Positions 1 through 64,000 of a DNA stretch of 64,000 nt are shown one piece after another; positions within the stretch are counted from its first letter, which is position 1, and every line of letters begins with the position of its first letter. The position numbers and the translations under genes are program-made. A model generated the notes under the pieces. It ran no database searches and was not told the origin of the DNA. It was given only the letters and a program-made list of their open reading frames with translations. Origin of the DNA: Euhalothece natronophila Z-M001 (GTDB lineage: Bacteria > Cyanobacteriota > Cyanobacteriia > Cyanobacteriales > Rubidibacteraceae); NCBI RefSeq assembly GCF_007904085.1, contig NZ_CP042326.1, positions 124,001-188,000 of the forward strand, read 5' to 3'.

Positions 1-5
1 TAAGG

Positions 6-701
6 TTACTGTTCACGAAATAAGCCAAATAGGGGGCCAATCACTACGCCGACAATAAATCCTCCCGCGTGTGCCCAATAAGCAACGCCACCGCCTTCGG
101 TTCCAATGGTAGTAGTCCCTTCTAAAGTAGCAATGCTATAAATTGCCTGTTGGGCAAACCAAATGCCAAGAAATACAAATGCAGGAAGGCGAATTGTTGT
201 CCAAATAATGATAAGGGGGAGTAAGGTTAAAATTTGGGCACCAGGAAATCTTAAAATATAAGCCCCCATAATGCCAGCGATCGCGCCACTTGCTCCTAAC
301 AAAGGGACTTCTGATTCCATGGAAAAAAACCATTGTGCTAAAGCCGCTAAAGCCCCACATAATAAGTAGAAAAGCAAAAACCAGATTTTCCCCATAACAT
401 CTTCGATATTATTGCCAAATACGCGAAGATAGAGCATATTTCCCACAATATGTAAAATTCCTCCATGTAAAAATTGAGACGTAAATAAGGTAAACCATGG
501 GGCAATTGGCTGTTGGATTTCTCCGCCTTGAAAACTTTGGGTTAATTGATTGGGGATTACAGCATAAGTTCTAAAAAATGCTTCTAATTCCGAAGGACTT
601 AAACTAACTTGATATAAAAAAATGGCAATATTTAAACCAATCAACCCATAAGTAATAACAGGTGTTTTGCTTGTCGTGTTGTCATCATGTAAAGGAATCA
701 C
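6..701 (-). CDS. Rhomboid family intramembrane serine protease
   Basis: This 231-aa polytopic membrane protein carries the rhomboid signature. The catalytic serine is in GASGA (S138), the catalytic histidine in AHAGG (H211), and the L1-loop/TM2 motif HGGILH with GNM lies near residues 79-89. Rhomboids cleave substrate proteins within the membrane; the substrate here cannot be inferred. The start is GTG at 701, with GAGG about 8 nt upstream. It is the second gene of a tandem paralogous pair and lies 11 nt after the stop of its neighbour, so the two are probably cotranscribed. It encodes no extra soluble domain beyond the minimal six-helix core. Confidence 0.9.
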   Translation of the reverse strand: MIPLHDDNTTSKTPVITYGLIGLNIAIFLYQVSLSPSELEAFFRTYAVIPNQLTQSFQGGEIQQPIAPWFTLFTSQFLHGGILHIVGNMLYLRVFGNNIEDVMGKIWFLLFYLLCGALAALAQWFFSMESEVPLLGASGAIAGIMGAYILRFPGAQILTLLPLIIIWTTIRLPAFVFLGIWFAQQAIYSIATLEGTTTIGTEGGGVAYWAHAGGFIVGVVIGPLFGLFREQ

Positions 702-712
702 AGTTATTTCCT

Positions 713-1426
713 CTAACTATTAAAAGTATCTTCTTCTTGGTCTAATAAACCTAACAGTGGCCCCAGAATTGCCCCAAAAACAAATCCCCCAGCGTGCGCC
801 CAATAAGCGACTCCTCCACTTTCCATGCCAATGCTACTGGCTGTTCCAAGGCTAGCAAACCCATAAAAAGCCTGTTGAATAAACCAAAAACCAAGAAAGA
901 AAACTGCCGGGATGCGAATCGTTGTCCAAATAATAAAAAGGGGAAGTAGGGTTAAAACTTCGGCTTGAGGAAATCTTAGCACATACGCCCCCATAATTCC
1001 CGCGATCGCGCCACTTGCGCCCAAAGAAGGAACTTCAGAATAAGCCGAAAAGAACCATTGTGCGAAACTAGCTAATGCCCCGCAAACAAGATAAAAAACT
1101 AAAAATCGACCGTGTCCTAACGCTTCCTCGATATTATTGCCAAATATCCATAAATACAGCATATTGCCGCCTAAGTGAAGAATGCCACCATGAAGAAACT
1201 GTGCTGTAAATAAGGTTAAAATAGGGGGAATTGGGGTATCGACATAAATCCCTCGAAAACTTGCTGTTAGTGCTTTTGGAATAACCGCATAGCTTCTAAA
1301 AAATAGTTCTAGTTCGGGGGGAGTTAAATTAATTTCATATAAAAAAATTGCAATATTTAACGCAATAAGACCATAAGTAACATAAGGTGTAATTTTAATG
1401 GGGTTTTGATCACGTAAAGGAACCAC
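713..1426 (-). CDS. Rhomboid family intramembrane serine protease (paralogue)
   Basis: This is a close paralogue of the next gene downstream, with the same layout: HGGILH, GASGA with the catalytic Ser (138 from this start) and AHAGG with the catalytic His (210). The frame is open up to a GTG at 1441. I choose the internal GTG at 1426 because the product then aligns with its sister from residue 1 (MVPLRDQ versus MIPLHDD), and because a GAGG ribosome site (about 1437-1440) sits just upstream, as in the sister. It is the first gene of a two-gene tandem and is divergent from the gamma-glutamyltransferase gene. The duplication looks old, because the two proteins differ at many positions. Confidence 0.88.
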   Translation of the reverse strand: MVPLRDQNPIKITPYVTYGLIALNIAIFLYEINLTPPELELFFRSYAVIPKALTASFRGIYVDTPIPPILTLFTAQFLHGGILHLGGNMLYLWIFGNNIEEALGHGRFLVFYLVCGALASFAQWFFSAYSEVPSLGASGAIAGIMGAYVLRFPQAEVLTLLPLFIIWTTIRIPAVFFLGFWFIQQAFYGFASLGTASSIGMESGGVAYWAHAGGFVFGAILGPLLGLLDQEEDTFNS

Positions 1427-1516
1427 AATAATTGCCCTCACTTGTAGTTAAGATTTGTTTTCAACATACCCTATGACTTACCTTTTTGTCTGTATTTTGC
1501 CCTAGGAGAATTACCC

Positions 1517-3121
1517 GTGGCTTTAAATCATCACCAACTAAACTATTATCCTTATCCCTCCCAGCGTCGCGTCATGCTGGGAAAAAACTGTGCAGTTGCC
1601 ACGAGTCAACCCTTAGCGAGTTTAGCAGGGATGGAAATGTTGTCAGCAGGGGGAAGCGCGATCGATGCAGCAGTGGCAATGGCAATTACCTTAACCGTCG
1701 TTGAACCTACCTCCAATGGAATCGGGGGTGATGCGTGCGCTATAGTTTGGGATGGTCAAATTCACGGCTATAATGGCTCTGGTAAAAGTCCAAAACATCT
1801 CAGCCAAACTGAATTTAATGAAAAACGGCAACAATCTCGTTTTGGTTGGTCAAATATTACCGTTCCTGGGGCAGTGGCAACCTGGCGAGATTTATGGGAA
1901 AAATGGGGAAAACTTCCCTTTGAACAATTATTTTCACCTGCCATTCGCTATGCCAGTGAGGGATTTCCTGTGTCTCCCGTAACTGCTTTAGTTTGGGAAC
2001 AAGCAGCATCTCGTTATCTCAGTTTAAATCAAGCAGAATATCAACCCTTTCAAGAGGTATTTTTCCCGAACCAACGCGCTCCCAAAACTGGGGAAATTTG
2101 GGGAAGTTCTCTTCATGCTAAAACTCTCAGCGCGATCGCGCAAAGTGGCGGAGAAGACTTTTATCATGGGAAACTGGCTGCAAAAATTGCCAATTTTGCC
2201 ACTGCTACTGGTGGCTATTTCACCCCAGAAGACTTCCAAAACCATCAAGGAGAATGGGTGACCCCCATTTCTGCCACTTATCGAAATCTGCGGGTTTGGG
2301 AACTCCCTCCTAATTTTCAAGGGCTTGCCACCTTAATTGCCCTGAAAATTCTTGAAGGCTTTGATCTCCAATCCACCTCCTATAACAGCCAACAGCGATA
2401 TCACTGGCAAATTGAAGCGATGAAACTTGCCTTCGCTGACATTAATTATTACTTAACTGATCCCAACTGGATGAACATCAACATCGAAGCGTTATTGGCA
2501 GAAGATCACATTCAAAAACGTCGCCAACTTATTGGAGAAAACGCTCTTACTAACATTGAACCTAGTTTCTCAGATCCTGGTACAGTTTATTTAACTGCCA
2601 GTGATGGCGAACTCATGGTATCTCTCATTCAATCCAATTATGAAGGCTTTGGTAGTGGGATTTTAGTTCCAGAAACGGGAATTGCTCTTCATAACCGAGG
2701 CAGTTCCTTTAATACTCAACCAGGACATCCTAATGAATTTGCCCCAGAAAAACGTCCCTTTCATACGATTATGCCGGGATTTTTAACTCAAGAGGATCAA
2801 CCCTTAGGAACATTTGGCGTTATGGGGGGACAAATGCAGCCCCAAGGGCATTTACAAGTTGTTTCTAATCTTGCTGACTATGAAATGAACCCGCAAGTTG
2901 CTTTAGATGCACCCCGTTGGCGATATTTAACTGATCAGCGAGTGGTTCTAGAAACAGGGATTCCCTCAGAGGTGATGATTTCTCTTTCTCAGCGAGGGCA
3001 TGAAGTACGAGTTAACCCTAGTAAAGGGTTATTTGGTAAAGGACAAATTATTCTTAAGCGTGATGGGATTTTTATGGCGGGGTCTGAACCTCGCGCTGAT
3101 GGAATGGCTTTAGCCATGTAA
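1517..3121 (+). CDS. ggt: Gamma-glutamyltransferase
   Basis: This is a 534-aa Ntn-hydrolase of the gamma-glutamyltranspeptidase family, which transfers or hydrolyses the gamma-glutamyl group of glutathione and related compounds. The N-terminal block has the AGGSAIDAAVA and NGIGGD motifs. The autoprocessing nucleophile is most likely T356 in PGTVYL, followed by the small-subunit core (SLIQSNYEGFGSG, near residues 371-383). PLGTFGVMGGQMQPQGH and the C-terminal RADG match the family. The start is GTG at 1517, with AGGAG about 10 nt upstream. No convincing signal peptide is present, so a cytoplasmic location is possible, unlike periplasmic E. coli Ggt. The length is normal for the shorter bacterial class. 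Confidence 0.9.
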   Translation: MALNHHQLNYYPYPSQRRVMLGKNCAVATSQPLASLAGMEMLSAGGSAIDAAVAMAITLTVVEPTSNGIGGDACAIVWDGQIHGYNGSGKSPKHLSQTEFNEKRQQSRFGWSNITVPGAVATWRDLWEKWGKLPFEQLFSPAIRYASEGFPVSPVTALVWEQAASRYLSLNQAEYQPFQEVFFPNQRAPKTGEIWGSSLHAKTLSAIAQSGGEDFYHGKLAAKIANFATATGGYFTPEDFQNHQGEWVTPISATYRNLRVWELPPNFQGLATLIALKILEGFDLQSTSYNSQQRYHWQIEAMKLAFADINYYLTDPNWMNINIEALLAEDHIQKRRQLIGENALTNIEPSFSDPGTVYLTASDGELMVSLIQSNYEGFGSGILVPETGIALHNRGSSFNTQPGHPNEFAPEKRPFHTIMPGFLTQEDQPLGTFGVMGGQMQPQGHLQVVSNLADYEMNPQVALDAPRWRYLTDQRVVLETGIPSEVMISLSQRGHEVRVNPSKGLFGKGQIILKRDGIFMAGSEPRADGMALAM

Positions 3122-3150
3122 TACCTTTGTCCAAATGGGAATAAAGGGTT

Positions 3151-3771
3151 TTATTTTTTATAAGCCATTTGCCAAAAATCTTTTTCTAAACTGGCAATCT
3201 TGACAAAGGTAGCAGTGGCTTGTTTTTCCACCTCAGAATCTGCTTCTGCAAGGGCTTCATCGGCTTGTTTTTCTAATAACTTGACATATTCAGTAAAGTT
3301 AGGGTTTCCCCAACGTTGGGCAAATTCATCATAGGGAGGAACCATTTTTCCCGGTTTTTGCCAGGCTTGATTATAGGCAAGTTCAATTGCCCAAAGGGCT
3401 ACAGCTTGTATGGGGTAAGCCATGTTTTGAATATGGTGTAGATACTCGCAATAGGCTTGACAAGTCTGTTGTTTCTCAGTGCTTAAATCTAAATTACGTT
3501 CTTGGGCTTTTTCCTGAAACCAATTCAACTCATCTTTAATAGCACTCATCCCCCCTAATAAAACATCAAAATGGGTAACAGGGGCATTAGCAATCGCGCT
3601 TGCTAAAAAACGAGTAAACTGGGTGACAAAAAGGTAATCTTGTACCAGCCAAGTATTAAATTGCTCAGGCTTAATTTTTCCCGATTGACATTCATTTAAG
3701 AAGGGATGGACTGTTGCTTTTTCCCAACTTTCGCTATAACGTTGAATGAGTTGTTCACAGGTTAAGCTCAT
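3151..3771 (-). CDS. TenA/THI-4 family protein (Cys-less type)
   Basis: This 206-aa all-helical protein has the TenA/PqqC fold signature (FNTWLVQDYLFV, a LGGMSAIKDELNWF core, and a terminal helix ending in DFWQMAY). Classical TenA is a thiamin-salvage aminopyrimidine aminohydrolase with an active-site cysteine in a LLPCYW-like segment. The corresponding segment here reads ALWAIELAYNQAW and has no cysteine, so it resembles the TenA_E branch, whose substrate is less certain. No thiamin gene or TPP riboswitch is visible nearby. It is convergent with ggt and has ATG at 3771. Confidence 0.8.
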   Translation of the reverse strand: MSLTCEQLIQRYSESWEKATVHPFLNECQSGKIKPEQFNTWLVQDYLFVTQFTRFLASAIANAPVTHFDVLLGGMSAIKDELNWFQEKAQERNLDLSTEKQQTCQAYCEYLHHIQNMAYPIQAVALWAIELAYNQAWQKPGKMVPPYDEFAQRWGNPNFTEYVKLLEKQADEALAEADSEVEKQATATFVKIASLEKDFWQMAYKK

Positions 3772-3894
3772 TACTTTTCTTAAAACTTACAACTACCTAT
3801 TGTGCCATACTGAAAAGAAAGTTATCCCATTTCTAATAAGTAATACTACAGTAGTGTACTATAGCAATCCTAAATCAGTTGTAAATTTTTAGTT

Positions 3895-3942
3895 GGGATC
3901 CCCCCTTTAATTCCCCCCTTAGTAAGGGGGGTGGGGGGGATC
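3895..3942. repeat. GGATCCCCCC...GGGGGGATC inverted repeat
   Basis: The arms GGATCCCCCC and GGGGGGGATC flank an inner pair CCCCCCTTA/TAAGGGGGG-like, forming a strong hairpin in either strand. Palindromes of this GGGATCCCCC type are dispersed in many cyanobacterial genomes. It could act as a terminator for the upstream minus-strand context or be a MITE-like relic. Confidence 0.6.
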
Positions 3943-3988
3943 GTAAGGTTGAGTTAGTTTTTACAAATGAGATCATATTTCTATAATT

Positions 3989-4016
3989 AGTGACCAGTGA
4001 TCAGTGACCAGTTACC
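3989..4016. repeat. Heptamer tandem repeat (AGTGACC type)
   Basis: There are four consecutive 7-nt units: AGTGACC, AGTGATC, AGTGACC, AGTTACC. The period matches the (C/T)AATGAC arrays elsewhere in the window but the unit differs. Confidence 0.7.
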
Positions 4017-4182
4017 ATTTAACTGTAACCATAGTTTCCAAAAATATTATTAATAGGAAGCCATTGTGGCGGCTCAAAGCACTACAGTAGTTCATTTGAG
4101 GAAAACCTTTGAACCATGAGAAACTTCTTGCTATGATAATTAATCACCTTTCCATCCACCTCATATTTTGAATTAGCAACCG

Positions 4183-4713
4183 ATGCTCAAACATACCTTA
4201 TCTGTGTTAGTGGAAGATGAAGCTGGGGTTCTCACCCGTATTGCTGGTTTATTCGCTCGACGTGGTTATAATATCGAAAGTCTAGCTGTGGGGCCAGCAG
4301 AACAAGAAGGCATTTCTCGCATTACTATGGTAGTGCCTGGGGATGATCGCACCATTGAGCAGCTCACCAAACAACTTTATAAATTAATCAATGTTCTCAA
4401 GGTACAAGATGTTACCCAAGTTCCTTGTGTTGAACGGGAATTAATGCTGATTAAGGTGAATGCTAACACCAGCACTCGCGGGGAAGTAATGCAACTTGCC
4501 CAGGTTTTTCGCGCCCGTGTGGTTGATATTTCTGAAGATTCTCTAACCCTTGAAGTCGTTGGAGATCCAGGTAAAATGGTTGCTATTATTCAAATGCTAA
4601 CTAAATTTGGCATTCGAGAAATTGCGCGTACTGGGAAAATTGTTCTCCCCCGTGATTCAGGTGTTAATACTGAGTATTTAAAATTGCTAGAGACAATTCC
4701 TAGCTATTCTTAA
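4183..4713 (+). CDS. ilvN: Acetolactate synthase small (regulatory) subunit
   Basis: This 176-aa protein starts with the ACT-domain motif [31 protein letters not shown]. The C-terminal half (from about residue 80) is the second ALS_ss_C domain ending with GVNTEYL. It binds the IlvB/IlvG large subunit, activates acetohydroxyacid synthase and confers valine feedback, in branched-chain amino acid synthesis. Length and both domains are canonical. The large-subunit gene is not in the window, and the gene appears to stand alone after a repeat-rich intergenic region. Confidence 0.95.
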
Positions 4714-4735
4714 AATTGTTTTGTCCTTCGTAAGC

Positions 4736-4763
4736 CAATGACTAATGACTAATGACTAATGAC
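4736..4763. repeat. (C/T)AATGAC heptamer array at the 3' end of glcF
   Basis: There are four units: one CAATGAC and three TAATGAC. The array overlaps the last codons and the stop codon of the minus-strand glcF. It is preceded by TTTGTCCTTCGTAAGC, which resembles the flank of the larger array at 36779-36876. Confidence 0.85.
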
Positions 4764-6105
4764 TAATTTTTACTCCCCGAATGGAGTAATCTAGCAGTTG
4801 CATGGGGTGTAATAAAGGCATCTCTTCTTCTTTTGGATGCAGATATTTTTTGATCTGTAAAGAACAGCCAGGGTTAGAAGAAACAATCATTTTTGCCCCA
4901 GTATTGAGCAAATTATTCACTTTTTGTTCTCCTAACTCTTCGGCGACTTTTGGCTGTAGCATATTATAAACCCCGGCACTGCCACAACATAAAGCAGCAT
5001 CTATGGGTTCATGTAATTTAACTCCTGGAATTTGTTTTAAGAGTTGTCGCGGTTGCAGACTAATTTGTTGTCCATGTAAAAGGTGGCACGCATCTTGATA
5101 AACAATATCTAAGGTGTCATCTTGTAAAGGAGAAAGTTCAGCAGTTAATCCTACTTCTGCTAGAAATTCTTGGACATCTTTGACTTTATTTGCAAAGGCT
5201 TGGGCTTTCTCTTTATACTCAGGATCGTCTTCTAAAATATGCCCATATTCTTTTAAGGTATGTCCACAACCAGCAGCGTTAATAATAATCGCATCCACTT
5301 CCGTATCAGCAAAGCTATCAATCATTTGTTTGGCTAAGGCTTGGGCTTGATTTTCTTGGCCCTGGTGGGCGGGTAAAGCAGCACAACAGCCTTGGGTTTT
5401 CGGAATAACCACTTCACACCCATTAGCGGTTAAAACTCTTACTGTAGCTTCATTAACAGGGGAGAAAAAGAGTCTTTGCACACAGCCTAAAATCACCCCC
5501 ACTCGATACCGTTTTTTCCCTTGAGTAGGAATAACTTCTGGGAAATTATCGCGGAAAGATTGAGCAGTAATTTCGGGTAAAATAGACTCCATGGCATTAA
5601 GACGAGGTGAAATTTTTTTCAGAAGTCCCGTTTTGCGAATGAAGTTTTGTAAGCCCAATTTTTGATAAATGAAAAGAGGAATTAAAAGTGGGCGCAACCG
5701 ATTGGGATAGGGGAATAAACTAAAAATTAATTGCCGATAAAGTTTGTCAAAGATGTTACGGGGATAATTTCTTTCTACTTGTGGGCGAGTGGCGGCAATA
5801 AGTTTGTCATACTGAACATCAGAGGGACAAGTGGTTACACAAGCAAGACAGCCAAGACAGGAGTCAAAATGTTGAACAGTGGCTTCGTCTAATTCGGCTT
5901 CTCCTTGGTTAATTTTATCCATAAGGTAAATGCGACCCCGAGGAGAGTCCATTTCTTTCCCGATGACACGATAACTGGGACAAGTTGCTAAACAAAAACC
6001 ACAGTGAACACAGTCATCAATGAGTTCTTGTTTTGGTGGTTTTTGGCTATCAAAACCTGCGTCTTGGTCAATGAAGTTATTAAGGTTTGCTTCTTTTTCA
6101 GTCAT
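4756..6105 (-). CDS. glcF: Glycolate oxidase/dehydrogenase iron-sulfur subunit
   Basis: This 449-aa protein has two N-terminal 4Fe-4S motifs (CVHCGFCLATCP near residue 32 and CLGCLACVTTCP near residue 83). They are followed by two CCG-type cysteine-rich modules (GCCAALPAHQGQ and DACHLLHG...ALCCGSAG). It transfers electrons from the flavin subunits of glycolate dehydrogenase in photorespiratory glycolate oxidation. It lies 18 nt downstream of glcE on the same strand, so the pair is likely an operon; a GlcD partner is not in the window. The last residues (I-S-H) and the TAG stop are read from a heptamer repeat array, so the native C-terminus may have been replaced by repeat sequence. Confidence 0.92.
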   Translation of the reverse strand: MTEKEANLNNFIDQDAGFDSQKPPKQELIDDCVHCGFCLATCPSYRVIGKEMDSPRGRIYLMDKINQGEAELDEATVQHFDSCLGCLACVTTCPSDVQYDKLIAATRPQVERNYPRNIFDKLYRQLIFSLFPYPNRLRPLLIPLFIYQKLGLQNFIRKTGLLKKISPRLNAMESILPEITAQSFRDNFPEVIPTQGKKRYRVGVILGCVQRLFFSPVNEATVRVLTANGCEVVIPKTQGCCAALPAHQGQENQAQALAKQMIDSFADTEVDAIIINAAGCGHTLKEYGHILEDDPEYKEKAQAFANKVKDVQEFLAEVGLTAELSPLQDDTLDIVYQDACHLLHGQQISLQPRQLLKQIPGVKLHEPIDAALCCGSAGVYNMLQPKVAEELGEQKVNNLLNTGAKMIVSSNPGCSLQIKKYLHPKEEEMPLLHPMQLLDYSIRGVKISH

Positions 6106-6123
6106 TTTAATTATAGATTTTTA

Positions 6124-7407
6124 TCAAATTCCACCAACAAAACGGTTTGGATTAAATTGCTGATTGGGATCAAATTGCTGTTTTATTTTTTTCATCATAG
6201 TTAAAGCATTTCCAGAATACCCCCAAGGTTCAATTTGCTCTTTGATGGTTAAGGGAGATTCCAGAACTGTCAGAAAACCTCGATTTTCCTCGCAATAACT
6301 TCGTAGTTTTTGGAGATCAGATAAAGAATCAATACTATTAAGAACAAGTTTCCCTAAACCGCTCTTATTATGAATAATAGCGTAACTGTCAGGTGGCAAG
6401 TTTTGAAAAAAATCAGCAACTTTTGTCGGCAATAATCCGCATTTACAAGTAATTGCGCTGTCGGAGGAAGGAATTAAGGTTGACTCTTTCAATTGATTCC
6501 ATAATGTTTTTTCATTGTTATTTGTAAAACGGGTAATCGTTAAGTTTAGGGAGTCTGCCATTACGCTGAGTTGTTTAATTTGTTCTTCTATACTTTCGAT
6601 AATTGTTTCAAATTGAATGATTAACCCTAAGCCTTTTCCTAATTGTAATTTTTCTATCACCGAAGGCGAGACTAAATCGGCGCGAGTGGGGGTTAAGGTC
6701 GCATTTCGCAGGGTTTGGGCAGCAGAGATAATGTTAGCGCGATCGCCGCTTAAAACGAGGGTGGCTGAGGTAGGAGGAAGGGGATAAGTCCGAAAAGTTA
6801 GCTGAGTAATAATGCCTAATGTTCCATAAGACCCTGTAAAGAGTTTCATTAAGTCATAGCCAGCCACATTTTTAACCACACGCCCTCCTGCTTTGGCAAT
6901 TTCTCCATCGGCGCGAACAAAGGAAATGCCAATGAGTAAGTCTCTCACTCCACCATAACGCTCTCGCCAGCTTCCTGCATCGGCGGTGGCGACAATTCCC
7001 CCTAATGTAGCGGTTTCGGGATAAGCTGGATCAAGGGGGAGAAACTGATTTGCGCTTGCCAGTTTTTCTTGCAGTTGTTGTAAGGTAACTCCTGCTTGTA
7101 GGGTAACGGTTAAGTCTCCTACGGCGTGATCAATGATCTGATTAAGATGACGGGTGCTAAGGTAGAGATCAACCTTGCTAGGAAGTCCTCCCCAAGTGGC
7201 TTTACTGGCATTGCCACAGGGAACAATTGACCAGTTATTTTCGTGACAAATCGCCACCACTTTTGCTAAAGTAGCGGTACTCTGAGGAATAACCAAGGGT
7301 TTTTTCGGGAGTTGCGGAGAAGGTTGCCATTGTGAGTGATAACTAATATTGTGCGATGTAATTAGCGCATCAAGTTGTTGGGCTACCGAACTAGAGTCTT
7401 GATCCAT
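6124..7407 (-). CDS. glcE: Glycolate oxidase FAD-binding subunit
   Basis: This 427-aa protein has an FAD_binding_4 (PCMH/VAO) domain: PCGNASKATWGG at about residues 61-72, VTLQAGVTLQQLQEKLA, LPLDPAYPETATLGGIVATADAG, and GGRVVKNVAGYDLMKLFTGSYGTLGIITQ. The C-terminal part ends with the short FDPNQQFNPNRFVGGI motif typical of GlcE. It works with GlcF (next gene) and a GlcD-type subunit to oxidise glycolate to glyoxylate. It starts at ATG 7407 and is divergent from mobA, with about 60 nt between start codons. Confidence 0.9.
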   Translation of the reverse strand: MDQDSSSVAQQLDALITSHNISYHSQWQPSPQLPKKPLVIPQSTATLAKVVAICHENNWSIVPCGNASKATWGGLPSKVDLYLSTRHLNQIIDHAVGDLTVTLQAGVTLQQLQEKLASANQFLPLDPAYPETATLGGIVATADAGSWRERYGGVRDLLIGISFVRADGEIAKAGGRVVKNVAGYDLMKLFTGSYGTLGIITQLTFRTYPLPPTSATLVLSGDRANIISAAQTLRNATLTPTRADLVSPSVIEKLQLGKGLGLIIQFETIIESIEEQIKQLSVMADSLNLTITRFTNNNEKTLWNQLKESTLIPSSDSAITCKCGLLPTKVADFFQNLPPDSYAIIHNKSGLGKLVLNSIDSLSDLQKLRSYCEENRGFLTVLESPLTIKEQIEPWGYSGNALTMMKKIKQQFDPNQQFNPNRFVGGI

Positions 7408-7467
7408 AATTGAATGAGTAAGGAATAACTAATTAGTCATTCTCTAATTATCAGTTAGGAAGCAATT

Positions 7468-8061
7468 ATGATCAAAAATCGTCTTAGTGCTATTATTTTA
7501 GCTGGCGGACAGAGTAAGCGCATGGGAGAAGATAAAGCCTTACTTGATCTTGATGGGCAACCGCTTCTCCAATACATTTGTCATTGCGCCCAAGCTGTCA
7601 CTTCTCAAGTGTATATTGTTACGCCATGGGTAGAACGATATCAAAAGATTATTCCTGCTGAGTGTCATCTGATTCCAGAGATGTCTTTACCCAATGAAAC
7701 CCCTCCTTATGGGCCGTTAGTAGGACTTTATCAGGGATTGCAACAAGTGGAAACCGAATGGGTTTTAGCTTTAGCTTGTGATTTACCAAAATTAAATGTG
7801 GCGGAATTAGAATTTTGGTGTGAACAGTTGCCGAAAGTGAATAGAGATACAGTAGCGTTAGTGGCAAAATCTCAGGAAGGCTGGGAACCCCTTTGTGGAT
7901 TTTATAATCGTGATTGTGTAGATTTATTTAGTGTTTATTTAGCCAGTGGCAAGCGATCCTTTCAAGGATTTTTAAATCAGCATTCGGTGGAAGAATTAAA
8001 AGTGCGCGATCGCGCTTCCCTTTTTAACTGTAACACCCCTGATGATCTTGCCCAACTCTAA
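7468..8061 (+). CDS. mobA: Molybdenum cofactor guanylyltransferase
   Basis: This 197-aa nucleotidyltransferase carries the MobA signature LAGGQSKRMGEDKALL at residues 11-26 and the metal-binding ALACDLPKL segment. It transfers GMP from GTP to molybdopterin to make the guanine dinucleotide cofactor. The length is typical. A GGAAG ribosome site lies 7-8 nt before ATG 7468. The 3' end touches an AlkB-like gene. The moaD gene at the far end of the window belongs to the same pathway but is more than 55 kb away. Confidence 0.92.
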   Translation: MIKNRLSAIILAGGQSKRMGEDKALLDLDGQPLLQYICHCAQAVTSQVYIVTPWVERYQKIIPAECHLIPEMSLPNETPPYGPLVGLYQGLQQVETEWVLALACDLPKLNVAELEFWCEQLPKVNRDTVALVAKSQEGWEPLCGFYNRDCVDLFSVYLASGKRSFQGFLNQHSVEELKVRDRASLFNCNTPDDLAQL

Positions 8062-8068
8062 ATTATTT

Positions 8069-8680
8069 ATGTCAGAACAACTTACTATTTTTTCCCAAGA
8101 AGAAAAACTCAACCTTCCCCATAGCGATATCAAAATTTATCGGAACTTCTTTGATGCTAAAACCAGTGATTATTTTTTTAGCCAGCTAGAAAAAGAGATT
8201 AATTGGAAACAAGAATACATCAAACTCTATGGCAAAGAAAATCCTGTTCCCCGTCTCACTGCTTGGTATGGGGATAAAGGATATTCTTACACTTATTCTG
8301 GTATTACCATGAACCCTGAACCTTGGACCAATTCACTATTAGAGATCAAACATAAGATTGAAACTATTGCCCAAGTTAACTTTAATAGTGTCCTTTTGAA
8401 TCTATATCGAGATGGAAATGATGGAGTAGCATGGCATAGTGATGATGAACCAGAATTAGGAAAACATCCTATCATTGGTTCGGTTAGCCTTGGTGGAGAA
8501 AGACGCTTTAGTTTTAAGTATCGAGATAAAAGCAATCCTGAAAGACATGATATTAATCTTAAACATGGGGATTTTTTATTAATGCAAGGAGAAACCCAAC
8601 AATATTGGTATCATCAAATTCCCAAAACGAAAAAATCTGTATTACCGCGTATTAATTTAACCTTTCGCGTTATTTATTAG
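8069..8680 (+). CDS. AlkB-like 2OG-Fe(II) oxygenase
   Basis: This 203-aa dioxygenase resembles the AlkB/ALKBH2-3 group, which oxidatively removes alkyl lesions from nucleic acid bases. The iron ligands are H123 and D125 in AWHSDDE plus the distal H182 in YHQIPK. The 2-oxoglutarate arginines are R194 and R200 in RINLTFR. The substrate-loop segment PRLTAWYGDKGYSYTYSG is characteristic. The frame opens at ATG 8042, inside mobA, but I choose ATG 8069, just after the mobA stop at 8061. It is probably cotranscribed with mobA. Confidence 0.88.
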   Translation: MSEQLTIFSQEEKLNLPHSDIKIYRNFFDAKTSDYFFSQLEKEINWKQEYIKLYGKENPVPRLTAWYGDKGYSYTYSGITMNPEPWTNSLLEIKHKIETIAQVNFNSVLLNLYRDGNDGVAWHSDDEPELGKHPIIGSVSLGGERRFSFKYRDKSNPERHDINLKHGDFLLMQGETQQYWYHQIPKTKKSVLPRINLTFRVIY

Positions 8681-8764
8681 AACGGAAACAGATTATGATG
8701 GAGCGGAGAGAAGGAAAAATCTTCTCAGAACATCAGATCAAAAATAAACTTGAAGTAAGAAAAG

Positions 8765-9052
8765 ATGACAGACGAATCTCATGGGATTACCCTAAGAAAG
8801 TCCTTATTAGGAGCAATGATTGCAGGAGGATTAACCATTCCTCTCTATCAACTAACTATGGCAATTATTGGTCGTTATGCCGAGCAACCGCTTCCTGATG
8901 GCAATCAAGCAGCCGCTACAATTGCGGTAGCGGTTCGCACCCTAGTGATGGGGTTAAGTGTTTTGATGACAGCTGTTTTTGCTTTTATTGCTTTTGGCTT
9001 GCTGTTATTAGCAGTCCAAACTGGAGTAAAGTGGATTACTAATCAGAATTAG
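8765..9052 (+). CDS. Small two-helix membrane protein (probable DUF3082)
   Basis: This 95-aa protein has two hydrophobic segments: residues about 13-36 (SLLGAMIAGGLTIPLYQL onwards) and about 60-88 (LVMGLSVLMTAVFAFIAFG onwards). The layout and the NQAAATIAVAVRTLVMGL block fit the cyanobacterial DUF3082 family. Function is unknown. The start is ATG 8765, with a GTAAGAAA purine stretch upstream. Its last 14 nt overlap the end of the convergent minus-strand gene. Family assignment rests on recall of the motif pattern and is moderate. Confidence 0.7.
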   Translation: MTDESHGITLRKSLLGAMIAGGLTIPLYQLTMAIIGRYAEQPLPDGNQAAATIAVAVRTLVMGLSVLMTAVFAFIAFGLLLLAVQTGVKWITNQN

Positions 9053-10922
9053 TGTCAGTTTCTTCTTCCTCCTCTTGCTCCTCTTCCGCCCGATTTCTTA
9101 ACTCTTGTTCCCACTCTTGGATCCTGCCTCTAACTTCTTGATAAATACCGCTATGAGAGGGAATTTGTTCAGCCACTCGGATAGCACTAATCAGATTCTC
9201 CTGATCAGCCCGTTGGAGAGCAATGGAGTAAATCCGTTGACTCCACTGGTTAATTAAACGCTCTGCTCGCTGACGATATTGATCAGAATTTCGGGCTGGG
9301 GCGATCGTTTCAATGGCTTCTAAGAGAGCGTCTTGAGTGCGTCTTTGAGCAATTCGTTGGGCTTGTTCAATGCTTTCTCTGGCGGTAATGGTGTTTCGCC
9401 AACGACGGATACGCTCTTGGGCATCTGAATAAAGAGCGCGATTAGAGCCAATTTCTTCAGCTTTCGCGATCGCGTCTTCTAGTCGTCCTTGATTGGCTAA
9501 GCGAGTCGCTTCCGATAAAATCGGTCGATCTTCAATCCGTTGAATTTCCGCCCGCCAGTTAGCAATTTTTTGACGAGCTTCCGAATAAAGGGCTCGGTTG
9601 GAATCAATTTGACTTGCCACAGTAATCGCTGATTCATAAGCCTCAATATTACGATTTCTAGCAAGGTTTCTGGCGCGATTGAGAATCGGGCGATCTTCTC
9701 GTACTTGAATCGTCCGAGTCCATTCTTGTTGCAATTGTACAGCTTCTTGATAACGAGGATTTCCCCTTGGCACATCATCCGCTTTTTCTATAGCATCCCG
9801 AAAATCGGCAAGGCTTCCTCCTCGCGCATAGTCTTTAGCTTGATTAATGACTTTGATATCGTCAATTTCGTTTTCCCAGCGACCGATTAAATTTTGAGCC
9901 TGACGATAAAAAGGACGATCTGATTCGAGTTCTTCGGCTCGCGCGATCGCCTCTTCTAAGCCCCCCACTGTTCCGAGTTGAGCTTGAGATCCAGCTAAAG
10001 CAATCGCCCTTAAATCAGCAACTTCTTCATCTAATTCTAAACGACTCGGAATCGCTTGAGTTACCTGCAACACCAGTTGCCAATTCCGTTGCTCTAAATT
10101 GTCTTCAGCTTTTGTCATTAAGGCTTTACCCACATCCGTAATCAGAGATTGAGCAATTCGATAAGAATAACTGTCTTCGCCAATCTCTTCCGCTTTTTCT
10201 AAAGCCTCCAGTAAATTATCCACACCTCCTTGACTATAGAGTTCTTGGGCTTCTTCTAAAACTTCTCCTTCGGCTTGAGCTTCTTCAATCACACTAATTA
10301 GTTCTTGATAGCGACGGTTAGCGAAATAGTCATTATCAAGGTCAACTAACTTTCCCGCTTCATCAAAAGCCGCATTCCATTCCGTTTCATATAATTTGGC
10401 TTCCACATTGTCTTCAATCTCTTGTCCTCTTTCGCGAATTTCTTGCCAGCGAGCTTTCTTTTCTGCAATTACCTCTTGTGAAGCCACATCCTCAGGAATT
10501 CCCTCGGCAATTGCTAATGCTTCTTCCCAGTTTCCTGCTTGGAAATGTTGTTCTCCTAAGACTAAAATTTCCTCTGACCAAATTTGAATATTCTGATTGA
10601 TTTCTTGGCGCAGGGGATGATCTTCGGGTAATGTGGCAATTAGATTAATGGCTTGAATTAAACTTTCTGCATCCCCCTCTTGGGCCATGACGTGAGCGCA
10701 GTATAAGCGTTGCGACCCAGAAGCTAGGGGCCAAAACACTGTTTCACAATCTTCAGACTCATTGAAATTAAGTAACACTGCAGTAGCAGCATAGCCAGTT
10801 ACTCCAAAACTCAACATAATCAGAATAGCCCAAACCTTCCAGCCTAAAAGCGTAGTAATCTTTTGCCAAAGATTAAGCTCGGGCTGAGTTTGTGATTGTG
10901 AGGGAAGAGACTGATTTGCCAT
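9039..10922 (-). CDS. Single-pass membrane protein with helical repeats
   Basis: This 627-aa protein has a short N-terminal tail, one transmembrane helix (about residues 31-52, WAILIMLSFGVTGYAATAVLL), and a long extramembrane region of degenerate helical repeats. The repeating unit is about 40 residues and resembles A-I-x-x-A-x-x-I-x-S-N-R-x-L-Y-x-x-A-x-x-x-I-x-x-W. It recurs across roughly residues 300-610, as in TPR/Sel1-like solenoids. The C-terminus is a glutamate run. Similar cyanobacterial proteins are often auto-named chromosome segregation ATPase, but I see no Walker motif. The role is unknown; a scaffolding function is a guess. It is convergent with, and overlaps by 14 nt, the small membrane protein gene. 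Confidence 0.8.
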   Translation of the reverse strand: MANQSLPSQSQTQPELNLWQKITTLLGWKVWAILIMLSFGVTGYAATAVLLNFNESEDCETVFWPLASGSQRLYCAHVMAQEGDAESLIQAINLIATLPEDHPLRQEINQNIQIWSEEILVLGEQHFQAGNWEEALAIAEGIPEDVASQEVIAEKKARWQEIRERGQEIEDNVEAKLYETEWNAAFDEAGKLVDLDNDYFANRRYQELISVIEEAQAEGEVLEEAQELYSQGGVDNLLEALEKAEEIGEDSYSYRIAQSLITDVGKALMTKAEDNLEQRNWQLVLQVTQAIPSRLELDEEVADLRAIALAGSQAQLGTVGGLEEAIARAEELESDRPFYRQAQNLIGRWENEIDDIKVINQAKDYARGGSLADFRDAIEKADDVPRGNPRYQEAVQLQQEWTRTIQVREDRPILNRARNLARNRNIEAYESAITVASQIDSNRALYSEARQKIANWRAEIQRIEDRPILSEATRLANQGRLEDAIAKAEEIGSNRALYSDAQERIRRWRNTITARESIEQAQRIAQRRTQDALLEAIETIAPARNSDQYRQRAERLINQWSQRIYSIALQRADQENLISAIRVAEQIPSHSGIYQEVRGRIQEWEQELRNRAEEEQEEEEETDTNSD

Positions 10923-11229
10923 AATGAATTTCCCAAATTAATAAACTGAGATTAGTGAAAACGATCCCCCTCTTAGGGTAGCATCAATGTAAGTTTCAGT
11001 TTGCTTCACTTTCTATCTAAGTAGCGCAAGAGGATGCTCACGCTTTGCCCTGCCCCGTTATAGTCGTCAGGCGCGGGCGGGTAGATGGGGCTTTCAAGGG
11101 GGCGAATGCGATTCGCCCCACAGCCCCTCATGAATTGCGCCAAAAAAACAAACTCCGTCAGAAGATCGTTACACGAGTTGTAAATTGTGTAGAAACGGTT
11201 AAACTGGAATTATTAAAGTTCAAAATCCA

Positions 11230-12501
11230 ATGCTTACCCTTTCTTACGAGTATAAGTTAGAACCAAACCAACTCCAAATTAGCATGATCGAGCAGACCCT
11301 CGGTGTTTGTCGAACAGTTTGGAATTATGCTCTTAGAGAAAGAAAGGATTGGATCAACTCTCGAAAATGTCCTGTCAACGCTTGTTCCATTGAACAGGAA
11401 TATCTGATCCCTGCCGATGAACCTTATCCGAGTTATTCAAGGCAAGCAAAGGCTCTAACTGAGGCGAAGAAAAATAGCGAACGCCTTAAATCAGTTAATG
11501 CCCAAGTGCTTCAACAAGTCTTGAGAACTTTGGACAGGGCTTTCTCTGACATGAGAGCCAGAGGGTTCGGTTTTCCTAGATTCAAGAACAAGTATCGTTT
11601 AAGGTCTTATCTGATTCCTCAGCTAAAAGGAGAGGTATTAAAAGGAAATCAAGTTAAACTACCTCAATTAGGTTGGGTTAGATTCAGAAAGTCCAGAGAT
11701 ATCCCAGAAGGATTTAAGGTAAAACAAGTAAGAGTGATCAGAAAAGCCTCTGGTTACTTTGTCATGCTTTCCCTTCAGTTAGATGTGGATGTTCCTCAAC
11801 CTTTCCCTCACGGTCATCCAAGAGGGTTAGACTTAGGCTTTGATAAGTTTGTTGCTACTTCTGATGGTTTAGAAATTAAAAGACCTCGGTTTTTAGAGTC
11901 TCTACAAAGGAAGCTGAAATTGCTCCAACGTAAGCTTAAGAACAAAAAGAAAGGGTCAAATAACCGACATCAACTAAACAGAAAGATAGCAAGAGTTCAC
12001 CAACGTATCTCTGACACTCGTAAAGATTGGCACTTCAAACTTGCTCATCAATTGTGCGATGAAGCAGGGATGATCTTTGTCGAAGACATCAATTTCCGTT
12101 CGTGGCAACGAGGAATGTTATCCAAACACGCTGCGGATGCTGGCTTTGGTCAGTTTGTAAACATCCTTCAATGGGTTTGTTGGAAACGTGATGTTTACTT
12201 TGCCAAAGTTGACAAAGATGGCACCTCTCAAGAATGTAGCCAATGTGGAGCGAATACAGGTAAAAAGACTCTAGATGTTAGGGTTCATCACTGCCCTGAA
12301 TGTGGTTACATTGGTTCAAGAGATGTGGTGAGTGCTGAGGTGATCAGAAATCGAGGGTTGTCTGACCTCGGGCAGGGGTTGGACATAAAACAAATTGCCT
12401 GTGGAGGCGATCTGACGGGGATGGAGGCAACTTCGTCTAGTCAAGAGCCTGAAACAGGAAACCTAGTCGCAAGGCTAGGAATCTCCCATAATAGCGCGTA
12501 G
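11230..12501 (+). CDS. tnpB: TnpB RNA-guided nuclease of an IS605-type element
   Basis: This 423-aa protein has the N-terminal helix-turn-helix typical of OrfB/TnpB and a RuvC-like core. The catalytic acidic residues appear intact: D201 in GLDLGF, E285 in FVEDI and D365 in GSRDVVSA. A zinc-finger pair, CSQCG and CPECG, lies between the last two. TnpB proteins are omega-RNA-guided DNA nucleases that keep IS200/605 elements in place after excision. The usual DRD-N-AA motif is altered to SRD-V-SA but keeps the second aspartate. The guide RNA would be expected at the 3' end of the gene and downstream (about 12400-12524). Confidence 0.9.
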   Translation: MLTLSYEYKLEPNQLQISMIEQTLGVCRTVWNYALRERKDWINSRKCPVNACSIEQEYLIPADEPYPSYSRQAKALTEAKKNSERLKSVNAQVLQQVLRTLDRAFSDMRARGFGFPRFKNKYRLRSYLIPQLKGEVLKGNQVKLPQLGWVRFRKSRDIPEGFKVKQVRVIRKASGYFVMLSLQLDVDVPQPFPHGHPRGLDLGFDKFVATSDGLEIKRPRFLESLQRKLKLLQRKLKNKKKGSNNRHQLNRKIARVHQRISDTRKDWHFKLAHQLCDEAGMIFVEDINFRSWQRGMLSKHAADAGFGQFVNILQWVCWKRDVYFAKVDKDGTSQECSQCGANTGKKTLDVRVHHCPECGYIGSRDVVSAEVIRNRGLSDLGQGLDIKQIACGGDLTGMEATSSSQEPETGNLVARLGISHNSA

Positions 12502-12524
12502 CGTTTGACGGGAGAGGATGTCAA
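12400..12524 (+). ncRNA. Putative omega-RNA scaffold at TnpB right end
   Basis: By analogy with known TnpB systems, the transcript spanning the last tnpB codons and the right-end hairpins would form the omega-RNA, with the guide just beyond the TGTCAA end at about 12525. The hairpins are seen; the RNA is inferred. Confidence 0.4.
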
Positions 12525-12596
12525 CATAAGAGGGGGATTCCTACTGTTTCCAATTTGCTAGAGTACGAAAGTAAATGTTACTACAGGTGAAGACAA

Positions 12597-12755
12597 ATGA
12601 AGAAAATTATCTGTTGTTTAACTAAACCCTTGCGAGTGGCAGCCGGTTTACTATTAGTGCTTCTAGGGAGTATTCCCACCATTTTAGTCCCTGGAATTGG
12701 TTTATTTCTCGGATTACCATTCCTATTAGCAGGTGGTGCGCTTATTTGCTCCTAA
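12597..12755 (+). CDS. Small hydrophobic membrane protein (52 aa)
   Basis: A short open frame encodes 52 residues: a basic, Cys-containing N-terminus (MKKIICCLTKPLR), then hydrophobic stretches (about residues 14-30 and 33-50) broken by IPTILVPGIG. A GGTGAAGAC purine-rich stretch lies 5-12 nt before ATG. A strong terminator follows 24 nt after the stop, which supports a real, separately transcribed gene. The VPGIGLFLGLPFLLAGG pattern faintly recalls the PGPGW transmembrane family, but this is not secure. Function is unknown. Confidence 0.6.
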   Translation: MKKIICCLTKPLRVAAGLLLVLLGSIPTILVPGIGLFLGLPFLLAGGALICS

Positions 12756-12778
12756 AATCAAGTTTTTACGTTCAGCTA

Positions 12779-12806
12779 AGGTCAGGTGGATGTTTCTGCC
12801 TGACCT
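12779..12806 (+). terminator. Rho-independent terminator
   Basis: A perfect 8-bp stem AGGTCAGG / CCTGACCT with a 12-nt loop is followed by the T-rich tail GTTTATTTTATT. It closes the small membrane protein gene. Confidence 0.8.
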
Positions 12807-12900
12807 GTTTATTTTATTCTGAGCGATCTTAACCGTTTTTTCCAATTATGAGCAGAAAGAAAGCGTTATAAAGAGACTAGAGCTTAGGTCTAGAGAAGTC

Positions 12901-15618
12901 ATGCAAGCACAAACTGTTACCAATGATCCAGCCCATGATTTTTTGGGAACTCGTCAACCGTTAGATGCCATCTTTGCCCCGAAAAGTGTTGCTGTCATTG
13001 GGGCAAGTGAAAAAAAGGGAAGTGTGGGACGAACTTTGTTATGGAATTTAATTAGTAATCCCTTTGGGGGGACGGTTTATCCGGTTAATCCTAAACGAAA
13101 TAGCATTCTGGGAATTAAAGCCTATGCTAGTTTAAATGCTATCCCTGATCCCGTAGATTTAGCGATTATTGCTACTCCTGCACCGAGTGTCTCTCAGGTG
13201 ATCAAGGACTGTACTTACAAAGGGGTCAAAGGGGCAATTATTATTTCCGCAGGATTTAAAGAAATTGGTGAACAGGGAATTGCCTTAGAACAAGAGATTA
13301 AAGCCGAAGCCCAAGCCCATAATTTACGGATTGTGGGGCCAAATTGCCTGGGAGTTATGAATCCTCATTATGGACTCAATGCTACCTTTGGCAGTGCCAT
13401 GGCGTTACCCGGAAATGTGGGCTTTATTAGCCAGAGTGGGGCTTTGTGTACTTCAATTTTAGATTGGAGCTTTCGGGAAAATGTCGGTTTTAGTGCCTTT
13501 GTCTCCATTGGCTCCATGTTAGATGTCAATTGGGGAGATTTAATTGATTATTTAGGAGATGATCCTAATACTCATAGCATTGTCATTTATATGGAATCTA
13601 TTGGCGATGCGCGATCATTTCTTTCGGCTGCTCGAGAAGTGGCGTTAACGAAACCAATTATTGTGATTAAATCGGGGCGAACTTCCGCTGCCGCCCAAGC
13701 TGCTGCCTCTCATACTGGGGCCTTAGCGGGAAGTGATGATGTTTTAGATGCCGCATTTCGGCGCTGTGGTGTCTTACGAGTGGATACGATCGATGATTTA
13801 TTTAACTTGGCAGAAATTTTAGCGAAACAACCGCGTCCAAAAGGCAATCGCTTAACGATTTTAACTAATGCTGGGGGGCCAGGAGTCTTAGCCACAGATG
13901 CCCTCATTCGTCGCGGGGGAAAGTTAGCTGAATTAGCTCCAGAGACAATTCAAGCACTTAATGACTGTCTGCCTACTCACTGGAGTCATGGTAATCCGAT
14001 TGATATTTTAGGGGATGCTGATCCCCAACGCTATGAGAGCGCGATCGCGCAAGTAGCAAAAGATCCCAATAGTGATGGCTTACTGGTAATTTTAACCCCT
14101 CAAGCCATGACTAATCCCACAAAAATAGCGGAAAGCCTGAGTAATTTCTCACAATTGCAAGGAAAGCCTGTCTTAGCCAGTTGGATGGGGGGGAATAGTG
14201 TCGAACAGGGAGAAAAACTGCTAAATGATGCTAATATCTTTACCCTTCCTTATCCAGATACGGCGGCCCAGGTGTTTAACTTGATGTGGCGTTATAGTTA
14301 CAACTTACAGGGAATTTACGAAACTCCTATTCTCAGGGAAGGAAGAAAACCTGATTATCAGCAAGTAGAGACAATTTTTAGCCAAGTTTATCGCTCTCAG
14401 CGAACTCTGCTGACCGAATATGAATCAAAACAACTCCTTAACGCTTATCATATTCCGACGGTAGAAACACGGCTAGCAACTAGCATAGAGGAAGCGGTTA
14501 ACCAAGCCAACGCGATCGGGTATCCAGTTGTCTTAAAACTCTCTTCAGAAACTATTACCCATAAAACTGATGTGGGAGGAGTGCAGCTCAACCTTAAAAA
14601 TGCAACTGAAGTTGAAGTAGCTTATCAGCAGATCCAAAATTCTGTTTCTCCTGAACATTTCCAAGGGGTAACCGTACAACCCATGTTAAAACTAGACGGT
14701 TACGAATTAATTTTGGGTAGTAGCCTCGATCCCCAATTTGGCCCCGTGTTGCTATTTGGAACAGGTGGCTCGTTAGTAGAAGTATTTCAAGATCGCGCCT
14801 TAGCTCTACCGCCTCTAAATACTACCTTAGCACGGCGGATGATGGAACAAACTCGCATTTACCAGGCTTTACAGGGAGTTAGAGGACGCACCGCGGTAGA
14901 TTTAGAAGCCCTAGAACAGCTTTTAGTTCAGTTTAGCCAATTAGTGGTGGAACAACCGCAAATTAAAGAAATTGATATCAATCCTCTTTTAGCTCAAACG
15001 CCAGAAGCAGGAGGCAGTATCGCCCTTGATGCGCGAGTGGTTTTACATGATCAGGTGACAAGTGACTCAAAACCTGCAATCCGTCCTTATCCCACTCAAT
15101 ATATTACGCAATGGCAACTTAAAGATAAAACACCTGTAACGATTCGTCCAATTCGTCCTGAGGATGAACCTTTAATTCGATCTTTTCACGGAACTTTATC
15201 AGAAGAAAGTGTGTATCTACGGTATGCTCATCTAATTAGCCAAGCCCATCGTATTACTCACACTCGTCTTACCCGCATTTGCTTTATTGATTATGATCGG
15301 GAACTGGCTTTAGTCGCTGATCATGAAGATGCTTCGGGTAATCATTACATTCTCGGTGTGGGAAGACTGAGTCAAATTAAAGGTAGTAATCAGGCTGAGT
15401 TTGGAATGTTAATTAGTGATCACTATCAAGGACAAGGATTAGGAACAAAATTTTTACAGCAATTGATTAATATTGCTAAACAGGAAGAATTAGAAGGAAT
15501 TATTGCTTACATTCTTCCAGAAAACCGTCCTATGCAAAAAATCTGTCAACGATTAGGATTTACTTTGAGAAAAGATACGGAGGAAGAGATGATGGTTGCG
15601 GAGTTGACTTTAAAATAA
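12901..15618 (+). CDS. ADP-forming acyl-CoA synthetase fused to GNAT acetyltransferase
   Basis: This 905-aa protein has the domain order of the Pat/YfiQ and ACD families. An N-terminal CoA-binding Rossmann domain ([18 protein letters not shown]) is followed by succinyl-CoA-ligase-like domains with [11 protein letters not shown] (H271). An ATP-grasp domain spans about 490-720 ([17 protein letters not shown]), and a C-terminal GNAT domain spans about 740-905 ([12 protein letters not shown]). ADP-forming acetyl-CoA synthetases interconvert acyl-CoA and acid with ATP synthesis. Pat enzymes use the GNAT domain to acetylate lysines and have lost the catalytic His. Here the phospho-His candidate is kept, so both activities may be present. 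ATG 12901 begins a stand-alone gene. Confidence 0.88.
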
Positions 15619-15621
15619 AAA

Positions 15622-15694
15622 TGCCAGGACGCAGATTTGAACTGCGGACACGGGGATTTTCAGTCCCCTGCTCTACCAACTGAGCTATCCCGGC
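15622..15694 (-). tRNA. tRNA-Phe (GAA)
   Basis: A 73-nt cloverleaf reads on the minus strand. The acceptor GCCGGGA pairs with TCCTGGC. The D arm carries AGCTCAGTTGGTAGAGC, the anticodon stem GGGGA/TCCCC holds GAA, and the T arm is GCAGTTCAAATCTGC, with discriminator A. The 3' CCA is not encoded. It sits between two plus-strand genes. Confidence 0.96.
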
Positions 15695-15829
15695 TTTTGT
15701 TTTGCGCTTCCCTAATATAGCAGATAAATTTTAGCTTAACAAGTTCTATGAGAAAATTTATTTCTCAATTCGTTTCGCGTTACAGTAGATGAGAAAATTA
15801 AAGAGGCTAGTATCCTGATTACGCAATCT

Positions 15830-16462
15830 ATGAGCCAATCATCGGCAAATGTAATGACCAACGAAGTTCCTTTAGACCAACAGAGACCTTGGTTATGGGA
15901 AAACCTTCCCGACTATCCTATCTCAGTGCGAGGATGTTCCGGTCGCACCGCACAAGAGATTGATTTGTTGTTGCTCGCCTTAGAAGCTCTCGAATTAGCT
16001 AGTTCAGAACGGATGCTAGCGACAGCAAAAAAATTTAATTTAGCAGATATTATTCCTAATCGCGTTGTTTTGTGGCGGTTACGTTGTACAAACCCTTGGC
16101 GACGCTCTTATATGCGACGACATTTACAATTAGAGCAAGCAAAGGCTTTAACGATTATTGCTACAGCGCGATCGCGCCAACTTACTTTTCTCATCCGTCA
16201 ATTATTACTAGCAGAGCAACAATTACGGGAAAAAGAACTCCCAATTCGACAAAATGTTCGTCTCAAGTGGTATCTAGATCGATTTCGCGCACATTTCCGA
16301 GGACGAATGAATCCCCGTCGCGCGAGAATTATTGAGTATATTGCTTCACCAGAGCAAATGGATGAGCTAGCCATTTCATTACTCAGAAAACTTTTATTTG
16401 CAACAGGAACTGCCGGCGCACAAAGGTTATGGTGTAGTTTATTTGATGGGGAGGTAAAATGA
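15830..16462 (+). CDS. DUF3038 family protein
   Basis: This 210-aa soluble, Arg/Leu-rich helical protein belongs to the cyanobacterial DUF3038 family (VRGCSGRTAQEIDLLLLALEALELASSE, near residues 34-61, then NRVVLWRLRCTNPWRR). Function is unknown. The stop overlaps the next start by 4 nt (ATGA), so translation is probably coupled to the DUF4335 gene, its usual neighbour in cyanobacteria. The start is ATG 15830, with MSQSSANVM at the N-terminus; ATG at 15854 is a possible alternative. Confidence 0.82.
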   Translation: MSQSSANVMTNEVPLDQQRPWLWENLPDYPISVRGCSGRTAQEIDLLLLALEALELASSERMLATAKKFNLADIIPNRVVLWRLRCTNPWRRSYMRRHLQLEQAKALTIIATARSRQLTFLIRQLLLAEQQLREKELPIRQNVRLKWYLDRFRAHFRGRMNPRRARIIEYIASPEQMDELAISLLRKLLFATGTAGAQRLWCSLFDGEVK

Positions 16463-17463
16463 CAATTCGCCGTCAATACAGTCTGCCCAACTGTTCTTTA
16501 ATCCTTGATGGTTGGACAAAAGATATAAGTGACAATGAAGGGGAAAATGGACGACCCGTCATGTCAGTATTAACGAATGCTGAATGTCGATTTACTGCTA
16601 AAACGGAGCAGGATTCTTTGAAAGGCGATCGCGAATTTCTCGAAAGTTTACTTCGTGCAGTTAATCATTACGCCCAGTATATATTAAGTGGTCTTGAGGC
16701 AAAAAATAAGCAAGATTGGGTATCGGAAAAAGTTAAACTAGAGCCAATTCCTAAAAGCAACCGCCACCGCTTACAATATATTCATAAAGAAGAAGGGAAA
16801 CCAGAAACAACCGAAACAGTTGATTTAACTACCGTCGAGTTATTTGATCTAATTGAAGCGGTTGATCAGCTATCAAATGATGCTACTACCTTGCCAGAAT
16901 TAACCTTTAGCATCAAACCCAATTCTCGTCGGATTCGCAGGCAAGAAGAACCCCTTGCCAAAAAAGCTACGCCAGCCCTTAGTGGGGTAGCCAGTCTCAC
17001 AGTAGCCGCGATCGCGCTATTCTTTGTGCCTGTCCCCGAAATGCGAGAAGCTGAACTCACCGAAACTCGAGATCCTAGAGAAGAAGAAACACTCCCTGAT
17101 GGTGAAAATGGTGACATCATTCCCTCAGGAATTGAAGAAGTCTTAGAAGTTGTTCCCGCAATGGAAGATTCTGAAGAAATTGAAGCTCTCGCAGGGCAGT
17201 TACAAACGAGAATTGAAGAAAATTGGGAAGAACAAGGCTTAGTAGAAGAATCCCTTAGTTATCGCGTTTGGGTCACCTCCGAGGGAGATCTTCTTGCCTT
17301 TCAACCCCTTTCTGATCCTGATCAGAATATTGCAGAAGTTCCTGCTTTACCGAACTTACTCTCTGCGGTTCCAGAAGAAACCACCCCTGAAGGAATTGAA
17401 GCCATAGCCGAATTACAAGTCGTTTTTGATCCGACGGGAACTGTGGAAGTAATGACCGAATGA
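16459..17463 (+). CDS. DUF4335 family single-pass membrane protein
   Basis: This 334-aa protein has an N-terminal domain (about residues 1-150, beginning TIRRQYSLPNCSLILDGW) and one transmembrane segment at about 172-190 (PALSGVASLTVAAIALFFV). An acidic, probably lumenal or periplasmic tail of about 140 residues follows. This layout fits DUF4335. It is translationally coupled (ATGA overlap) to DUF3038, and the partnership suggests the two act together at a membrane; function is unknown. The last 51 nt overlap the 3' end of the convergent DinG-like gene. Confidence 0.82.
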   Translation: MTIRRQYSLPNCSLILDGWTKDISDNEGENGRPVMSVLTNAECRFTAKTEQDSLKGDREFLESLLRAVNHYAQYILSGLEAKNKQDWVSEKVKLEPIPKSNRHRLQYIHKEEGKPETTETVDLTTVELFDLIEAVDQLSNDATTLPELTFSIKPNSRRIRRQEEPLAKKATPALSGVASLTVAAIALFFVPVPEMREAELTETRDPREEETLPDGENGDIIPSGIEEVLEVVPAMEDSEEIEALAGQLQTRIEENWEEQGLVEESLSYRVWVTSEGDLLAFQPLSDPDQNIAEVPALPNLLSAVPEETTPEGIEAIAELQVVFDPTGTVEVMTE

Positions 17464-18993
17464 CTCGCCCGTCAAACTTCTGTAACTAACGCGCCCATAA
17501 GGTTCTAACGCTGAGAGGACTGTTTTGCCATAACTACGATGATGCACCCGATTATCTAGTAAAGCAACCACTCCCTGCGTCTCTCGTAAGGAAATAACCG
17601 CTCTTTGTAATTCTCTAAGGGCTGTCGGTAATAAATACAAGCGAAACCAATCTTGGCGTTTTTGCTTATAGTAGGCAACTTGTCCCGCAACAAAGGGATT
17701 TTCAATGGAAGGTAGGGGAATCGTTGTCATGACCAATAATTTTGGCGTTGATAGCCCTTGTTGATGCTCACGCCAAAACTGCCAACTACACACTAAAATC
17801 CCATTATCTCGCAATTGAGTATTTTCTAATTGGACTCGGGAGCCAAATTCCCCAGCTAAATCCGTTGCTAGCTGTCTTTTGAGAGGAACATCACTCACTA
17901 AAATGACAATTAATCCTTCCTGAAACGTCTCTTGCACGAATAACTCTCGTAAGTGTTGAAACAAACTTGGTTGAAACTCTTTTGTATTCGGCATGGGTAA
18001 CCCATAAGGAAGATATAAATTAAGGCCCTCTTGATGACGATCCCGAGAAAAGTTTAAACAAGTCATTTCTCCTAATCCTAGCTGTTGTCGATAAATGGGG
18101 GCTTCTTTTTCCCAATCTAAAAATCCCCCAATCAAGACTAAGGCTTGTTTCTCCCAAATCGGAGTTAAAATATCGGTCACAGAAACGGGACAACAGCCGA
18201 TCATAAATTCCCCTTGTTCCCGTTGGATTTCTGCCCAGAGAAGTTGATTATCCTGTTGGGATTGCTGAAATAATTTACAAAAGGGATGATGAGGTGAAAT
18301 TTCTTTCAGTACGGTAAATAATTTTTCTAAGATTTCCTGTTCAGGTTGGTTCAGTAATAAACATTCATAAGGATTTTGGGGACGATGAAAGAGCATTGTG
18401 GTTAACTCGACTCTCACATCCCGAATTACCTCAGCCTTCTCAGGATAGTCATAGAGTAATTGATTCCAATCGCAAGTGGTGAAGCGCCGCGTCAGTTGTT
18501 CTCGCGCCCACTCTTCTAAATCATCAGCTTCATCAATAATCGTGGTGATTCCTTCTGGTAGGCTTCTCGAAAGTTGCGCCTGTAACCAATCTTGAGGGGA
18601 AATGAGAATTAACCCTGAGTTGTTTTGTGGTGAGGGTGACGATAAGGTGTTCCAGGTTTGAACAGGGGTATTAATGTCGAGCCATTCTTTTAATTGTGGA
18701 ATCGCGCTAGATAGAAGATACTTTTGTTTTTTTTCGGGAACAACTACAATAACAGGACGAGCAAACAACAGAGCAGGGGTGAGGTAGCTGAAACAGTAAC
18801 CAGATGCGTTTCCAGTTTGCATTAATGCTGACCGTTTTAAGCGTAAAGCTCTTGCCACCAAACGCGCCATAGTTAGCTGGTGGGGCCAGTTGAGATGGGG
18901 TTGGTTGCGAAGAAAGGTACGGAGAGACGTATGGACTTCTGCTTCTATTACTGTCACGAGAACTACGTTTGTTTTTATTAAAGTCACCTCCAC
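17413..18993 (-). CDS. DinG/XPD-like helicase homologue with degenerate Walker A
   Basis: This protein of up to 526 aa is recognisable as DinG-type by IIDEADDLEEWA (DEAD box, D154-D157) and the C-terminal block LRELQRAVISLRETQGVVALLDNR. That block corresponds to motif VI of helicase C2, normally Q-x-x-GR-x-IR. The Walker A region reads GNASGYCFSYL at residues 61-71, where active relatives have G-x-x-x-GKT-x-x-YL; the essential lysine is tyrosine (Y66) and the Thr is cysteine (C67). ATP hydrolysis is therefore doubtful. It is shorter than E. coli DinG. Start uncertain: GTG 18993 gives the longest product and GTG 18957 is an alternative. It is divergent from tyrA. Confidence 0.75.
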   Translation of the reverse strand: MEVTLIKTNVVLVTVIEAEVHTSLRTFLRNQPHLNWPHQLTMARLVARALRLKRSALMQTGNASGYCFSYLTPALLFARPVIVVVPEKKQKYLLSSAIPQLKEWLDINTPVQTWNTLSSPSPQNNSGLILISPQDWLQAQLSRSLPEGITTIIDEADDLEEWAREQLTRRFTTCDWNQLLYDYPEKAEVIRDVRVELTTMLFHRPQNPYECLLLNQPEQEILEKLFTVLKEISPHHPFCKLFQQSQQDNQLLWAEIQREQGEFMIGCCPVSVTDILTPIWEKQALVLIGGFLDWEKEAPIYRQQLGLGEMTCLNFSRDRHQEGLNLYLPYGLPMPNTKEFQPSLFQHLRELFVQETFQEGLIVILVSDVPLKRQLATDLAGEFGSRVQLENTQLRDNGILVCSWQFWREHQQGLSTPKLLVMTTIPLPSIENPFVAGQVAYYKQKRQDWFRLYLLPTALRELQRAVISLRETQGVVALLDNRVHHRSYGKTVLSALEPYGRVSYRSLTGESFGHYFHSSRRIKNDL

Positions 18994-19010
18994 AATTATA
19001 AGAAGGGAAC

Positions 19011-19856
19011 ATGAAGCTCGGAATTATTGGTTTAGGATTAATTGGCGGATCATTGGGATTGAAACTAAGATCGCGGTCTCATTATATTCTCGGAATCTCC
19101 CGTCATTCGGATACTTGCGCTTTAGCTTGTCAAAAAGGAATTGCTGATGAAGCTAGCACAGATTTTTCTCTTCTCACAGAAGCAGAAGTGATTTTTATTT
19201 GTACTCCCATTGCTGCCATTGTTCCTACGGTTAAGCAGTTAAAACCGATTTTATCCCCTGAAACCATTATCACGGATGTGGGGTCGGTAAAAGCTCCCAT
19301 TGTGGAGGCAATAACGCCAATTTGGTCAAATTTTATCGGCGGACACCCTATGGCGGGAACGGCGCAACAAGGGATAGAAGCGGCTCAGTCTGATTTATTT
19401 TCGGGAACACGGTATGTATTAACTCCAACGGAAAATACTCCCTTACAGGCGCAAAAAACCCTCGCAGCGTTAACCCAACATTTAGAAACAGAATTAATTA
19501 CTTGTTCCCCAGACACTCATGATCAGGCAGTAGCTTGGATTTCTCATTTACCTGTTTTTGTGAGTAGTAGTTTGATTGCTGCCTGTTGTCAAGAACAAGA
19601 TCAAGAGGTAGTCAAGTTAGCCCAAAAATTAGCCAGTTCAGGGTTTCGGGATACCAGTCGTGTTGGTGGGGGGAATCCAGAGTTAGGGGGAATGATGGCA
19701 AAATATAATAAAGACGCGATCGCGCGATCGTTACGCCTCTACCGTCAACAATTGGATAAAATGATCTATGCTATTGAGGAAGAAAATTGGGATCAACTAG
19801 AAATGATTTTGGGGCAAACTCAAGGAGCGCGATCACTGTTTACAACTAAAAAGTAG
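19011..19856 (+). CDS. tyrA: Prephenate/arogenate dehydrogenase
   Basis: This 281-aa NAD(P)-dependent dehydrogenase of tyrosine synthesis has the Rossmann motif GIIGLGLIGGSLG at residues 4-16. It also has TPIAAIVPTV, ITDVGSVKAPI, the substrate-binding GGHPMAGTAQQGIEAA, and the C-terminal helical dimerisation domain (GFRDTSRVGGGNPELGGMM). Cyanobacterial homologues usually prefer arogenate and NADP. There is no ACT domain. ATG 19011 is 18 nt from the longest divergent DinG-like start, so the two promoters must overlap coding sequence or be very compact. Confidence 0.92.
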   Translation: MKLGIIGLGLIGGSLGLKLRSRSHYILGISRHSDTCALACQKGIADEASTDFSLLTEAEVIFICTPIAAIVPTVKQLKPILSPETIITDVGSVKAPIVEAITPIWSNFIGGHPMAGTAQQGIEAAQSDLFSGTRYVLTPTENTPLQAQKTLAALTQHLETELITCSPDTHDQAVAWISHLPVFVSSSLIAACCQEQDQEVVKLAQKLASSGFRDTSRVGGGNPELGGMMAKYNKDAIARSLRLYRQQLDKMIYAIEEENWDQLEMILGQTQGARSLFTTKK

Positions 19857-20168
19857 GTGGGGGGGGTAGAGTAGTGAAGCCTAACACTAAGGGAGCGCGA
19901 TCGCACTAGGGTTCAGTTTTCAAACTACGTCCGAACTAGCTGGTTCTAATATCTAGATTACAGCCACCAGCGCGATCGGAATGGGTACAAAATAACTGGA
20001 TGATCCATCAAAAAAACTTTCATTGAGAGTAAAAGCATCTTCTATCCATTGACCGATTGATTTTCCAGCCTTTTTTGCTTCCTCAATCACACTATTATTG
20101 ATTGGAATTTCCTCCTCGACTTGTTCTTTGATGACTTGTTCTTCGATAAAAGTAATTAGATCACTCAC
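19857..20168. other. Gap upstream of the IS4 copy
   Basis: The first 95 nt hold G-rich and HIP1-containing sequence with no gene. A minus-strand frame then reaches the IS4 left end (separate entry). I see no RNA gene or clear promoter. Confidence 0.5.
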
Positions 20169-20198
20169 GGGGTGACAATCGTGTTGTAATCGCCTCAA
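19953..20198 (-). CDS. Unrecognised short frame, possibly cut by the IS4 element
   Basis: An 81-aa frame is rich in acidic residues (FIEEQVIKEQVEEEIPIN) and ends in hydrophobic VPIPIALVAVI. Its proposed TTG start lies inside the putative IS4 left end (20169). The frame stays open without an ATG to about 20275, so the IS may have replaced the true 5' end; GTG at 20168 is the only start clearly outside the IS. I recognise no family, and it may be a remnant or spurious. Confidence 0.25.
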   Translation of the reverse strand: MRRLQHDCHPVSDLITFIEEQVIKEQVEEEIPINNSVIEEAKKAGKSIGQWIEDAFTLNESFFDGSSSYFVPIPIALVAVI

Positions 20199-21444
20199 GC
20201 GCTGACGTAGATAGCCTTTTATAATAAACAGATCAGGCTGCGCGATCGCGCTAACTGTGCGATCGCAGAAACCAAAATGAACTTAAAAAATGCTACCAAA
20301 ATTATATCGCAATCACCTTGCTAATCGACTCACTCGTGCCCAATTATTAAGCCTAGAAATCTGGGTATGGCTGTTACAAGTTCATAAAAATGTGAAAATC
20401 GAAAAACTAGCTGCGTACTATCCTTTACCGATTAAGTATGAAAGTCGTCGCCGTCGTCTTCAAAGATTTCTAGTGCTTCCTTCCCTGTCCATGGCCCTAA
20501 TTTGGTTTCCAATCATTAAAGAAATTATTAAACTCATTCACCCAAGTAATCAACCTCTTTACTTAGCTTTAGACAGAACGCAGTGGCAAGATAAAAACTT
20601 GTTTGTTGTCGCCTTCATTCATCAGAAACGAGCTCTTCCCATTTATTGGCAATTTTTATCAAAGAAAGGAGCCAGTAATTTAAAAGAACAAAAAGCTTTA
20701 CTCAAACCGATTTTGAAACTTCTGAGAGGTTATCGATTAATCATTTTAGGAGACCGTGAATTTCATAGCATCGAGCTGGCTAAATGGTTACGGAGAGAGA
20801 AAGTGGGCTTTGTTCTGCGTCAGAAAAAAGACCGAAACATTCAAGTCAAAGGAAAAGATTGTCAATCTCTTAGTTGCTTCGACTTTCAACCAGGAGACTC
20901 TCATTTCTTTCCTAATATAAAAGTGGGTAAAAACGGATTCGGTCAATTTTCTGTTGCCGTTAAATGGAAAAAGAAATACCGAGGAAGTGTCGAAAAAGAG
21001 CCTTGGTATCTTCTGACTAATCTTCCCGATCTCGACTCGGCAATCAAAGCTTATCAAAAGCGTATGGGAATCGAAGCCATGTTTAAGGATTGTAAGATCG
21101 GAGGTTATAATTTAGAAGGCTCTAAGGCTTCAGTCAAAAGACTAAGTAATTTGGTTTTGTTGTGCGCGATCGCGTACACGGTCTCCAGTTTAAAGGGGCA
21201 ATCCATTCGGTTCAAAGGTCAACAAGAATATCTTGGTCGTCTGAGAACAGTGAAGCAAAAAATGACGAAAAATAGTAATTTCTTAATCGGCTTATATGGT
21301 CAAACTTGGATCATCACTCAGATTTTTGTCAAAGATTGGGTAGAAGAATTGATGAGTCTTAATCGCAATAAGTTTCCCTTTTATCAGAAAGGGTTAAGAG
21401 CTATGGAACTTATACAGCAAGGGGCTTAAGCCAGTCGTCACCCC
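20169..21444 (+). mobile_element. IS4-family insertion sequence
   Basis: The transposase gene is flanked by the short inverted repeat GGGGTGAC (20169-20176) and GTCACCCC (21437-21444), giving about 1.28 kb. No clear target duplication is visible. The ends are tentative because only 8 bp match exactly. Confidence 0.5.
20290..21429 (+). CDS. IS4-family transposase
   Basis: This 379-aa DDE transposase has catalytic candidates D95 (LALDRTQW), D155 (ILGDREFHS) and E262. The IS4 signature Y-x2-R-x3-E-x6-K is complete (Y255, R258, E262, K269, in AYQKRMGIEAMFKDCK). The N-terminal region matches small IS4-group elements. The frame is uninterrupted and of normal length, so the gene may be functional. 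A HIP1 site lies inside the gene, suggesting it has been resident long enough to acquire host signature, or came from a relative. Confidence 0.88.
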   Translation: MLPKLYRNHLANRLTRAQLLSLEIWVWLLQVHKNVKIEKLAAYYPLPIKYESRRRRLQRFLVLPSLSMALIWFPIIKEIIKLIHPSNQPLYLALDRTQWQDKNLFVVAFIHQKRALPIYWQFLSKKGASNLKEQKALLKPILKLLRGYRLIILGDREFHSIELAKWLRREKVGFVLRQKKDRNIQVKGKDCQSLSCFDFQPGDSHFFPNIKVGKNGFGQFSVAVKWKKKYRGSVEKEPWYLLTNLPDLDSAIKAYQKRMGIEAMFKDCKIGGYNLEGSKASVKRLSNLVLLCAIAYTVSSLKGQSIRFKGQQEYLGRLRTVKQKMTKNSNFLIGLYGQTWIITQIFVKDWVEELMSLNRNKFPFYQKGLRAMELIQQGA

Positions 21445-21535
21445 TTGAGTAGATGAGCTCTTGTGCATTACTCAGGTCTTTCATTAATCAAAGGTCAGAT
21501 TAGGAGTATTTCCTTATTTACTCGTCTTTTGCTCT

Positions 21536-22186
21536 TTGGTGCAAGATCTGAGTAGACGAAGCTCAGCCAAGAAGAATGAAAAAGAAGCAGAAGGCTTCAA
21601 AAAAAAACTTCCTAATTTGCTAAATGCAGTGAAATGGCTGGAAGAAATGGAAAGGAAAGAAAGTCGAAAAATTAGGTATTGGTGTCAAGACGAAACGCGA
21701 TTAGGATTAAAGACAATTGAAAGAAAAAGAATTACAGCTCAGGGAGTTAAGCCAATAGGAAAGGTGCAATGGGAATTTGTCGCTTATTATTTGTATGGAA
21801 TAATTGAGCCAAGTAGTGGAGATAATTTCTTTCTAGAATTTTCTCACTTAGATAGTGATTGTTTTCAAGTCTTTTTAGAGCAAGTGTCTAAACACTCTCC
21901 GAATTGTTTGAATATTATTCAATTGGATCAAGGGAAATTTCATCAAAGTAAAAACTTAAAAATTCCCGAAAACATTTTATTACTATTTCAACCGCCAGCT
22001 AGTCCAGAGCTAAACCCAATTGAAAGGTTTTGGCAATATATTAAAGACGAACTAAGTTGGAACTTATATGAAGAACTGGAAGAACTTAAGGAAGAAGTAA
22101 GAACTATTTTAACGAAAATTACACCGAAAACTATCATCTCTCTAACCAATTGGGATTACCTACAAAAAGCTCTTACTGTAGTGTAG
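21536..22186 (+). pseudogene. IS630-family transposase, 5'-truncated
   Basis: 216 residues contain the complete catalytic half of an IS630 DDE transposase: D52 in WCQDETRLGL, D131 in LDQGKFHQSK and E163 in PPASPELNPIERFW. The N-terminal helix-turn-helix DNA-binding half (about 120 residues) is missing. The apparent GTG start (MVQDLSRR) falls in sequence that does not look transposase-like. It lies 92 nt downstream of the putative IS4 right end, which may mark where the missing part was lost. It ends with CTTACTGTAGTGTAGG, probably near the native right end. Confidence 0.8.
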
Positions 22187-22196
22187 GTTTTTAGAA

Positions 22197-22310
22197 ATGG
22201 TATTAGAAGCTTTTAGAACCGCGATTACTTATCGTTTTCTCAAATGGATGCAAGAGAATTGGGACGTATTTGTGGCTTATAAAGCGAGCTTTGGCTACAT
22301 TTTAGCTTAA
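22197..22310 (+). other. Unrecognised 37-aa frame between IS remnants
   Basis: A short frame (MVLEAFRTAITYRFLKWMQENW onwards) ends just before the IS1182 copy. It reads like a protein C-terminal fragment, but I cannot assign it. It is probably debris from an earlier gene. Confidence 0.2.
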
Positions 22311-22366
22311 ACTTCGTTTAAGTCCCGCTACTTTAATCGGACTTTAGCTAGGGCTTGCTGAAAAAA

Positions 22367-22404
22367 GCGCGATTGCCGAAGGCAAGTAGCTTCGCTACAT
22401 CGCA
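22367..22404. repeat. REP-like imperfect palindrome, copy 1
   Basis: The core CGCGATTGCC-GAAG-GCAAGTAG is followed by CATCGC. It closely matches the element at 39486-39522 in length and arms. It lies inside the left end of the IS1182 copy. Confidence 0.5.
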
Positions 22405-22471
22405 GAGTAGGGTAAATCCTCTACTGAAAATTGAACGCTAATCAATTAGTGAAACTAATCCTTTATGCGAT

Positions 22472-24036
22472 TTACATAACTTTACCTAATATTTTCCCCT
22501 GATTTGGTAGAAATTGCTCAAAAAGAAGATACAACACCTCCTTTAATAAGGTGTTTAAATTCATCACTAAAAAGCAAATCGCAATCGCTGTTTCCGAAGT
22601 TGAAGCTAGTTTCATCATGATTTGATTTAAGCTCAATCTTCTCTTTCCTTGTCCAAATTTTCCTTCAACTCGCGCGTTCCCTAGCGCCGTGCGACGGCGC
22701 GGGGTCGCTCGTCGATCTCATTTCTAACTTTTTCATCTATTTCTCTTTGTTTCTTTTCCTCTAAACTTAATGATTTTTTCGGTCTTCCTAAAGGAGGGCC
22801 ACTCATCCTAATTCCCCTGACTTTACACCAAGCTCGGTTTTCTCGCGTCCGATAAATTTTGTCCACATGAACGGATTCTGGGTAATGTCCTGTGTAGGTT
22901 TTAAAGGTTTCTACTTGTGCTTGAAACTCTTTTGACTCATTATAATTGTCCCAGCTTAGATAATCTAAGTAAACGTATCCTTCAAAACAACTCGCAGATA
23001 ACTTAGCTCCAAATTCGACTGGGGTTCCTGCTTTTCCTCGTACAATGGGGCGAATCTGAGGCTGGCTTAAACTTACAATTCTGTTTTCAATTCTTTTCGC
23101 TCGATTCTCATACATCCACTGTTGTTGACGATAAATTTCGTGGATGACTAGTAAATTTTTATATTGCTTTTTATTTAAATAATTTAGAGAACTTCCTTAG
23201 TTAATTAAATTTTCTAGGTGGGAGAGGTTTCGTCTGATATATTGTAGTTGCTTTTTAATCCCTTGACGACGTTTCTCAGAAGAAGGTTTTCTCTGCTTGG
23301 CTAGAACTAAATACTCTTTTCTAGCTTGTTGACGGTAAGTTCTTGGCTTCTGCTTGAGTTGTCCACGAAGAGGTTGATAGAGAAGATCAATAAGTTTTTC
23401 GGTTTCTTTTCTCGCTGCATTGAGTAGTGCTAGATCTTGAGGATATTTGATGTCGGAAGGAGCACAGGTAGCATCAAGAATTAGTTTTCCTCGATTGCTT
23501 TGGTCCTCAGTTTCTGAGTTGTCTTCTTCTTGATTTTCTGAGGGAGAGGAATTTGAGGACTCCTTTTTACGGTTCATTTGTCCAACCCGACGATTAATCT
23601 GATTAATTAAATCCCCACTAATTCTTTTTCTAAAATGAACTAGCATCGACGCATCCAAGGGTGCTTCTTCTTGATAAGAGGTTAAGCCAATAAAATACTG
23701 AAGATAGGGGTTTTCTTTGATTTGCTCGATGGTTTCTCGGTCACTAATTCCTAATTTCTCTTTAATTATTAAAGAACCTAGAGCCATTCTAAAGACTTTG
23801 GCGGGAGCTCCTTTTTCTGATGAAAAATCCTGAGCATATTCCGCTTCAAATTCTTCCCATGGGATTAACTCTGCTAAAATTACCCATCGATTGTTTGCTG
23901 ATAACTTTCCGGAAAAGGGAAGCTCAAATTCCTCTGGGGAGTCTAGAGAGTAATGTGCTTTTCGATACATAGAATGATTCAGTAGGTTTAGGGAAGATGC
24001 AAGGTTTTTCCTCATTTTACTCCATTTTCCGTTCAA
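22472..24036 (-). pseudogene. IS1182-family transposase, broken by a stop and a 26-nt insertion
   Basis: The N-terminal part (24036 down to 23197; LPFSGKLSANNRWVILAELI, then GKLILDATCAPSDIKYPQDL) stops at an in-frame TAA at 23199-23197. The same frame then continues without interruption to 22681 and keeps family sequence (YRQQQWMYENRAKRIENRIVSL, then IRPIVRGKAGTPVEFGAK). After DER at about 22710, a GC-rich 26-nt palindromic insertion shifts the frame. Family sequence resumes in the +1 frame (VEGKFGQGKRRLSLNQIM) and ends at 22472. With the stop reverted and the insertion removed, the protein would be about 510 aa. Confidence 0.85.
22677..22702. repeat. 26-nt palindromic insertion inside a transposase gene
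   Basis: GCGCCGT-GCG-ACGGCGC (plus strand) forms a 7-bp stem with a 3-nt loop, bounded by a short A/C/G-rich edge. It interrupts the reading frame exactly where IS1182 proteins have E-R-N-A-x-E-G-K-F-G-Q-G-K. Boundaries are uncertain by 1-2 nt. Confidence 0.7.
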
Positions 24037-24113
24037 AAGCGTGCTTTAATTTTTCCTGAAACCCTCTCTAACTAAGAAATTTAGTTTTATTTAGCAAGCT
24101 CTAGCTAAACCAT

Positions 24114-24323
24114 TTGTTTGGAATTTCAAGGGGTTTGAAGAAGCTAAATGTACTGGTTAGTTATTTCTGCCAGCCTGCACTAGTTGCCACCTATGTCTTT
24201 GCTTTCGTCTTTGATTTAGGTTTGCTTGGGGTTTGGCTGGGTTCTACCTGTGATTGGGTGGTTCGTTGTTTCACGCTGGTGGTGATTTTTTCCCGAGGCA
24301 AATGGTACAAAGTTGCTGTGTAA
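24114..24323 (+). pseudogene. C-terminal remnant of a MATE-family efflux transporter
   Basis: A 69-aa frame contains VFDLGLLGVWLGSTCDWVVR, which resembles the penultimate helix and final W-x-G-x-x-x-D-W-x-x-R motif of MATE transporters, followed by a short basic tail (SRGKWYK). Everything upstream, about 400 residues, is missing, and the IS1182 target site lies only 10 nt before it. The sequence left of the IS1182 copy is not MATE-like, so the truncation predates or accompanied IS insertion. Confidence 0.5.
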
Positions 24324-24355
24324 TAGCTTACAGTTCAGAATCTGGGATTAATTGC

Positions 24356-25120
24356 TTATCTTCCTAAGAGTTTGACTACGCCAATTCCCCCAAAGTATAA
24401 ACTTAAAACTGCTCCTGCAAGAAGAGATTGGGTTAAGGGATCAGTAGAAGGGGTTAAAATTGCTCCTAATACCACTGAACCAAGAACCACATAACGCCAT
24501 CCTGCAATCATTACGTTCGAGGAAACAATGCCTAAAAGTCCTAATAATACCTGAATAATGGGAATTTGAAAGGCTAAAGCGGTGCTAAATAGCAATAAGA
24601 GAACAAAGCGGAAATACAAATCAATTGACCACATTTGATCCACTACATCCTCACCATAGTTGATAAAGAACTTTAACGCGGCGGGAACAAGGGCATAATA
24701 AGCAAAGACTAATCCCACACCAAACAGTAAGGTTGACCCTACCATGACAGGAACTAAGAGGCGACGTTCCTTACGGGTTAAGCCAGGGAGGATGAATAAC
24801 AAAATTTGATAGACAATGAAGGGACTGGCGATTAGTAAGCCACTATATCCTGCTACTTTAATGGAGACAAAGAAGTATTCTCCAGGGGCAAGTTGCAGAA
24901 ATTTTACCCCTTGGGCTGGAACTTGCAGAATTTCTACAATCGGGCGCACAAAGATAAAACAACCAATAATTCCTACGCCAACAGCGATTAGGGAATAAAA
25001 AATGCGCCAACGGAGTTCTTCGAGATGGTCAAAAATTGACATCTCCTTTTCGTCGGGGATTTCGTTGAGATAGTCACTGTCAGCGCGATCGCGCTCTGTG
25101 GAAGTTTCAACTGGGGACAT
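24356..25120 (-). CDS. tatC: Twin-arginine translocase subunit TatC
   Basis: This 254-aa polytopic protein has the TatC N-terminal signature [15 protein letters not shown] (near residues 30-44) followed by six predicted membrane helices. The periplasmic loop and TM3-TM4 segment ([26 protein letters not shown]) are typical. TatC is the receptor for folded Tat substrates at the thylakoid and plasma membrane. TatA/B genes are not in the window. It starts at ATG 25120; the N-terminal 28 residues are polar and acidic. Confidence 0.95.
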
Positions 25121-25206
25121 TTCTCGGATTAATTATGGTACGGTATTTTTCTTAAACTATTCTATCTTGCTCTCCCCTGTCCTCTAACCTTGCACAGCAA
25201 ATCGGA

Positions 25207-26637
25207 TTATTGTGTTTGTTCTCGTTTTCGTTCGCTTAATTTTAATAAAATCTCTTCATGAAACTCGCGAGTAATGGGATACATCCACGCAAAAATGATT
25301 CCCCCAATTAACACAAGACTAGGTATGGGGCCAATTAACCAGCGAATCGCCAGTAATGCGGAATCTGGTTGAGCCACATCTGCTGCGATGTCTTCCCCGT
25401 TGGCAGAGACTAATCCTGCTGCGTCTAAAATTCTTCCGACCATAAAAAGCGCGATCGCGACGGCAATTTTTTGTAATTGCACCACAAAGCCATAAAAAAT
25501 CCCTTCCCGTCGTTGTCCTGTTTCTAACTCATCTAAATCCACGACATCTGGCAGCATTGACCAAGGAATCAGATAAGCAACGGCTAATCCTGCCCCTGCT
25601 AAAACCGCAAGCCCATACATGGCAACCACTTGACCGGGCTGTAATAAAAAAAGTCCAGCTTGGGCGATTAAGGTTAAGGGAATGGCGGTACAATAAACTT
25701 TGCGCTTACCCCAACGTTGCCCTAAATAATTCCAACCTGCCATCACGAGTAAGCCTGTTCCCTGTACGGTGATTGCCATTTGGGTAAAGTGATTTTCTTC
25801 TAGTCCCATCCAATTCACCACAAAATAAGGGAGCATTGATGCTGTTACCTGTAGCCCTAGCCAAGAACAAAGATAAATCCCCACCACAAATAAGAAAGGG
25901 CGATTACTTAGGGCAATGCGAATTTGTTGCTGAATTGGTAAGGTAGGAGGGCGAGAAACCTCAGTCCGTTTTTTCTGTAAGAGCTTAAATCGTTTATAAG
26001 TGCCGAAAACACAAATATAAGTGGATAAAGCCGCGATCGCGCCACAAATGCTTCCTGCAATGAAATACTGTCGCGCAGGATCATCAACCACACTAATTGT
26101 CCCCTGCATAATCAGCAATCCCAGCATACTGCCAGTAACGCTAAATCCTGCCTTATAACTAATTAAACTGGTTCTTTCGTTGTAATACTCAGTTAATTCC
26201 GCCCCTAATGTGGTATAGGGTAAAACCACAGAAGTAAAAGCAATATGAAAAATAAACGCGAGTCCACAATAGTAAAGAAATAAGGCTTGGCCACTGAGGG
26301 GAGGAACCCACCAGATCAGCGCAAAACTAATGGCTAAGGGAATGGCAGCAATGACCATCCAAGGATAACGTCGTCCCCACCGAGACTGGGTGCGATCACT
26401 GAGCCAACCAATGAGCGGATCATTAATCGCATCCCATGCTCTGGCTATTAATAAAACCGTTCCTGCTAGCCCAGCACTTAACCCAGCAACATTGGTGAGA
26501 AAAAAAAGTAAGAAAAAGACTAAAACACTTGCTGTAACCTCGCCAGCAAATTCACCAATCCCATAGCTAAATTTAGTTGATAAACTCATGGGATGTGTTT
26601 TATCAAAAGATGATTGTGAGTTTGGTTCGATAACCAT
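25207..26637 (-). CDS. MFS transporter, GPH (glycoside-pentoside-hexuronide) family
   Basis: This 476-aa protein of about 12 helices carries GPH hallmarks: KFSYGIGEFAGE (residues 22-33), RAWDAINDPLIGWLSDRT (near 66-83), RWGRRYPWM and the central GxxxY-RER-like segment. Members are cation-coupled sugar symporters (MelB type). Cyanobacterial paralogues are largely uncharacterised, so the substrate is unknown. ATG 26637 may start internally (M17, MSLSTKFSYG) if the polar N-terminus is not made. It stands alone between tatC and cbiX. Confidence 0.88.
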   Translation of the reverse strand: MVIEPNSQSSFDKTHPMSLSTKFSYGIGEFAGEVTASVLVFFLLFFLTNVAGLSAGLAGTVLLIARAWDAINDPLIGWLSDRTQSRWGRRYPWMVIAAIPLAISFALIWWVPPLSGQALFLYYCGLAFIFHIAFTSVVLPYTTLGAELTEYYNERTSLISYKAGFSVTGSMLGLLIMQGTISVVDDPARQYFIAGSICGAIAALSTYICVFGTYKRFKLLQKKRTEVSRPPTLPIQQQIRIALSNRPFLFVVGIYLCSWLGLQVTASMLPYFVVNWMGLEENHFTQMAITVQGTGLLVMAGWNYLGQRWGKRKVYCTAIPLTLIAQAGLFLLQPGQVVAMYGLAVLAGAGLAVAYLIPWSMLPDVVDLDELETGQRREGIFYGFVVQLQKIAVAIALFMVGRILDAAGLVSANGEDIAADVAQPDSALLAIRWLIGPIPSLVLIGGIIFAWMYPITREFHEEILLKLSERKREQTQ

Positions 26638-26868
26638 AAAAAATGAACATCACTAACAATTATTGTGATACCATTTTCAACAACTCGGTTAAATTATATC
26701 CGCCCTTACCTCTCTTACATAATGGGGTTTGGGCGAATCGTTTTCTAACACTAGTTTATGGAAATGGTATAGAAAACTATGAGTCAGTGTATCGAATTAT
26801 GATTATTTTTTCCAAACTCGTATTTTGTCTTCTTCTTAACTAATATTTAAGTGGTTTTAAACATGGGA

Positions 26869-27876
26869 TTACGGGGCTTGCCAAATTTTATTATGATATT
26901 GTTCAACATCGGCATAAGGATCCACAGGTTCATGGTTATGATCATGATGGTGGTGGTGATGATGCCCATGATCATGGCTATGCCCATGATGACTGTCTCC
27001 TGACACCGCTGCCAGACGGAATTTACACATTTCGCAGTTCATTTTTACTTCCCCAGTTTGGGTTTCAATTTCGCGATCGCGCAACACTCTTAAAAGGTTA
27101 GGATGAATCCCCATTTCTGGTAAGCAAGTCATGGAAATGTCAGGATATTGTTCCTGTTGTTGGGCAGTAATATCAAAGATTTTTTTCACTAATACCCCTG
27201 TAAAGAGGAAATAGGGAAGAACAATAATTCGTTTCGGTTGATAAAATCGGGCGCGATGGAACCCTTCTTCTAGCCGAGGATGGGTAATGCCAATGAAACA
27301 GGTTTCTACTGTTTTATAACCACTTCCTTCCCACAGCATTCTGGCGAGTTTACAAACATCGCCATTGGCATCAGGATCGCTGGAACCGCGTCCGACAAAT
27401 AATAAAACCGTTTCCGAACGAGGAATATTATGAGGATTATTTTCTGGTTGATCCAGTTCAGCTAACCGTTCGCGCCACAAGTCTAAAATACTGGGAGTAA
27501 TGCCAAAGTGTCGCCCGTAATTAAAGCTAATTTGCGGGTAAATTTCTCGCGCGCGATCGAGTTCATTGGTGACATCAAATTTATTATGTCTAGCAGCAAA
27601 TAAGAGAATCGGTAAAGCCGAAAACTCAGTATAACCTTGTTCCACTGCTTGGGTGATTCCCTCTTGAATCGTGGGAGTGGTTAATTCCAAAAAGCAGGGA
27701 ATAACTGGACGAGACGGATCTAACTCCTGATAGGCTTCGGCAAAGTCAATAAAGGTTTGTCGCCCTTCAGGATCTTTCGTTCCATGACCGATTAATAACA
27801 ACGGACGCTGTTTCGGTAAAGGAGGAAGTTCGATCTGAGTTTCGCTGTTAGCTGGTGAATAAACGATTGAAGTCAA
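26869..27876 (-). CDS. cbiX: CbiX-type chelatase, long form with His-rich and MxCxxC region
   Basis: This 335-aa protein has two tandem CbiX domains. The first has [17 protein letters not shown] (catalytic His H31); the second has [15 protein letters not shown] in the equivalent position. The tail has M-N-C-E-M-C (M279, C281, C284), the MxCxxC Fe-S motif described for long CbiX proteins, followed by a histidine-rich stretch (about 295-315, many His with Asp and Gly). Enzymes of this class insert Co2+ or Fe2+ into sirohydrochlorin for cobalamin or siroheme. The His-rich part probably stores or delivers metal. No cobalamin riboswitch is visible upstream. Confidence 0.88.
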
Positions 27877-27949
27877 TGTAAACGCTCCTTTTTCTCTAGC
27901 CCTGCTATCTTAACGGATTTTATAATAAGTATAAATGCAGGGGAGGGGG

Positions 27950-29092
27950 TTAAGGGGTGGGGTCTTTCAATAAGAGATAATAAAGTTCTCCTGTCCAGTC
28001 AACAATACCAGCCCGACGACCTGCATCTTCTCCTGTTCCGAGAAAGAGATCCACACGCCCTGCTCCTGTGATCGCGCTACCCGTATCTTGATCTAAGACA
28101 TACTGACTGACTAATGGGGTTTCGATTTCATTGTTGTCATTGATTTCTGGAAATTGAGTATGAACTAAAGCTAAAGCGCCAGGTGGCATTAAGGAATTAT
28201 CAGTCGCGATCGCGCGATTTGCTGTTACAGGAACGCCTAAATTCCCCTGAGGTTTTGCCCCCCCTGTTTCTCGGAAGAAAATAAAACTCTCATTACGTGG
28301 AATATAGGTATCTAAATCTTCAGGATTCTCTTCAAAATATTCGATTAATTTCGGAAGGGAGAGTTCATCCCGTTCAAATTTGCCATCTTCAACTAACTCG
28401 CCGCCAAGACTGGTATAAGGGTAATCAGTTTTCCCAGCATAGCCGACAGTAATTGTTTCTCCATTATCTAATTCTAGCTGTGCTGACCCTTGTACATGGA
28501 TTAAAAAGGCTTCTAGACGATCGCGCAACCAAGCAATTTCTTTTCCAGCAAGAGGGCTATTTTCCCCTCTTCCGTCAGTTCCTTCTAACTCTTCCCGCGT
28601 TGGGTGAGGAGACTCCCAATCCTCCAAATCACTGGGACGTTCATAAAGGGGATAACGATATTCCTCATCTGGGGTGCGACTTGCTTCATAAACAGGCTCA
28701 AAATACCCCGTAAAATGAACAGTTCCCTGATCATCTTTTCCCACCGCTTGATAAAAGGCAAACTCCTCTCTCACGGCATTGCGTAGGGCTTCTGAAGACG
28801 GGGCATGACGGACTAATTCTCGAAAACGGAGAAGCGATTGATAAACGCGATCGCGCGTTACTCCTTCCACTGGATAATCTTCATAGGCTTTTTGGGCGCT
28901 AGGTTGTTGTAAATAGCGCAAACTATAATTAATTGCCTCAATTAGTGCTTCTCTATCTTCCAAATTTGCATCAAATCCTACTTCCTCTGGCAATTCCTCT
29001 GGTGATACCTTTTCTAAAGGAACTGCCAAGGCTACAGAATGAGATAAAATTACCCCTAACCCAACTGAAAGACCAACCAATAAAGACTTCAT
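27950..29092 (-). CDS. mltA: Membrane-bound lytic murein transglycosylase A
   Basis: An MltA domain (FTGYFEPVYEASRTPDEEYRYPLY, then LELDNGETITVGYAGKTDYPY) is followed by the 3D domain (QDTGSAITGAGRVDLFLGTGEDAG) with its conserved aspartates. The enzyme cleaves peptidoglycan glycan strands to form 1,6-anhydro ends. The frame is open to 29188, but I prefer ATG 29092, which gives a standard signal peptide (MKSLLVGLSVGLGVILSHSVALA). An AAAGGA lies just upstream of it. A degenerate copy of the 5' 136 nt sits at 30641-30777. Confidence 0.88.
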   Translation of the reverse strand: MKSLLVGLSVGLGVILSHSVALAVPLEKVSPEELPEEVGFDANLEDREALIEAINYSLRYLQQPSAQKAYEDYPVEGVTRDRVYQSLLRFRELVRHAPSSEALRNAVREEFAFYQAVGKDDQGTVHFTGYFEPVYEASRTPDEEYRYPLYERPSDLEDWESPHPTREELEGTDGRGENSPLAGKEIAWLRDRLEAFLIHVQGSAQLELDNGETITVGYAGKTDYPYTSLGGELVEDGKFERDELSLPKLIEYFEENPEDLDTYIPRNESFIFFRETGGAKPQGNLGVPVTANRAIATDNSLMPPGALALVHTQFPEINDNNEIETPLVSQYVLDQDTGSAITGAGRVDLFLGTGEDAGRRAGIVDWTGELYYLLLKDPTP

Positions 29093-29229
29093 TCCTTTAC
29101 CCGTCACTTTTGCTGATTCCTCTACTATTACCACAACTAGGGAGACGATGGTGCTTACCAACTGTTCCAATCTTCTCGTAATTCGCAAAGTCTTAAGCCC
29201 GTGACGAGACTTGAAATACTGTTAAGGCT

Positions 29230-29922
29230 TTAATTTTCATGGGAATGATATTCATGACTAGAGTTCAAACTCACCAAGAGTTCCTCTGTAATTTTAATTA
29301 AATCATACACTGACTCTTGTTTGACTTGAGTGGTTTTAAAACCATGAGCAATAGCGTTACGGAGTGAAAAAACATTCATCAGCAGTTGATATTCAGATCG
29401 AGAAATTACTCCCTCTGTTGCTAAGTGTTTCATCAAGTAAGGTGGATCAACTCTTGCCAAAGTTAATCCTTCATGCTCTGCCACAAGTCTTAAAGTTGCT
29501 TCTACTAAAGACCAACCATAAAGGAGAGCCGAGGCTGGATGATCTGTTGCGAGTTTTTTTACGACTTCTATCTGTGATTTAATTTCAGGTACTTGTAGAG
29601 AACTTTCTGCTTGAGAGGAATAGGTAAACTCTTCAGAATTTCTCATGACTAACTTAAATCGCCAACCTGGATTTTTTTCCACAGTTTGGGCGAGATTATG
29701 TAAATATTGCATTGAAGAAGAGTCGAGTGAAGAACGTGACTTAACTTCAATAACTACGCCTTCATTTCCTCGGCGTACCACTAAATCAGGGCAATAGTTT
29801 TTAAGAAAGTCAGGGAGGTTTTCAGCACTAGGATACATTAAAACCTCATAGCCTTGATTTCGGTACTCCTCTGCTATTTTTAGTAATTCCTCTCTTTCTA
29901 CATTTACAATTGGAGTTGTCAT
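29230..29922 (-). CDS. PD-(D/E)XK nuclease-like protein with HEPN-like C-terminus
   Basis: The N-terminal half (about residues 1-110) has a plausible PD-(D/E)XK core: PDLVVRR with D46, then VVIEVKSRS with E59 and K61, after an amphipathic helix (EELLKIAEEYRNQGYEV). The C-terminal half (about 125-225) is helical and ends in SLRNAIAHG, an R-x4-H motif (R188, H193) like that of HEPN RNases. I cannot name a characterised family. It overlaps the upstream RusA-type gene by 4 nt (ATGA), so the two are translationally coupled. Nucleic-acid processing, possibly defence or toxin function, is inference. Confidence 0.6.
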   Translation of the reverse strand: MTTPIVNVEREELLKIAEEYRNQGYEVLMYPSAENLPDFLKNYCPDLVVRRGNEGVVIEVKSRSSLDSSSMQYLHNLAQTVEKNPGWRFKLVMRNSEEFTYSSQAESSLQVPEIKSQIEVVKKLATDHPASALLYGWSLVEATLRLVAEHEGLTLARVDPPYLMKHLATEGVISRSEYQLLMNVFSLRNAIAHGFKTTQVKQESVYDLIKITEELLVSLNSSHEYHSHEN

Positions 29923-30326
29923 GAAATAAGTACCTCTTGGTCAGGAGCATCAGCTACAAGAATATGCAGAAATTCATTTCCGCGAGCAAAGCCATCTGCT
30001 AAGGTCGGGGTCATATCTTCTATTTTAAAGTTACCTGATAAATTTCTCTTCCTAACCAAAACATCCGTTACTTGCTCATCATCGACATAGGCTAATCCAA
30101 TTAGCGCATCTTGAATTGGTTTAACTATATTGTCCACATCCATACCAACAATGTCATAAAAATAAGTAATTTGTAGCATCACCAGTCCGATTGCAGTTTT
30201 TTGTCCTGGGAACCAGTATTGCTCAGCTTCTTGTCTGACTATTTCTTTCCATTCTTTAAGACGCTCTTTTCTGCGAGTCTGTTGTGATACTGGCGGTCCA
30301 TCGACTATAAACTCAAGTTGAATCAA
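29919..30326 (-). CDS. RusA-family Holliday junction resolvase-like nuclease
   Basis: This 135-aa protein has the RusA active-site pattern. DVDN supplies D63 and D65, K69 lies 6 residues after the first Asp as in E. coli RusA, and D82/D83 in YVDDEQV supplies the third acidic position. RusA enzymes cleave four-way junctions and are usually phage-borne. No phage genes surround this one. The start is ATG 30326, and it is the first gene of a coupled pair with the PD-(D/E)XK/HEPN-like gene. The locus is bracketed by mltA and a duplicated fragment of mltA, which hints at acquisition. Confidence 0.75.
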   Translation of the reverse strand: MIQLEFIVDGPPVSQQTRRKERLKEWKEIVRQEAEQYWFPGQKTAIGLVMLQITYFYDIVGMDVDNIVKPIQDALIGLAYVDDEQVTDVLVRKRNLSGNFKIEDMTPTLADGFARGNEFLHILVADAPDQEVLIS

Positions 30327-30447
30327 TACACTTTTACCTAGAGAATCAGGACTTCATTGAAGCCACAATAGCTAAACAGAATGCTCAGATGTGTACACTC
30401 TCTTATAAATCTAAGATTGGCTTTGAATAAATTTTAACGATTCGTCT

Positions 30448-30645
30448 ATGTCAAAAATATCAGTTACCAAAAAAGCAATTATTTGTGGGTATTACGGACA
30501 AAATAATGTTGGTGATGACGCACTGTTAATCAGTTTACTTGCCATGCTTCCCTCCCACATTAAACCATTAGTCTTATCTGGTAATCCTCAAAAAACACAG
30601 GAACAGTTACAAGTGGAGGCACTTCCTAATCGTTCAGCTTTTCCA
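30448..30645 (+). pseudogene. csaB: N-terminal remnant of a CsaB-type polysaccharide pyruvyl transferase
   Basis: About 66 codons match the start of CsaB/polysaccharide pyruvyl transferase proteins (KAIICGYYGQNNVGDDALLISLLAML, then KPLVLSGNPQKTQEQ). At about 30641 the sequence switches abruptly to a copy of the 5' end of mltA read antisense. The frame runs on through that foreign sequence to 30726, giving a 92-residue chimera. The remaining roughly 270 residues of CsaB are absent. It is almost certainly non-functional. Confidence 0.75.
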
Positions 30646-30777
30646 AATTCGCATCAAGTCCCACTTCCTCTGGCAATTCCTCTGGTGATACCTTTTCTAA
30701 AGGAACTGCCAAGGCTACAGAATTAGAAAAAATTACGCCTAACCCCACTGACAGACTAACCAACTAAAGACTTCATT
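30641..30777 (-). repeat. Degenerate duplicate of the mltA 5' region
   Basis: These 137 nt align nearly end to end with 28958-29093. They start at TTCCAAATT and stop one base past the mltA start codon (TAAAGACTTCATT). Point changes and small indels have broken the signal-peptide frame in this copy. Both copies have the same orientation. Confidence 0.9.
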
Positions 30778-30779
30778 TA

Positions 30780-31154
30780 TTAGATCTCCTCATTACTTTC
30801 TACAGTGACATTAGCTTGTTCATCCACTGTAACCACTGTTTGAATCGTGAAATCATCCGATCCTATTTCTCTCCCTCTAATAGTAAATCGCCAAACTCCG
30901 TCTTCAATTTCTTCATAGTTAGTTTCTTCCACTGGCCCATGCATCGCTGGTTCAGCGCGGTATTGCCCTAAACCGCCATTTTCTTGTTCCGCTGCTTGAC
31001 GGGCAAGGTTTTTAGCACGATTCTTCGTAATTAATTGGCGATATTGTTGACGAACAGAAGATTCTGCTTCTGATGCTTCTTGTGCTTTGAGGGGCACATG
31101 ACTACTAACCGCCATGCTACCCATAATCATAAATATTATTATTATATTTTTCAT
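30780..31154 (-). CDS. Unrecognised exported protein
   Basis: About 124 residues with a signal peptide (MKNIIIIFMIMGSMAVSSHVPLKAQ), then a polar, Gln/Arg/Glu-rich segment, and a C-terminal half predicted to be beta-rich (DGVWRFTIRGREIGSDDFTIQTVVTV). I recognise no family. I choose ATG 31154 over the GTG at 31166, because GAGGAG lies about 11 nt before the ATG but directly abuts the GTG. It is downstream of the MerR gene on the same strand, about 48 nt away, so it may be part of the same transcript. Confidence 0.6.
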   Translation of the reverse strand: MKNIIIIFMIMGSMAVSSHVPLKAQEASEAESSVRQQYRQLITKNRAKNLARQAAEQENGGLGQYRAEPAMHGPVEETNYEEIEDGVWRFTIRGREIGSDDFTIQTVVTVDEQANVTVESNEEI

Positions 31155-31201
31155 AAAATCAATCACTCCTCAACAATTATCAAAATAACTTAATTATTGC
31201 C

Positions 31202-31630
31202 CTAATAATCTTCAGGTTGAATAATTGGACAAATCCTCTCATCAGGGGGTGCTTCTAAAATTGGATCTGCCCCTGCCAAAAGTAATTTAATCTGGCATTG
31301 TAGATGCTTAAGAGCTTCTATTTGTTCCTCAATTTGAACCACTTTATTTTCTAAGTGATCTTTTATATCATGACAGGGTAGCTCGCCGCGATCGCGCAAT
31401 TTTAGAAACTCTCGAATTTCATCTAAACTCATCCCTAAAGTTTGGGCTTGGCGAATAAATTGCAAACGGATCACTGTTGTTTTTTCATCAAATAAACGGA
31501 ATCCCCCTTGGGTTCGTTTAACCGCATGAATTAAATCTAAATCCTCATAATAGCGAATTGTTTTTATTGGCAAACCCGTACTTTTACTTAATTCGCCAAT
31601 CTTTACTAAATTGGTCACTTCAGTTGACAT
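31202..31630 (-). CDS. MerR-family metal-responsive regulator
   Basis: This 142-aa protein has the winged-helix N-terminus of MerR (KIGELSKSTGLPIKTIRYYEDLDLI), then RTQGGFRLFDE and the long dimerisation helix. Metal-site candidates are C86-H87 (LPCHDIKDHLENK) and C134 (ERICPII), arranged as in ZntR/MerR-type sensors. Relatives activate divergent or adjacent metal-efflux genes. It lies between a PepSY-type membrane gene and a secreted protein, 400 nt from a plus-strand P-type ATPase, but the ligand and target are unproven. Confidence 0.85.
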   Translation of the reverse strand: MSTEVTNLVKIGELSKSTGLPIKTIRYYEDLDLIHAVKRTQGGFRLFDEKTTVIRLQFIRQAQTLGMSLDEIREFLKLRDRGELPCHDIKDHLENKVVQIEEQIEALKHLQCQIKLLLAGADPILEAPPDERICPIIQPEDY

Positions 31631-31646
31631 ATCAAAACCTGCTTAC

Positions 31647-31928
31647 TTAACGACGATTTCTCGAACGAAGTTGCCACCACATCGTTATTCCTGTCACGGC
31701 TAAAATTAATACCCCAAAAGCATTGAGAAATGGATAAATAAATTGTAAATCTAAAGCCCCAAATTTCCCCGTATGAAGTTCTAGTAACCAAAGAAAATCT
31801 TGAACCTCTCCGGTTAAGATAGCAACTTGATATAACGCTCCTGTGAATAAGGTAAGCATTAAGGGTAAAACCATGATTGGGGCAAACCAACGATGAAGTT
31901 GTCGCAATCGCTGTCGATTAAAAGTCAT
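31647..31928 (-). CDS. PepSY-type small membrane protein
   Basis: This 93-aa protein has two membrane helices. The pattern RQLHRWFAPIMVLPLMLTLFTGALYQ, then LLELHTGKFG, then FLNAFGVLILAVTGITMWWQ is the reduced PepSY-associated TM form found in cyanobacteria, with histidines H16 and H51 that could bind metal or heme. It lies 16 nt upstream of the MerR gene on the same strand, so it is probably the first gene of a PepSY-merR-(secreted protein) operon. It is divergent from the P-type ATPase. Confidence 0.75.
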   Translation of the reverse strand: MTFNRQRLRQLHRWFAPIMVLPLMLTLFTGALYQVAILTGEVQDFLWLLELHTGKFGALDLQFIYPFLNAFGVLILAVTGITMWWQLRSRNRR

Positions 31929-31996
31929 GATAAAACATTAGGAAACTTACTAATTACTTAGTTCCATAATAGTCAATCCCGTTGTTGAGTCATTGC

Positions 31997-32009
31997 CTTT
32001 ATACTAAAG
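31997..32009. promoter_or_regulatory. Candidate operator dyad in the PepSY/ATPase divergent region
   Basis: CTTTA-TAC-TAAAG is a perfect 5-bp-arm dyad lying between divergent genes, with TTGAGT 7 nt to its left. It could be a MerR-type operator for the adjacent regulator, but spacing to a -10 box is not convincing. Confidence 0.25.
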
Positions 32010-32043
32010 AAGTTGAGTAAACAAACATTTTCATAAAACAGAT

Positions 32044-34794
32044 ATGATTATGGAAAAAGAACAGGAATCCTATGTCAATTATTATGAGATTCCTTATCAA
32101 GAAGTAATTGAAAAACTCACAACGGATGCTGAACAAGGCTTAAGCCAAACCGAAGTCAGCCAGCGCTATGAACAGTATGGTGCTAATGAACTAGAAGCCA
32201 AACCGGGCAAACCCTGGTGGTTACGACTCCTTCTTCAGTTTAACGACCCCCTATTATATATTCTCTTAATTGCAGGGGCAGTGAAGGCGTTTATGGAGTC
32301 TTGGACTAATGCCATTGTCATTTGGGGAGTAACCGTACTCAATGCAGTCATTGGTTATGTGCAAGAAGCCAAAGCAGAAAGCGCGATCGCGTCTTTAGCG
32401 AAATCTGTCACTACTGAAGCTACGGTTCTCCGCGATGGCAAGCAAGTGCGAGTTCCCTCGCGAGAATTAGTCCCAGGGGATATTGTCACTATTGCCTCTG
32501 GGGATAAAGTGCCAGCTGACATTAGGCTTTTTAAGGTTACGAACTTACAAGTGGATGAATCGGCACTCACAGGAGAATCAGTCCCTGTAGAAAAATCCGT
32601 TTCTCCCCTTGCTGGTGACACCGTCTTAGCAGATCGAACTAATATGTGTCATGCAGGTAGTTTTGTTACCTCTGGGCAAGGTAGTGGCGTAGTTGTTGCT
32701 ATTGCGAATGCTACCGAAGTGGGCAAAATCTCCAAATCTATGGAAGAGAGTGTCACTCTCACTACTCCATTAACGCGGAAATTTGCCAAATTTAGCAAGG
32801 TTCTACTGTACATTATTCTTGCCATTGCTACCTTTACCCTGATCGTCGGGGTTGCCCAAGGGCAGGATTTACCCACCATGTTTGATGCTGCAGTTGCTTT
32901 GGCTGTCAGTGCCATCCCAGAAGGGCTTCCTGCTGTCGTTACTATTACTCTCGCCATTGGCGTAAATCGCATGGCTGCCCGAAATGCGATTATTCGGAAA
33001 CTTCCTGCTGTGGAGTCTTTAGGGAGTGCAACGGTTATTTGTTCTGATAAAACAGGAACATTAACTGAAAATAAAATGACTGTGCAGCGGATTGATATTG
33101 CTGATGAACATTATGTGGTCAGTGGTACTGGGTATAGCCCGAATGGAGAAATTGCTTTAGCCCAGCATGGTAGCGAAGAGGCTTCTATTACTGATGGCTT
33201 AAATCCTGCGCTACAAGAATGTTTAATGGCTGGAATTTTGTGTAATGATTCTTGGCTGGAAGAAAAAGGTGGTGATTGGACAGTTATTGGCGATCCCACT
33301 GAAGGGGCTTTAATTACTGTGGCAAGTAAGGTTGGTTTAAATCAGTCAGACGTAAATAAGGAAAGACGGCGTTTAGATGCCATTCCTTTTGAATCTCAGT
33401 ATCAATATATGGCAACCCTTCATGGGGGAGATTCGCCCATTATTTATGTCAAAGGATCAGTCGAGGCAATTCTCAAACGCTGTTCTCAAGAAATAACATT
33501 ACGCGGAGAAAAAATCCCTCTACAACGGGAAGTGATTGAAAAATCAGTGGAGGAAATGGCAGCTCAAGGGTTGCGAGTTCTAGCTTTTGCCAAAAAAGAG
33601 GTAGATAGTAACCAGAAAAGTGTTGATCATGAAGATATTCAAGGGGAGTTAGTCTTTCTTGGTTTACAAGGGATGATTGATCCGCCACGGGAAGAAGCCA
33701 CAAAAGCCGTTGCTGCCTGTCAAAGTGCTGGCATTCAGGTGAAAATGATTACGGGAGATCATGTGGCAACTGCCCGCGCGATCGCGCAGAAAATGGGCAT
33801 CCAAAAAGAAGGTCAAGTCCTTGCCCTCACTGGACAACAATTAGAACACATGGATAAAGCAAAAATTGTCCATAATGTGGAAAAAGGCTCAGTTTTTGCC
33901 CGTGTTGCCCCTGCCCAGAAGTTACAACTGGTAGAAGGCTTACAATCTCAAGGAGAAATTGTTGCCATGACAGGGGATGGCGTGAATGATGCCCCAGCGC
34001 TGAAACAAGCTGATATTGGCATTGCGATGGGGCAAGGGGGTACGGAAGTAGCCCGAGAAGCCTCAGATATGCTACTCACTGATGATAATTTTGCCTCAAT
34101 TGAAGCTGCTGTGGAAGAAGGGCGCAATGTTTATCAAAATATCCGTAAGGCGATCGCGTTTCTCCTCCCCGTTAATGGTGGGGAATCTATGACTATTCTT
34201 ATCAGCGCTTTACTGGTACGAGACTTACCGATTCTCGCGATCCAAGTCTTATGGCTAAATATGATTAATTCGGTGACGATGACGGTTCCCCTTGCCTTTG
34301 AACCAAAAACAGCAGGATTAATGCAACAACCCCCTCGCAATCCCAATGAACCCTTAATCACAGGAAAACTGCTACGACGGATTGGTGTCGTTTCTCTCTT
34401 CAACTGGATTTTAATCTTTGGTGTCTTTGAATGGGCAGAAGCGGTTACGGGGGATATAGATTTAGCTCGCACTATGGCAATTCAGGCTCTTGTGGCAGCA
34501 CGGATTATCTATTTACTTAGCATTAGTCAGCTTGGTGTTGGTTTAGTGCAGTTTATTCGTGGCAATATCAGTGGATTAGCTAATACCTCTGCCATTGCCG
34601 TTGGCATTTTAGCGGCAGTTGCTTTACAGATTCTCTTTAGTCAAGTAGGGCTAATGAACGTCTTATTTGAAACGGCTTCCCTAAGCTGGCAACAATGGCT
34701 TCTTTGTCTCTTACCCATGTTACCCATGATTCCTACCGCAATGTTGGCTAATCGCATTGATCCACCAAATCCTAAAACTGCAACTGAAAATTAG
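32044..34794 (+). CDS. P2-type cation-transporting ATPase
   Basis: This 916-aa P-type ATPase has N-terminal cation_ATPase_N (YQEVIEKLTTDAEQGLSQTEV), TGES in the actuator domain, M4 PEGLP (P292-P296), phosphorylation site D335 in CSDKTGTLT, hinge TGDGVNDAPALKQADIGIAMG and a 4-helix C-terminus. PEGLP places it with Ca2+/Na+ type P2 pumps. However M6 reads L-N-M-I-N-S-V-T-M (around 738-746), so the M6 aspartate used for Ca2+ in SERCA is absent. Specificity is open, and Na+ extrusion would fit a salt-tolerant host. ATG 32044 or 32050 are both possible starts. Confidence 0.85.
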   Translation: MIMEKEQESYVNYYEIPYQEVIEKLTTDAEQGLSQTEVSQRYEQYGANELEAKPGKPWWLRLLLQFNDPLLYILLIAGAVKAFMESWTNAIVIWGVTVLNAVIGYVQEAKAESAIASLAKSVTTEATVLRDGKQVRVPSRELVPGDIVTIASGDKVPADIRLFKVTNLQVDESALTGESVPVEKSVSPLAGDTVLADRTNMCHAGSFVTSGQGSGVVVAIANATEVGKISKSMEESVTLTTPLTRKFAKFSKVLLYIILAIATFTLIVGVAQGQDLPTMFDAAVALAVSAIPEGLPAVVTITLAIGVNRMAARNAIIRKLPAVESLGSATVICSDKTGTLTENKMTVQRIDIADEHYVVSGTGYSPNGEIALAQHGSEEASITDGLNPALQECLMAGILCNDSWLEEKGGDWTVIGDPTEGALITVASKVGLNQSDVNKERRRLDAIPFESQYQYMATLHGGDSPIIYVKGSVEAILKRCSQEITLRGEKIPLQREVIEKSVEEMAAQGLRVLAFAKKEVDSNQKSVDHEDIQGELVFLGLQGMIDPPREEATKAVAACQSAGIQVKMITGDHVATARAIAQKMGIQKEGQVLALTGQQLEHMDKAKIVHNVEKGSVFARVAPAQKLQLVEGLQSQGEIVAMTGDGVNDAPALKQADIGIAMGQGGTEVAREASDMLLTDDNFASIEAAVEEGRNVYQNIRKAIAFLLPVNGGESMTILISALLVRDLPILAIQVLWLNMINSVTMTVPLAFEPKTAGLMQQPPRNPNEPLITGKLLRRIGVVSLFNWILIFGVFEWAEAVTGDIDLARTMAIQALVAARIIYLLSISQLGVGLVQFIRGNISGLANTSAIAVGILAAVALQILFSQVGLMNVLFETASLSWQQWLLCLLPMLPMIPTAMLANRIDPPNPKTATEN

Positions 34795-34804
34795 AGTGGA
34801 CAGT

Positions 34805-34826
34805 ACCACCCCTTTAAGCGGGTGGT
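34805..34826. terminator. Terminator hairpin between convergent ATPase and proB
   Basis: The 7-bp stem ACCACCC / GGGTGGT with an 8-nt loop lies 10 nt after the ATPase stop and 10 nt before the end of proB. It could serve both strands; the T tract is weak. Confidence 0.6.
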
Positions 34827-34836
34827 TAGATTGTAT

Positions 34837-35952
34837 TTACGCGACCATTGACACCATGTTATTGCGGTGAATTACGGTTTCAGTGTTGGCATATCCCAGT
34901 ATCTGGGGAATCTCCTGAGATTGTTTTCCCTGAATTTGTCGAATTTCGCTACTACTATAATTGACTAATCCTCTCGCAATTTCTTTTCCTTCTGAATCAC
35001 ACACAGCAACCGCTTCTGAGGTTTGAAACTCTCCTTCAACCCGAGTAATGCCTGCTGCTAAGAGAGACTTACCGCGATCGCGAATCGCTTTTACTGCCCC
35101 CTCATCTAAATATAATTGTCCTACTGGCACTAAGCTATAGGCAATCCACCGTTTACGCGCACTTTCTCCTCGGGGTTGGGCTTCAAAGTGCGTTCCACAC
35201 ATTTCCCCTGCTAAGATTCTATTAATGCTTCCTGGTGTCTGTCCATTGGTAATTACAGTTTTTACCCCTGCACTGGTGGCAATACGAGCAGCGGCTAATT
35301 TAGTTACCATGCCACCAGTTCCCCATTGTGATCCCCCTTCACTGACTTGGGCTTGTAATTGTTCTAGTTCTTCTTTGGTTACCACTCTCTCTACTGGTTG
35401 CGCTTGGGGATTATATCTGGGATCTGCTGAATACAGGCGATCAACATCGGTGAGAAGAAATAAATAATCGGCTTCCACTAAACTGGCGACTAATGCGGAA
35501 AGGGTGTCATTATCCCCCACCTTTAACTCTTCCACTGCAACTGTGTCGTTTTCATTCACAATGGGAATCACCCCTAAACTTAATAGGGATTGAAAGGTAT
35601 TGTAAATATTCACATAAGCTGTGCGCTGGATGAGTTCTTGTCGGGTAAGCAAAATTTGCGCGATCGGCTGTCCTAAACTGGAGAAAAAATCATCATAAAT
35701 TCGCATTAATCGTCCTTGTCCTACCGCAGCCACAGCTTGCTTTAAGGCAGTTGTACGGGGGCGTTCTTTAATGTCTAAACGTCCACAACCAACTCCTACT
35801 GCCCCAGATGACACTAATATTACCCTAACATCATTTAAGCGTAAATTTGTCAAGGTTTCGACTAAGGTGGCAATGGTAGAAAGCGCTAATAAGCCTGTTT
35901 TTGCCTGCGTCAGGCTAGACGTGCCAATTTTGACAACAATGGTTTGAGACAT
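34837..35952 (-). CDS. proB: Glutamate 5-kinase
   Basis: This 371-aa protein has an amino-acid kinase domain ([11 protein letters not shown] at residues 5-15, [54 protein letters not shown]) and a C-terminal PUA domain (from about 280, [24 protein letters not shown]). It catalyses the first step of proline synthesis. Proline can also serve in osmotic adaptation. Length and domains are canonical. ATG 35952; the upstream 227-nt gap contains an inverted repeat. Confidence 0.95.
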
Positions 35953-36094
35953 AGTTAGGACTTAAAGACCGTTATTGGTTATTCGTTAACAAAGGACAAT
36001 TATCATCACCCCATTCCCCTATCTCCCCATCTCCCCGTCAACTTCCACCCATCATTTCAAGGTTGACAGACCATTAGTTAGGGAGAAGCAATTA

Positions 36095-36129
36095 GGGCGA
36101 TTATCCCAGTTATTCCCAGACAATCGCCC
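36095..36129. repeat. Inverted repeat between proB and yqeG
   Basis: The arms GGGCGATT and AATCGCCC are separated by 19 nt. No T tract follows on the minus strand beyond TTGCTTCT, so it is weak as a terminator for the YqeG gene transcript and might instead affect proB. Confidence 0.4.
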
Positions 36130-36179
36130 CAATTATAGTGGATTTAGTGTCATTAATTCTTTATATTTATTTAAAATTT

Positions 36180-36731
36180 CTAAGAAAAAGGCTGATCCGT
36201 TTGAGGAGGGGAAGTTTGCTGATGATCTGGAAAGGTCACTCCTAGCAATTGGGAAATTTTCACTTCTAAACGATGAATGGGATAGTCACGATGTAGCAAT
36301 GTTGGATCAAACATTGGTTCGACTAAAATTGTAAACAATTGTAAACGATTGCCAGCTAAAACATCAGTAAAAACGCGATCGCCGACCATGGCAATTTCAT
36401 TAAAACGTAATTCCATCGCCGCCGCCGCCTGTCGCAGACTTTTACGAGACGGTTTTTTAGCAGCTAAAAGATAGGGGAGATTTAAAGTATTAGCAATTCC
36501 CCCAATGCGAGTTTTATTAAAATTATTACTCACTAACCAAATTTTGGTAACGGGACGAATTTCTTGTAACCAAGCCATTAATTCATCTGATGCTTGACGG
36601 GATTTTTTGGGAACTAAGGTATCATCCACGTCTAAAATTAATCCCTTAAGATTGTAACTGTTTAGAATCTCTGGTGTTAGGTCAGTAATGGGTTTTCCTA
36701 AAACTAAATCTGGTTGTAATAAGTTTTTCAT
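36180..36731 (-). CDS. YqeG family HAD IIIA-type phosphatase
   Basis: This 183-aa protein has HAD motif I DVDDT (D34-T38), motif II IWLVSNN, a conserved lysine in AAKKPSRKSL and motif IV MVGDRVFTDVLAGN. This pattern is YqeG; yeast Gep4 homologues dephosphorylate phosphatidylglycerophosphate, a plausible role given the importance of phosphatidylglycerol in thylakoids. ATG 36731 is followed upstream by a long heptamer array, so the promoter must lie within or beyond repeats, or the gene is read from the DUF255 gene upstream. Confidence 0.85.
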   Translation of the reverse strand: MKNLLQPDLVLGKPITDLTPEILNSYNLKGLILDVDDTLVPKKSRQASDELMAWLQEIRPVTKIWLVSNNFNKTRIGGIANTLNLPYLLAAKKPSRKSLRQAAAAMELRFNEIAMVGDRVFTDVLAGNRLQLFTILVEPMFDPTLLHRDYPIHRLEVKISQLLGVTFPDHQQTSPPQTDQPFS

Positions 36732-36778
36732 TTGTTATTTGTTTGTCCTTCGTTGTTTGTCCTTCGTCCTTTGTAAAC

Positions 36779-36876
36779 CAATGACCAATGACCAATGACT
36801 AATGACTAATGACTAATGACCAATGACCAATGACCAATGACCAATGACCAATGACTAATGACTAATGACTAATGAC
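36779..36876. repeat. 14-unit (C/T)AATGAC heptamer array
   Basis: The 14 perfect-length units are ordered CAATGAC x3, TAATGAC x3, CAATGAC x5, TAATGAC x3. The left flank contains TTTGTCCTTCGT twice, then GTAAACC. Its right end overlaps the last codons and stop of the minus-strand DUF255 gene. It is of the short tandemly repeated repetitive (STRR) type known in cyanobacteria. Confidence 0.92.
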
Positions 36877-38920
36877 TAATTGTTATTTCTTTAACTTGAG
36901 ACATGAGTTGTTCTTGAGTCATTGCTGCTTCTAAACAGCTTAATCCCTGACAAACTAAAGCAACTGCATCAGGGGGTAGCGCCGTTGCTACTTCATAAGC
37001 ACAAGTGGGAAAATACTGGGGAATTAATGCTTGTAATTGTTCTGGAGTAGAACGAACTAAGGCACTGTGCAGATACCAATCCAAACCAGAAAATAATCCC
37101 GGACAGGCTTGGGGAGATTTCTCCATAATACTACTAAAGGCTTGCAGAGTTTGTTCGGCGCTACTGAGATAGTCTAGTTGTTCTTTGAGGAGAAATAAAC
37201 GCACTAAATTGGTAACAGCAACCCCATTCGCTGCAGGAGTGGCATTATCTATATAGGTGCGTTCCCGAATAATTAATTCACTACTACTATCTTTAGCGGT
37301 GTTGAAATAGCCTCCTTCTTCGGAACTCCACAAATATTGATCAAATTCGGCTTGGAGTTGGGTAGCGTGATCTAACCATTCTGTTTGTTCAGGATGACAG
37401 GAATAAAGATCAAGAAGGGCTTTAATAAAGAGGGCATAATCTTCTGATTGGGCAGGAACAGTGGCTTTTCCGTTATAGTTGAGACGATAAAACCGTCCTT
37501 CTACCCATTGATTCTCCCAGATAAACTTAGCCGCTTTAACGGCACAATGCCAGTAATTTTCGTTGCCAAAGACAGCATAAGCCCTTGCTAACCCAGAAAT
37601 CATTAAGCTATTCCAAGCGGTGATCATCTTGGTATCAGTGACAGGGGGAATACGCCCTTGCCAGTTTTCTTGCTTGGCTTGGCTGTTATTTTCGGCTGGG
37701 GGAAAGGTGCTGATTTCGGTAGAAGCCTGACCATAGCGGGCTTGAAATAACTTTTCTAAGGCATTTTTAGCGGTTTCAGAGAGGTTTCCTAGTTCCTTGC
37801 GTTGTAGAACATTACTACCTTCAAAATTTCCTTCTGCGGTAACGGTAAATTCAGATTGAAGGGCTTGTAATTCTTCTGCACTAAGCAGGGTTTCTAATTC
37901 CCGATACGACCAAACATAAAATGCCCCTTCTTCTGGTTCATCTGCATTAGGAGTGGTAAAGCTATCTGCGTCTTGGGAAGCGTAGAAATATCCCTCTGGG
38001 GCGGTCATTTCCCGTTCTAGCCATTTCACTGTTTCCTCAATGGCAGTGGCAAAGGCTGGTTCTTTAACGCCAGAACTCCACAAGTTAGCAAGATACTCGA
38101 CAATTTGTCCATTATCATAGAGCATCTTTTCAAAGTGGGGAACTGTCCAAGTCGCATCAACTGTGTAACGGTGGAAGCCACCGCCGACATGATCATAAAT
38201 GCCCCCAAGGGCTAAATCCACTCCTCGTTGGTGGGTAATTTCTTGTGCATCGTAGCGCGAGTCATAACTAAAACGGGTTCCACGCAGGGCTAATTCTGCA
38301 TAGGGAATCATGGGAAAACTAGGGGCAGTTCCGCGATTACTGGTAATGCCAACGCCTGTTTCGATGCCTTGGAATAATAAATCTTTATTAAGAGGAGTAT
38401 CAGAGGTGGGAAGACTTGCGGATCGTTCTAATAACCCCATGACCTCACTTTTGAAGTTATTTAGTTTTTCTTTTTCTTGGTCATAAAATCGCCGCACGGC
38501 TTTCAGGATTTCTAGGAAACCAGGGCGACCAAAACGGGGTTCAATGGGGAAATATGTGCCACCATAAAAGGGAACGCGATCGTCTGGTGTGAGGAAAATA
38601 TTCAGGGGCCAACCACCTTGTCCGGTCATCATCTGTAACGCCTGCATATAGATGCTATCAAGGTCGGGGCGTTCTTCGCGATCGACTTTAATGGGAAGAA
38701 AGTTCTCATTCATATACTGCGCGATCGCGCTATCAGAGAAGGCTTCTCCCTCCATGACTGTACACCAGTGGCAACTAGAATACCCCACAGAGAGGAATAT
38801 CGGTTTATCTTCGGCTGCTGCTTTTTCTAGGGCTTCGGGACACCAATACCACCAATCAATAGGGTTTTCCGCGTGTTTCCGCAGGTAGAGGCTTTCGGTT
38901 TGAGCGAGACGGTTGGTCAT
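36869..38920 (-). CDS. DUF255 thioredoxin-fold protein (YyaL/SSP411 type)
   Basis: This 683-aa protein has an N-terminal thioredoxin-like domain (RLAQTESLYLRKHAENPIDWWYW, then SVGYSSCHWCTVME with CxxC, C50-C53) and a long alpha/alpha-toroid domain (GGIYDHVGGGFHRYTVDATWTVPHFEKMLYDN). Such proteins are widespread and of unclear function; the second domain resembles N-acylglucosamine epimerase-like folds. The last residues, I-S-H, and the TAG stop come from the heptamer array. ATG 38920. Confidence 0.88.
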   Translation of the reverse strand: MTNRLAQTESLYLRKHAENPIDWWYWCPEALEKAAAEDKPIFLSVGYSSCHWCTVMEGEAFSDSAIAQYMNENFLPIKVDREERPDLDSIYMQALQMMTGQGGWPLNIFLTPDDRVPFYGGTYFPIEPRFGRPGFLEILKAVRRFYDQEKEKLNNFKSEVMGLLERSASLPTSDTPLNKDLLFQGIETGVGITSNRGTAPSFPMIPYAELALRGTRFSYDSRYDAQEITHQRGVDLALGGIYDHVGGGFHRYTVDATWTVPHFEKMLYDNGQIVEYLANLWSSGVKEPAFATAIEETVKWLEREMTAPEGYFYASQDADSFTTPNADEPEEGAFYVWSYRELETLLSAEELQALQSEFTVTAEGNFEGSNVLQRKELGNLSETAKNALEKLFQARYGQASTEISTFPPAENNSQAKQENWQGRIPPVTDTKMITAWNSLMISGLARAYAVFGNENYWHCAVKAAKFIWENQWVEGRFYRLNYNGKATVPAQSEDYALFIKALLDLYSCHPEQTEWLDHATQLQAEFDQYLWSSEEGGYFNTAKDSSSELIIRERTYIDNATPAANGVAVTNLVRLFLLKEQLDYLSSAEQTLQAFSSIMEKSPQACPGLFSGLDWYLHSALVRSTPEQLQALIPQYFPTCAYEVATALPPDAVALVCQGLSCLEAAMTQEQLMSQVKEITISH

Positions 38921-39002
38921 CAGTTTAGTTAGAATGCTTCTATTTTAGTGTGGCATACTGAAAACCCTTCTCAACAAAAAGGTACCACCTGCCTAGAATA
39001 AA

Positions 39003-39326
39003 TCAGTATGTGTTCTTTGCTGATGTATGATCTAACTGCTCAATTGTTTGACCAAGCTGGAATAACTGAAGTTCAAGTGCCTCACCATAATCAAGAGCAT
39101 TTTCAGGACGAGTTTTGATCCCTCGTACTAAAGCCGCCATCCGAGCTTGTATTTTGTTTCCTCGCTGTTGCGCTAGCTGAGAAAGCTGGAACAATTGAAA
39201 TTCAAGTGCCTCACCATAATCAAGGGCATTTTCAGGACGAGTTTTGATTCCTCGTACTAAAGCCGCCATCCGAGCTTGTATTTCTCTTAAATCTTTCGTG
39301 CAGGCAGAATGGATCATGATTGACAT
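39003..39326 (-). CDS. Two-repeat protein, member 1 of a paralogous pair
   Basis: About 107 residues contain two nearly identical 43-residue repeats. Each reads A-R-M-A-A-L-V-R-G-I-K-T-R, then PENALDYGEALE, then LQLFQLxQ. ATG 39326 is chosen because AGGAGAGG lies 7-14 nt upstream and the product then aligns from its start with the paralogue at 41146-41448; a longer frame to 39386 is less likely. The repeats are also near-identical in DNA (129-nt period), so the second repeat is a recent duplication. I recognise no family. A direct-repeat regulatory element is 100 nt upstream. Confidence 0.7.
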   Translation of the reverse strand: MSIMIHSACTKDLREIQARMAALVRGIKTRPENALDYGEALEFQLFQLSQLAQQRGNKIQARMAALVRGIKTRPENALDYGEALELQLFQLGQTIEQLDHTSAKNTY

Positions 39327-39426
39327 AGCTTTTTCCTCTCCTAACAAGCGTAATTTAGTTTTATTTTTAAGGTAAACCAAGGACATTGATCTAGATTACA
39401 TCAAGATTAGCAATTTTACACCCTAT

Positions 39427-39447
39427 AAATCTCATATAAATCTCATA
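39427..39447 (-). promoter_or_regulatory. 11-bp-phased direct repeat upstream of repeat protein 1
   Basis: On the minus strand ATGAGATTT occurs twice, with starts 11 nt apart (ATGAGATTT-AT-ATGAGATTT). An 11-bp phase is typical of OmpR/PhoB-family response-regulator sites. The same 21 nt occur upstream of the paralogue (41589-41609). Confidence 0.6.
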
Positions 39448-39485
39448 AGTATGTAGTTAGTATCAACCTAGCAAGAGATTAAGCC

Positions 39486-39522
39486 ACGCGATTGCCTTCT
39501 GCAAGTAGTGAAGCCAGATCGC
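39486..39522. repeat. REP-like imperfect palindrome, copy 2
   Basis: CGCGATTGCC-TTCT-GCAAGTAG is followed by GATCGCGC. It matches the copy inside IS1182 (22367-22404) in core and spacing, with arms CGCGAT/ATCGCG. Confidence 0.5.
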
Positions 39523-39605
39523 GCTTCTGGAAAAGAATTTTCGTAAAATGAAGAATAATCATCATCCTGAAAAATACTAATCTTCAAGTCCCTTAATACG
39601 TACAA

Positions 39606-40889
39606 TCAACTAGGTGACATTATCACTGCACCATAAGCATCAGGAGAGAGATATTTTTGGGCGGCTTTTTGGAGATCCTCGGGGGTAAGATTTTGAATGA
39701 CTTGTGGATAATTAAATGCAGGATTCAAGTCTCCTAATTGCGAGAAGAAATAACCATAAAGGTTTGCGCGATCGCTGGGTTTTTCATTGCCAAAGATATA
39801 ACTATTCGCTACCTTGGCTTGAATGCGGTTTAACTCAGCAGAACTCACTTCTTCTTGTTGCAGACGTTTAATTTGTTCAACAATGGCTGTTTCTACTTGT
39901 TCTAAATTTTCCTGAGGAAGTTTTGCTGATACAGAAAAATGTCCTTGCAATTTTTGGGTAGAATTACCTGCAGCGATCGCGCTGACTAACTTTTCCTCTT
40001 CCCGTAATTGACGGAATAATCGTGACACCTTTCCTTGTCCCAAAATAGCCGCTAACACATCTAGAGCATAAGTTTCTTGTAAATTATCTAACCCGGGTAC
40101 TCGCCACAACATCACTAGTCGCGCTTGCTGTAATTGCGAATCTTGATAAGAATTACGAACAATCTCAGAAAAAGGTTTTTCTGGTGCGGGAAAGGAGACA
40201 CTTGTTGGTAACGGAGAATAACATTGAGGCGCAATTTTCTCCCATGCTTCTGTAACTGTATTAATTAAGGTTTCCACAGGCAAATTTCCCACCACACTCA
40301 CCGTCATATTTTGAGGGTGATACCATTGACGATGAAATTCACGCATTTGTTCAGGAGTGACTTCAGAAATCACTTCAGCAGGACCTAAAACAGGACGACG
40401 ATAGGGAAGAGACTGAAAACAGGTTTCCATCGCCCGCGCATAAGTCCGACGCATCGTATTATCATCACTGCGACGGATTTCCTCTAGAACAACTTTCTTT
40501 TCTCGCTGAAACTCATCTTCAGGGAGACTAGGGTTTGTCACTAATTCCAACTGTAAGGGGGCAAGTTCCGTAAAATTTTGAGGGGCAGTAGTAATGTAAT
40601 AATGGGTGTAATCTTGGCTAGTAGCTGCATTCATCATCCCCCCTCGTTGTTCTACCAACCGATCAAACTCTCCAGGCTTGAGGTTCGGGGTTCCCTTAAA
40701 CATCATGTGTTCCAAGAAATGAGCCATCCCATTAATAGCATCTGGTTCCACAGAGGATCCCACTTGAAACCAAATATTGAGGTTAACGGCTTCCACAGGA
40801 AGTTGTTCTGCAATAATCGTAAGACCATTGCTAAGTTGATGAATAGTGGGAATATTAAGAGCAGGAGTATTAAGAACAGTCGAGGTCAT
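39606..40889 (-). CDS. M16-family zinc metallopeptidase
   Basis: This 427-aa protein has the inverted zinc motif HFLEH (H57, E60, H61; GMAHFLEHMMFKGT) and the downstream acidic ligand region EEIRRSDDN. The second, inactive half is typical (AILGQGKVSRLFRQLREEEKLVSAI, near residue 285). It belongs to the processing-peptidase/PqqL group; cyanobacterial members often occur as two adjacent genes, but only one is here. It lies between the two repeat-protein genes on the same strand. It has no signal peptide. Confidence 0.9.
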   Translation of the reverse strand: MTSTVLNTPALNIPTIHQLSNGLTIIAEQLPVEAVNLNIWFQVGSSVEPDAINGMAHFLEHMMFKGTPNLKPGEFDRLVEQRGGMMNAATSQDYTHYYITTAPQNFTELAPLQLELVTNPSLPEDEFQREKKVVLEEIRRSDDNTMRRTYARAMETCFQSLPYRRPVLGPAEVISEVTPEQMREFHRQWYHPQNMTVSVVGNLPVETLINTVTEAWEKIAPQCYSPLPTSVSFPAPEKPFSEIVRNSYQDSQLQQARLVMLWRVPGLDNLQETYALDVLAAILGQGKVSRLFRQLREEEKLVSAIAAGNSTQKLQGHFSVSAKLPQENLEQVETAIVEQIKRLQQEEVSSAELNRIQAKVANSYIFGNEKPSDRANLYGYFFSQLGDLNPAFNYPQVIQNLTPEDLQKAAQKYLSPDAYGAVIMSPS

Positions 40890-40977
40890 ATCTTAGCGAT
40901 TCAATCCATAAAGAATACTCCCTTGATCTTAATCCCTAAGTCTTGGATTTTTCTATTCCTGCTGTGATAGTGTTTTT

Positions 40978-41140
40978 TTGAGCCTCTTCTGCCTAAAGGC
41001 GAGAAGATTCCCTTGTAGACTCTTATCTAGATTTAACTCTTAGAGTTAAATCCCCGACAGACCGCCGTTACAGGGCTGTTTGGTCACGGTCGCTCCAACC
41101 GCAGACACTTACATCTTAACACAGAACGCCATAAATGGCG
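40978..41140 (-). pseudogene. Decayed IS605-type right end with tnpB 3' fragment
   Basis: On the minus strand, 41012-40978 reads ATCTTCTCGCCTTTAGGCAG followed by AAGAGGCTCAA. It resembles the right-end hairpin of the second TnpB element (GCCTTTAGGC flanked by CCCCT/AGGGG, ending TGTCAA). Further upstream, a frame reads C-G-W-S-D-R-D-Q-T-A-L before a stop, reminiscent of the final RuvC/zinc-finger motif of TnpB. The rest of the element is gone. Confidence 0.45.
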
Positions 41141-41145
41141 GGGTT

Positions 41146-41448
41146 TTAAACCCGTAATTTTACGATAATTTCTCCAAATTGAAATAATTGAAATTCTAGC
41201 GCTTCAGCATAATCAAGGGCATTTTCTGGGCAAGATTTGATCCCCAGAATTAAAGCTGCTATGCGATCTTCAACTTGAATTGCCTGCTCTAGGGAAGCTT
41301 GACGAAGCTGAAATAATTGAAATTCTAGCGCTTCAGCATAATCAAGAGCATTTTCTGGGCAAGCCTGAAGTCCCCTAACCAAAGCAGCTAGATGAGCTTC
41401 TATGATTCTTAAAGCTTGAACTTGGTTATTATAAATAATGCTGTTCAC
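41146..41448 (-). CDS. Two-repeat protein, member 2 of a paralogous pair
   Basis: This 100-aa protein has two repeats of about 44 residues sharing A-A-L-x-x-G-x-x-x-C, then PENALDYAEALE and FQLFQ. It is clearly homologous to the protein at 39003-39326, with cysteine (ACPENA, SCPENA) where that one has arginine. There is no signal peptide and no recognisable domain. The predicted structure is helical hairpins. The same 21-nt upstream element as the paralogue lies 141 nt before ATG. Confidence 0.75.
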   Translation of the reverse strand: MNSIIYNNQVQALRIIEAHLAALVRGLQACPENALDYAEALEFQLFQLRQASLEQAIQVEDRIAALILGIKSCPENALDYAEALEFQLFQFGEIIVKLRV

Positions 41449-41588
41449 TTGTTCTTCCTTCTCGTTTCATCAACCGAGATAACAACCGTTTATTTACTCA
41501 CCTAAGTGATACATTTTTGACGTACTTAAAATTTTTTTACTACGTATATTAACATAATAAAGGGACAACTTAAGGATTGACCACTAAA

Positions 41589-41609
41589 AAATCTCATATA
41601 AATCTCATA
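41589..41609 (-). promoter_or_regulatory. 11-bp-phased direct repeat upstream of repeat protein 2
   Basis: It is identical over 21 nt to the element at 39427-39447, while the surrounding sequence is unrelated. This supports a shared regulator rather than simple duplication of the whole upstream region. Confidence 0.6.
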
Positions 41610-41684
41610 CTGAGATCAGGGTTTAGGATGATTATCACCGAAAGCACGGTAGGCTACGACCTCAGCGAAGCGGGTTAGCGTAGT

Positions 41685-43775
41685 TTATGAGTGAGGTTCG
41701 CCAAACAAGATGAAAGAACAGGCTAAAGAATCCATGACCTCAGTAGTCACATCACTAACGGCTAATCCTCCCGCCGTGCGACGACGCAATGAGCGTAACA
41801 CAATCAAATCAAATGAGCGAGAAGCTCTTAAAAGAACTTTTGCGGTTTTATCATGAGGGACAGTTTTAATCCGATAGGATACGTTTAGCTCTGGTTGCTC
41901 TAATACTTGTCTAATTTCTTGTTCAAAGATTTGAATTTGTTCCTTATCTGTTCTGGGATCACAAACATGAAGATAAGTAACTGAAGCTTGATGGGTATCA
42001 GCAAATAACTGAGCAAACCGAATCGCCCTAACAGCGGTGACACTAAGATTTTTAACAGGAACAAGAATCCGATGAAGATTTATCGGTTCATCCAGTAGCC
42101 GTGTGATCACTACAGGACAATGAGAAGACCAAATTACATTATCAATTAAACTGCCAAATAAGCGCGATCGCAGTCCTGTTACCGACTCACTCCAGCCCAT
42201 AAGGATTAAACTGGAATCTTGTTCTCTCGCGGTGCGAGTAATCCCTTCTGCAATATCATCATCAATACGTAGTAAAGGAGTCGCTTTAACCTTAAACTCT
42301 TGACTATAGGCTGCTGCCTTTTCCAGTAATTGTTCCGATTCTCGTAAAGAAATCGATAAATCAGGCTCATCCATGTGAACATGGGCTTTAGTAATCACCA
42401 AAGGAACAATTTTCCCTGCCTCATGATTGGCTAATAACGCCGCCATTTCAATTAAATATCTTTCTGTGAGGGGATTGTAAATGGGAACTACGACAGTAAA
42501 TTCTTGCGCCTGTCGCTGTTCTAAGTTTGGCGTATGTTCTTTTTCTGATGAGGCTTCCACCTGTTCCCACCATTGCCAATCCCCCCCTGTTTCTAATCCG
42601 GTAGTGGTTAAAGGCAAATTCCGACCAAATCGTTCTGTTAAAGTGGGCCCTATAATTGAGGTCACTAACATTAAGACAATCACCGTATTAAAAACCTCTT
42701 GAGGAATAATACCAGCATTGACTCCAGCTAAAGCTGCTGCTAAGGTGGCTGCCACTTGAGGAAGAGACAACGACCACATCGTCAAGGTTTCATCCCAAGA
42801 ATAACCATAGAGTAACTTAGAAATATAACTTGCTAAAAACTTGGAGACGAATAATCCCCCAATCATAATAAGAGGAAAAGCAAAGTTCTGGGTAACAGTT
42901 TCAATAAAAACAGGAACATCTAATAACAACCCCATCCCTACAAAAAAGAAGGGAATAAATAATGTACTACCCACAAATTCCACTTTTTCTTCCACCGGAC
43001 TATGTCCCACCACATCATTAACTGCTAGTCCGACTAAAAAGGCCCCAACAATTTGATCCACATTGATCAGCTGCGCTCCCACTGCAGCCAAAAATAAAAC
43101 TAATAAAACAAATAGAAACTGGTTACTTTCTTCATCCCCAGTGCGCCGAAAATAGGCTTTCCCAGCCCAATCTACACCAAATAAAATTAATACCGCATAT
43201 AAGGCTAAAGCTCCTAACTGTAAAGCTAGCATCAAAGGACTAAATTCTCCCGCATCAATGGCAATGCAAATCGCTAAAACCAATAAGGCGGCAATATCGG
43301 TAAAAATGGTGGCTCCCACAGTAACAGTAATTGGCTCATTACTACTAATCCCTAAGCGATTGACAATTGGAAATCCTAGTAAGGTATGAGACGCAATTAG
43401 CGAACCAATGAGAACAGAAGCTACCCAATCAAAGCCAAACAATTGACCAACTAAAGTTCCTGTAATGATTGGAAAGGCAAAGGTAGCAAATCCAAACCCC
43501 ATGGAGCGATTTTTGGTTTTCCGAAACTCAGCGAGGTCAATTTCTAAACCTGCCACAAACATGAGGTAGATTTTACCCACATCTGAGAGGAGATCAATGG
43601 TTTCGCTATCTGGACTCAGAAGTTGTAAACCATTGTCACCAAGAATAATTCCAGCTACTAATAACCCAACTAAACCGGGAAGCCGTAATCGCTCAAATAT
43701 AGGAGGGATGGTTAAACTGACTAGGAGAAGAATGGTAAACTCAATCAGTGGGCCATCAGGAAGAAAGTCAAGCAA
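41685..43775 (-). CDS. CPA2 cation:proton antiporter with C-terminal USP domains
   Basis: This 696-aa protein has about 12-13 N-terminal helices of the Kef/NapA type (PPIFERLRLPGLVGLLVAGIILG, then NVDQIVGAFLVGLAVND), to about residue 390. Two universal stress protein-like domains follow (about 420-560, VVVPIYNPLTERYLIEMAALL; and 570-690, RILVPVKNLSVTAVRAIRFAQLF). Such transporters exchange Na+ or K+ for H+, with the USP part probably sensing nucleotides. It stands alone; the upstream region is shared with typA (divergent). Ion specificity is not readable from sequence. Confidence 0.88.
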   Translation of the reverse strand: MLDFLPDGPLIEFTILLLVSLTIPPIFERLRLPGLVGLLVAGIILGDNGLQLLSPDSETIDLLSDVGKIYLMFVAGLEIDLAEFRKTKNRSMGFGFATFAFPIITGTLVGQLFGFDWVASVLIGSLIASHTLLGFPIVNRLGISSNEPITVTVGATIFTDIAALLVLAICIAIDAGEFSPLMLALQLGALALYAVLILFGVDWAGKAYFRRTGDEESNQFLFVLLVLFLAAVGAQLINVDQIVGAFLVGLAVNDVVGHSPVEEKVEFVGSTLFIPFFFVGMGLLLDVPVFIETVTQNFAFPLIMIGGLFVSKFLASYISKLLYGYSWDETLTMWSLSLPQVAATLAAALAGVNAGIIPQEVFNTVIVLMLVTSIIGPTLTERFGRNLPLTTTGLETGGDWQWWEQVEASSEKEHTPNLEQRQAQEFTVVVPIYNPLTERYLIEMAALLANHEAGKIVPLVITKAHVHMDEPDLSISLRESEQLLEKAAAYSQEFKVKATPLLRIDDDIAEGITRTAREQDSSLILMGWSESVTGLRSRLFGSLIDNVIWSSHCPVVITRLLDEPINLHRILVPVKNLSVTAVRAIRFAQLFADTHQASVTYLHVCDPRTDKEQIQIFEQEIRQVLEQPELNVSYRIKTVPHDKTAKVLLRASRSFDLIVLRSLRRRTAGGLAVSDVTTEVMDSLACSFILFGEPHS

Positions 43776-43865
43776 AGTTTTATCACCCCAAATTTCATAA
43801 GAAAATGAGCCCCTACCATCATAGAAGAAGTTGCCATGTTTTTAAATGTTAAGCCTTTTCCCCGA

Positions 43866-43894
43866 TTCCGAAAAGTGTAACAATAAGCTACAAT
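43866..43894 (+). promoter_or_regulatory. Candidate typA promoter
   Basis: TACAAT (43889-43894) is preceded 17 nt upstream by TTCCGA (43866-43871), about 37 nt before the typA start. The -35 match is weak. Confidence 0.35.
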
Positions 43895-43930
43895 CATTAA
43901 GAAATCTTGATATTATCCCAAGGGACTCCC

Positions 43931-45721
43931 ATGACGCTTTCTATTCGCAACGTCGCTATTATCGCCCACGTTGACCACGGCAAAACCACCCTCGTTGATG
44001 CCCTTCTTCAGCAATCTGGGGTCTTCCGAGAAGGAGAGGAAGTTCCTACCTGCGTTATGGACTCTAATGCCCTTGAACGAGAACGAGGCATTACTATCCT
44101 CTCCAAAAATACTGCACTACGCTACAAAGATACTCATATTAATATTGTCGATACCCCCGGTCACGCGGACTTTGGGGGGGAAGTGGAACGAGTTTTAGGA
44201 ATGGTGGATGGCTGCCTCCTCATTGTTGATGCCAATGAAGGGCCAATGCCTCAAACTCGTTTTGTGTTAAAAAAAGCTCTAGAACAGGGCTTACGTCCAA
44301 TTGTTGTTGTTAATAAAATTGATCGCCCCAATGTTGATCCCGATCGCGCTATAGATAAGGTTTTTGACCTATTTGTGGATCTCGGGGCAGATGATGACCA
44401 GTGTGACTTTTTAACCCTTTATGCGTCAGGATTAAGTGGGTTTGCTAAAAGTAATGTGGATGACGAAGGGGTGAACATGGAACCCTTATTTGAGGCAATT
44501 TTAGATCATGTTCCCCCACCAGCAGGGGATGAAACGAAACCCTTACAGTTACAGGTAACGACTCTAGATTATTCTGACTATTTAGGGCGCATTGTCATTG
44601 GTCGTGTCCATAATGGCGTGATTAAAGCCGGTCAAGAAGCCGCCTTAGTGAAAGAAGATCGCACTGTTAAAACTAAAGTCTCGAAATTAATGGGCTTTGA
44701 AGGTTTACAACGGGTGGAAATTGAACAAGCCAGTGCGGGTCAAATTGTTGCCGTAGCAGGGTTTAGTGATGCCAATATTGGGGAAACCATTACTTGTCCT
44801 ACTGAACCGCAACCGCTTCCTTTAATTAAAGTGGATGAACCCACCTTACAGATGACTTTCTCTATTAATGATTCTCCCTTTGCTGGGCGAGAAGGTAAGT
44901 TTGTTACTTCCCGACAAGTGCGCGATCGGCTTTACAAAGAATTAGAAACCAATGTCGCGCTACGAGTGGAAGAAACTGACTCCCCTGACAAGTTCCTAGT
45001 ATCTGGGCGCGGTGAACTCCATTTAGGAATTTTAATTGAAAATATGCGCCGTGAAGGTTACGAGTTCCAAGTTTCCCAACCACAGGTAATTTATCGGGAA
45101 GTCAATGGGCAACTTTGCGAACCCTATGAATACCTCATTCTTGATGTTCCCGAAGAAGCAGTGGGAAGCTGTATTGAACGCCTTGGGGAACGTAAAGGGG
45201 AAATGCAGAATATGCAGGCGACCGAAGGAAATCGCACCCAAGCTGAATTTACCATCCCAGCGCGAGGTTTAATTGGCTTCCGTAGTGAGTTTCTGCGCTT
45301 AACTCGGGGAGAAGGCTTAATGAACCACAGCTTCTTAGACTATCGCCCACAAGTGGGGAGTTTGGAAACCCGTCGTAATGGTGTACTAATTGCCTTTGAA
45401 GAGGGAACAGCCACCTTCTATGCCCTAAAAAATGCTGAAGATCGTGGGGTTTTCTTTATTACCCCCGGAACTAAGGTTTATAAGGGGATGATTGTGGGAG
45501 AAAATACTCGCCCTCAAGACTTAGAACTAAATGTCTGCAAGGCAAAACAGCTTACGAATATGCGTTCTTCTACAGGGGAAGAATTAGTCCAATTACAAGC
45601 CCCAGCAGAAATGAGTTTAGAACGAGCATTAGAATATATTAGTTCTGATGAGTTAGTGGAGGTTACCCCAGAGTCGATTCGCTTGCGGAAAATGTCTAAA
45701 AAGTTGGCGAAACAGCGTTAA
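43931..45721 (+). CDS. typA: Translational GTPase TypA/BipA
   Basis: This 596-aa GTPase has G1 [15 protein letters not shown], the switch region [12 protein letters not shown]3 [17 protein letters not shown]4 NKIDRP, domain II, and the TypA-specific C-terminus ([18 protein letters not shown]). It binds 70S ribosomes under stress and assists assembly. The frame opens at 43907, but ATG 43931 ([17 protein letters not shown]) gives the canonical N-terminus and length, with AGGGA about 7 nt upstream. It is the first of three tightly spaced genes with rsmA and ispE. Confidence 0.95.
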
Positions 45722-46510
45722 ATGAAACCTCGGAAACAGTTTGCTCAACATTGGCTAAAAAGTCAAGAGGCGCTTCAAACGATTATTGAGGCGGCGGCAC
45801 TGAAAGCCAATGATGAGGTTTTAGAAATTGGTCCGGGAACAGGGATTTTAACCCGTCAACTGATTAGTCGAGTCAAACAAGTGACTGCGGTAGAGGTCGA
45901 TCGCGCTCTTTTTGACAAACTCCAACAGAAGTTTCATCAACAAGAGAATTTAATCCTCATTCAAGGGGACATTTTACACTTAGATTTGTCCTCTTTCGTG
46001 ACTCCTTTACCGAATAAAGTCGTTGCCAATATTCCTTACAATATCACTGGCCCCATTTTAGAAAAACTCCTCGGATCAATTTCTCATCCCTCTGGGCAAT
46101 ATGAGAGAATTATTTTACTGGTGCAGAAAGAGATTGCAGAACGTCTTTGTGCCAAAGCTGGTTCAAAAACCTTTGGGGCATTATCCGTGCGGGGTCAATA
46201 TTTAGCCCATTGTGAATTGATCTCCATTGTGCCAGCAAAAGCCTTTTCTCCACCGCCGAAAGTTGATTCTGCGATTATTTCCTTGATTCCCCGTCCGTTT
46301 CCCCTAACCGTCAATTCCCCAGAATTATTAGAAAAGTTAGTCAAACTTGGATTTGCTAATCGTCGCAAAATGTTACGGAATAATTTGAAAAGTATTATCT
46401 CACCACAACAATTACAAGCAATTCTGGAACAATTAGAAATAAATCCCCTCGCACGTGCTGAGGACATCAGTGTGTCAAACTGGGTTAAACTGTGTAATCA
46501 ATTGGGTTAA
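45722..46510 (+). CDS. rsmA: 16S rRNA A1518/A1519 dimethyltransferase
   Basis: This 262-aa protein (KsgA) has the SAM-binding motif VLEIGPGTGILTRQLI, the acidic EVDRALFD, catalytic NIPYNITGPIL (N-x-P-Y) and the C-terminal RNA-binding helix region (FANRRKMLRNNLK). It dimethylates two adjacent adenines in helix 45 during small-subunit maturation. ATG 45722 abuts the typA stop (TAA 45719-45721), suggesting coupled translation with another ribosome-biogenesis factor. Confidence 0.95.
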   Translation: MKPRKQFAQHWLKSQEALQTIIEAAALKANDEVLEIGPGTGILTRQLISRVKQVTAVEVDRALFDKLQQKFHQQENLILIQGDILHLDLSSFVTPLPNKVVANIPYNITGPILEKLLGSISHPSGQYERIILLVQKEIAERLCAKAGSKTFGALSVRGQYLAHCELISIVPAKAFSPPPKVDSAIISLIPRPFPLTVNSPELLEKLVKLGFANRRKMLRNNLKSIISPQQLQAILEQLEINPLARAEDISVSNWVKLCNQLG

Positions 46511-46517
46511 CTGAGCA

Positions 46518-47462
46518 ATGCGTCATTATTCACTGACTGCACCGGCAAAAATTAATTTACATCTCGAAATTCTCGGCGATCGCGCTGATGGTTATCACGA
46601 ACTGGTAATGATATTACAAGGAATTAACCTCGCTGATCGCATTGATATTAAAGCCGGTAGCACTCAAGATATTCATCTCCACTGCGAACACCCTGATGTT
46701 CCTTTAGGAAAAGAGAATATTGCTTATAAAGCTGCACAATTGATGTGTCGAGAATATTCTCAATCCTATGCCCAATATGGAGGCTTAGACATTACCATTG
46801 AGAAAAATATTCCTGTAGCAGCAGGATTAGCTGGGGGATCAACCGATGCAGCTGCAGTCTTAGTAGGGATTAATCTACTGTGGAAACTGGGGTTAACTCA
46901 ACCCGAATTACAAATCTTAGCCAATCAGCTAGGATCAGATATTCCTTTTTGCTTAGAAGGGGGAACGGCTTTAGCCTTAGGGCGTGGGGAGGAATTAAGC
47001 CCTCTTGAGGGGTTAGATGATGTGACCGTTATTCTTGCCAAACACCGTAATCTCTATGTTTCTACTGCTTGGGCATACCAAACCTATCGCCAACAGTATG
47101 AGAAAACTTATGTAGAACAACCTGAAACTTTGGAATTGGGGAGAAAACAAGCCCATTCTGGCAATTTAGTCAGCGCGATCGGGCAACGGGACTATACTAA
47201 AATTGGAAAACTCTTATACAATGATCTCGAAAAAGTGGTCTTTCCCTCTTATCCCGATGTAGAAGCCTTAAAGTTAGCATTTCAGGAACAAGAAGGGGTG
47301 TTAGGTACTCTCATGTCAGGAAGTGGCCCCACCGTTTTTACCCTCTGTTCATCTCCTACGGCTGCTAAACAAGTAGTAGAAGGCGTGAAGGCAAAAATGA
47401 ATGATCCAGCCCTTGAGTTTTGGATTACTGAATTAACCAGCACTGGGATAGAAGTAACTTGA
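46518..47462 (+). CDS. ispE: 4-diphosphocytidyl-2-C-methyl-D-erythritol kinase
   Basis: This 314-aa GHMP kinase of the MEP isoprenoid pathway has N-terminal APAKINLHLEILG, ATP-binding PVAAGLAGGSTDAAA and C-terminal TLMSGSGPTVF. It phosphorylates CDP-ME. It follows rsmA by 7 nt, an arrangement common in bacteria (rsmA-ispE). ispF, a later enzyme of the same pathway, lies at 58583. Confidence 0.95.
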   Translation: MRHYSLTAPAKINLHLEILGDRADGYHELVMILQGINLADRIDIKAGSTQDIHLHCEHPDVPLGKENIAYKAAQLMCREYSQSYAQYGGLDITIEKNIPVAAGLAGGSTDAAAVLVGINLLWKLGLTQPELQILANQLGSDIPFCLEGGTALALGRGEELSPLEGLDDVTVILAKHRNLYVSTAWAYQTYRQQYEKTYVEQPETLELGRKQAHSGNLVSAIGQRDYTKIGKLLYNDLEKVVFPSYPDVEALKLAFQEQEGVLGTLMSGSGPTVFTLCSSPTAAKQVVEGVKAKMNDPALEFWITELTSTGIEVT

Positions 47463-47477
47463 GCAAACGAGCCTAAC

Positions 47478-48557
47478 TTAACCTACAATCACCTCTATAA
47501 TTTTAGTATTCGCTTTCGGAAAAGGGAACTCCGATAACTGTTCAGGTTTCACCCAACGCAATTCCTGAGACTCTAGCGGTTGTGGTTCTCCCTGCAGATA
47601 TTGGCAATGATAAACATTTAGAGTGACCCGAAAATGAGTGTAAGCATGATTAATTGTAATTAAATGTTCTCCCACCTCAATCTTAATCCCTAACTCTTCC
47701 TCAATTTCCCGTTGAATACAAGCCGCGATCGTCTCATTTGCTTCAATTTTTCCTCCTGGAAATTCCCACAATCCTCCTAACAAACCTTCTTCGGGACGAC
47801 GATCAATTAAAATTTCCCCTTGATCATTCCAGATTACAGCCACGCCAATTTCTTTATGAGGAAGAGGAGAAGAGGGTTCACGCATAGGGATTTTTGTTTG
47901 TAGATTGTATTGCAGGGCTTGACAAAATTCACTCCAAGGGCAAAGTAAACAGGCAGGTTGACTCGGAGTACAGATAGTTGCTCCTAAATCCATTAATCCC
48001 TGATTATACTCTCTAGGATGCTTTTTATCTAGTAACGTATCTGAAATTACCCATAATTGTTTAATCGCTTTTTGCGGTGGCTGCTCTAAGCTAACTAAAC
48101 GCGCTAAAACTCGTTTTACATTGCCATCTAAAATTGAAACAGGTTGATTAAACGCAGCACTAAGGATTCCTCCTGCAGTAGTACGCCCAATTCCTGGTAG
48201 GGTGAGCACTTTCTCTAGTTCTTGAGGAAAAATTCCCTGATACTCACTAGCAACTTGTTGAGCTGCCCGATGGAGATTTCGCGCTCTTGCATAGTAGCCT
48301 AAGCCTTCCCAAAGTTTTAATATTAAGTCTAAAGAACTTTCTGCAAGAGTAGGAATATCAGGAAATTGATTTAACCAACGATAATAATAAGGAATTACTG
48401 TGGAAACCTGCGTTTGTTGGAGCATCACTTCTGATACCCAGATATGATAGGGATTAGTGGTGCTACGCCAAGGAAGATCCCGTCCTTGAGCTTGATACCA
48501 TTCTCGCAACGATCGCTGTAAAGAGTGAATGACCGTTGAATTTTCCCAAAATTCCAT
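47478..48557 (-). CDS. mutY: A/G-specific adenine DNA glycosylase
   Basis: This 359-aa protein has the HhH-GPD glycosylase domain (VSEVMLQQTQVSTVIPYY with the catalytic Glu, and LPGIGRTTAGGIL HhH). The 4Fe-4S loop is C-x6-C-x2-C-x5-C (CTPSQPACLLCPWSEFC). A C-terminal NUDIX-like domain (GGLWEFPGGKIEANETIAACIQREIEEELG) recognises 8-oxoG. It removes A opposite 8-oxoG. It is convergent with ispE, with about 15 nt between stops. The NUDIX box looks intact (G-x5-E-x7-REUxEE). Confidence 0.95.
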   Translation of the reverse strand: MEFWENSTVIHSLQRSLREWYQAQGRDLPWRSTTNPYHIWVSEVMLQQTQVSTVIPYYYRWLNQFPDIPTLAESSLDLILKLWEGLGYYARARNLHRAAQQVASEYQGIFPQELEKVLTLPGIGRTTAGGILSAAFNQPVSILDGNVKRVLARLVSLEQPPQKAIKQLWVISDTLLDKKHPREYNQGLMDLGATICTPSQPACLLCPWSEFCQALQYNLQTKIPMREPSSPLPHKEIGVAVIWNDQGEILIDRRPEEGLLGGLWEFPGGKIEANETIAACIQREIEEELGIKIEVGEHLITINHAYTHFRVTLNVYHCQYLQGEPQPLESQELRWVKPEQLSEFPFPKANTKIIEVIVG

Positions 48558-48624
48558 AGTTAATTTTCAAAAAATAAAGCCCACCAAGAACGAGCTTAGA
48601 GACGACTCCAACTTAATAAATTTT

Positions 48625-48990
48625 CTATTGTTCCCCATAATCTTGGGAAGACTTATGTTCGGCGGCTTGCAAAGAGCGCTCAAAATTCATCCGCTGTTCT
48701 GCATTCCGCAAGAAATAGCCACTCATCATTGCTGAGGCGAGAAGTCGTCCTAAGTGTTCTCGGGTAGTACTGATGCTAACATTAAACTGATCCGAGGGGA
48801 GTCCTCCTAACAAACCAACAATATTGCGCTCCATTACTTGAAATACTTCTTGAGACTGAGGATGAGAAAGTTGTTCGACTACTTCCGGATTAAGAGACTG
48901 CACATATTGCCAGAGATAATTTTTCCCTTCTCCTCCTTGCTCGAAAAACTCAGAATTATAATTTTGTTGGCTGTTATGATGATTGATCAT
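48625..48990 (-). CDS. DUF760 family protein
   Basis: This 121-aa helical protein contains LWQYVQSLNPEVVEQLSHPQ, QEVFQVMERNIVGLLGGLP, and LGRLLASAMMSGYFLRNAEQRM, the signature of DUF760, found in cyanobacteria and plastids. Function is unresolved; plant homologues have been linked to chloroplast protein turnover. It sits about 67 nt upstream of mutY on the same strand. ATG 48990 follows an AAGGAGGAA site. Confidence 0.85.
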   Translation of the reverse strand: MINHHNSQQNYNSEFFEQGGEGKNYLWQYVQSLNPEVVEQLSHPQSQEVFQVMERNIVGLLGGLPSDQFNVSISTTREHLGRLLASAMMSGYFLRNAEQRMNFERSLQAAEHKSSQDYGEQ

Positions 48991-49219
48991 CAGTTTCCTC
49001 CTTACTTTACCTCTATTTCCTGTAGTAGCGAACTGCTAAGGTTAGTGGATTTATATTTCATCTTCTAGCCTCTACTTTAACAATTTATCCCTGACAATTC
49101 GATCTGTGAAACCGTACTTCTAGAGTCGGTTCTTTCGACTACTTTAAGAATCTCTACCTCTGAGCGTTGGTAAAATGAGTTATCTTAGGGGACGATGATG
49201 TTATTCCCCTTAATAGCCT
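48991..49219. other. Gap upstream of the 31-aa gene
   Basis: Apart from the ribosome site of the DUF760 gene I see no structured element here. Some T-rich stretches and GGTAAAATGAG occur near 49170. No RNA gene is recognised. Confidence 0.4.
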
Positions 49220-49315
49220 ATGACTCCCAATGAACTGTTGATGTTAGTGGTTCTCCTTACCCCCGGTATCTTGTTATCTGTCATTGTGATGGTTACGTTT
49301 GCTGAGGGAGGTTGA
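49220..49315 (+). CDS. 31-aa single-helix membrane protein
   Basis: A short frame, MTPNELLMLVVLLTPGILLSVIVMVTFAEGG, encodes one transmembrane helix with a short polar end. It resembles in size the small subunits of photosynthetic complexes (PetN, PetL, PsbX class), but I do not recognise a match. No strong SD is seen (TAATAGCCT upstream). It lies in an otherwise empty 360-nt gap. Confidence 0.45.
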   Translation: MTPNELLMLVVLLTPGILLSVIVMVTFAEGG

Positions 49316-49350
49316 AAACGGAGGCTAAGTTAGCATCAAAAAAACTTAAA

Positions 49351-50295
49351 CTAAAGTGCAGCAATATGAATAATGCCATCTCCTTGATTAACTAAAGGAT
49401 TCTGAGTGTGTCCAATAATAATGCCATTGAGAGGAGACTTGATGGTGATTCTCTCGTTACCAAAGGCATTAGCAATGATTCCTAAAACTTGCTTTTTTGT
49501 GACGAATTCTCCTAACTGCACTTGTAGGCGTAAAATCCCTCCTCGAGAAGCCCGAACCCATTTAGTTGTTTGCACTTCTACAGAAGTAGCAGGAGTAATG
49601 GGAAATGCTAACATCTCTAAACGATTCATTACCCTTAAAATTCCTTGTTTGCCTACCTGAATCGCATCAGCATCAAAACGTAAGGCTTCTCCGCCTTCAT
49701 AGAGTAAAATAGGAATCCCTTTTTTCGCTACAGCTTGTCGGAGAGAACCATCTCGTGTAGTAGCATGAATCATTACTGGTGCCCCAAAGGCTTTAGCACA
49801 AGCATAAGTTTCCTGATCAAGGAGATTGGCTCGAATTTGTGGAAAATTGGTTCGATGGTCAGAGGCAGTATGGAGATCAATGCCATGGGTGCAACGGTTG
49901 ACAATCTCTCGCATAAATAAATCTGCTAAACGTGAAGCCAGCGATCCCTCAGCAGACCCTGGAAAACAGCGATTTAAGTCACGACGATCAGGTAAGTAGC
50001 GGGATTGTTCTAAAAATCCAAATAAATTGACAACAGGAACAGCAATGAGCGTACCCCGTAATTGTTTCGGGTTGACTTGTTCTAAAACTTGCCTAATAAT
50101 CTCTACTCCATTAATTTCATCACCATGAATGGCAGCACTTAGCCATAACTTTGGTCCGGGTTCAATCCCATGGAGAACAGTAACAGGGAGAGAAAGCAAG
50201 GTGTGTGTAATTAATCGTGCTACTGGAATTTCTATTTCACAACGTTCCCCGGGCGCGATTGTTTCCCCAACAATTTCGATTTCAGTTTGAATCAT
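49351..50295 (-). CDS. Succinylglutamate desuccinylase/aspartoacylase family metallopeptidase
   Basis: This 314-aa protein is of the AstE/AspA (M14-like) family. Zinc ligands come from AAIHGDEINGVE (H and E) and GIDLHTASDHR (H), with substrate residues in RRDLNRCFPG. The C-terminal beta-rich domain (GGILRLQVQLGEFVTKKQVLG) resembles a biotinyl-lipoyl hairpin. Enzymes of this kind deacylate N-acyl amino acids. It is the third gene of a rimB-rimK-AstE operon, so its substrate may be a peptide or amino-acid adduct made by the ATP-grasp enzyme. ATG 50295. Confidence 0.85.
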   Translation of the reverse strand: MIQTEIEIVGETIAPGERCEIEIPVARLITHTLLSLPVTVLHGIEPGPKLWLSAAIHGDEINGVEIIRQVLEQVNPKQLRGTLIAVPVVNLFGFLEQSRYLPDRRDLNRCFPGSAEGSLASRLADLFMREIVNRCTHGIDLHTASDHRTNFPQIRANLLDQETYACAKAFGAPVMIHATTRDGSLRQAVAKKGIPILLYEGGEALRFDADAIQVGKQGILRVMNRLEMLAFPITPATSVEVQTTKWVRASRGGILRLQVQLGEFVTKKQVLGIIANAFGNERITIKSPLNGIIIGHTQNPLVNQGDGIIHIAAL

Positions 50296-50316
50296 TATTA
50301 ATGATTATCTTTATTT

Positions 50317-51222
50317 TTAATATCGAATGCGATCGCTGAGTTTATTCGGCACAGCATTTTTTTCAATAAAATCAATAATTTTGCCAGCTACATCTACCCC
50401 AGTGGCTGTTTCAATCCCTTCTAATCCAGGGGAAGAATTAATTTCCATGACCACAGGTCCATGATTTGAGCGCAACAGATCCACTCCTGCCACTCGTAAG
50501 CCCATGGCTTTTACAGAACGAACGGCTGTGCTTCTTTCTTCGGGAGTGAGTTTAATTTTCTCGGCTTTGCCACCGCGATGTAAATTAGACCGAAATTCAC
50601 CTTCTGCCCCCTGTCGTTTCATGGAGGCGACAACTTTTCCGCCAATGACAAAGCAACGGATATCAGCCCCTTTCGCTTCTTTAATAAACTCTTGCACGAG
50701 GATGTTTGCGTCTAATCCTCGAAACGCCTCAATAACGGATTTAGCGGCTTGATGAGTTTCTGCGAGAACTACGCCAATGCCTTGAGTTCCTTCTAATAGT
50801 TTAATCACTAAGGGCGCACCGCCGACCGTTTCAATTAGCCCATCAATATCTTGAGTAGCGTGGGCAAAACCTGTTACTGGCAGTCCAATTCCTTCTCGAG
50901 CAAGAATTTGTAAACAGCGCAGTTTATCGCGCGATCGCGAGATAGCTTGAGATTCATTAGCACTAAAGACTCCCATTAATTCAAATTGCCTGACTACCGC
51001 AGTACCGTAAAAAGTTCTGGAAGCACCAATTCTAGGGATTACAGCGTCATACTCTTCTAAAGGGTTTCCTTGATAAACCACAGTGGGTTTATGAGAGGTA
51101 ATATTCATATAACAGCGCAAGTAATTAATTACTCGCACCTCATGTTCTCGCTCCGTTGCCGCTTCTTTTAATCTTTTTGTGGAATAAAGAGACGCATCTT
51201 GTGATAGAATTGCTATTTTCAT
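50317..51222 (-). CDS. rimK: RimK-type ATP-grasp ligase
   Basis: This 301-aa ATP-grasp ligase has the RimK N-terminus ([21 protein letters not shown]), then [16 protein letters not shown]-binding [19 protein letters not shown], and the metal-binding end [20 protein letters not shown]. coli RimK adds glutamates to the C-terminus of ribosomal protein S6 and makes poly-Glu. Residue-level features cannot prove the S6 substrate here. It overlaps the preceding gene by 1 nt (51222), so the two are coupled. Confidence 0.9.
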
Positions 51223-51716
51223 CAGTATTCGTCGCTATAAGTTTCTATGGGTTGACTTTGCAGATAAGAGTGTCCTGGATCGATCAAAAACAGGCTTCGG
51301 ACTGCTTGACGACCTAAGAGCATCCGAAACCCCATTACATCACGATTAGTTAGGGTTAATTCAATTAACCATTCTCTCTCGCCCAATTTTACTACGGTTT
51401 CAATCACAGGACGTAATTGTGCAACTCCGCCAGAGTTACGAACGTTTCGCATCTCTAAAAGTTTTGCCTCAGCTTCGATGGTTATCTCAGTATTACGTTG
51501 ATAAGGATGCACCCAAAAGTAAACCCACTTTTCTCCTTGTTTAGAGTCGTATTCAAGGTGATAAGCATGAAGAGCAGACGATCGCGCTCCTGTATCAATC
51601 TTAGCTTTAATTTTCGGAATGTTAAGCTCAGGCAGGGTAACTACTTCACGCCAACCTAACACAGGTTGCTGTGAAAAGGAGTGAGATTGAGAAACAGAGA
51701 TGGGAGATTGTGGCAT
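51222..51716 (-). CDS. rimB: RimB-type retropepsin-like peptidase
   Basis: This 164-aa protein of the putative ATP-dependent Zn-protease family (PF05618) has the aspartic-protease-like core [14 protein letters not shown] (D41-T42-G43) and the later LLGRQAV loop. In Pseudomonas, RimB modulates RimK-dependent S6 modification. It is the first gene of the rimB-rimK-AstE operon. ATG 51716. The metal-dependence in the family name is disputed; the visible motif is aspartyl. Confidence 0.82.
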
Positions 51717-52013
51717 TTAAATCTAAAAAAAGTGTTTCAAAACGGCAAAAATCTGTTTTAATAGTAATTAAAGTCTGATCGACATCATTAGATTTGATCT
51801 TAATTTCTCTCTTCTGTGGGGCGACGGTGCAAGGATTTCACTTTATACTGTCCGTAGAGAGTTGGATTACTTTATTATCTTTTCTGGTTAGAAAGATGCT
51901 TAGGCAATATCGATTGTGATTTCTATCAATTGTTAATTGGTTGATTTAATCTTAAACCAAACTAGCCCTTATTTTCCTCCCGTTCTTATTTCTCCCATCC
52001 TGACATAATTGCT

Positions 52014-53582
52014 ATGGCACTCGAAAATGTAGTCGGTGAAGCACCTTTACAAGAACACTTAAAACAATTTCTACTTGTTCTTTCTGTTTCCCTCGGCGTA
52101 GCTACGATCTCTCGTTCTTTTCCTCGATTTCGCGATATCCCCTATACCCTACTTTTAGTAATTGTGGGGGTATTTTTGGCTTTAATTGATATTCGTTTAA
52201 TTAATGTTCCCCCTGAAGTTACTCTCTTTATCTTTCTCCCTCCCTTACTCTTAAAAACGGCATTAGACTTAAATTGGTCAGTGGTAAAAAATGATATTAA
52301 CATCATTTTCGTTATTGCGGCAACAGGGGTTTTTCTGACAATTATTGGCGTAACGATTACCCTGACCACTCTAACAGGGATTTCCCCTTTAATTGCCCTG
52401 TTAGCGGGAGCCAGTTTATCGGCAACTGCCCCTGCGCCAATTACGGCTTTATTTGGGCGTTTAGGGGTAAAACAGCGATTAGTGGCTCTCACTGAGGCAG
52501 AAAATCTTTTTAATGTCGCGATCGCGATCGGGGCATTTGTCCTCCTAATGGACTTGCCAACAGATCTAAACCCAGGAGACATTAACTTTTCTGGCTTATC
52601 TGTCAATGTGATTACCCTAGTTGGGATTGGCTTAGTAATGGGAGCAATTGTCGGATTAGTTTTTTCTTATCTGTTACATCACTCTGACTCACGATTTTTA
52701 GGGCGTTCTTTGTTGCTAGTTGCCTCCTATGGGACTTATTTATCCACGGAAGAACTAGGGGGATCTGGGGCAATTGCTGTGATCGTTACTGGCTTAATTG
52801 TCGGGACTTTTGGGGTTTCGGAAATGAACCCGCATAAAAAGCAAATTCTATCAGAATTTTTAAGTTTTGTCGCCTTTCTCGTTAATTCCATTGTCTTTTT
52901 AGTAATCGGTGACAAAATTAACTTTGCCCAATTAGGAGAAAATCTTTACCCCATTACTATTGCCATTATTACTGTTTTAGCCTCTCGCGCGATCGCGATT
53001 TACGTTACCAGCTACTTAGGAAACCAATTTGAATACTGCAACATCACTTTACCCGAACAAACCGTCCTTTGGTGGTCTGGATTGAGAGGATCTGTGTCAA
53101 TTGCTCTTGCCTTAAGTGTTCCCATTGTTCTCGTGCAAAGCCAAACCTTAGAAGCAGTAGTTTTTGGCGTAGTTTTGTTTAACCTCTTAGTACAAGGATT
53201 AAGCAGTAAATGGCTCTTAAAGCGACTAGGCTTCTTATCCGATGAACGCCTGCAAGAAAAATACTTACAGCTAATTGCTCGGGCAGTTGCCCTCAAGCAA
53301 ATCCTAACTCACCTCAACGAAGAAGAAATGACGCAACGTTGGGAAGCCGATCCCCGATTTAATCAATATCGGGCTTGTGTAGAAGAGCAACTAGCGCAAT
53401 TAGAAAAGGAAATTGAAGAATATACCCAAAAGAACCCCTCCTTACAAAAAGTAGCCCATGAACAATTAAAACGAGAATTAATCGCAATGGAGACTGGAAT
53501 TTACTCAGCATTTGTTCAAAGTGGTTTTTTGAGTGAAGCACCTCCTCTCCTGTTACCAGAAGTTCTACAGGATCAAACTTAG
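52014..53582 (+). CDS. nhaP: CPA1 Na+/H+ antiporter (NhaP type)
   Basis: This 522-aa protein of about 12-13 helices ends in a cytosolic tail (from about 410, ERLQEKYLQLIARAVALKQILTHL). Characteristic segments are PPLLLKTALDLNW (TM3), GASLSATAPAPITALFGRLGV (TM5; ATxPxP), EAENLFNVAIAIGAF and WSGLRGSVSIALALSVP. Members exchange Na+ for H+ and give salt tolerance in cyanobacteria. Typical TM6 has a N-D pair; here it reads EAENLFN, with N replacing the usual D, worth noting when predicting activity. It is followed by a strong terminator. Confidence 0.9.
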   Translation: MALENVVGEAPLQEHLKQFLLVLSVSLGVATISRSFPRFRDIPYTLLLVIVGVFLALIDIRLINVPPEVTLFIFLPPLLLKTALDLNWSVVKNDINIIFVIAATGVFLTIIGVTITLTTLTGISPLIALLAGASLSATAPAPITALFGRLGVKQRLVALTEAENLFNVAIAIGAFVLLMDLPTDLNPGDINFSGLSVNVITLVGIGLVMGAIVGLVFSYLLHHSDSRFLGRSLLLVASYGTYLSTEELGGSGAIAVIVTGLIVGTFGVSEMNPHKKQILSEFLSFVAFLVNSIVFLVIGDKINFAQLGENLYPITIAIITVLASRAIAIYVTSYLGNQFEYCNITLPEQTVLWWSGLRGSVSIALALSVPIVLVQSQTLEAVVFGVVLFNLLVQGLSSKWLLKRLGFLSDERLQEKYLQLIARAVALKQILTHLNEEEMTQRWEADPRFNQYRACVEEQLAQLEKEIEEYTQKNPSLQKVAHEQLKRELIAMETGIYSAFVQSGFLSEAPPLLLPEVLQDQT

Positions 53583-53594
53583 CACCTACTAGTT

Positions 53595-53616
53595 TTCCTC
53601 TCATCAGAGAGAGGAA
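53595..53616 (+). terminator. Rho-independent terminator of nhaP
   Basis: The perfect 8-bp stem TTCCTCTC / GAGAGGAA with a 6-nt loop is followed by TGATAATTTTT, 12 nt after the stop. Confidence 0.8.
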
Positions 53617-53723
53617 TGATAATTTTTAAGGAAATTGTTGGTATCCTAAGGAATTGAAGTTAAAACAGTTGATTTTGATTTGAATTACATATTTTCTAAC
53701 ATCAGCAATGATTGGTTTCCTCA

Positions 53724-54713
53724 ATGGAAGTGAAAGAACTACTTGCTCAGTATGCCCAAGGACAAAACAACTTTACGGCAATTGATCTCAGTGGCGTAAA
53801 CCTCTGGGGAGCAGATTTAATTGGAATTCATTTTGAGCAGTGTAGGTTGCAAGCTGCCATCTTAACCTTTGCCTACTTAAATCAAGCCTATTTTGCAGAA
53901 TCTGATTTAACTGGCATCAAACTAAGTGGATCCAATCTCAATCAAGCCACCTTCAAACAATCTTCTCTTTATAACGCGGATCTTCACGGGGCAAGTTTAC
54001 AAAAAGCTATTCTCAAAGGAGCAAACTTTAATTACGCCAATTTAGTAGATGCTAACCTGACAGAATCTGATTTAAGGGAAGCAGATCTTAGTCATGCCAA
54101 CCTTACTGGTGCCTGTTTACGATTTGCCAATTTACGAGAAGAAAACCGTAAAATTGCTAAATTACAAGGAGCAAACCTTGAAAAAGTTGATTTACAAGGG
54201 GCAAATTTAAGAAACGCTGACTTAAGACAGGTCAAATTACAAGGAGCAAACCTAAAAAACGCTATTTTGCGAGGAGTAGATTTACGGGGGGCAAATCTCA
54301 CCGAAGCTAATCTTGAAGAGGCAGTTTTAACTGACGCTCAACTTGATCAAGTTGCTTTAGATGGTGCTAACTTGAAAAAAGCTGTTTTAGAACGATCGCG
54401 CTTAGTTGGCGCATCTCTGATTAGTGTCAACTTAGAAGATGCCATTCTTCGCGAAGCAAAGCTTATGAAAGCAAACTTAAAACAAGCTCATCTCCATCTT
54501 GCCAGACTCAATGGGGCTGACTTACATCGTTGTAACCTGTCTGGGGCAAACTTGAGCCAAGCTATTTTGATTGAAGCTAACTTAGTGCGAGCTAATCTCC
54601 TCAATACTGATGTTAGAGAAGCCAACTTACTCAGAGCTGAACTTAGTAGCGTTGATTTAAGTCAACTAAACTTACAGGGAGCAACCATGCCTGATGGGCG
54701 CATTCATAGCTAA
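53724..54713 (+). CDS. Pentapeptide-repeat protein
   Basis: About 329 residues form tandem pentapeptides of the A(D/N)Lxx type from residue 20 almost to the end (ANLRNADLRQVKLQGANLKN and similar), predicting a right-handed quadrilateral beta helix. The start is ATG 53724: the N-terminus (MEVKELLAQYAQGQNNF) then matches that of the paralogue at 57538 ([17 protein letters not shown]). The frame is open to a TTG at 53712. Cyanobacterial pentapeptide proteins are numerous and mostly of unknown role. No signal peptide, so cytosolic. Confidence 0.85.
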   Translation: MEVKELLAQYAQGQNNFTAIDLSGVNLWGADLIGIHFEQCRLQAAILTFAYLNQAYFAESDLTGIKLSGSNLNQATFKQSSLYNADLHGASLQKAILKGANFNYANLVDANLTESDLREADLSHANLTGACLRFANLREENRKIAKLQGANLEKVDLQGANLRNADLRQVKLQGANLKNAILRGVDLRGANLTEANLEEAVLTDAQLDQVALDGANLKKAVLERSRLVGASLISVNLEDAILREAKLMKANLKQAHLHLARLNGADLHRCNLSGANLSQAILIEANLVRANLLNTDVREANLLRAELSSVDLSQLNLQGATMPDGRIHS

Positions 54714-54939
54714 TTATTTTTAATCCTTAATTTACTAATTATTACCCAAAAGTGGTCGTAAAGCCTCTTTCTTTTAAGAAGAGGATATAGTCGTTCCAAT
54801 TCAGTTCCGTAGTGCAGCCATCTTGGCTGCTACTAGGGAGCAAGATGCTCCCACTACTTTTAGGTTGCTGTTTTTTATTTGGAATCACTATATAAGGCGA
54901 GTGAGTTGAAGGCTTCGATCGCCTGAGAACGAACAAATC
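54714..54939. other. Gap upstream of the second TnpB element
   Basis: No gene. It holds a CCTCTT/AAGAGG hairpin near 54763-54783 and the double-hairpin element listed separately, then AT-rich sequence up to the IS left end. Confidence 0.5.
54809..54857. repeat. Double-hairpin repetitive element
   Basis: Two adjacent palindromes, GCAGCCA-TCT-TGGCTGC (54814-54830) and GGGAGCA-AGA-TGCTCCC (54836-54852), are enclosed by GTAGTG and CACTAC. The total 49-nt unit resembles dispersed palindromic elements common in cyanobacterial intergenic DNA. Confidence 0.7.
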
Positions 54940-55001
54940 CTCACGCTTTGCTCCGGCGATCAATCTCTGTTAGAATAAATTTATGCCAACGAGGTAGCGT
55001 A

Positions 55002-56147
55002 GTGTTTGTCCTTGAGTATAAGGTAAAAGCCAAACCGTCCCAATATCAAGCCATTGACGGTGCCATTCGCACTGTCCAATTTGTGCGTAATAAATGCGTG
55101 CGTTATTGGATGGATCATCAAGGTGTTAATAAATACGACTTAAGCAAACTGTGTAAGCAGTTGGCGGAGGAATTTGACTTTGCGGGGCGACTCAATTCTC
55201 AAGCTAGACAAGCATCCTCAGAACGGGCTTGGTCAGCTATTCATCGGTTTTATAAAAATTGTCAGAATGGTATTAAAGGGAAACAAGGTTATCCAAGATT
55301 CCAAAAGAATAACCGTTCTGTTGAATATAAAACCTCGGGATGGAAGCTCGACCCCAATACTAAAAAACACATTACGTTCACCGATAAAAACGGAATCGGA
55401 CGATTAAAGTTAATTGGCAGTCGAGACATTTATTTCTATTCTCCTGATGACATTAAGCGAGTTCGGTTAGTTAGAAAAGCAGATGGTTATTATTGTCAGT
55501 TTTGTATCAACATTGACGTAACTGAAAACATAGAACCCTCTAATCAAAACATTGGTCTAGATGTAGGACTAGAATCTTTCTATACGGATTCCAATGGTCA
55601 TAAAGAACCTAACCCTCGTTTTTTCCGTAAAGGAGAAAAGGAATTAAAACGATGTCAACGTCGCCTGTCTAAAAAAGAGAAAGGCTCATCTAATCGCAGA
55701 AAAGCAAGACAAAGGTTAGCCAAGAAACACCTGAGAATAAGTAGGCAGCGCAGTGAACACGCCAAGAGACTGGCGCGTTGCGTAATCACATCTAACGATG
55801 TCGTCGCCTATGAAGACTTACAGGTTAGAAACTTGGTTAAAAATCATAATCTTGCTAAATCAATTTCAGATGTTGGTTGGTATCAATTTCGAGTCTGGCT
55901 AGAGTATTTCGCCCAAAAGTTTGGGAAGGTAACAGTGGCAGTTCCACCTCAATACACGAGCCAAAAATGCTCTAGTTGTGGTCGAATTGTGAAAAAGTCG
56001 CTATCAACTAGAACTCATGCTTGTGTTTGTGGGCATAGCTTAGACCGTGACCACAACGCGGCGATCAACATTCTGAGAGAAGGACTCCGTACGATCGGGC
56101 AGATCGGAACGGCCCCCTCTCTTTCTCCCCCAGTGGGGGAGATGTAA
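55002..56147 (+). CDS. tnpB: TnpB RNA-guided nuclease of IS605-type element 2
   Basis: This 381-aa protein has the RuvC acidic residues D187 (GLDVGL), E271 (AYEDLQ) and D350 in the canonical DRDHNAA motif, with a zinc finger CSSCG and C-V-C-G. The start is GTG 55002 (MFVLEYKVKAKPSQ), the usual TnpB N-terminus, with GAGG about 8 nt upstream; the frame opens at 54948. The C-terminal tail (PSLSPPVGEM) overlaps the omega-RNA-like right-end sequence. All catalytic residues are present, so it could be active. Confidence 0.9.
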   Translation: MFVLEYKVKAKPSQYQAIDGAIRTVQFVRNKCVRYWMDHQGVNKYDLSKLCKQLAEEFDFAGRLNSQARQASSERAWSAIHRFYKNCQNGIKGKQGYPRFQKNNRSVEYKTSGWKLDPNTKKHITFTDKNGIGRLKLIGSRDIYFYSPDDIKRVRLVRKADGYYCQFCINIDVTENIEPSNQNIGLDVGLESFYTDSNGHKEPNPRFFRKGEKELKRCQRRLSKKEKGSSNRRKARQRLAKKHLRISRQRSEHAKRLARCVITSNDVVAYEDLQVRNLVKNHNLAKSISDVGWYQFRVWLEYFAQKFGKVTVAVPPQYTSQKCSSCGRIVKKSLSTRTHACVCGHSLDRDHNAAINILREGLRTIGQIGTAPSLSPPVGEM

Positions 56148-56283
56148 GAGGGGGAAACGCTTGGGGAGATGGAACCGCTACTGTTGTTGGAGAAGTCCAA
56201 TCGCAGCAAGTCCCGTCGCCTTGTGAACTTAGTTCATAAGTTAGAACCAAGAATCCCCTCGCCTTTAGGCAGGGGAGTGTCAA
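56080..56283 (+). ncRNA. Putative omega-RNA scaffold of element 2
   Basis: The tnpB 3' end and the right end contain CTCCCCCA/TGGGGGAG (about 56125-56142) and the GCCTTTAGGC hairpin near the terminus. By analogy with known TnpB systems this transcript would be the guide RNA scaffold and the guide would be read just past 56283. Inferred. Confidence 0.4.
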
Positions 56284-56446
56284 TGACTTGCTATGTTAAT
56301 ATTAGTTTCAGCAATGGTACTGAACTCAAAAGTAACCATACTTGTGATAGAAAGGATACAATTGAGCTTTTTAGTTTCCGTTTGATTAGTAATCTTTTAT
56401 TTAAGCTATCAGTTTAGCTCGGTTTCCCTACCCTAGGAGAAATATC

Positions 56447-57526
56447 ATGCTTCGTGTTTCCCCTTCCTTGTTTCAATCCCTAGAACAGCAACAACAGTTA
56501 ATCATGATGAAAAAGCTATTATTTGCTGTTTGTAGAAATTATTGGGAAAATAATCGAACCATTCTTGCTTCCACAAAACTAGAAGATCTCCTACTTGAAC
56601 TCTATGAATGCTACCCTAGTCGCTTAGCAGTGAGAAATAAACTTGAAGAAGTAGTTGAGGGGTTAAATAAACGAGAAAAGTATTATCCTATATCAGCCAT
56701 ATTAATCCAAAAAATTAGTAAAATTTATGATGGATCAACTAATCAAGACCAAACTTTATTAGCACCTTTACCAACTGAGGAAATAAGGATGATCACTTCC
56801 ACCGGGGTTAATGTAGCCATCCCGAACATTGTTCATAAATTTGAGCAAGATGAACATTATCAACGCATCCACAAAATTTTATTTGCTCTGTATGCAAAGT
56901 GCTGGGAAAATGATCCAAATATTTTATACAATTATCCACTAGACTACTTAATTAAAGAAGTTTATCGCCACTATAGTAATCTTGAAAGTCTCACCTTCAA
57001 TTTACTCAAAATTATTAAAGGCTTAAATAAACAAGGAATTTATTCTCAAGTAGCTCAAAAAATTATTAACGAACTAGCTAATCTTTATCAAGAGGAAGCA
57101 GATACAGAGCCACTTACATCACTTGCTAGTACGTCTAAAATAACTTTAAAAAATCAAGATTCAAGAAACTATACTAAACCCATTAAAAAATATGATTTTA
57201 ATAATAATATTTATCAAATTAGAAAACGGCTAATGAAATCAACTAATCCACTCCGAGCAAAAATTATTTTATATTATTTACTTTATTCTTCGCAAATTGA
57301 AACTCAAGAAATTGATCAATTATTTTTAAAAAGCTATGAGCTTGATCAAATGCTATTACAAGTACCACAAAAAATTAAAACTTTAGAGAATTTACAAGTA
57401 AGCTTAGAAGAAACTGCACGAAAATTATCTGCAAATCATAATATTTTATTGAATAATCTTCAAGATAACTTGAATGTTACAAACGCCATTATTTTATCTC
57501 TAAAGCCTTTATATGAAACTTATTAA
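56447..57526 (+). CDS. Unrecognised protein with two internal repeats
   Basis: This 359-aa helical protein has two homologous segments of about 76 residues (about 21-96 and 141-215). Both have L-F-A-x-x-x-x-x-W-E-N, then I-L, then L-L/L-I, then Y, then G-L-N-K and Y-x-x-x-x-x-x-I-I. A third, unrelated helical segment (about 245-355) ends the protein. No signal peptide or catalytic motif is visible. ATG 56447 follows CTAGGAGAAAT, a strong ribosome site. The pentapeptide gene begins 11 nt after its stop, so the two form an operon. Function is unknown. Confidence 0.75.
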   Translation: MLRVSPSLFQSLEQQQQLIMMKKLLFAVCRNYWENNRTILASTKLEDLLLELYECYPSRLAVRNKLEEVVEGLNKREKYYPISAILIQKISKIYDGSTNQDQTLLAPLPTEEIRMITSTGVNVAIPNIVHKFEQDEHYQRIHKILFALYAKCWENDPNILYNYPLDYLIKEVYRHYSNLESLTFNLLKIIKGLNKQGIYSQVAQKIINELANLYQEEADTEPLTSLASTSKITLKNQDSRNYTKPIKKYDFNNNIYQIRKRLMKSTNPLRAKIILYYLLYSSQIETQEIDQLFLKSYELDQMLLQVPQKIKTLENLQVSLEETARKLSANHNILLNNLQDNLNVTNAIILSLKPLYETY

Positions 57527-57537
57527 ATTAAAAGCAA

Positions 57538-58518
57538 ATGAATGCTGAAGAAATTATCAATAGCTATACTCAATCAAGAAATAATTTTAGTGGCGAAAAT
57601 TTAGTTGAAATTAATTTATCGGGTTATGATTTTAGTAAGATAAATTTATCAAAATCAAAATTAGAAAAAGCGGTTTTAATTTTCACTAATTTAAGGGAAG
57701 CTAATTTAAGTGAAAGCTATTGTAAGCAAGTGCAATTAAGTGGTGCTAATTTAAGGGAAGCTAATCTTAGTTTAGGAAACTTTTTTAAAGCAGATTTACA
57801 TGGGGCTATTTTAGAAAAAGCAAATCTAAAAAATGCAAATTTGGTATTTGCTTCATTAATAGATGCCAATTTAATTAAAGTTAATTTTCAAGGAGCAGAC
57901 TTAACTGAGGCTGATTTAACAGGAGCTTGTTTATTAGGAGCAGTATTTATCGATCACGAAAATAGTGATACTAATTATACAAAATTAGAAAAGTCAGTTT
58001 TAGAACGAACTGACTTAGAGGGCACTTGTTTAGACGGATTAAATTTGAGGGAAGTTAATTTAATTGCAGCGAATTTACCTCGATCTAGTTTAGTCAACAC
58101 TAACCTAGAGGAAGCCAATTTAGCAGGGGCAAATTTAACAGGAGCCAATTTAACGGGGGTTAACTTGACGGAGGCTGATTTAACCGGGGCAAATTTAATA
58201 AGAGCTAACTTGACGGAGGCTGATTTAACCGCGACTAACTTGAAGGAAGCAAATCTATATCAAGTAATTCTAAATGATGCCAACCTATCACAAGCAAATC
58301 TCGAGAAGGCAAAAATGGTTGCTTCTAGGTTAGAGAGAGCAAACTTAACTCGGGTTAATTTGACAGAAGCTAATTTAAAGCAGGCGAACTTAGCCCGAGC
58401 AAACCTAACTAATGCTAATCTAAATCATGCTGATCTAACAGGAGCAGACTTAAATGATACTAATTGGACAAATGTTACTTTAGACGGGGTAATTCTTCCC
58501 GATAGCATAGGCTTATAA
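57538..58518 (+). CDS. Pentapeptide-repeat protein
   Basis: This 326-aa protein has near-continuous A(N/D)L(T/R)(G/E)A-type pentapeptides ([20 protein letters not shown] and similar) from about residue 22. It is a paralogue of the protein at 53724-54713, as shown by the shared N-terminal head ([22 protein letters not shown]). Higher AT content than its sister is visible in codon choice. The gene directly follows the repeat protein at 56447 (11 nt). Confidence 0.85.
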
Positions 58519-58582
58519 TGCTGTTTCTAAGAGGATTTCACCGAGATCAGTAATAGCTAATAATTTCCAAAAGGAGAAAAGT

Positions 58583-59062
58583 ATGAAGATGCGAGTTGGT
58601 AATGGTTATGATTTGCATCGGCTCGGAGAAAATCGTCCTTTAATTCTTGGAGGGGTCAAAATTTCTCATCATCTTGGATTAGTGGGACACAGTGATGCGG
58701 ATGTTCTTACTCATGCCATTATGGATGCCATGTTAGGAGCACTGAGTTTAGGAGATATTGGTCATTATTTTCCTCCCTCAGACCCAAAATGGGCAAATGC
58801 TGATAGTATCAAGTTATTAGAAGAAGTAAAGGCTCTAATTCGAGATCAAGGTTGGCAAATTGCTAATATTGATTCTGTGATTATTGCTGAGCAGCCAAAG
58901 TTAAAGCCTCACTTAAAAGCAATGCGCGATCGCGTTTCTCAAACTTTAGACCTAGACTTAGACCAAGTAAGCATTAAAGCCACTACTAATGAAAAAATGG
59001 ATGCAGTGGGACGAGAAGAAGCAATTTCTAGCTATGCAGTGGTTTTATTAACACAAACTTAG
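58583..59062 (+). CDS. ispF: 2-C-methyl-D-erythritol 2,4-cyclodiphosphate synthase
   Basis: This 159-aa protein has metal ligands in YDLHRLG (D10, H12), the [10 protein letters not shown] motif, and [15 protein letters not shown]. It forms MEcPP in the MEP pathway, downstream of ispE (46518). ATG 58583 follows AAAGGAGAAAAGT; ATG 58589 ([10 protein letters not shown]) would also give a family-typical N-terminus. Length is normal. Confidence 0.95.
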
Positions 59063-59120
59063 CCCAATCTATCTATTTTGCTACACTTAAAACCGAGTTT
59101 GGAGCTTACCATGAACATTT

Positions 59121-59828
59121 GTGGGGAACGACAAAACGAACCTAATGAAATCTTATCAAGCTATTTCTATTAAAGATTGTGGAGAAGCCTTAGTTGCTAT
59201 CCCTCAAGATACATTTATTTTAGAAACCCCTCATCCTTATAAAAAGCTAGGTGCTCCCTATGAAGGAATTTCTCCTTATGTGTTGCGAGAATCTGTATTA
59301 AAGGGTTTACAGCAAGCACAAAATGAATTGCAAAAGTGGCAACCTGGCTGGCAAATTAAAGTTTTTGATGCTTATCGCCCGATCGCAGTACAACAATTTA
59401 TGGTAGATTATACTTTTAAGAGTCTTTGTCAGCAATATCCTAACCAGTCAGAAAGCGCGATCGCGCAACAAGTGAGCCAATTTTGGGCACAACCGAGCAA
59501 TGATCCTAATACCCCTCCCCCTCACAGTACAGGAGCTGCCATTGATATTACTCTTGTCAACGAAAAAGGGGAAACTCTGAATTTAGGGGGCGCAATTGAT
59601 GAAATTTCCCCTCGTTCTTACCCTGACTTTTATCAAGATGCAACTGGAAAGTCTGAACAAATTTATCACCAACGGCGGGAGCTTTTAAGACATATTATGT
59701 TCAGCGCTGATTTTCGACAACATCCTAAAGAGTGGTGGCATTTCTCCCTTGGTGATCAACTGTGGGCTTGGCTAAAATCTCAAGAGACTTCTAACTCCAA
59801 TATAGTTGCTTATTATGGAAGAGTGTGA
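59121..59828 (+). CDS. D-alanyl-D-alanine dipeptidase (VanX/DdpX type, M15D)
   Basis: This protein of up to 235 aa has the M15 zinc motif HSTGAAID (H135, D142), E204-x2-H207 in EWWHF, and the SxHxxGxAxD-like layout of VanX. It splits D-Ala-D-Ala; in cyanobacteria this probably recycles peptidoglycan precursors rather than giving vancomycin resistance, since no vanH/A partners are near. The start is GTG 59121 or, equally likely, ATG 59145 (MKSYQAISIKDC). No signal peptide. Confidence 0.85.
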   Translation: MGNDKTNLMKSYQAISIKDCGEALVAIPQDTFILETPHPYKKLGAPYEGISPYVLRESVLKGLQQAQNELQKWQPGWQIKVFDAYRPIAVQQFMVDYTFKSLCQQYPNQSESAIAQQVSQFWAQPSNDPNTPPPHSTGAAIDITLVNEKGETLNLGGAIDEISPRSYPDFYQDATGKSEQIYHQRRELLRHIMFSADFRQHPKEWWHFSLGDQLWAWLKSQETSNSNIVAYYGRV

Positions 59829-59938
59829 AGGCTGGTAGCTAAGCATTTTCTCAATATACTCAATATATTGTAAATCGATTAGTCGTCAAACGGACTCTGA
59901 AGGAAAAATATCTTTGGCTAGAAATTTGTATGATAGGA

Positions 59939-59979
59939 AGAGACAACTCTATTTTTATTGATTTAAGACAATTGTCTCT
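59939..59979. promoter_or_regulatory. Inverted repeat upstream of the RMD1-family gene
   Basis: A perfect 8-bp dyad AGAGACAA / TTGTCTCT with 25-nt spacing lies just before ATG 59986 and after a TATGAT (59929-59934). It could be an operator or a 5'-UTR hairpin. Confidence 0.35.
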
Positions 59980-59985
59980 CACTAT

Positions 59986-60795
59986 ATGCAGACCTTAGCA
60001 TTTCCGAGCCAGAAAACCGAAACCATTACAACTCAAGCCATCTTTGTCGCTGAGTCAATTGACTGTCGCGCCATTGAAAATCACTATGAGTGTATTGCCT
60101 CTTTGCCTTCCGTGATTAAACTTAGTGAAACAGGGATGGCAGTTTTGTTCCACTATGGAGTGGTGGTTTTATTCGGTTTGAATCAACAGGAGGAAGAAAC
60201 GTTTCTCAAAGAATTAGTCGCTTATGTTGGCGAACCGTTTGATAACCCAGAGATGGAAAAAGTTGAAATTAAACTCAATCCCGAAAAAAGTGAACGGGTT
60301 AAAAATGGAGTTTTATGGCTTAAGCAATACAGTGTTGAACATTTGCAAATTGTTGCGGATATTTTAGCTAAAACTACTGTTTTGGCTCACTATGAAACTA
60401 AACTAGCTTCGGTATTTGATCAAGTAGAACCGTTTACTGCTAGCCTACAAAAAAATCAACGGTTAACTCGTCCCGGAGAAGAATTATTACATGAATTAGG
60501 TAGTACATTTTTGTTCCAATATAAAATGGTGGCACGGGTCGAAATTATTGATAAACCGGATTTACTATGGGAGTTTCCAGAATTAGAAAACCTTTATTTG
60601 CGACTAGAAGATGAATATGAAATTCGCGAACGTCATATGGCATTAGAGCGCAAGTTAGACTTGATTTATCGCACTTCACAAAGTGTTCTAGAATTAATGC
60701 AACATCGGACAAGTTTACGCGCTGAATGGTACATTGTCATTCTGATTGTTATTGAAATTGTTTTATCTTTGTATGAGTTATTTATCAAAGGTTAA
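59986..60795 (+). CDS. RMD1/DUF155 family protein
   Basis: This 269-aa protein has the DUF155 core (HYGVVVLFGLNQQEEETFL, then LDLIYRTSQSVLELMQHRTSLRAEWYIVILI) and a single C-terminal transmembrane helix (about 245-265). Homologues include mitochondrial RMND1 and yeast Rmd1/Rmd8; the bacterial role is unknown. A dyad lies just upstream. It is followed by the flavoprotein gene after 5 nt, so the genes through lpxD look like one transcript. Confidence 0.82.
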   Translation: MQTLAFPSQKTETITTQAIFVAESIDCRAIENHYECIASLPSVIKLSETGMAVLFHYGVVVLFGLNQQEEETFLKELVAYVGEPFDNPEMEKVEIKLNPEKSERVKNGVLWLKQYSVEHLQIVADILAKTTVLAHYETKLASVFDQVEPFTASLQKNQRLTRPGEELLHELGSTFLFQYKMVARVEIIDKPDLLWEFPELENLYLRLEDEYEIRERHMALERKLDLIYRTSQSVLELMQHRTSLRAEWYIVILIVIEIVLSLYELFIKG

Positions 60796-60800
60796 ATAAG

Positions 60801-62027
60801 ATGCAGCGTGTAATCGTAATTGGCGGTGGTGCAGCTGGCTTTTTTGCGGCGATTACTTCTGCTAGTGTCTCCGCAAAAACAGAAGTCATCCTTTTAGAAG
60901 CTGCTAGAAAACCTTTAGGAAAGGTGCGAATTTCTGGGGGCGGAAGATGTAATGTCACCCATCACTGTTTTGATCCTGCACTATTAGTTCAAGCCTACCC
61001 TCGTGGTGGAAAAGCATTACGAGGGGCGTTTACACGCTTTCAGCCTCAAGATACGATTGCTTGGTTTCAAAATCGAGGGGTTGATTTAAAAACGGAAGCT
61101 GATGGACGAATGTTTCCTGTTACTGATAATTCGGAGACCATTGTTAATTGTTTAGTATCAGAGGCAAAAAATCAGGGAGTTATTATAAAAACTGGGGTAA
61201 AAGTGCAATGGCTTAGTTATGAAAACGACCAGTTTGTTGTAGAGTTAAAAAATGGGGAAACTTTATACAGCGATCGCGCTCTGTTAGCAACAGGAAGCCA
61301 ACGACTTGCTTATCAATGGGCAGCTCAATTCGGTCATAAAATTATCCCCCCAATTCCTTCTCTGTTTACTTTTCATATTAATGATGAACGGTTAAATAAT
61401 TTGGCAGGAGTTACCGTTAAAGAAGTAGTAATTCAATTAAATATTAAAGGCAAGGAAAAATATCAACAAACAGGCGAATTATTAATTACTCATTGGGGAA
61501 TTAGTGGGCCAGCCGTTCTCAAATTATCAGCTTATGGGGCAAGAGTTATCTATGATCATGGGTATAATTTAGGACTGATTATTAACTGGCTTCCCTCAGA
61601 AAATATGGAAACCGTTAAGGAAAATTTATTAGCTCAAAAACAAGAAACACCCCGTCGCCAAGTGATGAGTTTTTCTCCTTTTGCAATTCCTCGTCGTCTT
61701 TGGGAAAAATTAGCTACTGTTGCTGGTATTTCTCCCACTTTACGTTGGGCGGAAATTTCTAAAAAACAAGTGAAAGCCCTAGCAAAAGAGTTGACTCAAG
61801 GTGAGTTTCAAATGGAAGGAAAGGGAGTCTTTAAAGAAGAATTTGTTACTTGTGGTGGCGTTGACCTCAAAGGGGTAAACTTTAAAACAATGGAAAGTAA
61901 ATACATATCAGGGCTTTACTTTGCGGGAGAAATTTTAGATATTGATGGTATTACTGGCGGCTTTAATTTCCAAAACGCTTGGACAACAGGCTGGCTTGCT
62001 GGACAAGGAATGAGTAGTGAAACATGA
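60801..62027 (+). CDS. BaiN/RdsA-family FAD-dependent oxidoreductase
   Basis: This 408-aa HI0933-like flavoprotein has the dinucleotide motif VIVIGGGAAGFFAA (residues 4-17), GKVRISGGGRCNVTH (near 41-55) and C-terminal GLYFAGEILDIDGITGGFNFQNAWTTGWLAG. Members are annotated aminoacetone oxidases or NAD(P)/FAD oxidoreductases; the cyanobacterial substrate is unknown. It overlaps lpxD by 4 nt (ATGA). Confidence 0.88.
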   Translation: MQRVIVIGGGAAGFFAAITSASVSAKTEVILLEAARKPLGKVRISGGGRCNVTHHCFDPALLVQAYPRGGKALRGAFTRFQPQDTIAWFQNRGVDLKTEADGRMFPVTDNSETIVNCLVSEAKNQGVIIKTGVKVQWLSYENDQFVVELKNGETLYSDRALLATGSQRLAYQWAAQFGHKIIPPIPSLFTFHINDERLNNLAGVTVKEVVIQLNIKGKEKYQQTGELLITHWGISGPAVLKLSAYGARVIYDHGYNLGLIINWLPSENMETVKENLLAQKQETPRRQVMSFSPFAIPRRLWEKLATVAGISPTLRWAEISKKQVKALAKELTQGEFQMEGKGVFKEEFVTCGGVDLKGVNFKTMESKYISGLYFAGEILDIDGITGGFNFQNAWTTGWLAGQGMSSET

Positions 62028-63052
62028 AATTTAGTGTACTTGTTAATCAATTAACCCAAAAAACCCCCATCTCAGCTAATGAAGGAACAAACCCAGAAAT
62101 TAAGGGAGTCAGCGCGATCGAAGATGCAACAGCAAATACCCTTTCCTACATTGAGGGAAAAAAGTTTGCTACTTTGATTAATCAAACCGAAGCTAGTGGT
62201 TTAATTTTACCTCAAGATGAGACGTTACAGGCTCAAGCCACTGCAAGAGGAATTGCTTGGATGGCTAGTCCACAACCACGACTTTTATTTGCTCAAGCAA
62301 TTGCCTTATTTTATCGCCCCTTCCAACCCACTCCTGATATTCATCCGAGTGCGGTAATTGATCCCTCGGCGGTACTTCAAGAAAATATTTATATCGGGCC
62401 TAATGTGGTGATTTATCCTGAGGTAAGAATTAGTAGTGGGGTTTGTATTTATGGAAATGTGGTGATTTATCCTGAGGTAAGAATCAGCGATCGCGCGATT
62501 CTCCATGCTAATTCTACAATCCATGAACGCAGTCAAATTGGTAAAGATTGTGTCATTCATAGTGGCGCAGTGATTGGCGGTGAAGGTTTTGGCTTTGTAC
62601 CTACCCCTCAAGGTTGGTACAAAATGCAACAATCAGGCTGTGTAGTGCTAGAAGATGGGGTAGAAGTGGGGGCAAATAGCAATATTGATCGCCCAGCAGT
62701 GGGAGAAACGCGAGTGGGGCGAAATACTAAATTTGATAATGCGGTTCACATTGGACACAGTTGTCAAGTTGGCGAAAATTGTGCTTTTGCTGCCCAAGTG
62801 GTGCTTGCAGGGGGTGTAAAAGTGGGAAATAATGTCTTGATTGGAGGACAAAGCGCGATCGCGAATAATGTCACCATCGGAGATGGCGCAAGGGCAACCG
62901 GTCATTCTGGAATTACCCGTGATGTGAAAGCAGGAGAAATTGTATCAGGATCCCCTGCAGTTCCTAATCATATTTATTTGCGATCTAGTGCCATTTATAA
63001 ACGCCTTCCTGAAATGTATCGAGCATTTAAAAGGCTAGCGCATAAAAAGTAA
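62024..63052 (+). CDS. lpxD: UDP-3-O-acylglucosamine N-acyltransferase
   Basis: This 342-aa trimeric left-handed beta-helix enzyme of lipid A synthesis has an N-terminal UDP-GlcNAc-type domain, then many hexapeptide repeats (IGPNVVIYPEVRIS), the catalytic-His region NAVHIGHSCQVG, and C-terminal VSGSPAVPNHIYLR. Coils near residues 127-154 contain a duplicated 18-aa turn (NVVIYPEVRIS twice) encoded by a 54-nt duplication. Translation is coupled to the flavoprotein gene (4-nt overlap). lpxA/C/B are not in the window. Confidence 0.92.
   Translation: MKFSVLVNQLTQKTPISANEGTNPEIKGVSAIEDATANTLSYIEGKKFATLINQTEASGLILPQDETLQAQATARGIAWMASPQPRLLFAQAIALFYRPFQPTPDIHPSAVIDPSAVLQENIYIGPNVVIYPEVRISSGVCIYGNVVIYPEVRISDRAILHANSTIHERSQIGKDCVIHSGAVIGGEGFGFVPTPQGWYKMQQSGCVVLEDGVEVGANSNIDRPAVGETRVGRNTKFDNAVHIGHSCQVGENCAFAAQVVLAGGVKVGNNVLIGGQSAIANNVTIGDGARATGHSGITRDVKAGEIVSGSPAVPNHIYLRSSAIYKRLPEMYRAFKRLAHKK
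62402..62484 (+). repeat. Near-perfect 54-nt-period duplication within lpxD
   Basis: AATGTGGTGATTTATCCTGA and the next 8 nt occur at 62402 and again at 62456, a period of exactly 54 nt (18 codons), or one full turn of the beta helix. Confidence 0.85.
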
Positions 63053-63132
63053 GCTATTTTTTCCATAAGCAATCTTAATGTGACACTTGTCGCGGTGTTA
63101 ACGTAGCTATTTCCTTGAACCATTAAAATCCC

Positions 63133-63138
63133 TATAAT
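63133..63138 (+). promoter_or_regulatory. Candidate -10 box for the outer-membrane-like gene
   Basis: A perfect TATAAT lies about 70 nt before the start codon; the TTGAAC (63115-63120) upstream is too close (12 nt) to be a standard -35. Confidence 0.4.
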
Positions 63139-63205
63139 AGAGTAAGGATGCAAAAGATATCCTAAAGTATTTCAAACTTATTCGCAAAAAGTGCTTTATA
63201 AACCT

Positions 63206-63865
63206 ATGATTTCCCCTAAATCTCTTTTCTACACTCTATTAATTGCTCCTCTTGCTTTTGTAGCAACCACTTTCCCTGCTCAAGCAGAAGAAGCCCAACC
63301 GACCCCAGGTGAAAGTTATACTAGTGCCTCATTCCTTTCTGAAGATGCTAGTATCTCAGATGAAGTTACCCCTGTTAGCTTTCAAGAAGTTGAAGAAGAT
63401 GAACTAGCGCAAGTCCAACAACGCGAAAGAATGCCTGCCCGTGAAGCCTTTAGCCCCAATTATATTGGAATTGGGTTAAATGTTGGTCTAGATGGTGATA
63501 CCGCTTTGGGGAATACCAACTTTGCGATTAATAGCAGATTACAGCTAACTCCAGAGATTTCATTTCGTCCCGGCGCTGTTATTGGTAGCAATGCCTCATT
63601 TTTAATTCCTGTTACTTATGACTTTACCCCTTCCCCCGGTGGTCGTGCAGATCAATTAAATCTTACTCCTTATATTGGTGGTGGGGCTTTGTTCGCTACT
63701 GGTGATGCCACAGACGATAACTTCGGTGGCTTAATTACAGCAGGAGTGGATATGCCCATTTCCCGTGAACTTACCGCTAATGCTGGCTTAAATGTTGGCT
63801 TTATTGATGGCAATACCGACTGGGGATTATTGTTAGGCGTAGGTTACAACATTCCTGGTAACTAA
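63206..63865 (+). CDS. Small outer-membrane beta-barrel-like protein
   Basis: About 219 residues. A signal peptide (MISPKSLFYTLLIAPLAFVATTFPAQA) is followed by an acidic linker of about 65 residues, then a beta-strand-rich C-terminal domain (YIGIGLNVGLDGDTALG onward). Its alternating hydrophobic residues are typical of 8-strand barrels, ending NIPGN. I choose ATG 63206; the frame is open to GTG 63191. A hydrophobic C-terminal residue is absent, so outer-membrane insertion by the usual signal is uncertain. Confidence 0.7.
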   Translation: MISPKSLFYTLLIAPLAFVATTFPAQAEEAQPTPGESYTSASFLSEDASISDEVTPVSFQEVEEDELAQVQQRERMPAREAFSPNYIGIGLNVGLDGDTALGNTNFAINSRLQLTPEISFRPGAVIGSNASFLIPVTYDFTPSPGGRADQLNLTPYIGGGALFATGDATDDNFGGLITAGVDMPISRELTANAGLNVGFIDGNTDWGLLLGVGYNIPGN

Positions 63866-63904
63866 ACTTTTTTGCAATAACCCGTAATATGTCTCATTAA
63901 TTAT

Positions 63905-63926
63905 CCCTAGCCATAAGAAGCTAGGG
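63905..63926. terminator. Bidirectional terminator between convergent genes
   Basis: A 7-bp stem CCCTAGC / GCTAGGG with an 8-nt loop is followed on the plus strand by AAATTTTTTAT. It lies between the outer-membrane-like gene and the end of moaD. Confidence 0.75.
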
Positions 63927-63933
63927 AAATTTT

Positions 63934-64000
63934 TTATCCGCCGCTAACAGGGGGAATTAATACCACTTCATCCCCATCTTTTAAGATAGTGTCTGGATCC
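63934..64000 (-). CDS. moaD: MoaD, small subunit of molybdopterin synthase (3' end only)
   Basis: The last 22 residues in the window read D-P-D-T-I-L-K-D-G-D-E-V-V-L-I-P-P-V-S-G-G, then TAA. The GDEVxxxPPVSGG end is the MoaD/ubiquitin-like tail, whose terminal Gly is thiocarboxylated for molybdopterin synthesis. The rest lies beyond position 64000. Confidence 0.88.
   Translation of the reverse strand, partial: DPDTILKDGDEVVLIPPVSGG

Follow-up and report, generated by a model that had tools for sequence, protein, structure and literature searches.

The window, a stretch of 64,000 nucleotides from the genome of Euhalothece natronophila Z-M001, carries two small genes on its minus strand, here called twin A (39003..39326) and twin B (41146..41448). 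Between them, on the same strand, lies an M16 peptidase gene assigned by Pfam (39606..40889), which belongs to the context and is outside the element described below. Twin A encodes a 107-aa protein made up of two near-identical units, and twin B encodes a 100-aa protein that likewise has two units and starts with GTG. For twin A, the ATG at 39326 was favoured over a start at 39386 because of its ribosome site (AGGAGAGG, eight nt before the ATG) and the N-termini of the homologues. The twins are paralogues, and a coding stretch of 249 nt is 71% identical between them. At the DNA level the identity of the internal units was 95% in twin A (A1-A2) and 80% in twin B (B1-B2), compared with 74-76% between the twins. 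The units are thus more alike within than between the genes, indicating either a separate internal doubling or a homogenisation, such as by gene conversion, after the gene duplication.

A profile built from the units found this family in only 4 of the 388 genomes of the order, all of them in the genus of the window: the Z-M001 genome (G000) has two genes, and G001, G002 and G005 have one each. By the same profile no family gene was found in the congeneric genomes G003 and G004 (the latter 85% complete), and a class-wide draw of 388 genomes returned the family once, in G000 itself. The genes of the relatives have a single unit (ORFs of 57, 60 and 67 aa), and in G001 and G002 the family gene lies upstream of the corresponding M16 peptidase gene. 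A transposase-like ORF that looked TnpB-like by eye was seen between the family gene and the peptidase gene in G001 (L006 1825-3078), and another directly downstream of the family gene in G005 (L007 1789-3009). Elsewhere in the window, between two genes at 36777-36880, a 7-bp unit (ACCAATG, with variants) is repeated about 15 times in tandem; short tandem repeats of this sort have been described in cyanobacteria.

Neither twin protein reached the cut-off of any family in Pfam or NCBIfam; a PucR hit of twin B (E 5.5e-5, 23.9 bits against a cut-off of 33.5) was taken as chance. A sequence search of the PDB gave nothing better than E 0.25. The structure predicted for twin B from a 5-sequence alignment was a four-helix bundle with a mean pLDDT of 91.9; a fold search with it returned no match at E <= 0.001, and the best hits were designed four-helix bundles. 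No family member was found in the plasmid collection or among the viral contigs. The wider genome contig collection yielded no match with a single twin as query and two loci with the unit profile, one of them being the contig of G002. A profile match of 29 residues on a goat-gut Clostridia contig (L041) was set aside as chance.

An identical 21-mer upstream of both twins

Upstream of each twin lies the same 21-mer, box A at 39427..39447 and box B at 41589..41609. Its sequence is TATGAGATTTATATGAGATTT when taken from the minus strand, which encodes both genes. The earlier note had described these two exact copies and the difference of their flanks, and both observations were confirmed. The longest string common to the 250-bp upstream regions of the twins was the 21-mer itself, whereas in 300 Markov resamples of these regions the longest common string averaged 8.0 and never exceeded 13. 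Outside the 21-mer, the resamples scored at least as high as the observed flanks in 202 of 300 cases on the 5' side and in 194 of 300 on the 3' side. The flanks of the twins align no better than resampled DNA, and have diverged around an identical 21-mer. Each box holds two head-to-tail units, and Tandem Repeats Finder reported period 11 at both places. The units of box A, read along the strand that encodes twin A, are ATGAGATTTAT (39446-39436) and then ATGAGATTT (39435-39427). The 20-mer used for searching begins 120 bp before the start codon of twin A and 160 bp before that of twin B.

In the whole own genome (3,524,308 bases, 5 contigs) this 20-mer had exactly two matches at <=3 mismatches, both before the twins, and its reversed control had none. 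Apart from the two exact copies, nothing in the window came within 4 mismatches of it, and 0 of 100 dinucleotide shuffles of the window contained two matches at <=3 mismatches. Random scatter of the motif through the genome, which the earlier note had set against its own reading, was not seen. A perfect 21-mer between unrecognisable flanks has the look of a constrained site. Judged from the sequence, the 21-mer is a conserved cis-regulatory site and not a chance repeat, and very likely serves as the docking site of a protein that would control the small-protein gene family.

The same type of site was found in the relatives. A direct repeat in 11-bp phase (consensus ATKAGATTTRT) precedes all five family genes found in the four genomes, and the best site of each gene begins 114-165 bp before the start codon, on the strand of the gene. 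In G001 (4.18 Mb), both matches of the 20-mer at <=3 mismatches are upstream of its one family gene; they read TTGAAATTTATATTAGATTT and, 24 bp on, ATGAAATTTGTATTAGATTT, and make up four units in two pairs 24 bp apart, with 11, 13 and 11 bp between successive units. G005 also has two such matches, one of which (ATTAGATTTATATGAGGTTT) is upstream of its family gene. The site of G002 (ATTAGTTTTGTATTAGATTT) has 4 mismatches to the 20-mer and was located in the 250 bp upstream of the family gene. Among the 12 half-sites listed, positions 2, 4, 7, 8 and 9 are invariant. All matches to the degenerate pattern ATKAGATTTRTATKAGATTT with 0-1 mismatch in nine genomes of the taxonomic family sit upstream of small-protein family genes, and the exact pattern ATKARDTTTNTATKARDTTT had 9 matches in the six genomes of the genus against 0 in reversed controls, and 5 of these 9 precede family genes. 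As the two patterns derive from these very sites, the independent evidence lies in the search with the 20-mer. Since relatives with one single-unit gene also carry the box, it is probably older than the duplication that gave rise to the twins in G000.

At <=3 mismatches, ATKAGATTTRTATKAGATTT had 8 matches in the own genome, the two of the twins included, vs 7 for the reversed control, and 44 vs 41 in the nine genomes of the taxonomic family; by these sequence counts the regulon detectable in the own genome is the two twins. Some match of the 20-mer at <=3 mismatches occurs in 54 of 100 relatives, so a match alone means little and it is the position that counts. Copies of ATGAGATTTATTAGAGA(T/C)TT, 11 in G046 and 5 in G003, look like multicopy repeats, and in G003, which is without a family gene, 5 of the 6 matches of the 20-mer at <=3 mismatches are one multicopy sequence. 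The string TTAGATTTAAGTGAGATTT is common to three species; in the two that were read it fell within a gene that looked Uma2-like by eye, and it was dropped. The exact matches of ATKARDTTTNTATKARDTTT in the genus that are off the family (4 of the 9) fall at three places. One is on contig C70 of G002, near the contig end. The other two are boxes of the same type, at L059 1501-1520 (G005, contig C200), where a lipoprotein-like ORF of 64 aa follows at a distance of 125 bp, and at L090 1148-1178 (contig C336 of G004, where the family was not found); it is possible that these two boxes mark further members of the regulon.

The earlier note had also suggested that the twins belong to a shared stress or nutrient regulon. 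The shared element stands, being unique to the twins in their genome and kept before three homologues, while nothing supports a stress or nutrient signal.

Promoter context and candidate regulators

We consider it reasonably probable that the 21-mer is the operator of a factor that binds direct repeats, most likely a dimer of an OmpR/PhoB-type response regulator, near the promoters of this genus-restricted family. The site would consist of two asymmetric 11-bp half-sites (ATKAGATTTRT) placed head-to-tail on the same face of the helix. A transcription factor, from the layout most likely a response regulator dimer of the OmpR/PhoB type, would bind this direct repeat, either covering the -35 region or lying directly upstream of it, a position from which the bound regulator would be expected to activate. 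One regulator would read both boxes, so that the twins would be co-regulated. An OmpR-type regulator is suggested because the head-to-tail phase of 11 bp, roughly one turn of the helix, is that of SphR boxes and of the CcaR G-box.

For twin A, a consensus scan gave a possible -10 hexamer TAAAAT at 39413..39418 on the minus strand, 8 bp downstream of box A, with a nominal -35 TTTATA (from 39440) at a 16-bp spacer that falls inside the box. For twin B, the same kind of scan gave TATTAT at 41554..41559 (minus strand), with a nominal -35 TGGTCA (from 41583) at an 18-bp spacer, which starts 6 bp downstream of box B. The spacing from box to -10 is thus unequal, 8 bp for twin A vs 29 bp for twin B, and the promoter-like hexamers are weak, since the scan found 4 such sites against a shuffle mean of 6.6.

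Nine OmpR-type regulators were found in the own genome. A PF00486 search of the genus (six genomes) returned 61 rows, 59 of which were covered (all but the G005 rows on contigs C99 and C98), and the comparison took in ORFs 181-319 aa long that had relatives in 3 or more genomes. For seven of the nine, each of the five other genomes of the genus holds a reciprocal best match; the eighth (L163) has one in four of them and is absent only in G004, which is 85% complete. The ninth (L161) has an orthologue in G001 and G005 and a 54% match in G003; it has no orthologue in G002, although G002 carries the box. Thus the four gene-carrying genomes all share eight of the nine, which the gene-lacking G003 has as well, and G004 has seven of these. 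Because the eight occur in G003 too, presence does not discriminate among them and none is singled out. By NCBIfam, two of the nine pass the RpaB cut-off, one that of NblR and one that of RppA.

The OmpR/PhoB-type 11-bp phase proposed in the earlier note was upheld as regards the layout, which has the period of 11 of the SphR/PhoB and CcaR boxes; binding by an OmpR-type protein is putative. An OmpR/PhoB reading of the box is plausible. The finding matters in that a small-protein family, found here in only one cyanobacterial genus, gains a shared control site that can be tested. The 21-bp box offers a defined bait for the regulator, and the nine OmpR-type regulators of the genome are few enough for all of these candidates to be gone through.

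Arrays in other cyanobacteria and rival readings

Across the order, exact ATKARDTTTNTATKARDTTT had 160 matches in 109 of 388 genomes vs 90 in 73 genomes for the reversed control; with so many control matches, many single matches must be chance, and the strongest loci are tandem arrays. Beyond the genus there were arrays of three to eight units (in genus g61, and in G331 of g83) as well as pairs. In g61 the array is embedded in some 200 bp of conserved sequence at the 8 places aligned. This stretch with its 11-bp array was seen at L241-L246 and L091, with two occurrences in G235 and two in G256, and 241 bases of it, tried against the plasmid collection, were not found there. The genes near the g61 arrays had Pfam matches to PatG domains, a marginal match to a cytolysin beta-sandwich and an HBL match below the cut-off. 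In G331, eight tandem 11-bp units of ATTAGATTTAT were observed at L249 2285-2370, outside any long ORF. Three closely related viral contigs have a three-unit 11-bp array (L261 8579-8609, L262 2306-2336 and L263 1783-1813); their surroundings are near-identical, and these arrays may be a coincidence in A/T-rich DNA.

The box might instead be the operator of a STAND-type ATPase (AAA_35/NB-ARC) with an N-terminal region that appears HTH-like by eye and that would putatively bind DNA as a head-to-tail oligomer, as MalT does. A gene of this kind lies within 1.5 kb at 6 of 20 loci elsewhere in the order (L251, L252, L255, L257, L259 and L260) and at 0 of 58 comparison loci (Fisher p 0.00015), and in G003 the beginning of an AAA_35 gene (L049) is overlapped by a weaker site that departs from the degenerate pattern by 2 mismatches. 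However, the association was post hoc: the 20 loci were hand-picked for strong matches to the 11-bp pattern, are mostly longer (3.0-12.8 kb) than the comparison loci (mostly 3.0 kb) and include the orthologous pairs L251/L252 and L255/L257, and the comparison set omits L222, which coincides with L257. Moreover, neither the window nor the examined flanks have such a gene close to the twins. The association of arrays and ATPases is a lead only, and we regard an ATPase operator at the twins as unlikely. Wider still is the proposal that the box belongs to a new class of cyanobacterial (ATKAGATTTRT)n arrays that spans several of the order's families and would be read by AAA_35/NB-ARC STAND ATPases with an N-terminal HTH-like region, the twins then being targets of a conflict or danger switch and not of a classical two-component system; we would give it only a small chance. 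The portion of PMC7159879 that was available has no mention of AAA_35. If it were true that the longer arrays elsewhere share a reader protein with the box, the bait would give access to a larger regulon.

An element of the RNA, placed in a long 5' leader and acting on stability or translation, would suit a box 95-165 nt from the start codon, but the helical phase of 11 bp and the repetition of units, fourfold in G001 and as much as eightfold in the more distant G331, suit a DNA-binding protein, and no Rfam family reached threshold in 14 loci with such boxes; we hold this to be quite improbable. That the 21-mer is a relic of the duplication, inert and spared by chance, draws on the paralogy of the twins and is hardly credible, as the 21-mer is identical while its flanks keep no residual similarity, and the like phased repeat before the single-copy homologues in G001, G005 and G002 largely refutes it.

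Comparison with published boxes

Within the literature searched, and our claim of absence from print extends only that far, we found no paper on a CcaR G-box direct repeat in cyanobacteria, and TTAGATTT was not found tied to a cyanobacterial response regulator. Broader terms likewise brought up no cyanobacterial box in titles and abstract openings. The part of the Halothece transcriptome paper that was available (PMC9374696) has nothing on the twin gene.

The box was aligned to published consensus sequences with 400 shuffles per site, and none of the five published boxes compared was a good match. RpaB HLR1 (KTTACAWW-N2-KTTACAWW) is a direct repeat bound by an OmpR-type regulator, with a 10-bp phase and a TTACA core (PMC13421787, in part), and the window box differs in both; an identity was rejected, since the window box scored 9/16, which 400 of 400 shuffles reached. 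The RppA site (AAMAWCTCYYWCCCC) contains AWCTC (PMC13421787, in part), which is similar to the AATCTC that the box shows on its plus strand. It was also rejected: the window box scored 9/15, reached by 226 of 400 shuffles, and has no CCCC.

The Pho box of SphR/PhoB in Synechocystis consists of CTTAACCT repeats with an 8-bp unit and a 3-bp linker, that is, a phase of 11 bp (PMC1906773, in part), and is like the window box in its direct repeats of that phase. Its consensus matched the window box at 10/16 on the opposite strand (20 of 400 shuffles reached this) and the G005 site at 11/16, again on the opposite strand (1 of 400), whereas the G001 and G002 sites gave 8/16, reached by 374 and 167 of 400 shuffles. 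However, the repeats of the Pho box have a TTAA core, which is needed for PhoB binding (PMC11126600, in part), and neither window box contains it, so that identity with the SphR Pho box was rejected.

The CcaR G-box (CTTTCCGATTTCTTTACGATTT) is an 11-bp direct repeat as well (PMC8256508, in part), and as far as it is described there it shares with the window box both this arrangement and the GATTT that ends each unit. It matched the window box at 14/22 on the same strand, a score that 0 of 400 shuffles reached, and the sites of the relatives at 13/22 (reached by 46, 5 and 27 of 400 shuffles for G001, G005 and G002, respectively). Its CTTTNC part is absent from the window box. By sequence alignment the CcaR G-box thus appears to be the nearest of the published boxes compared, and the window box resembles it only partly.
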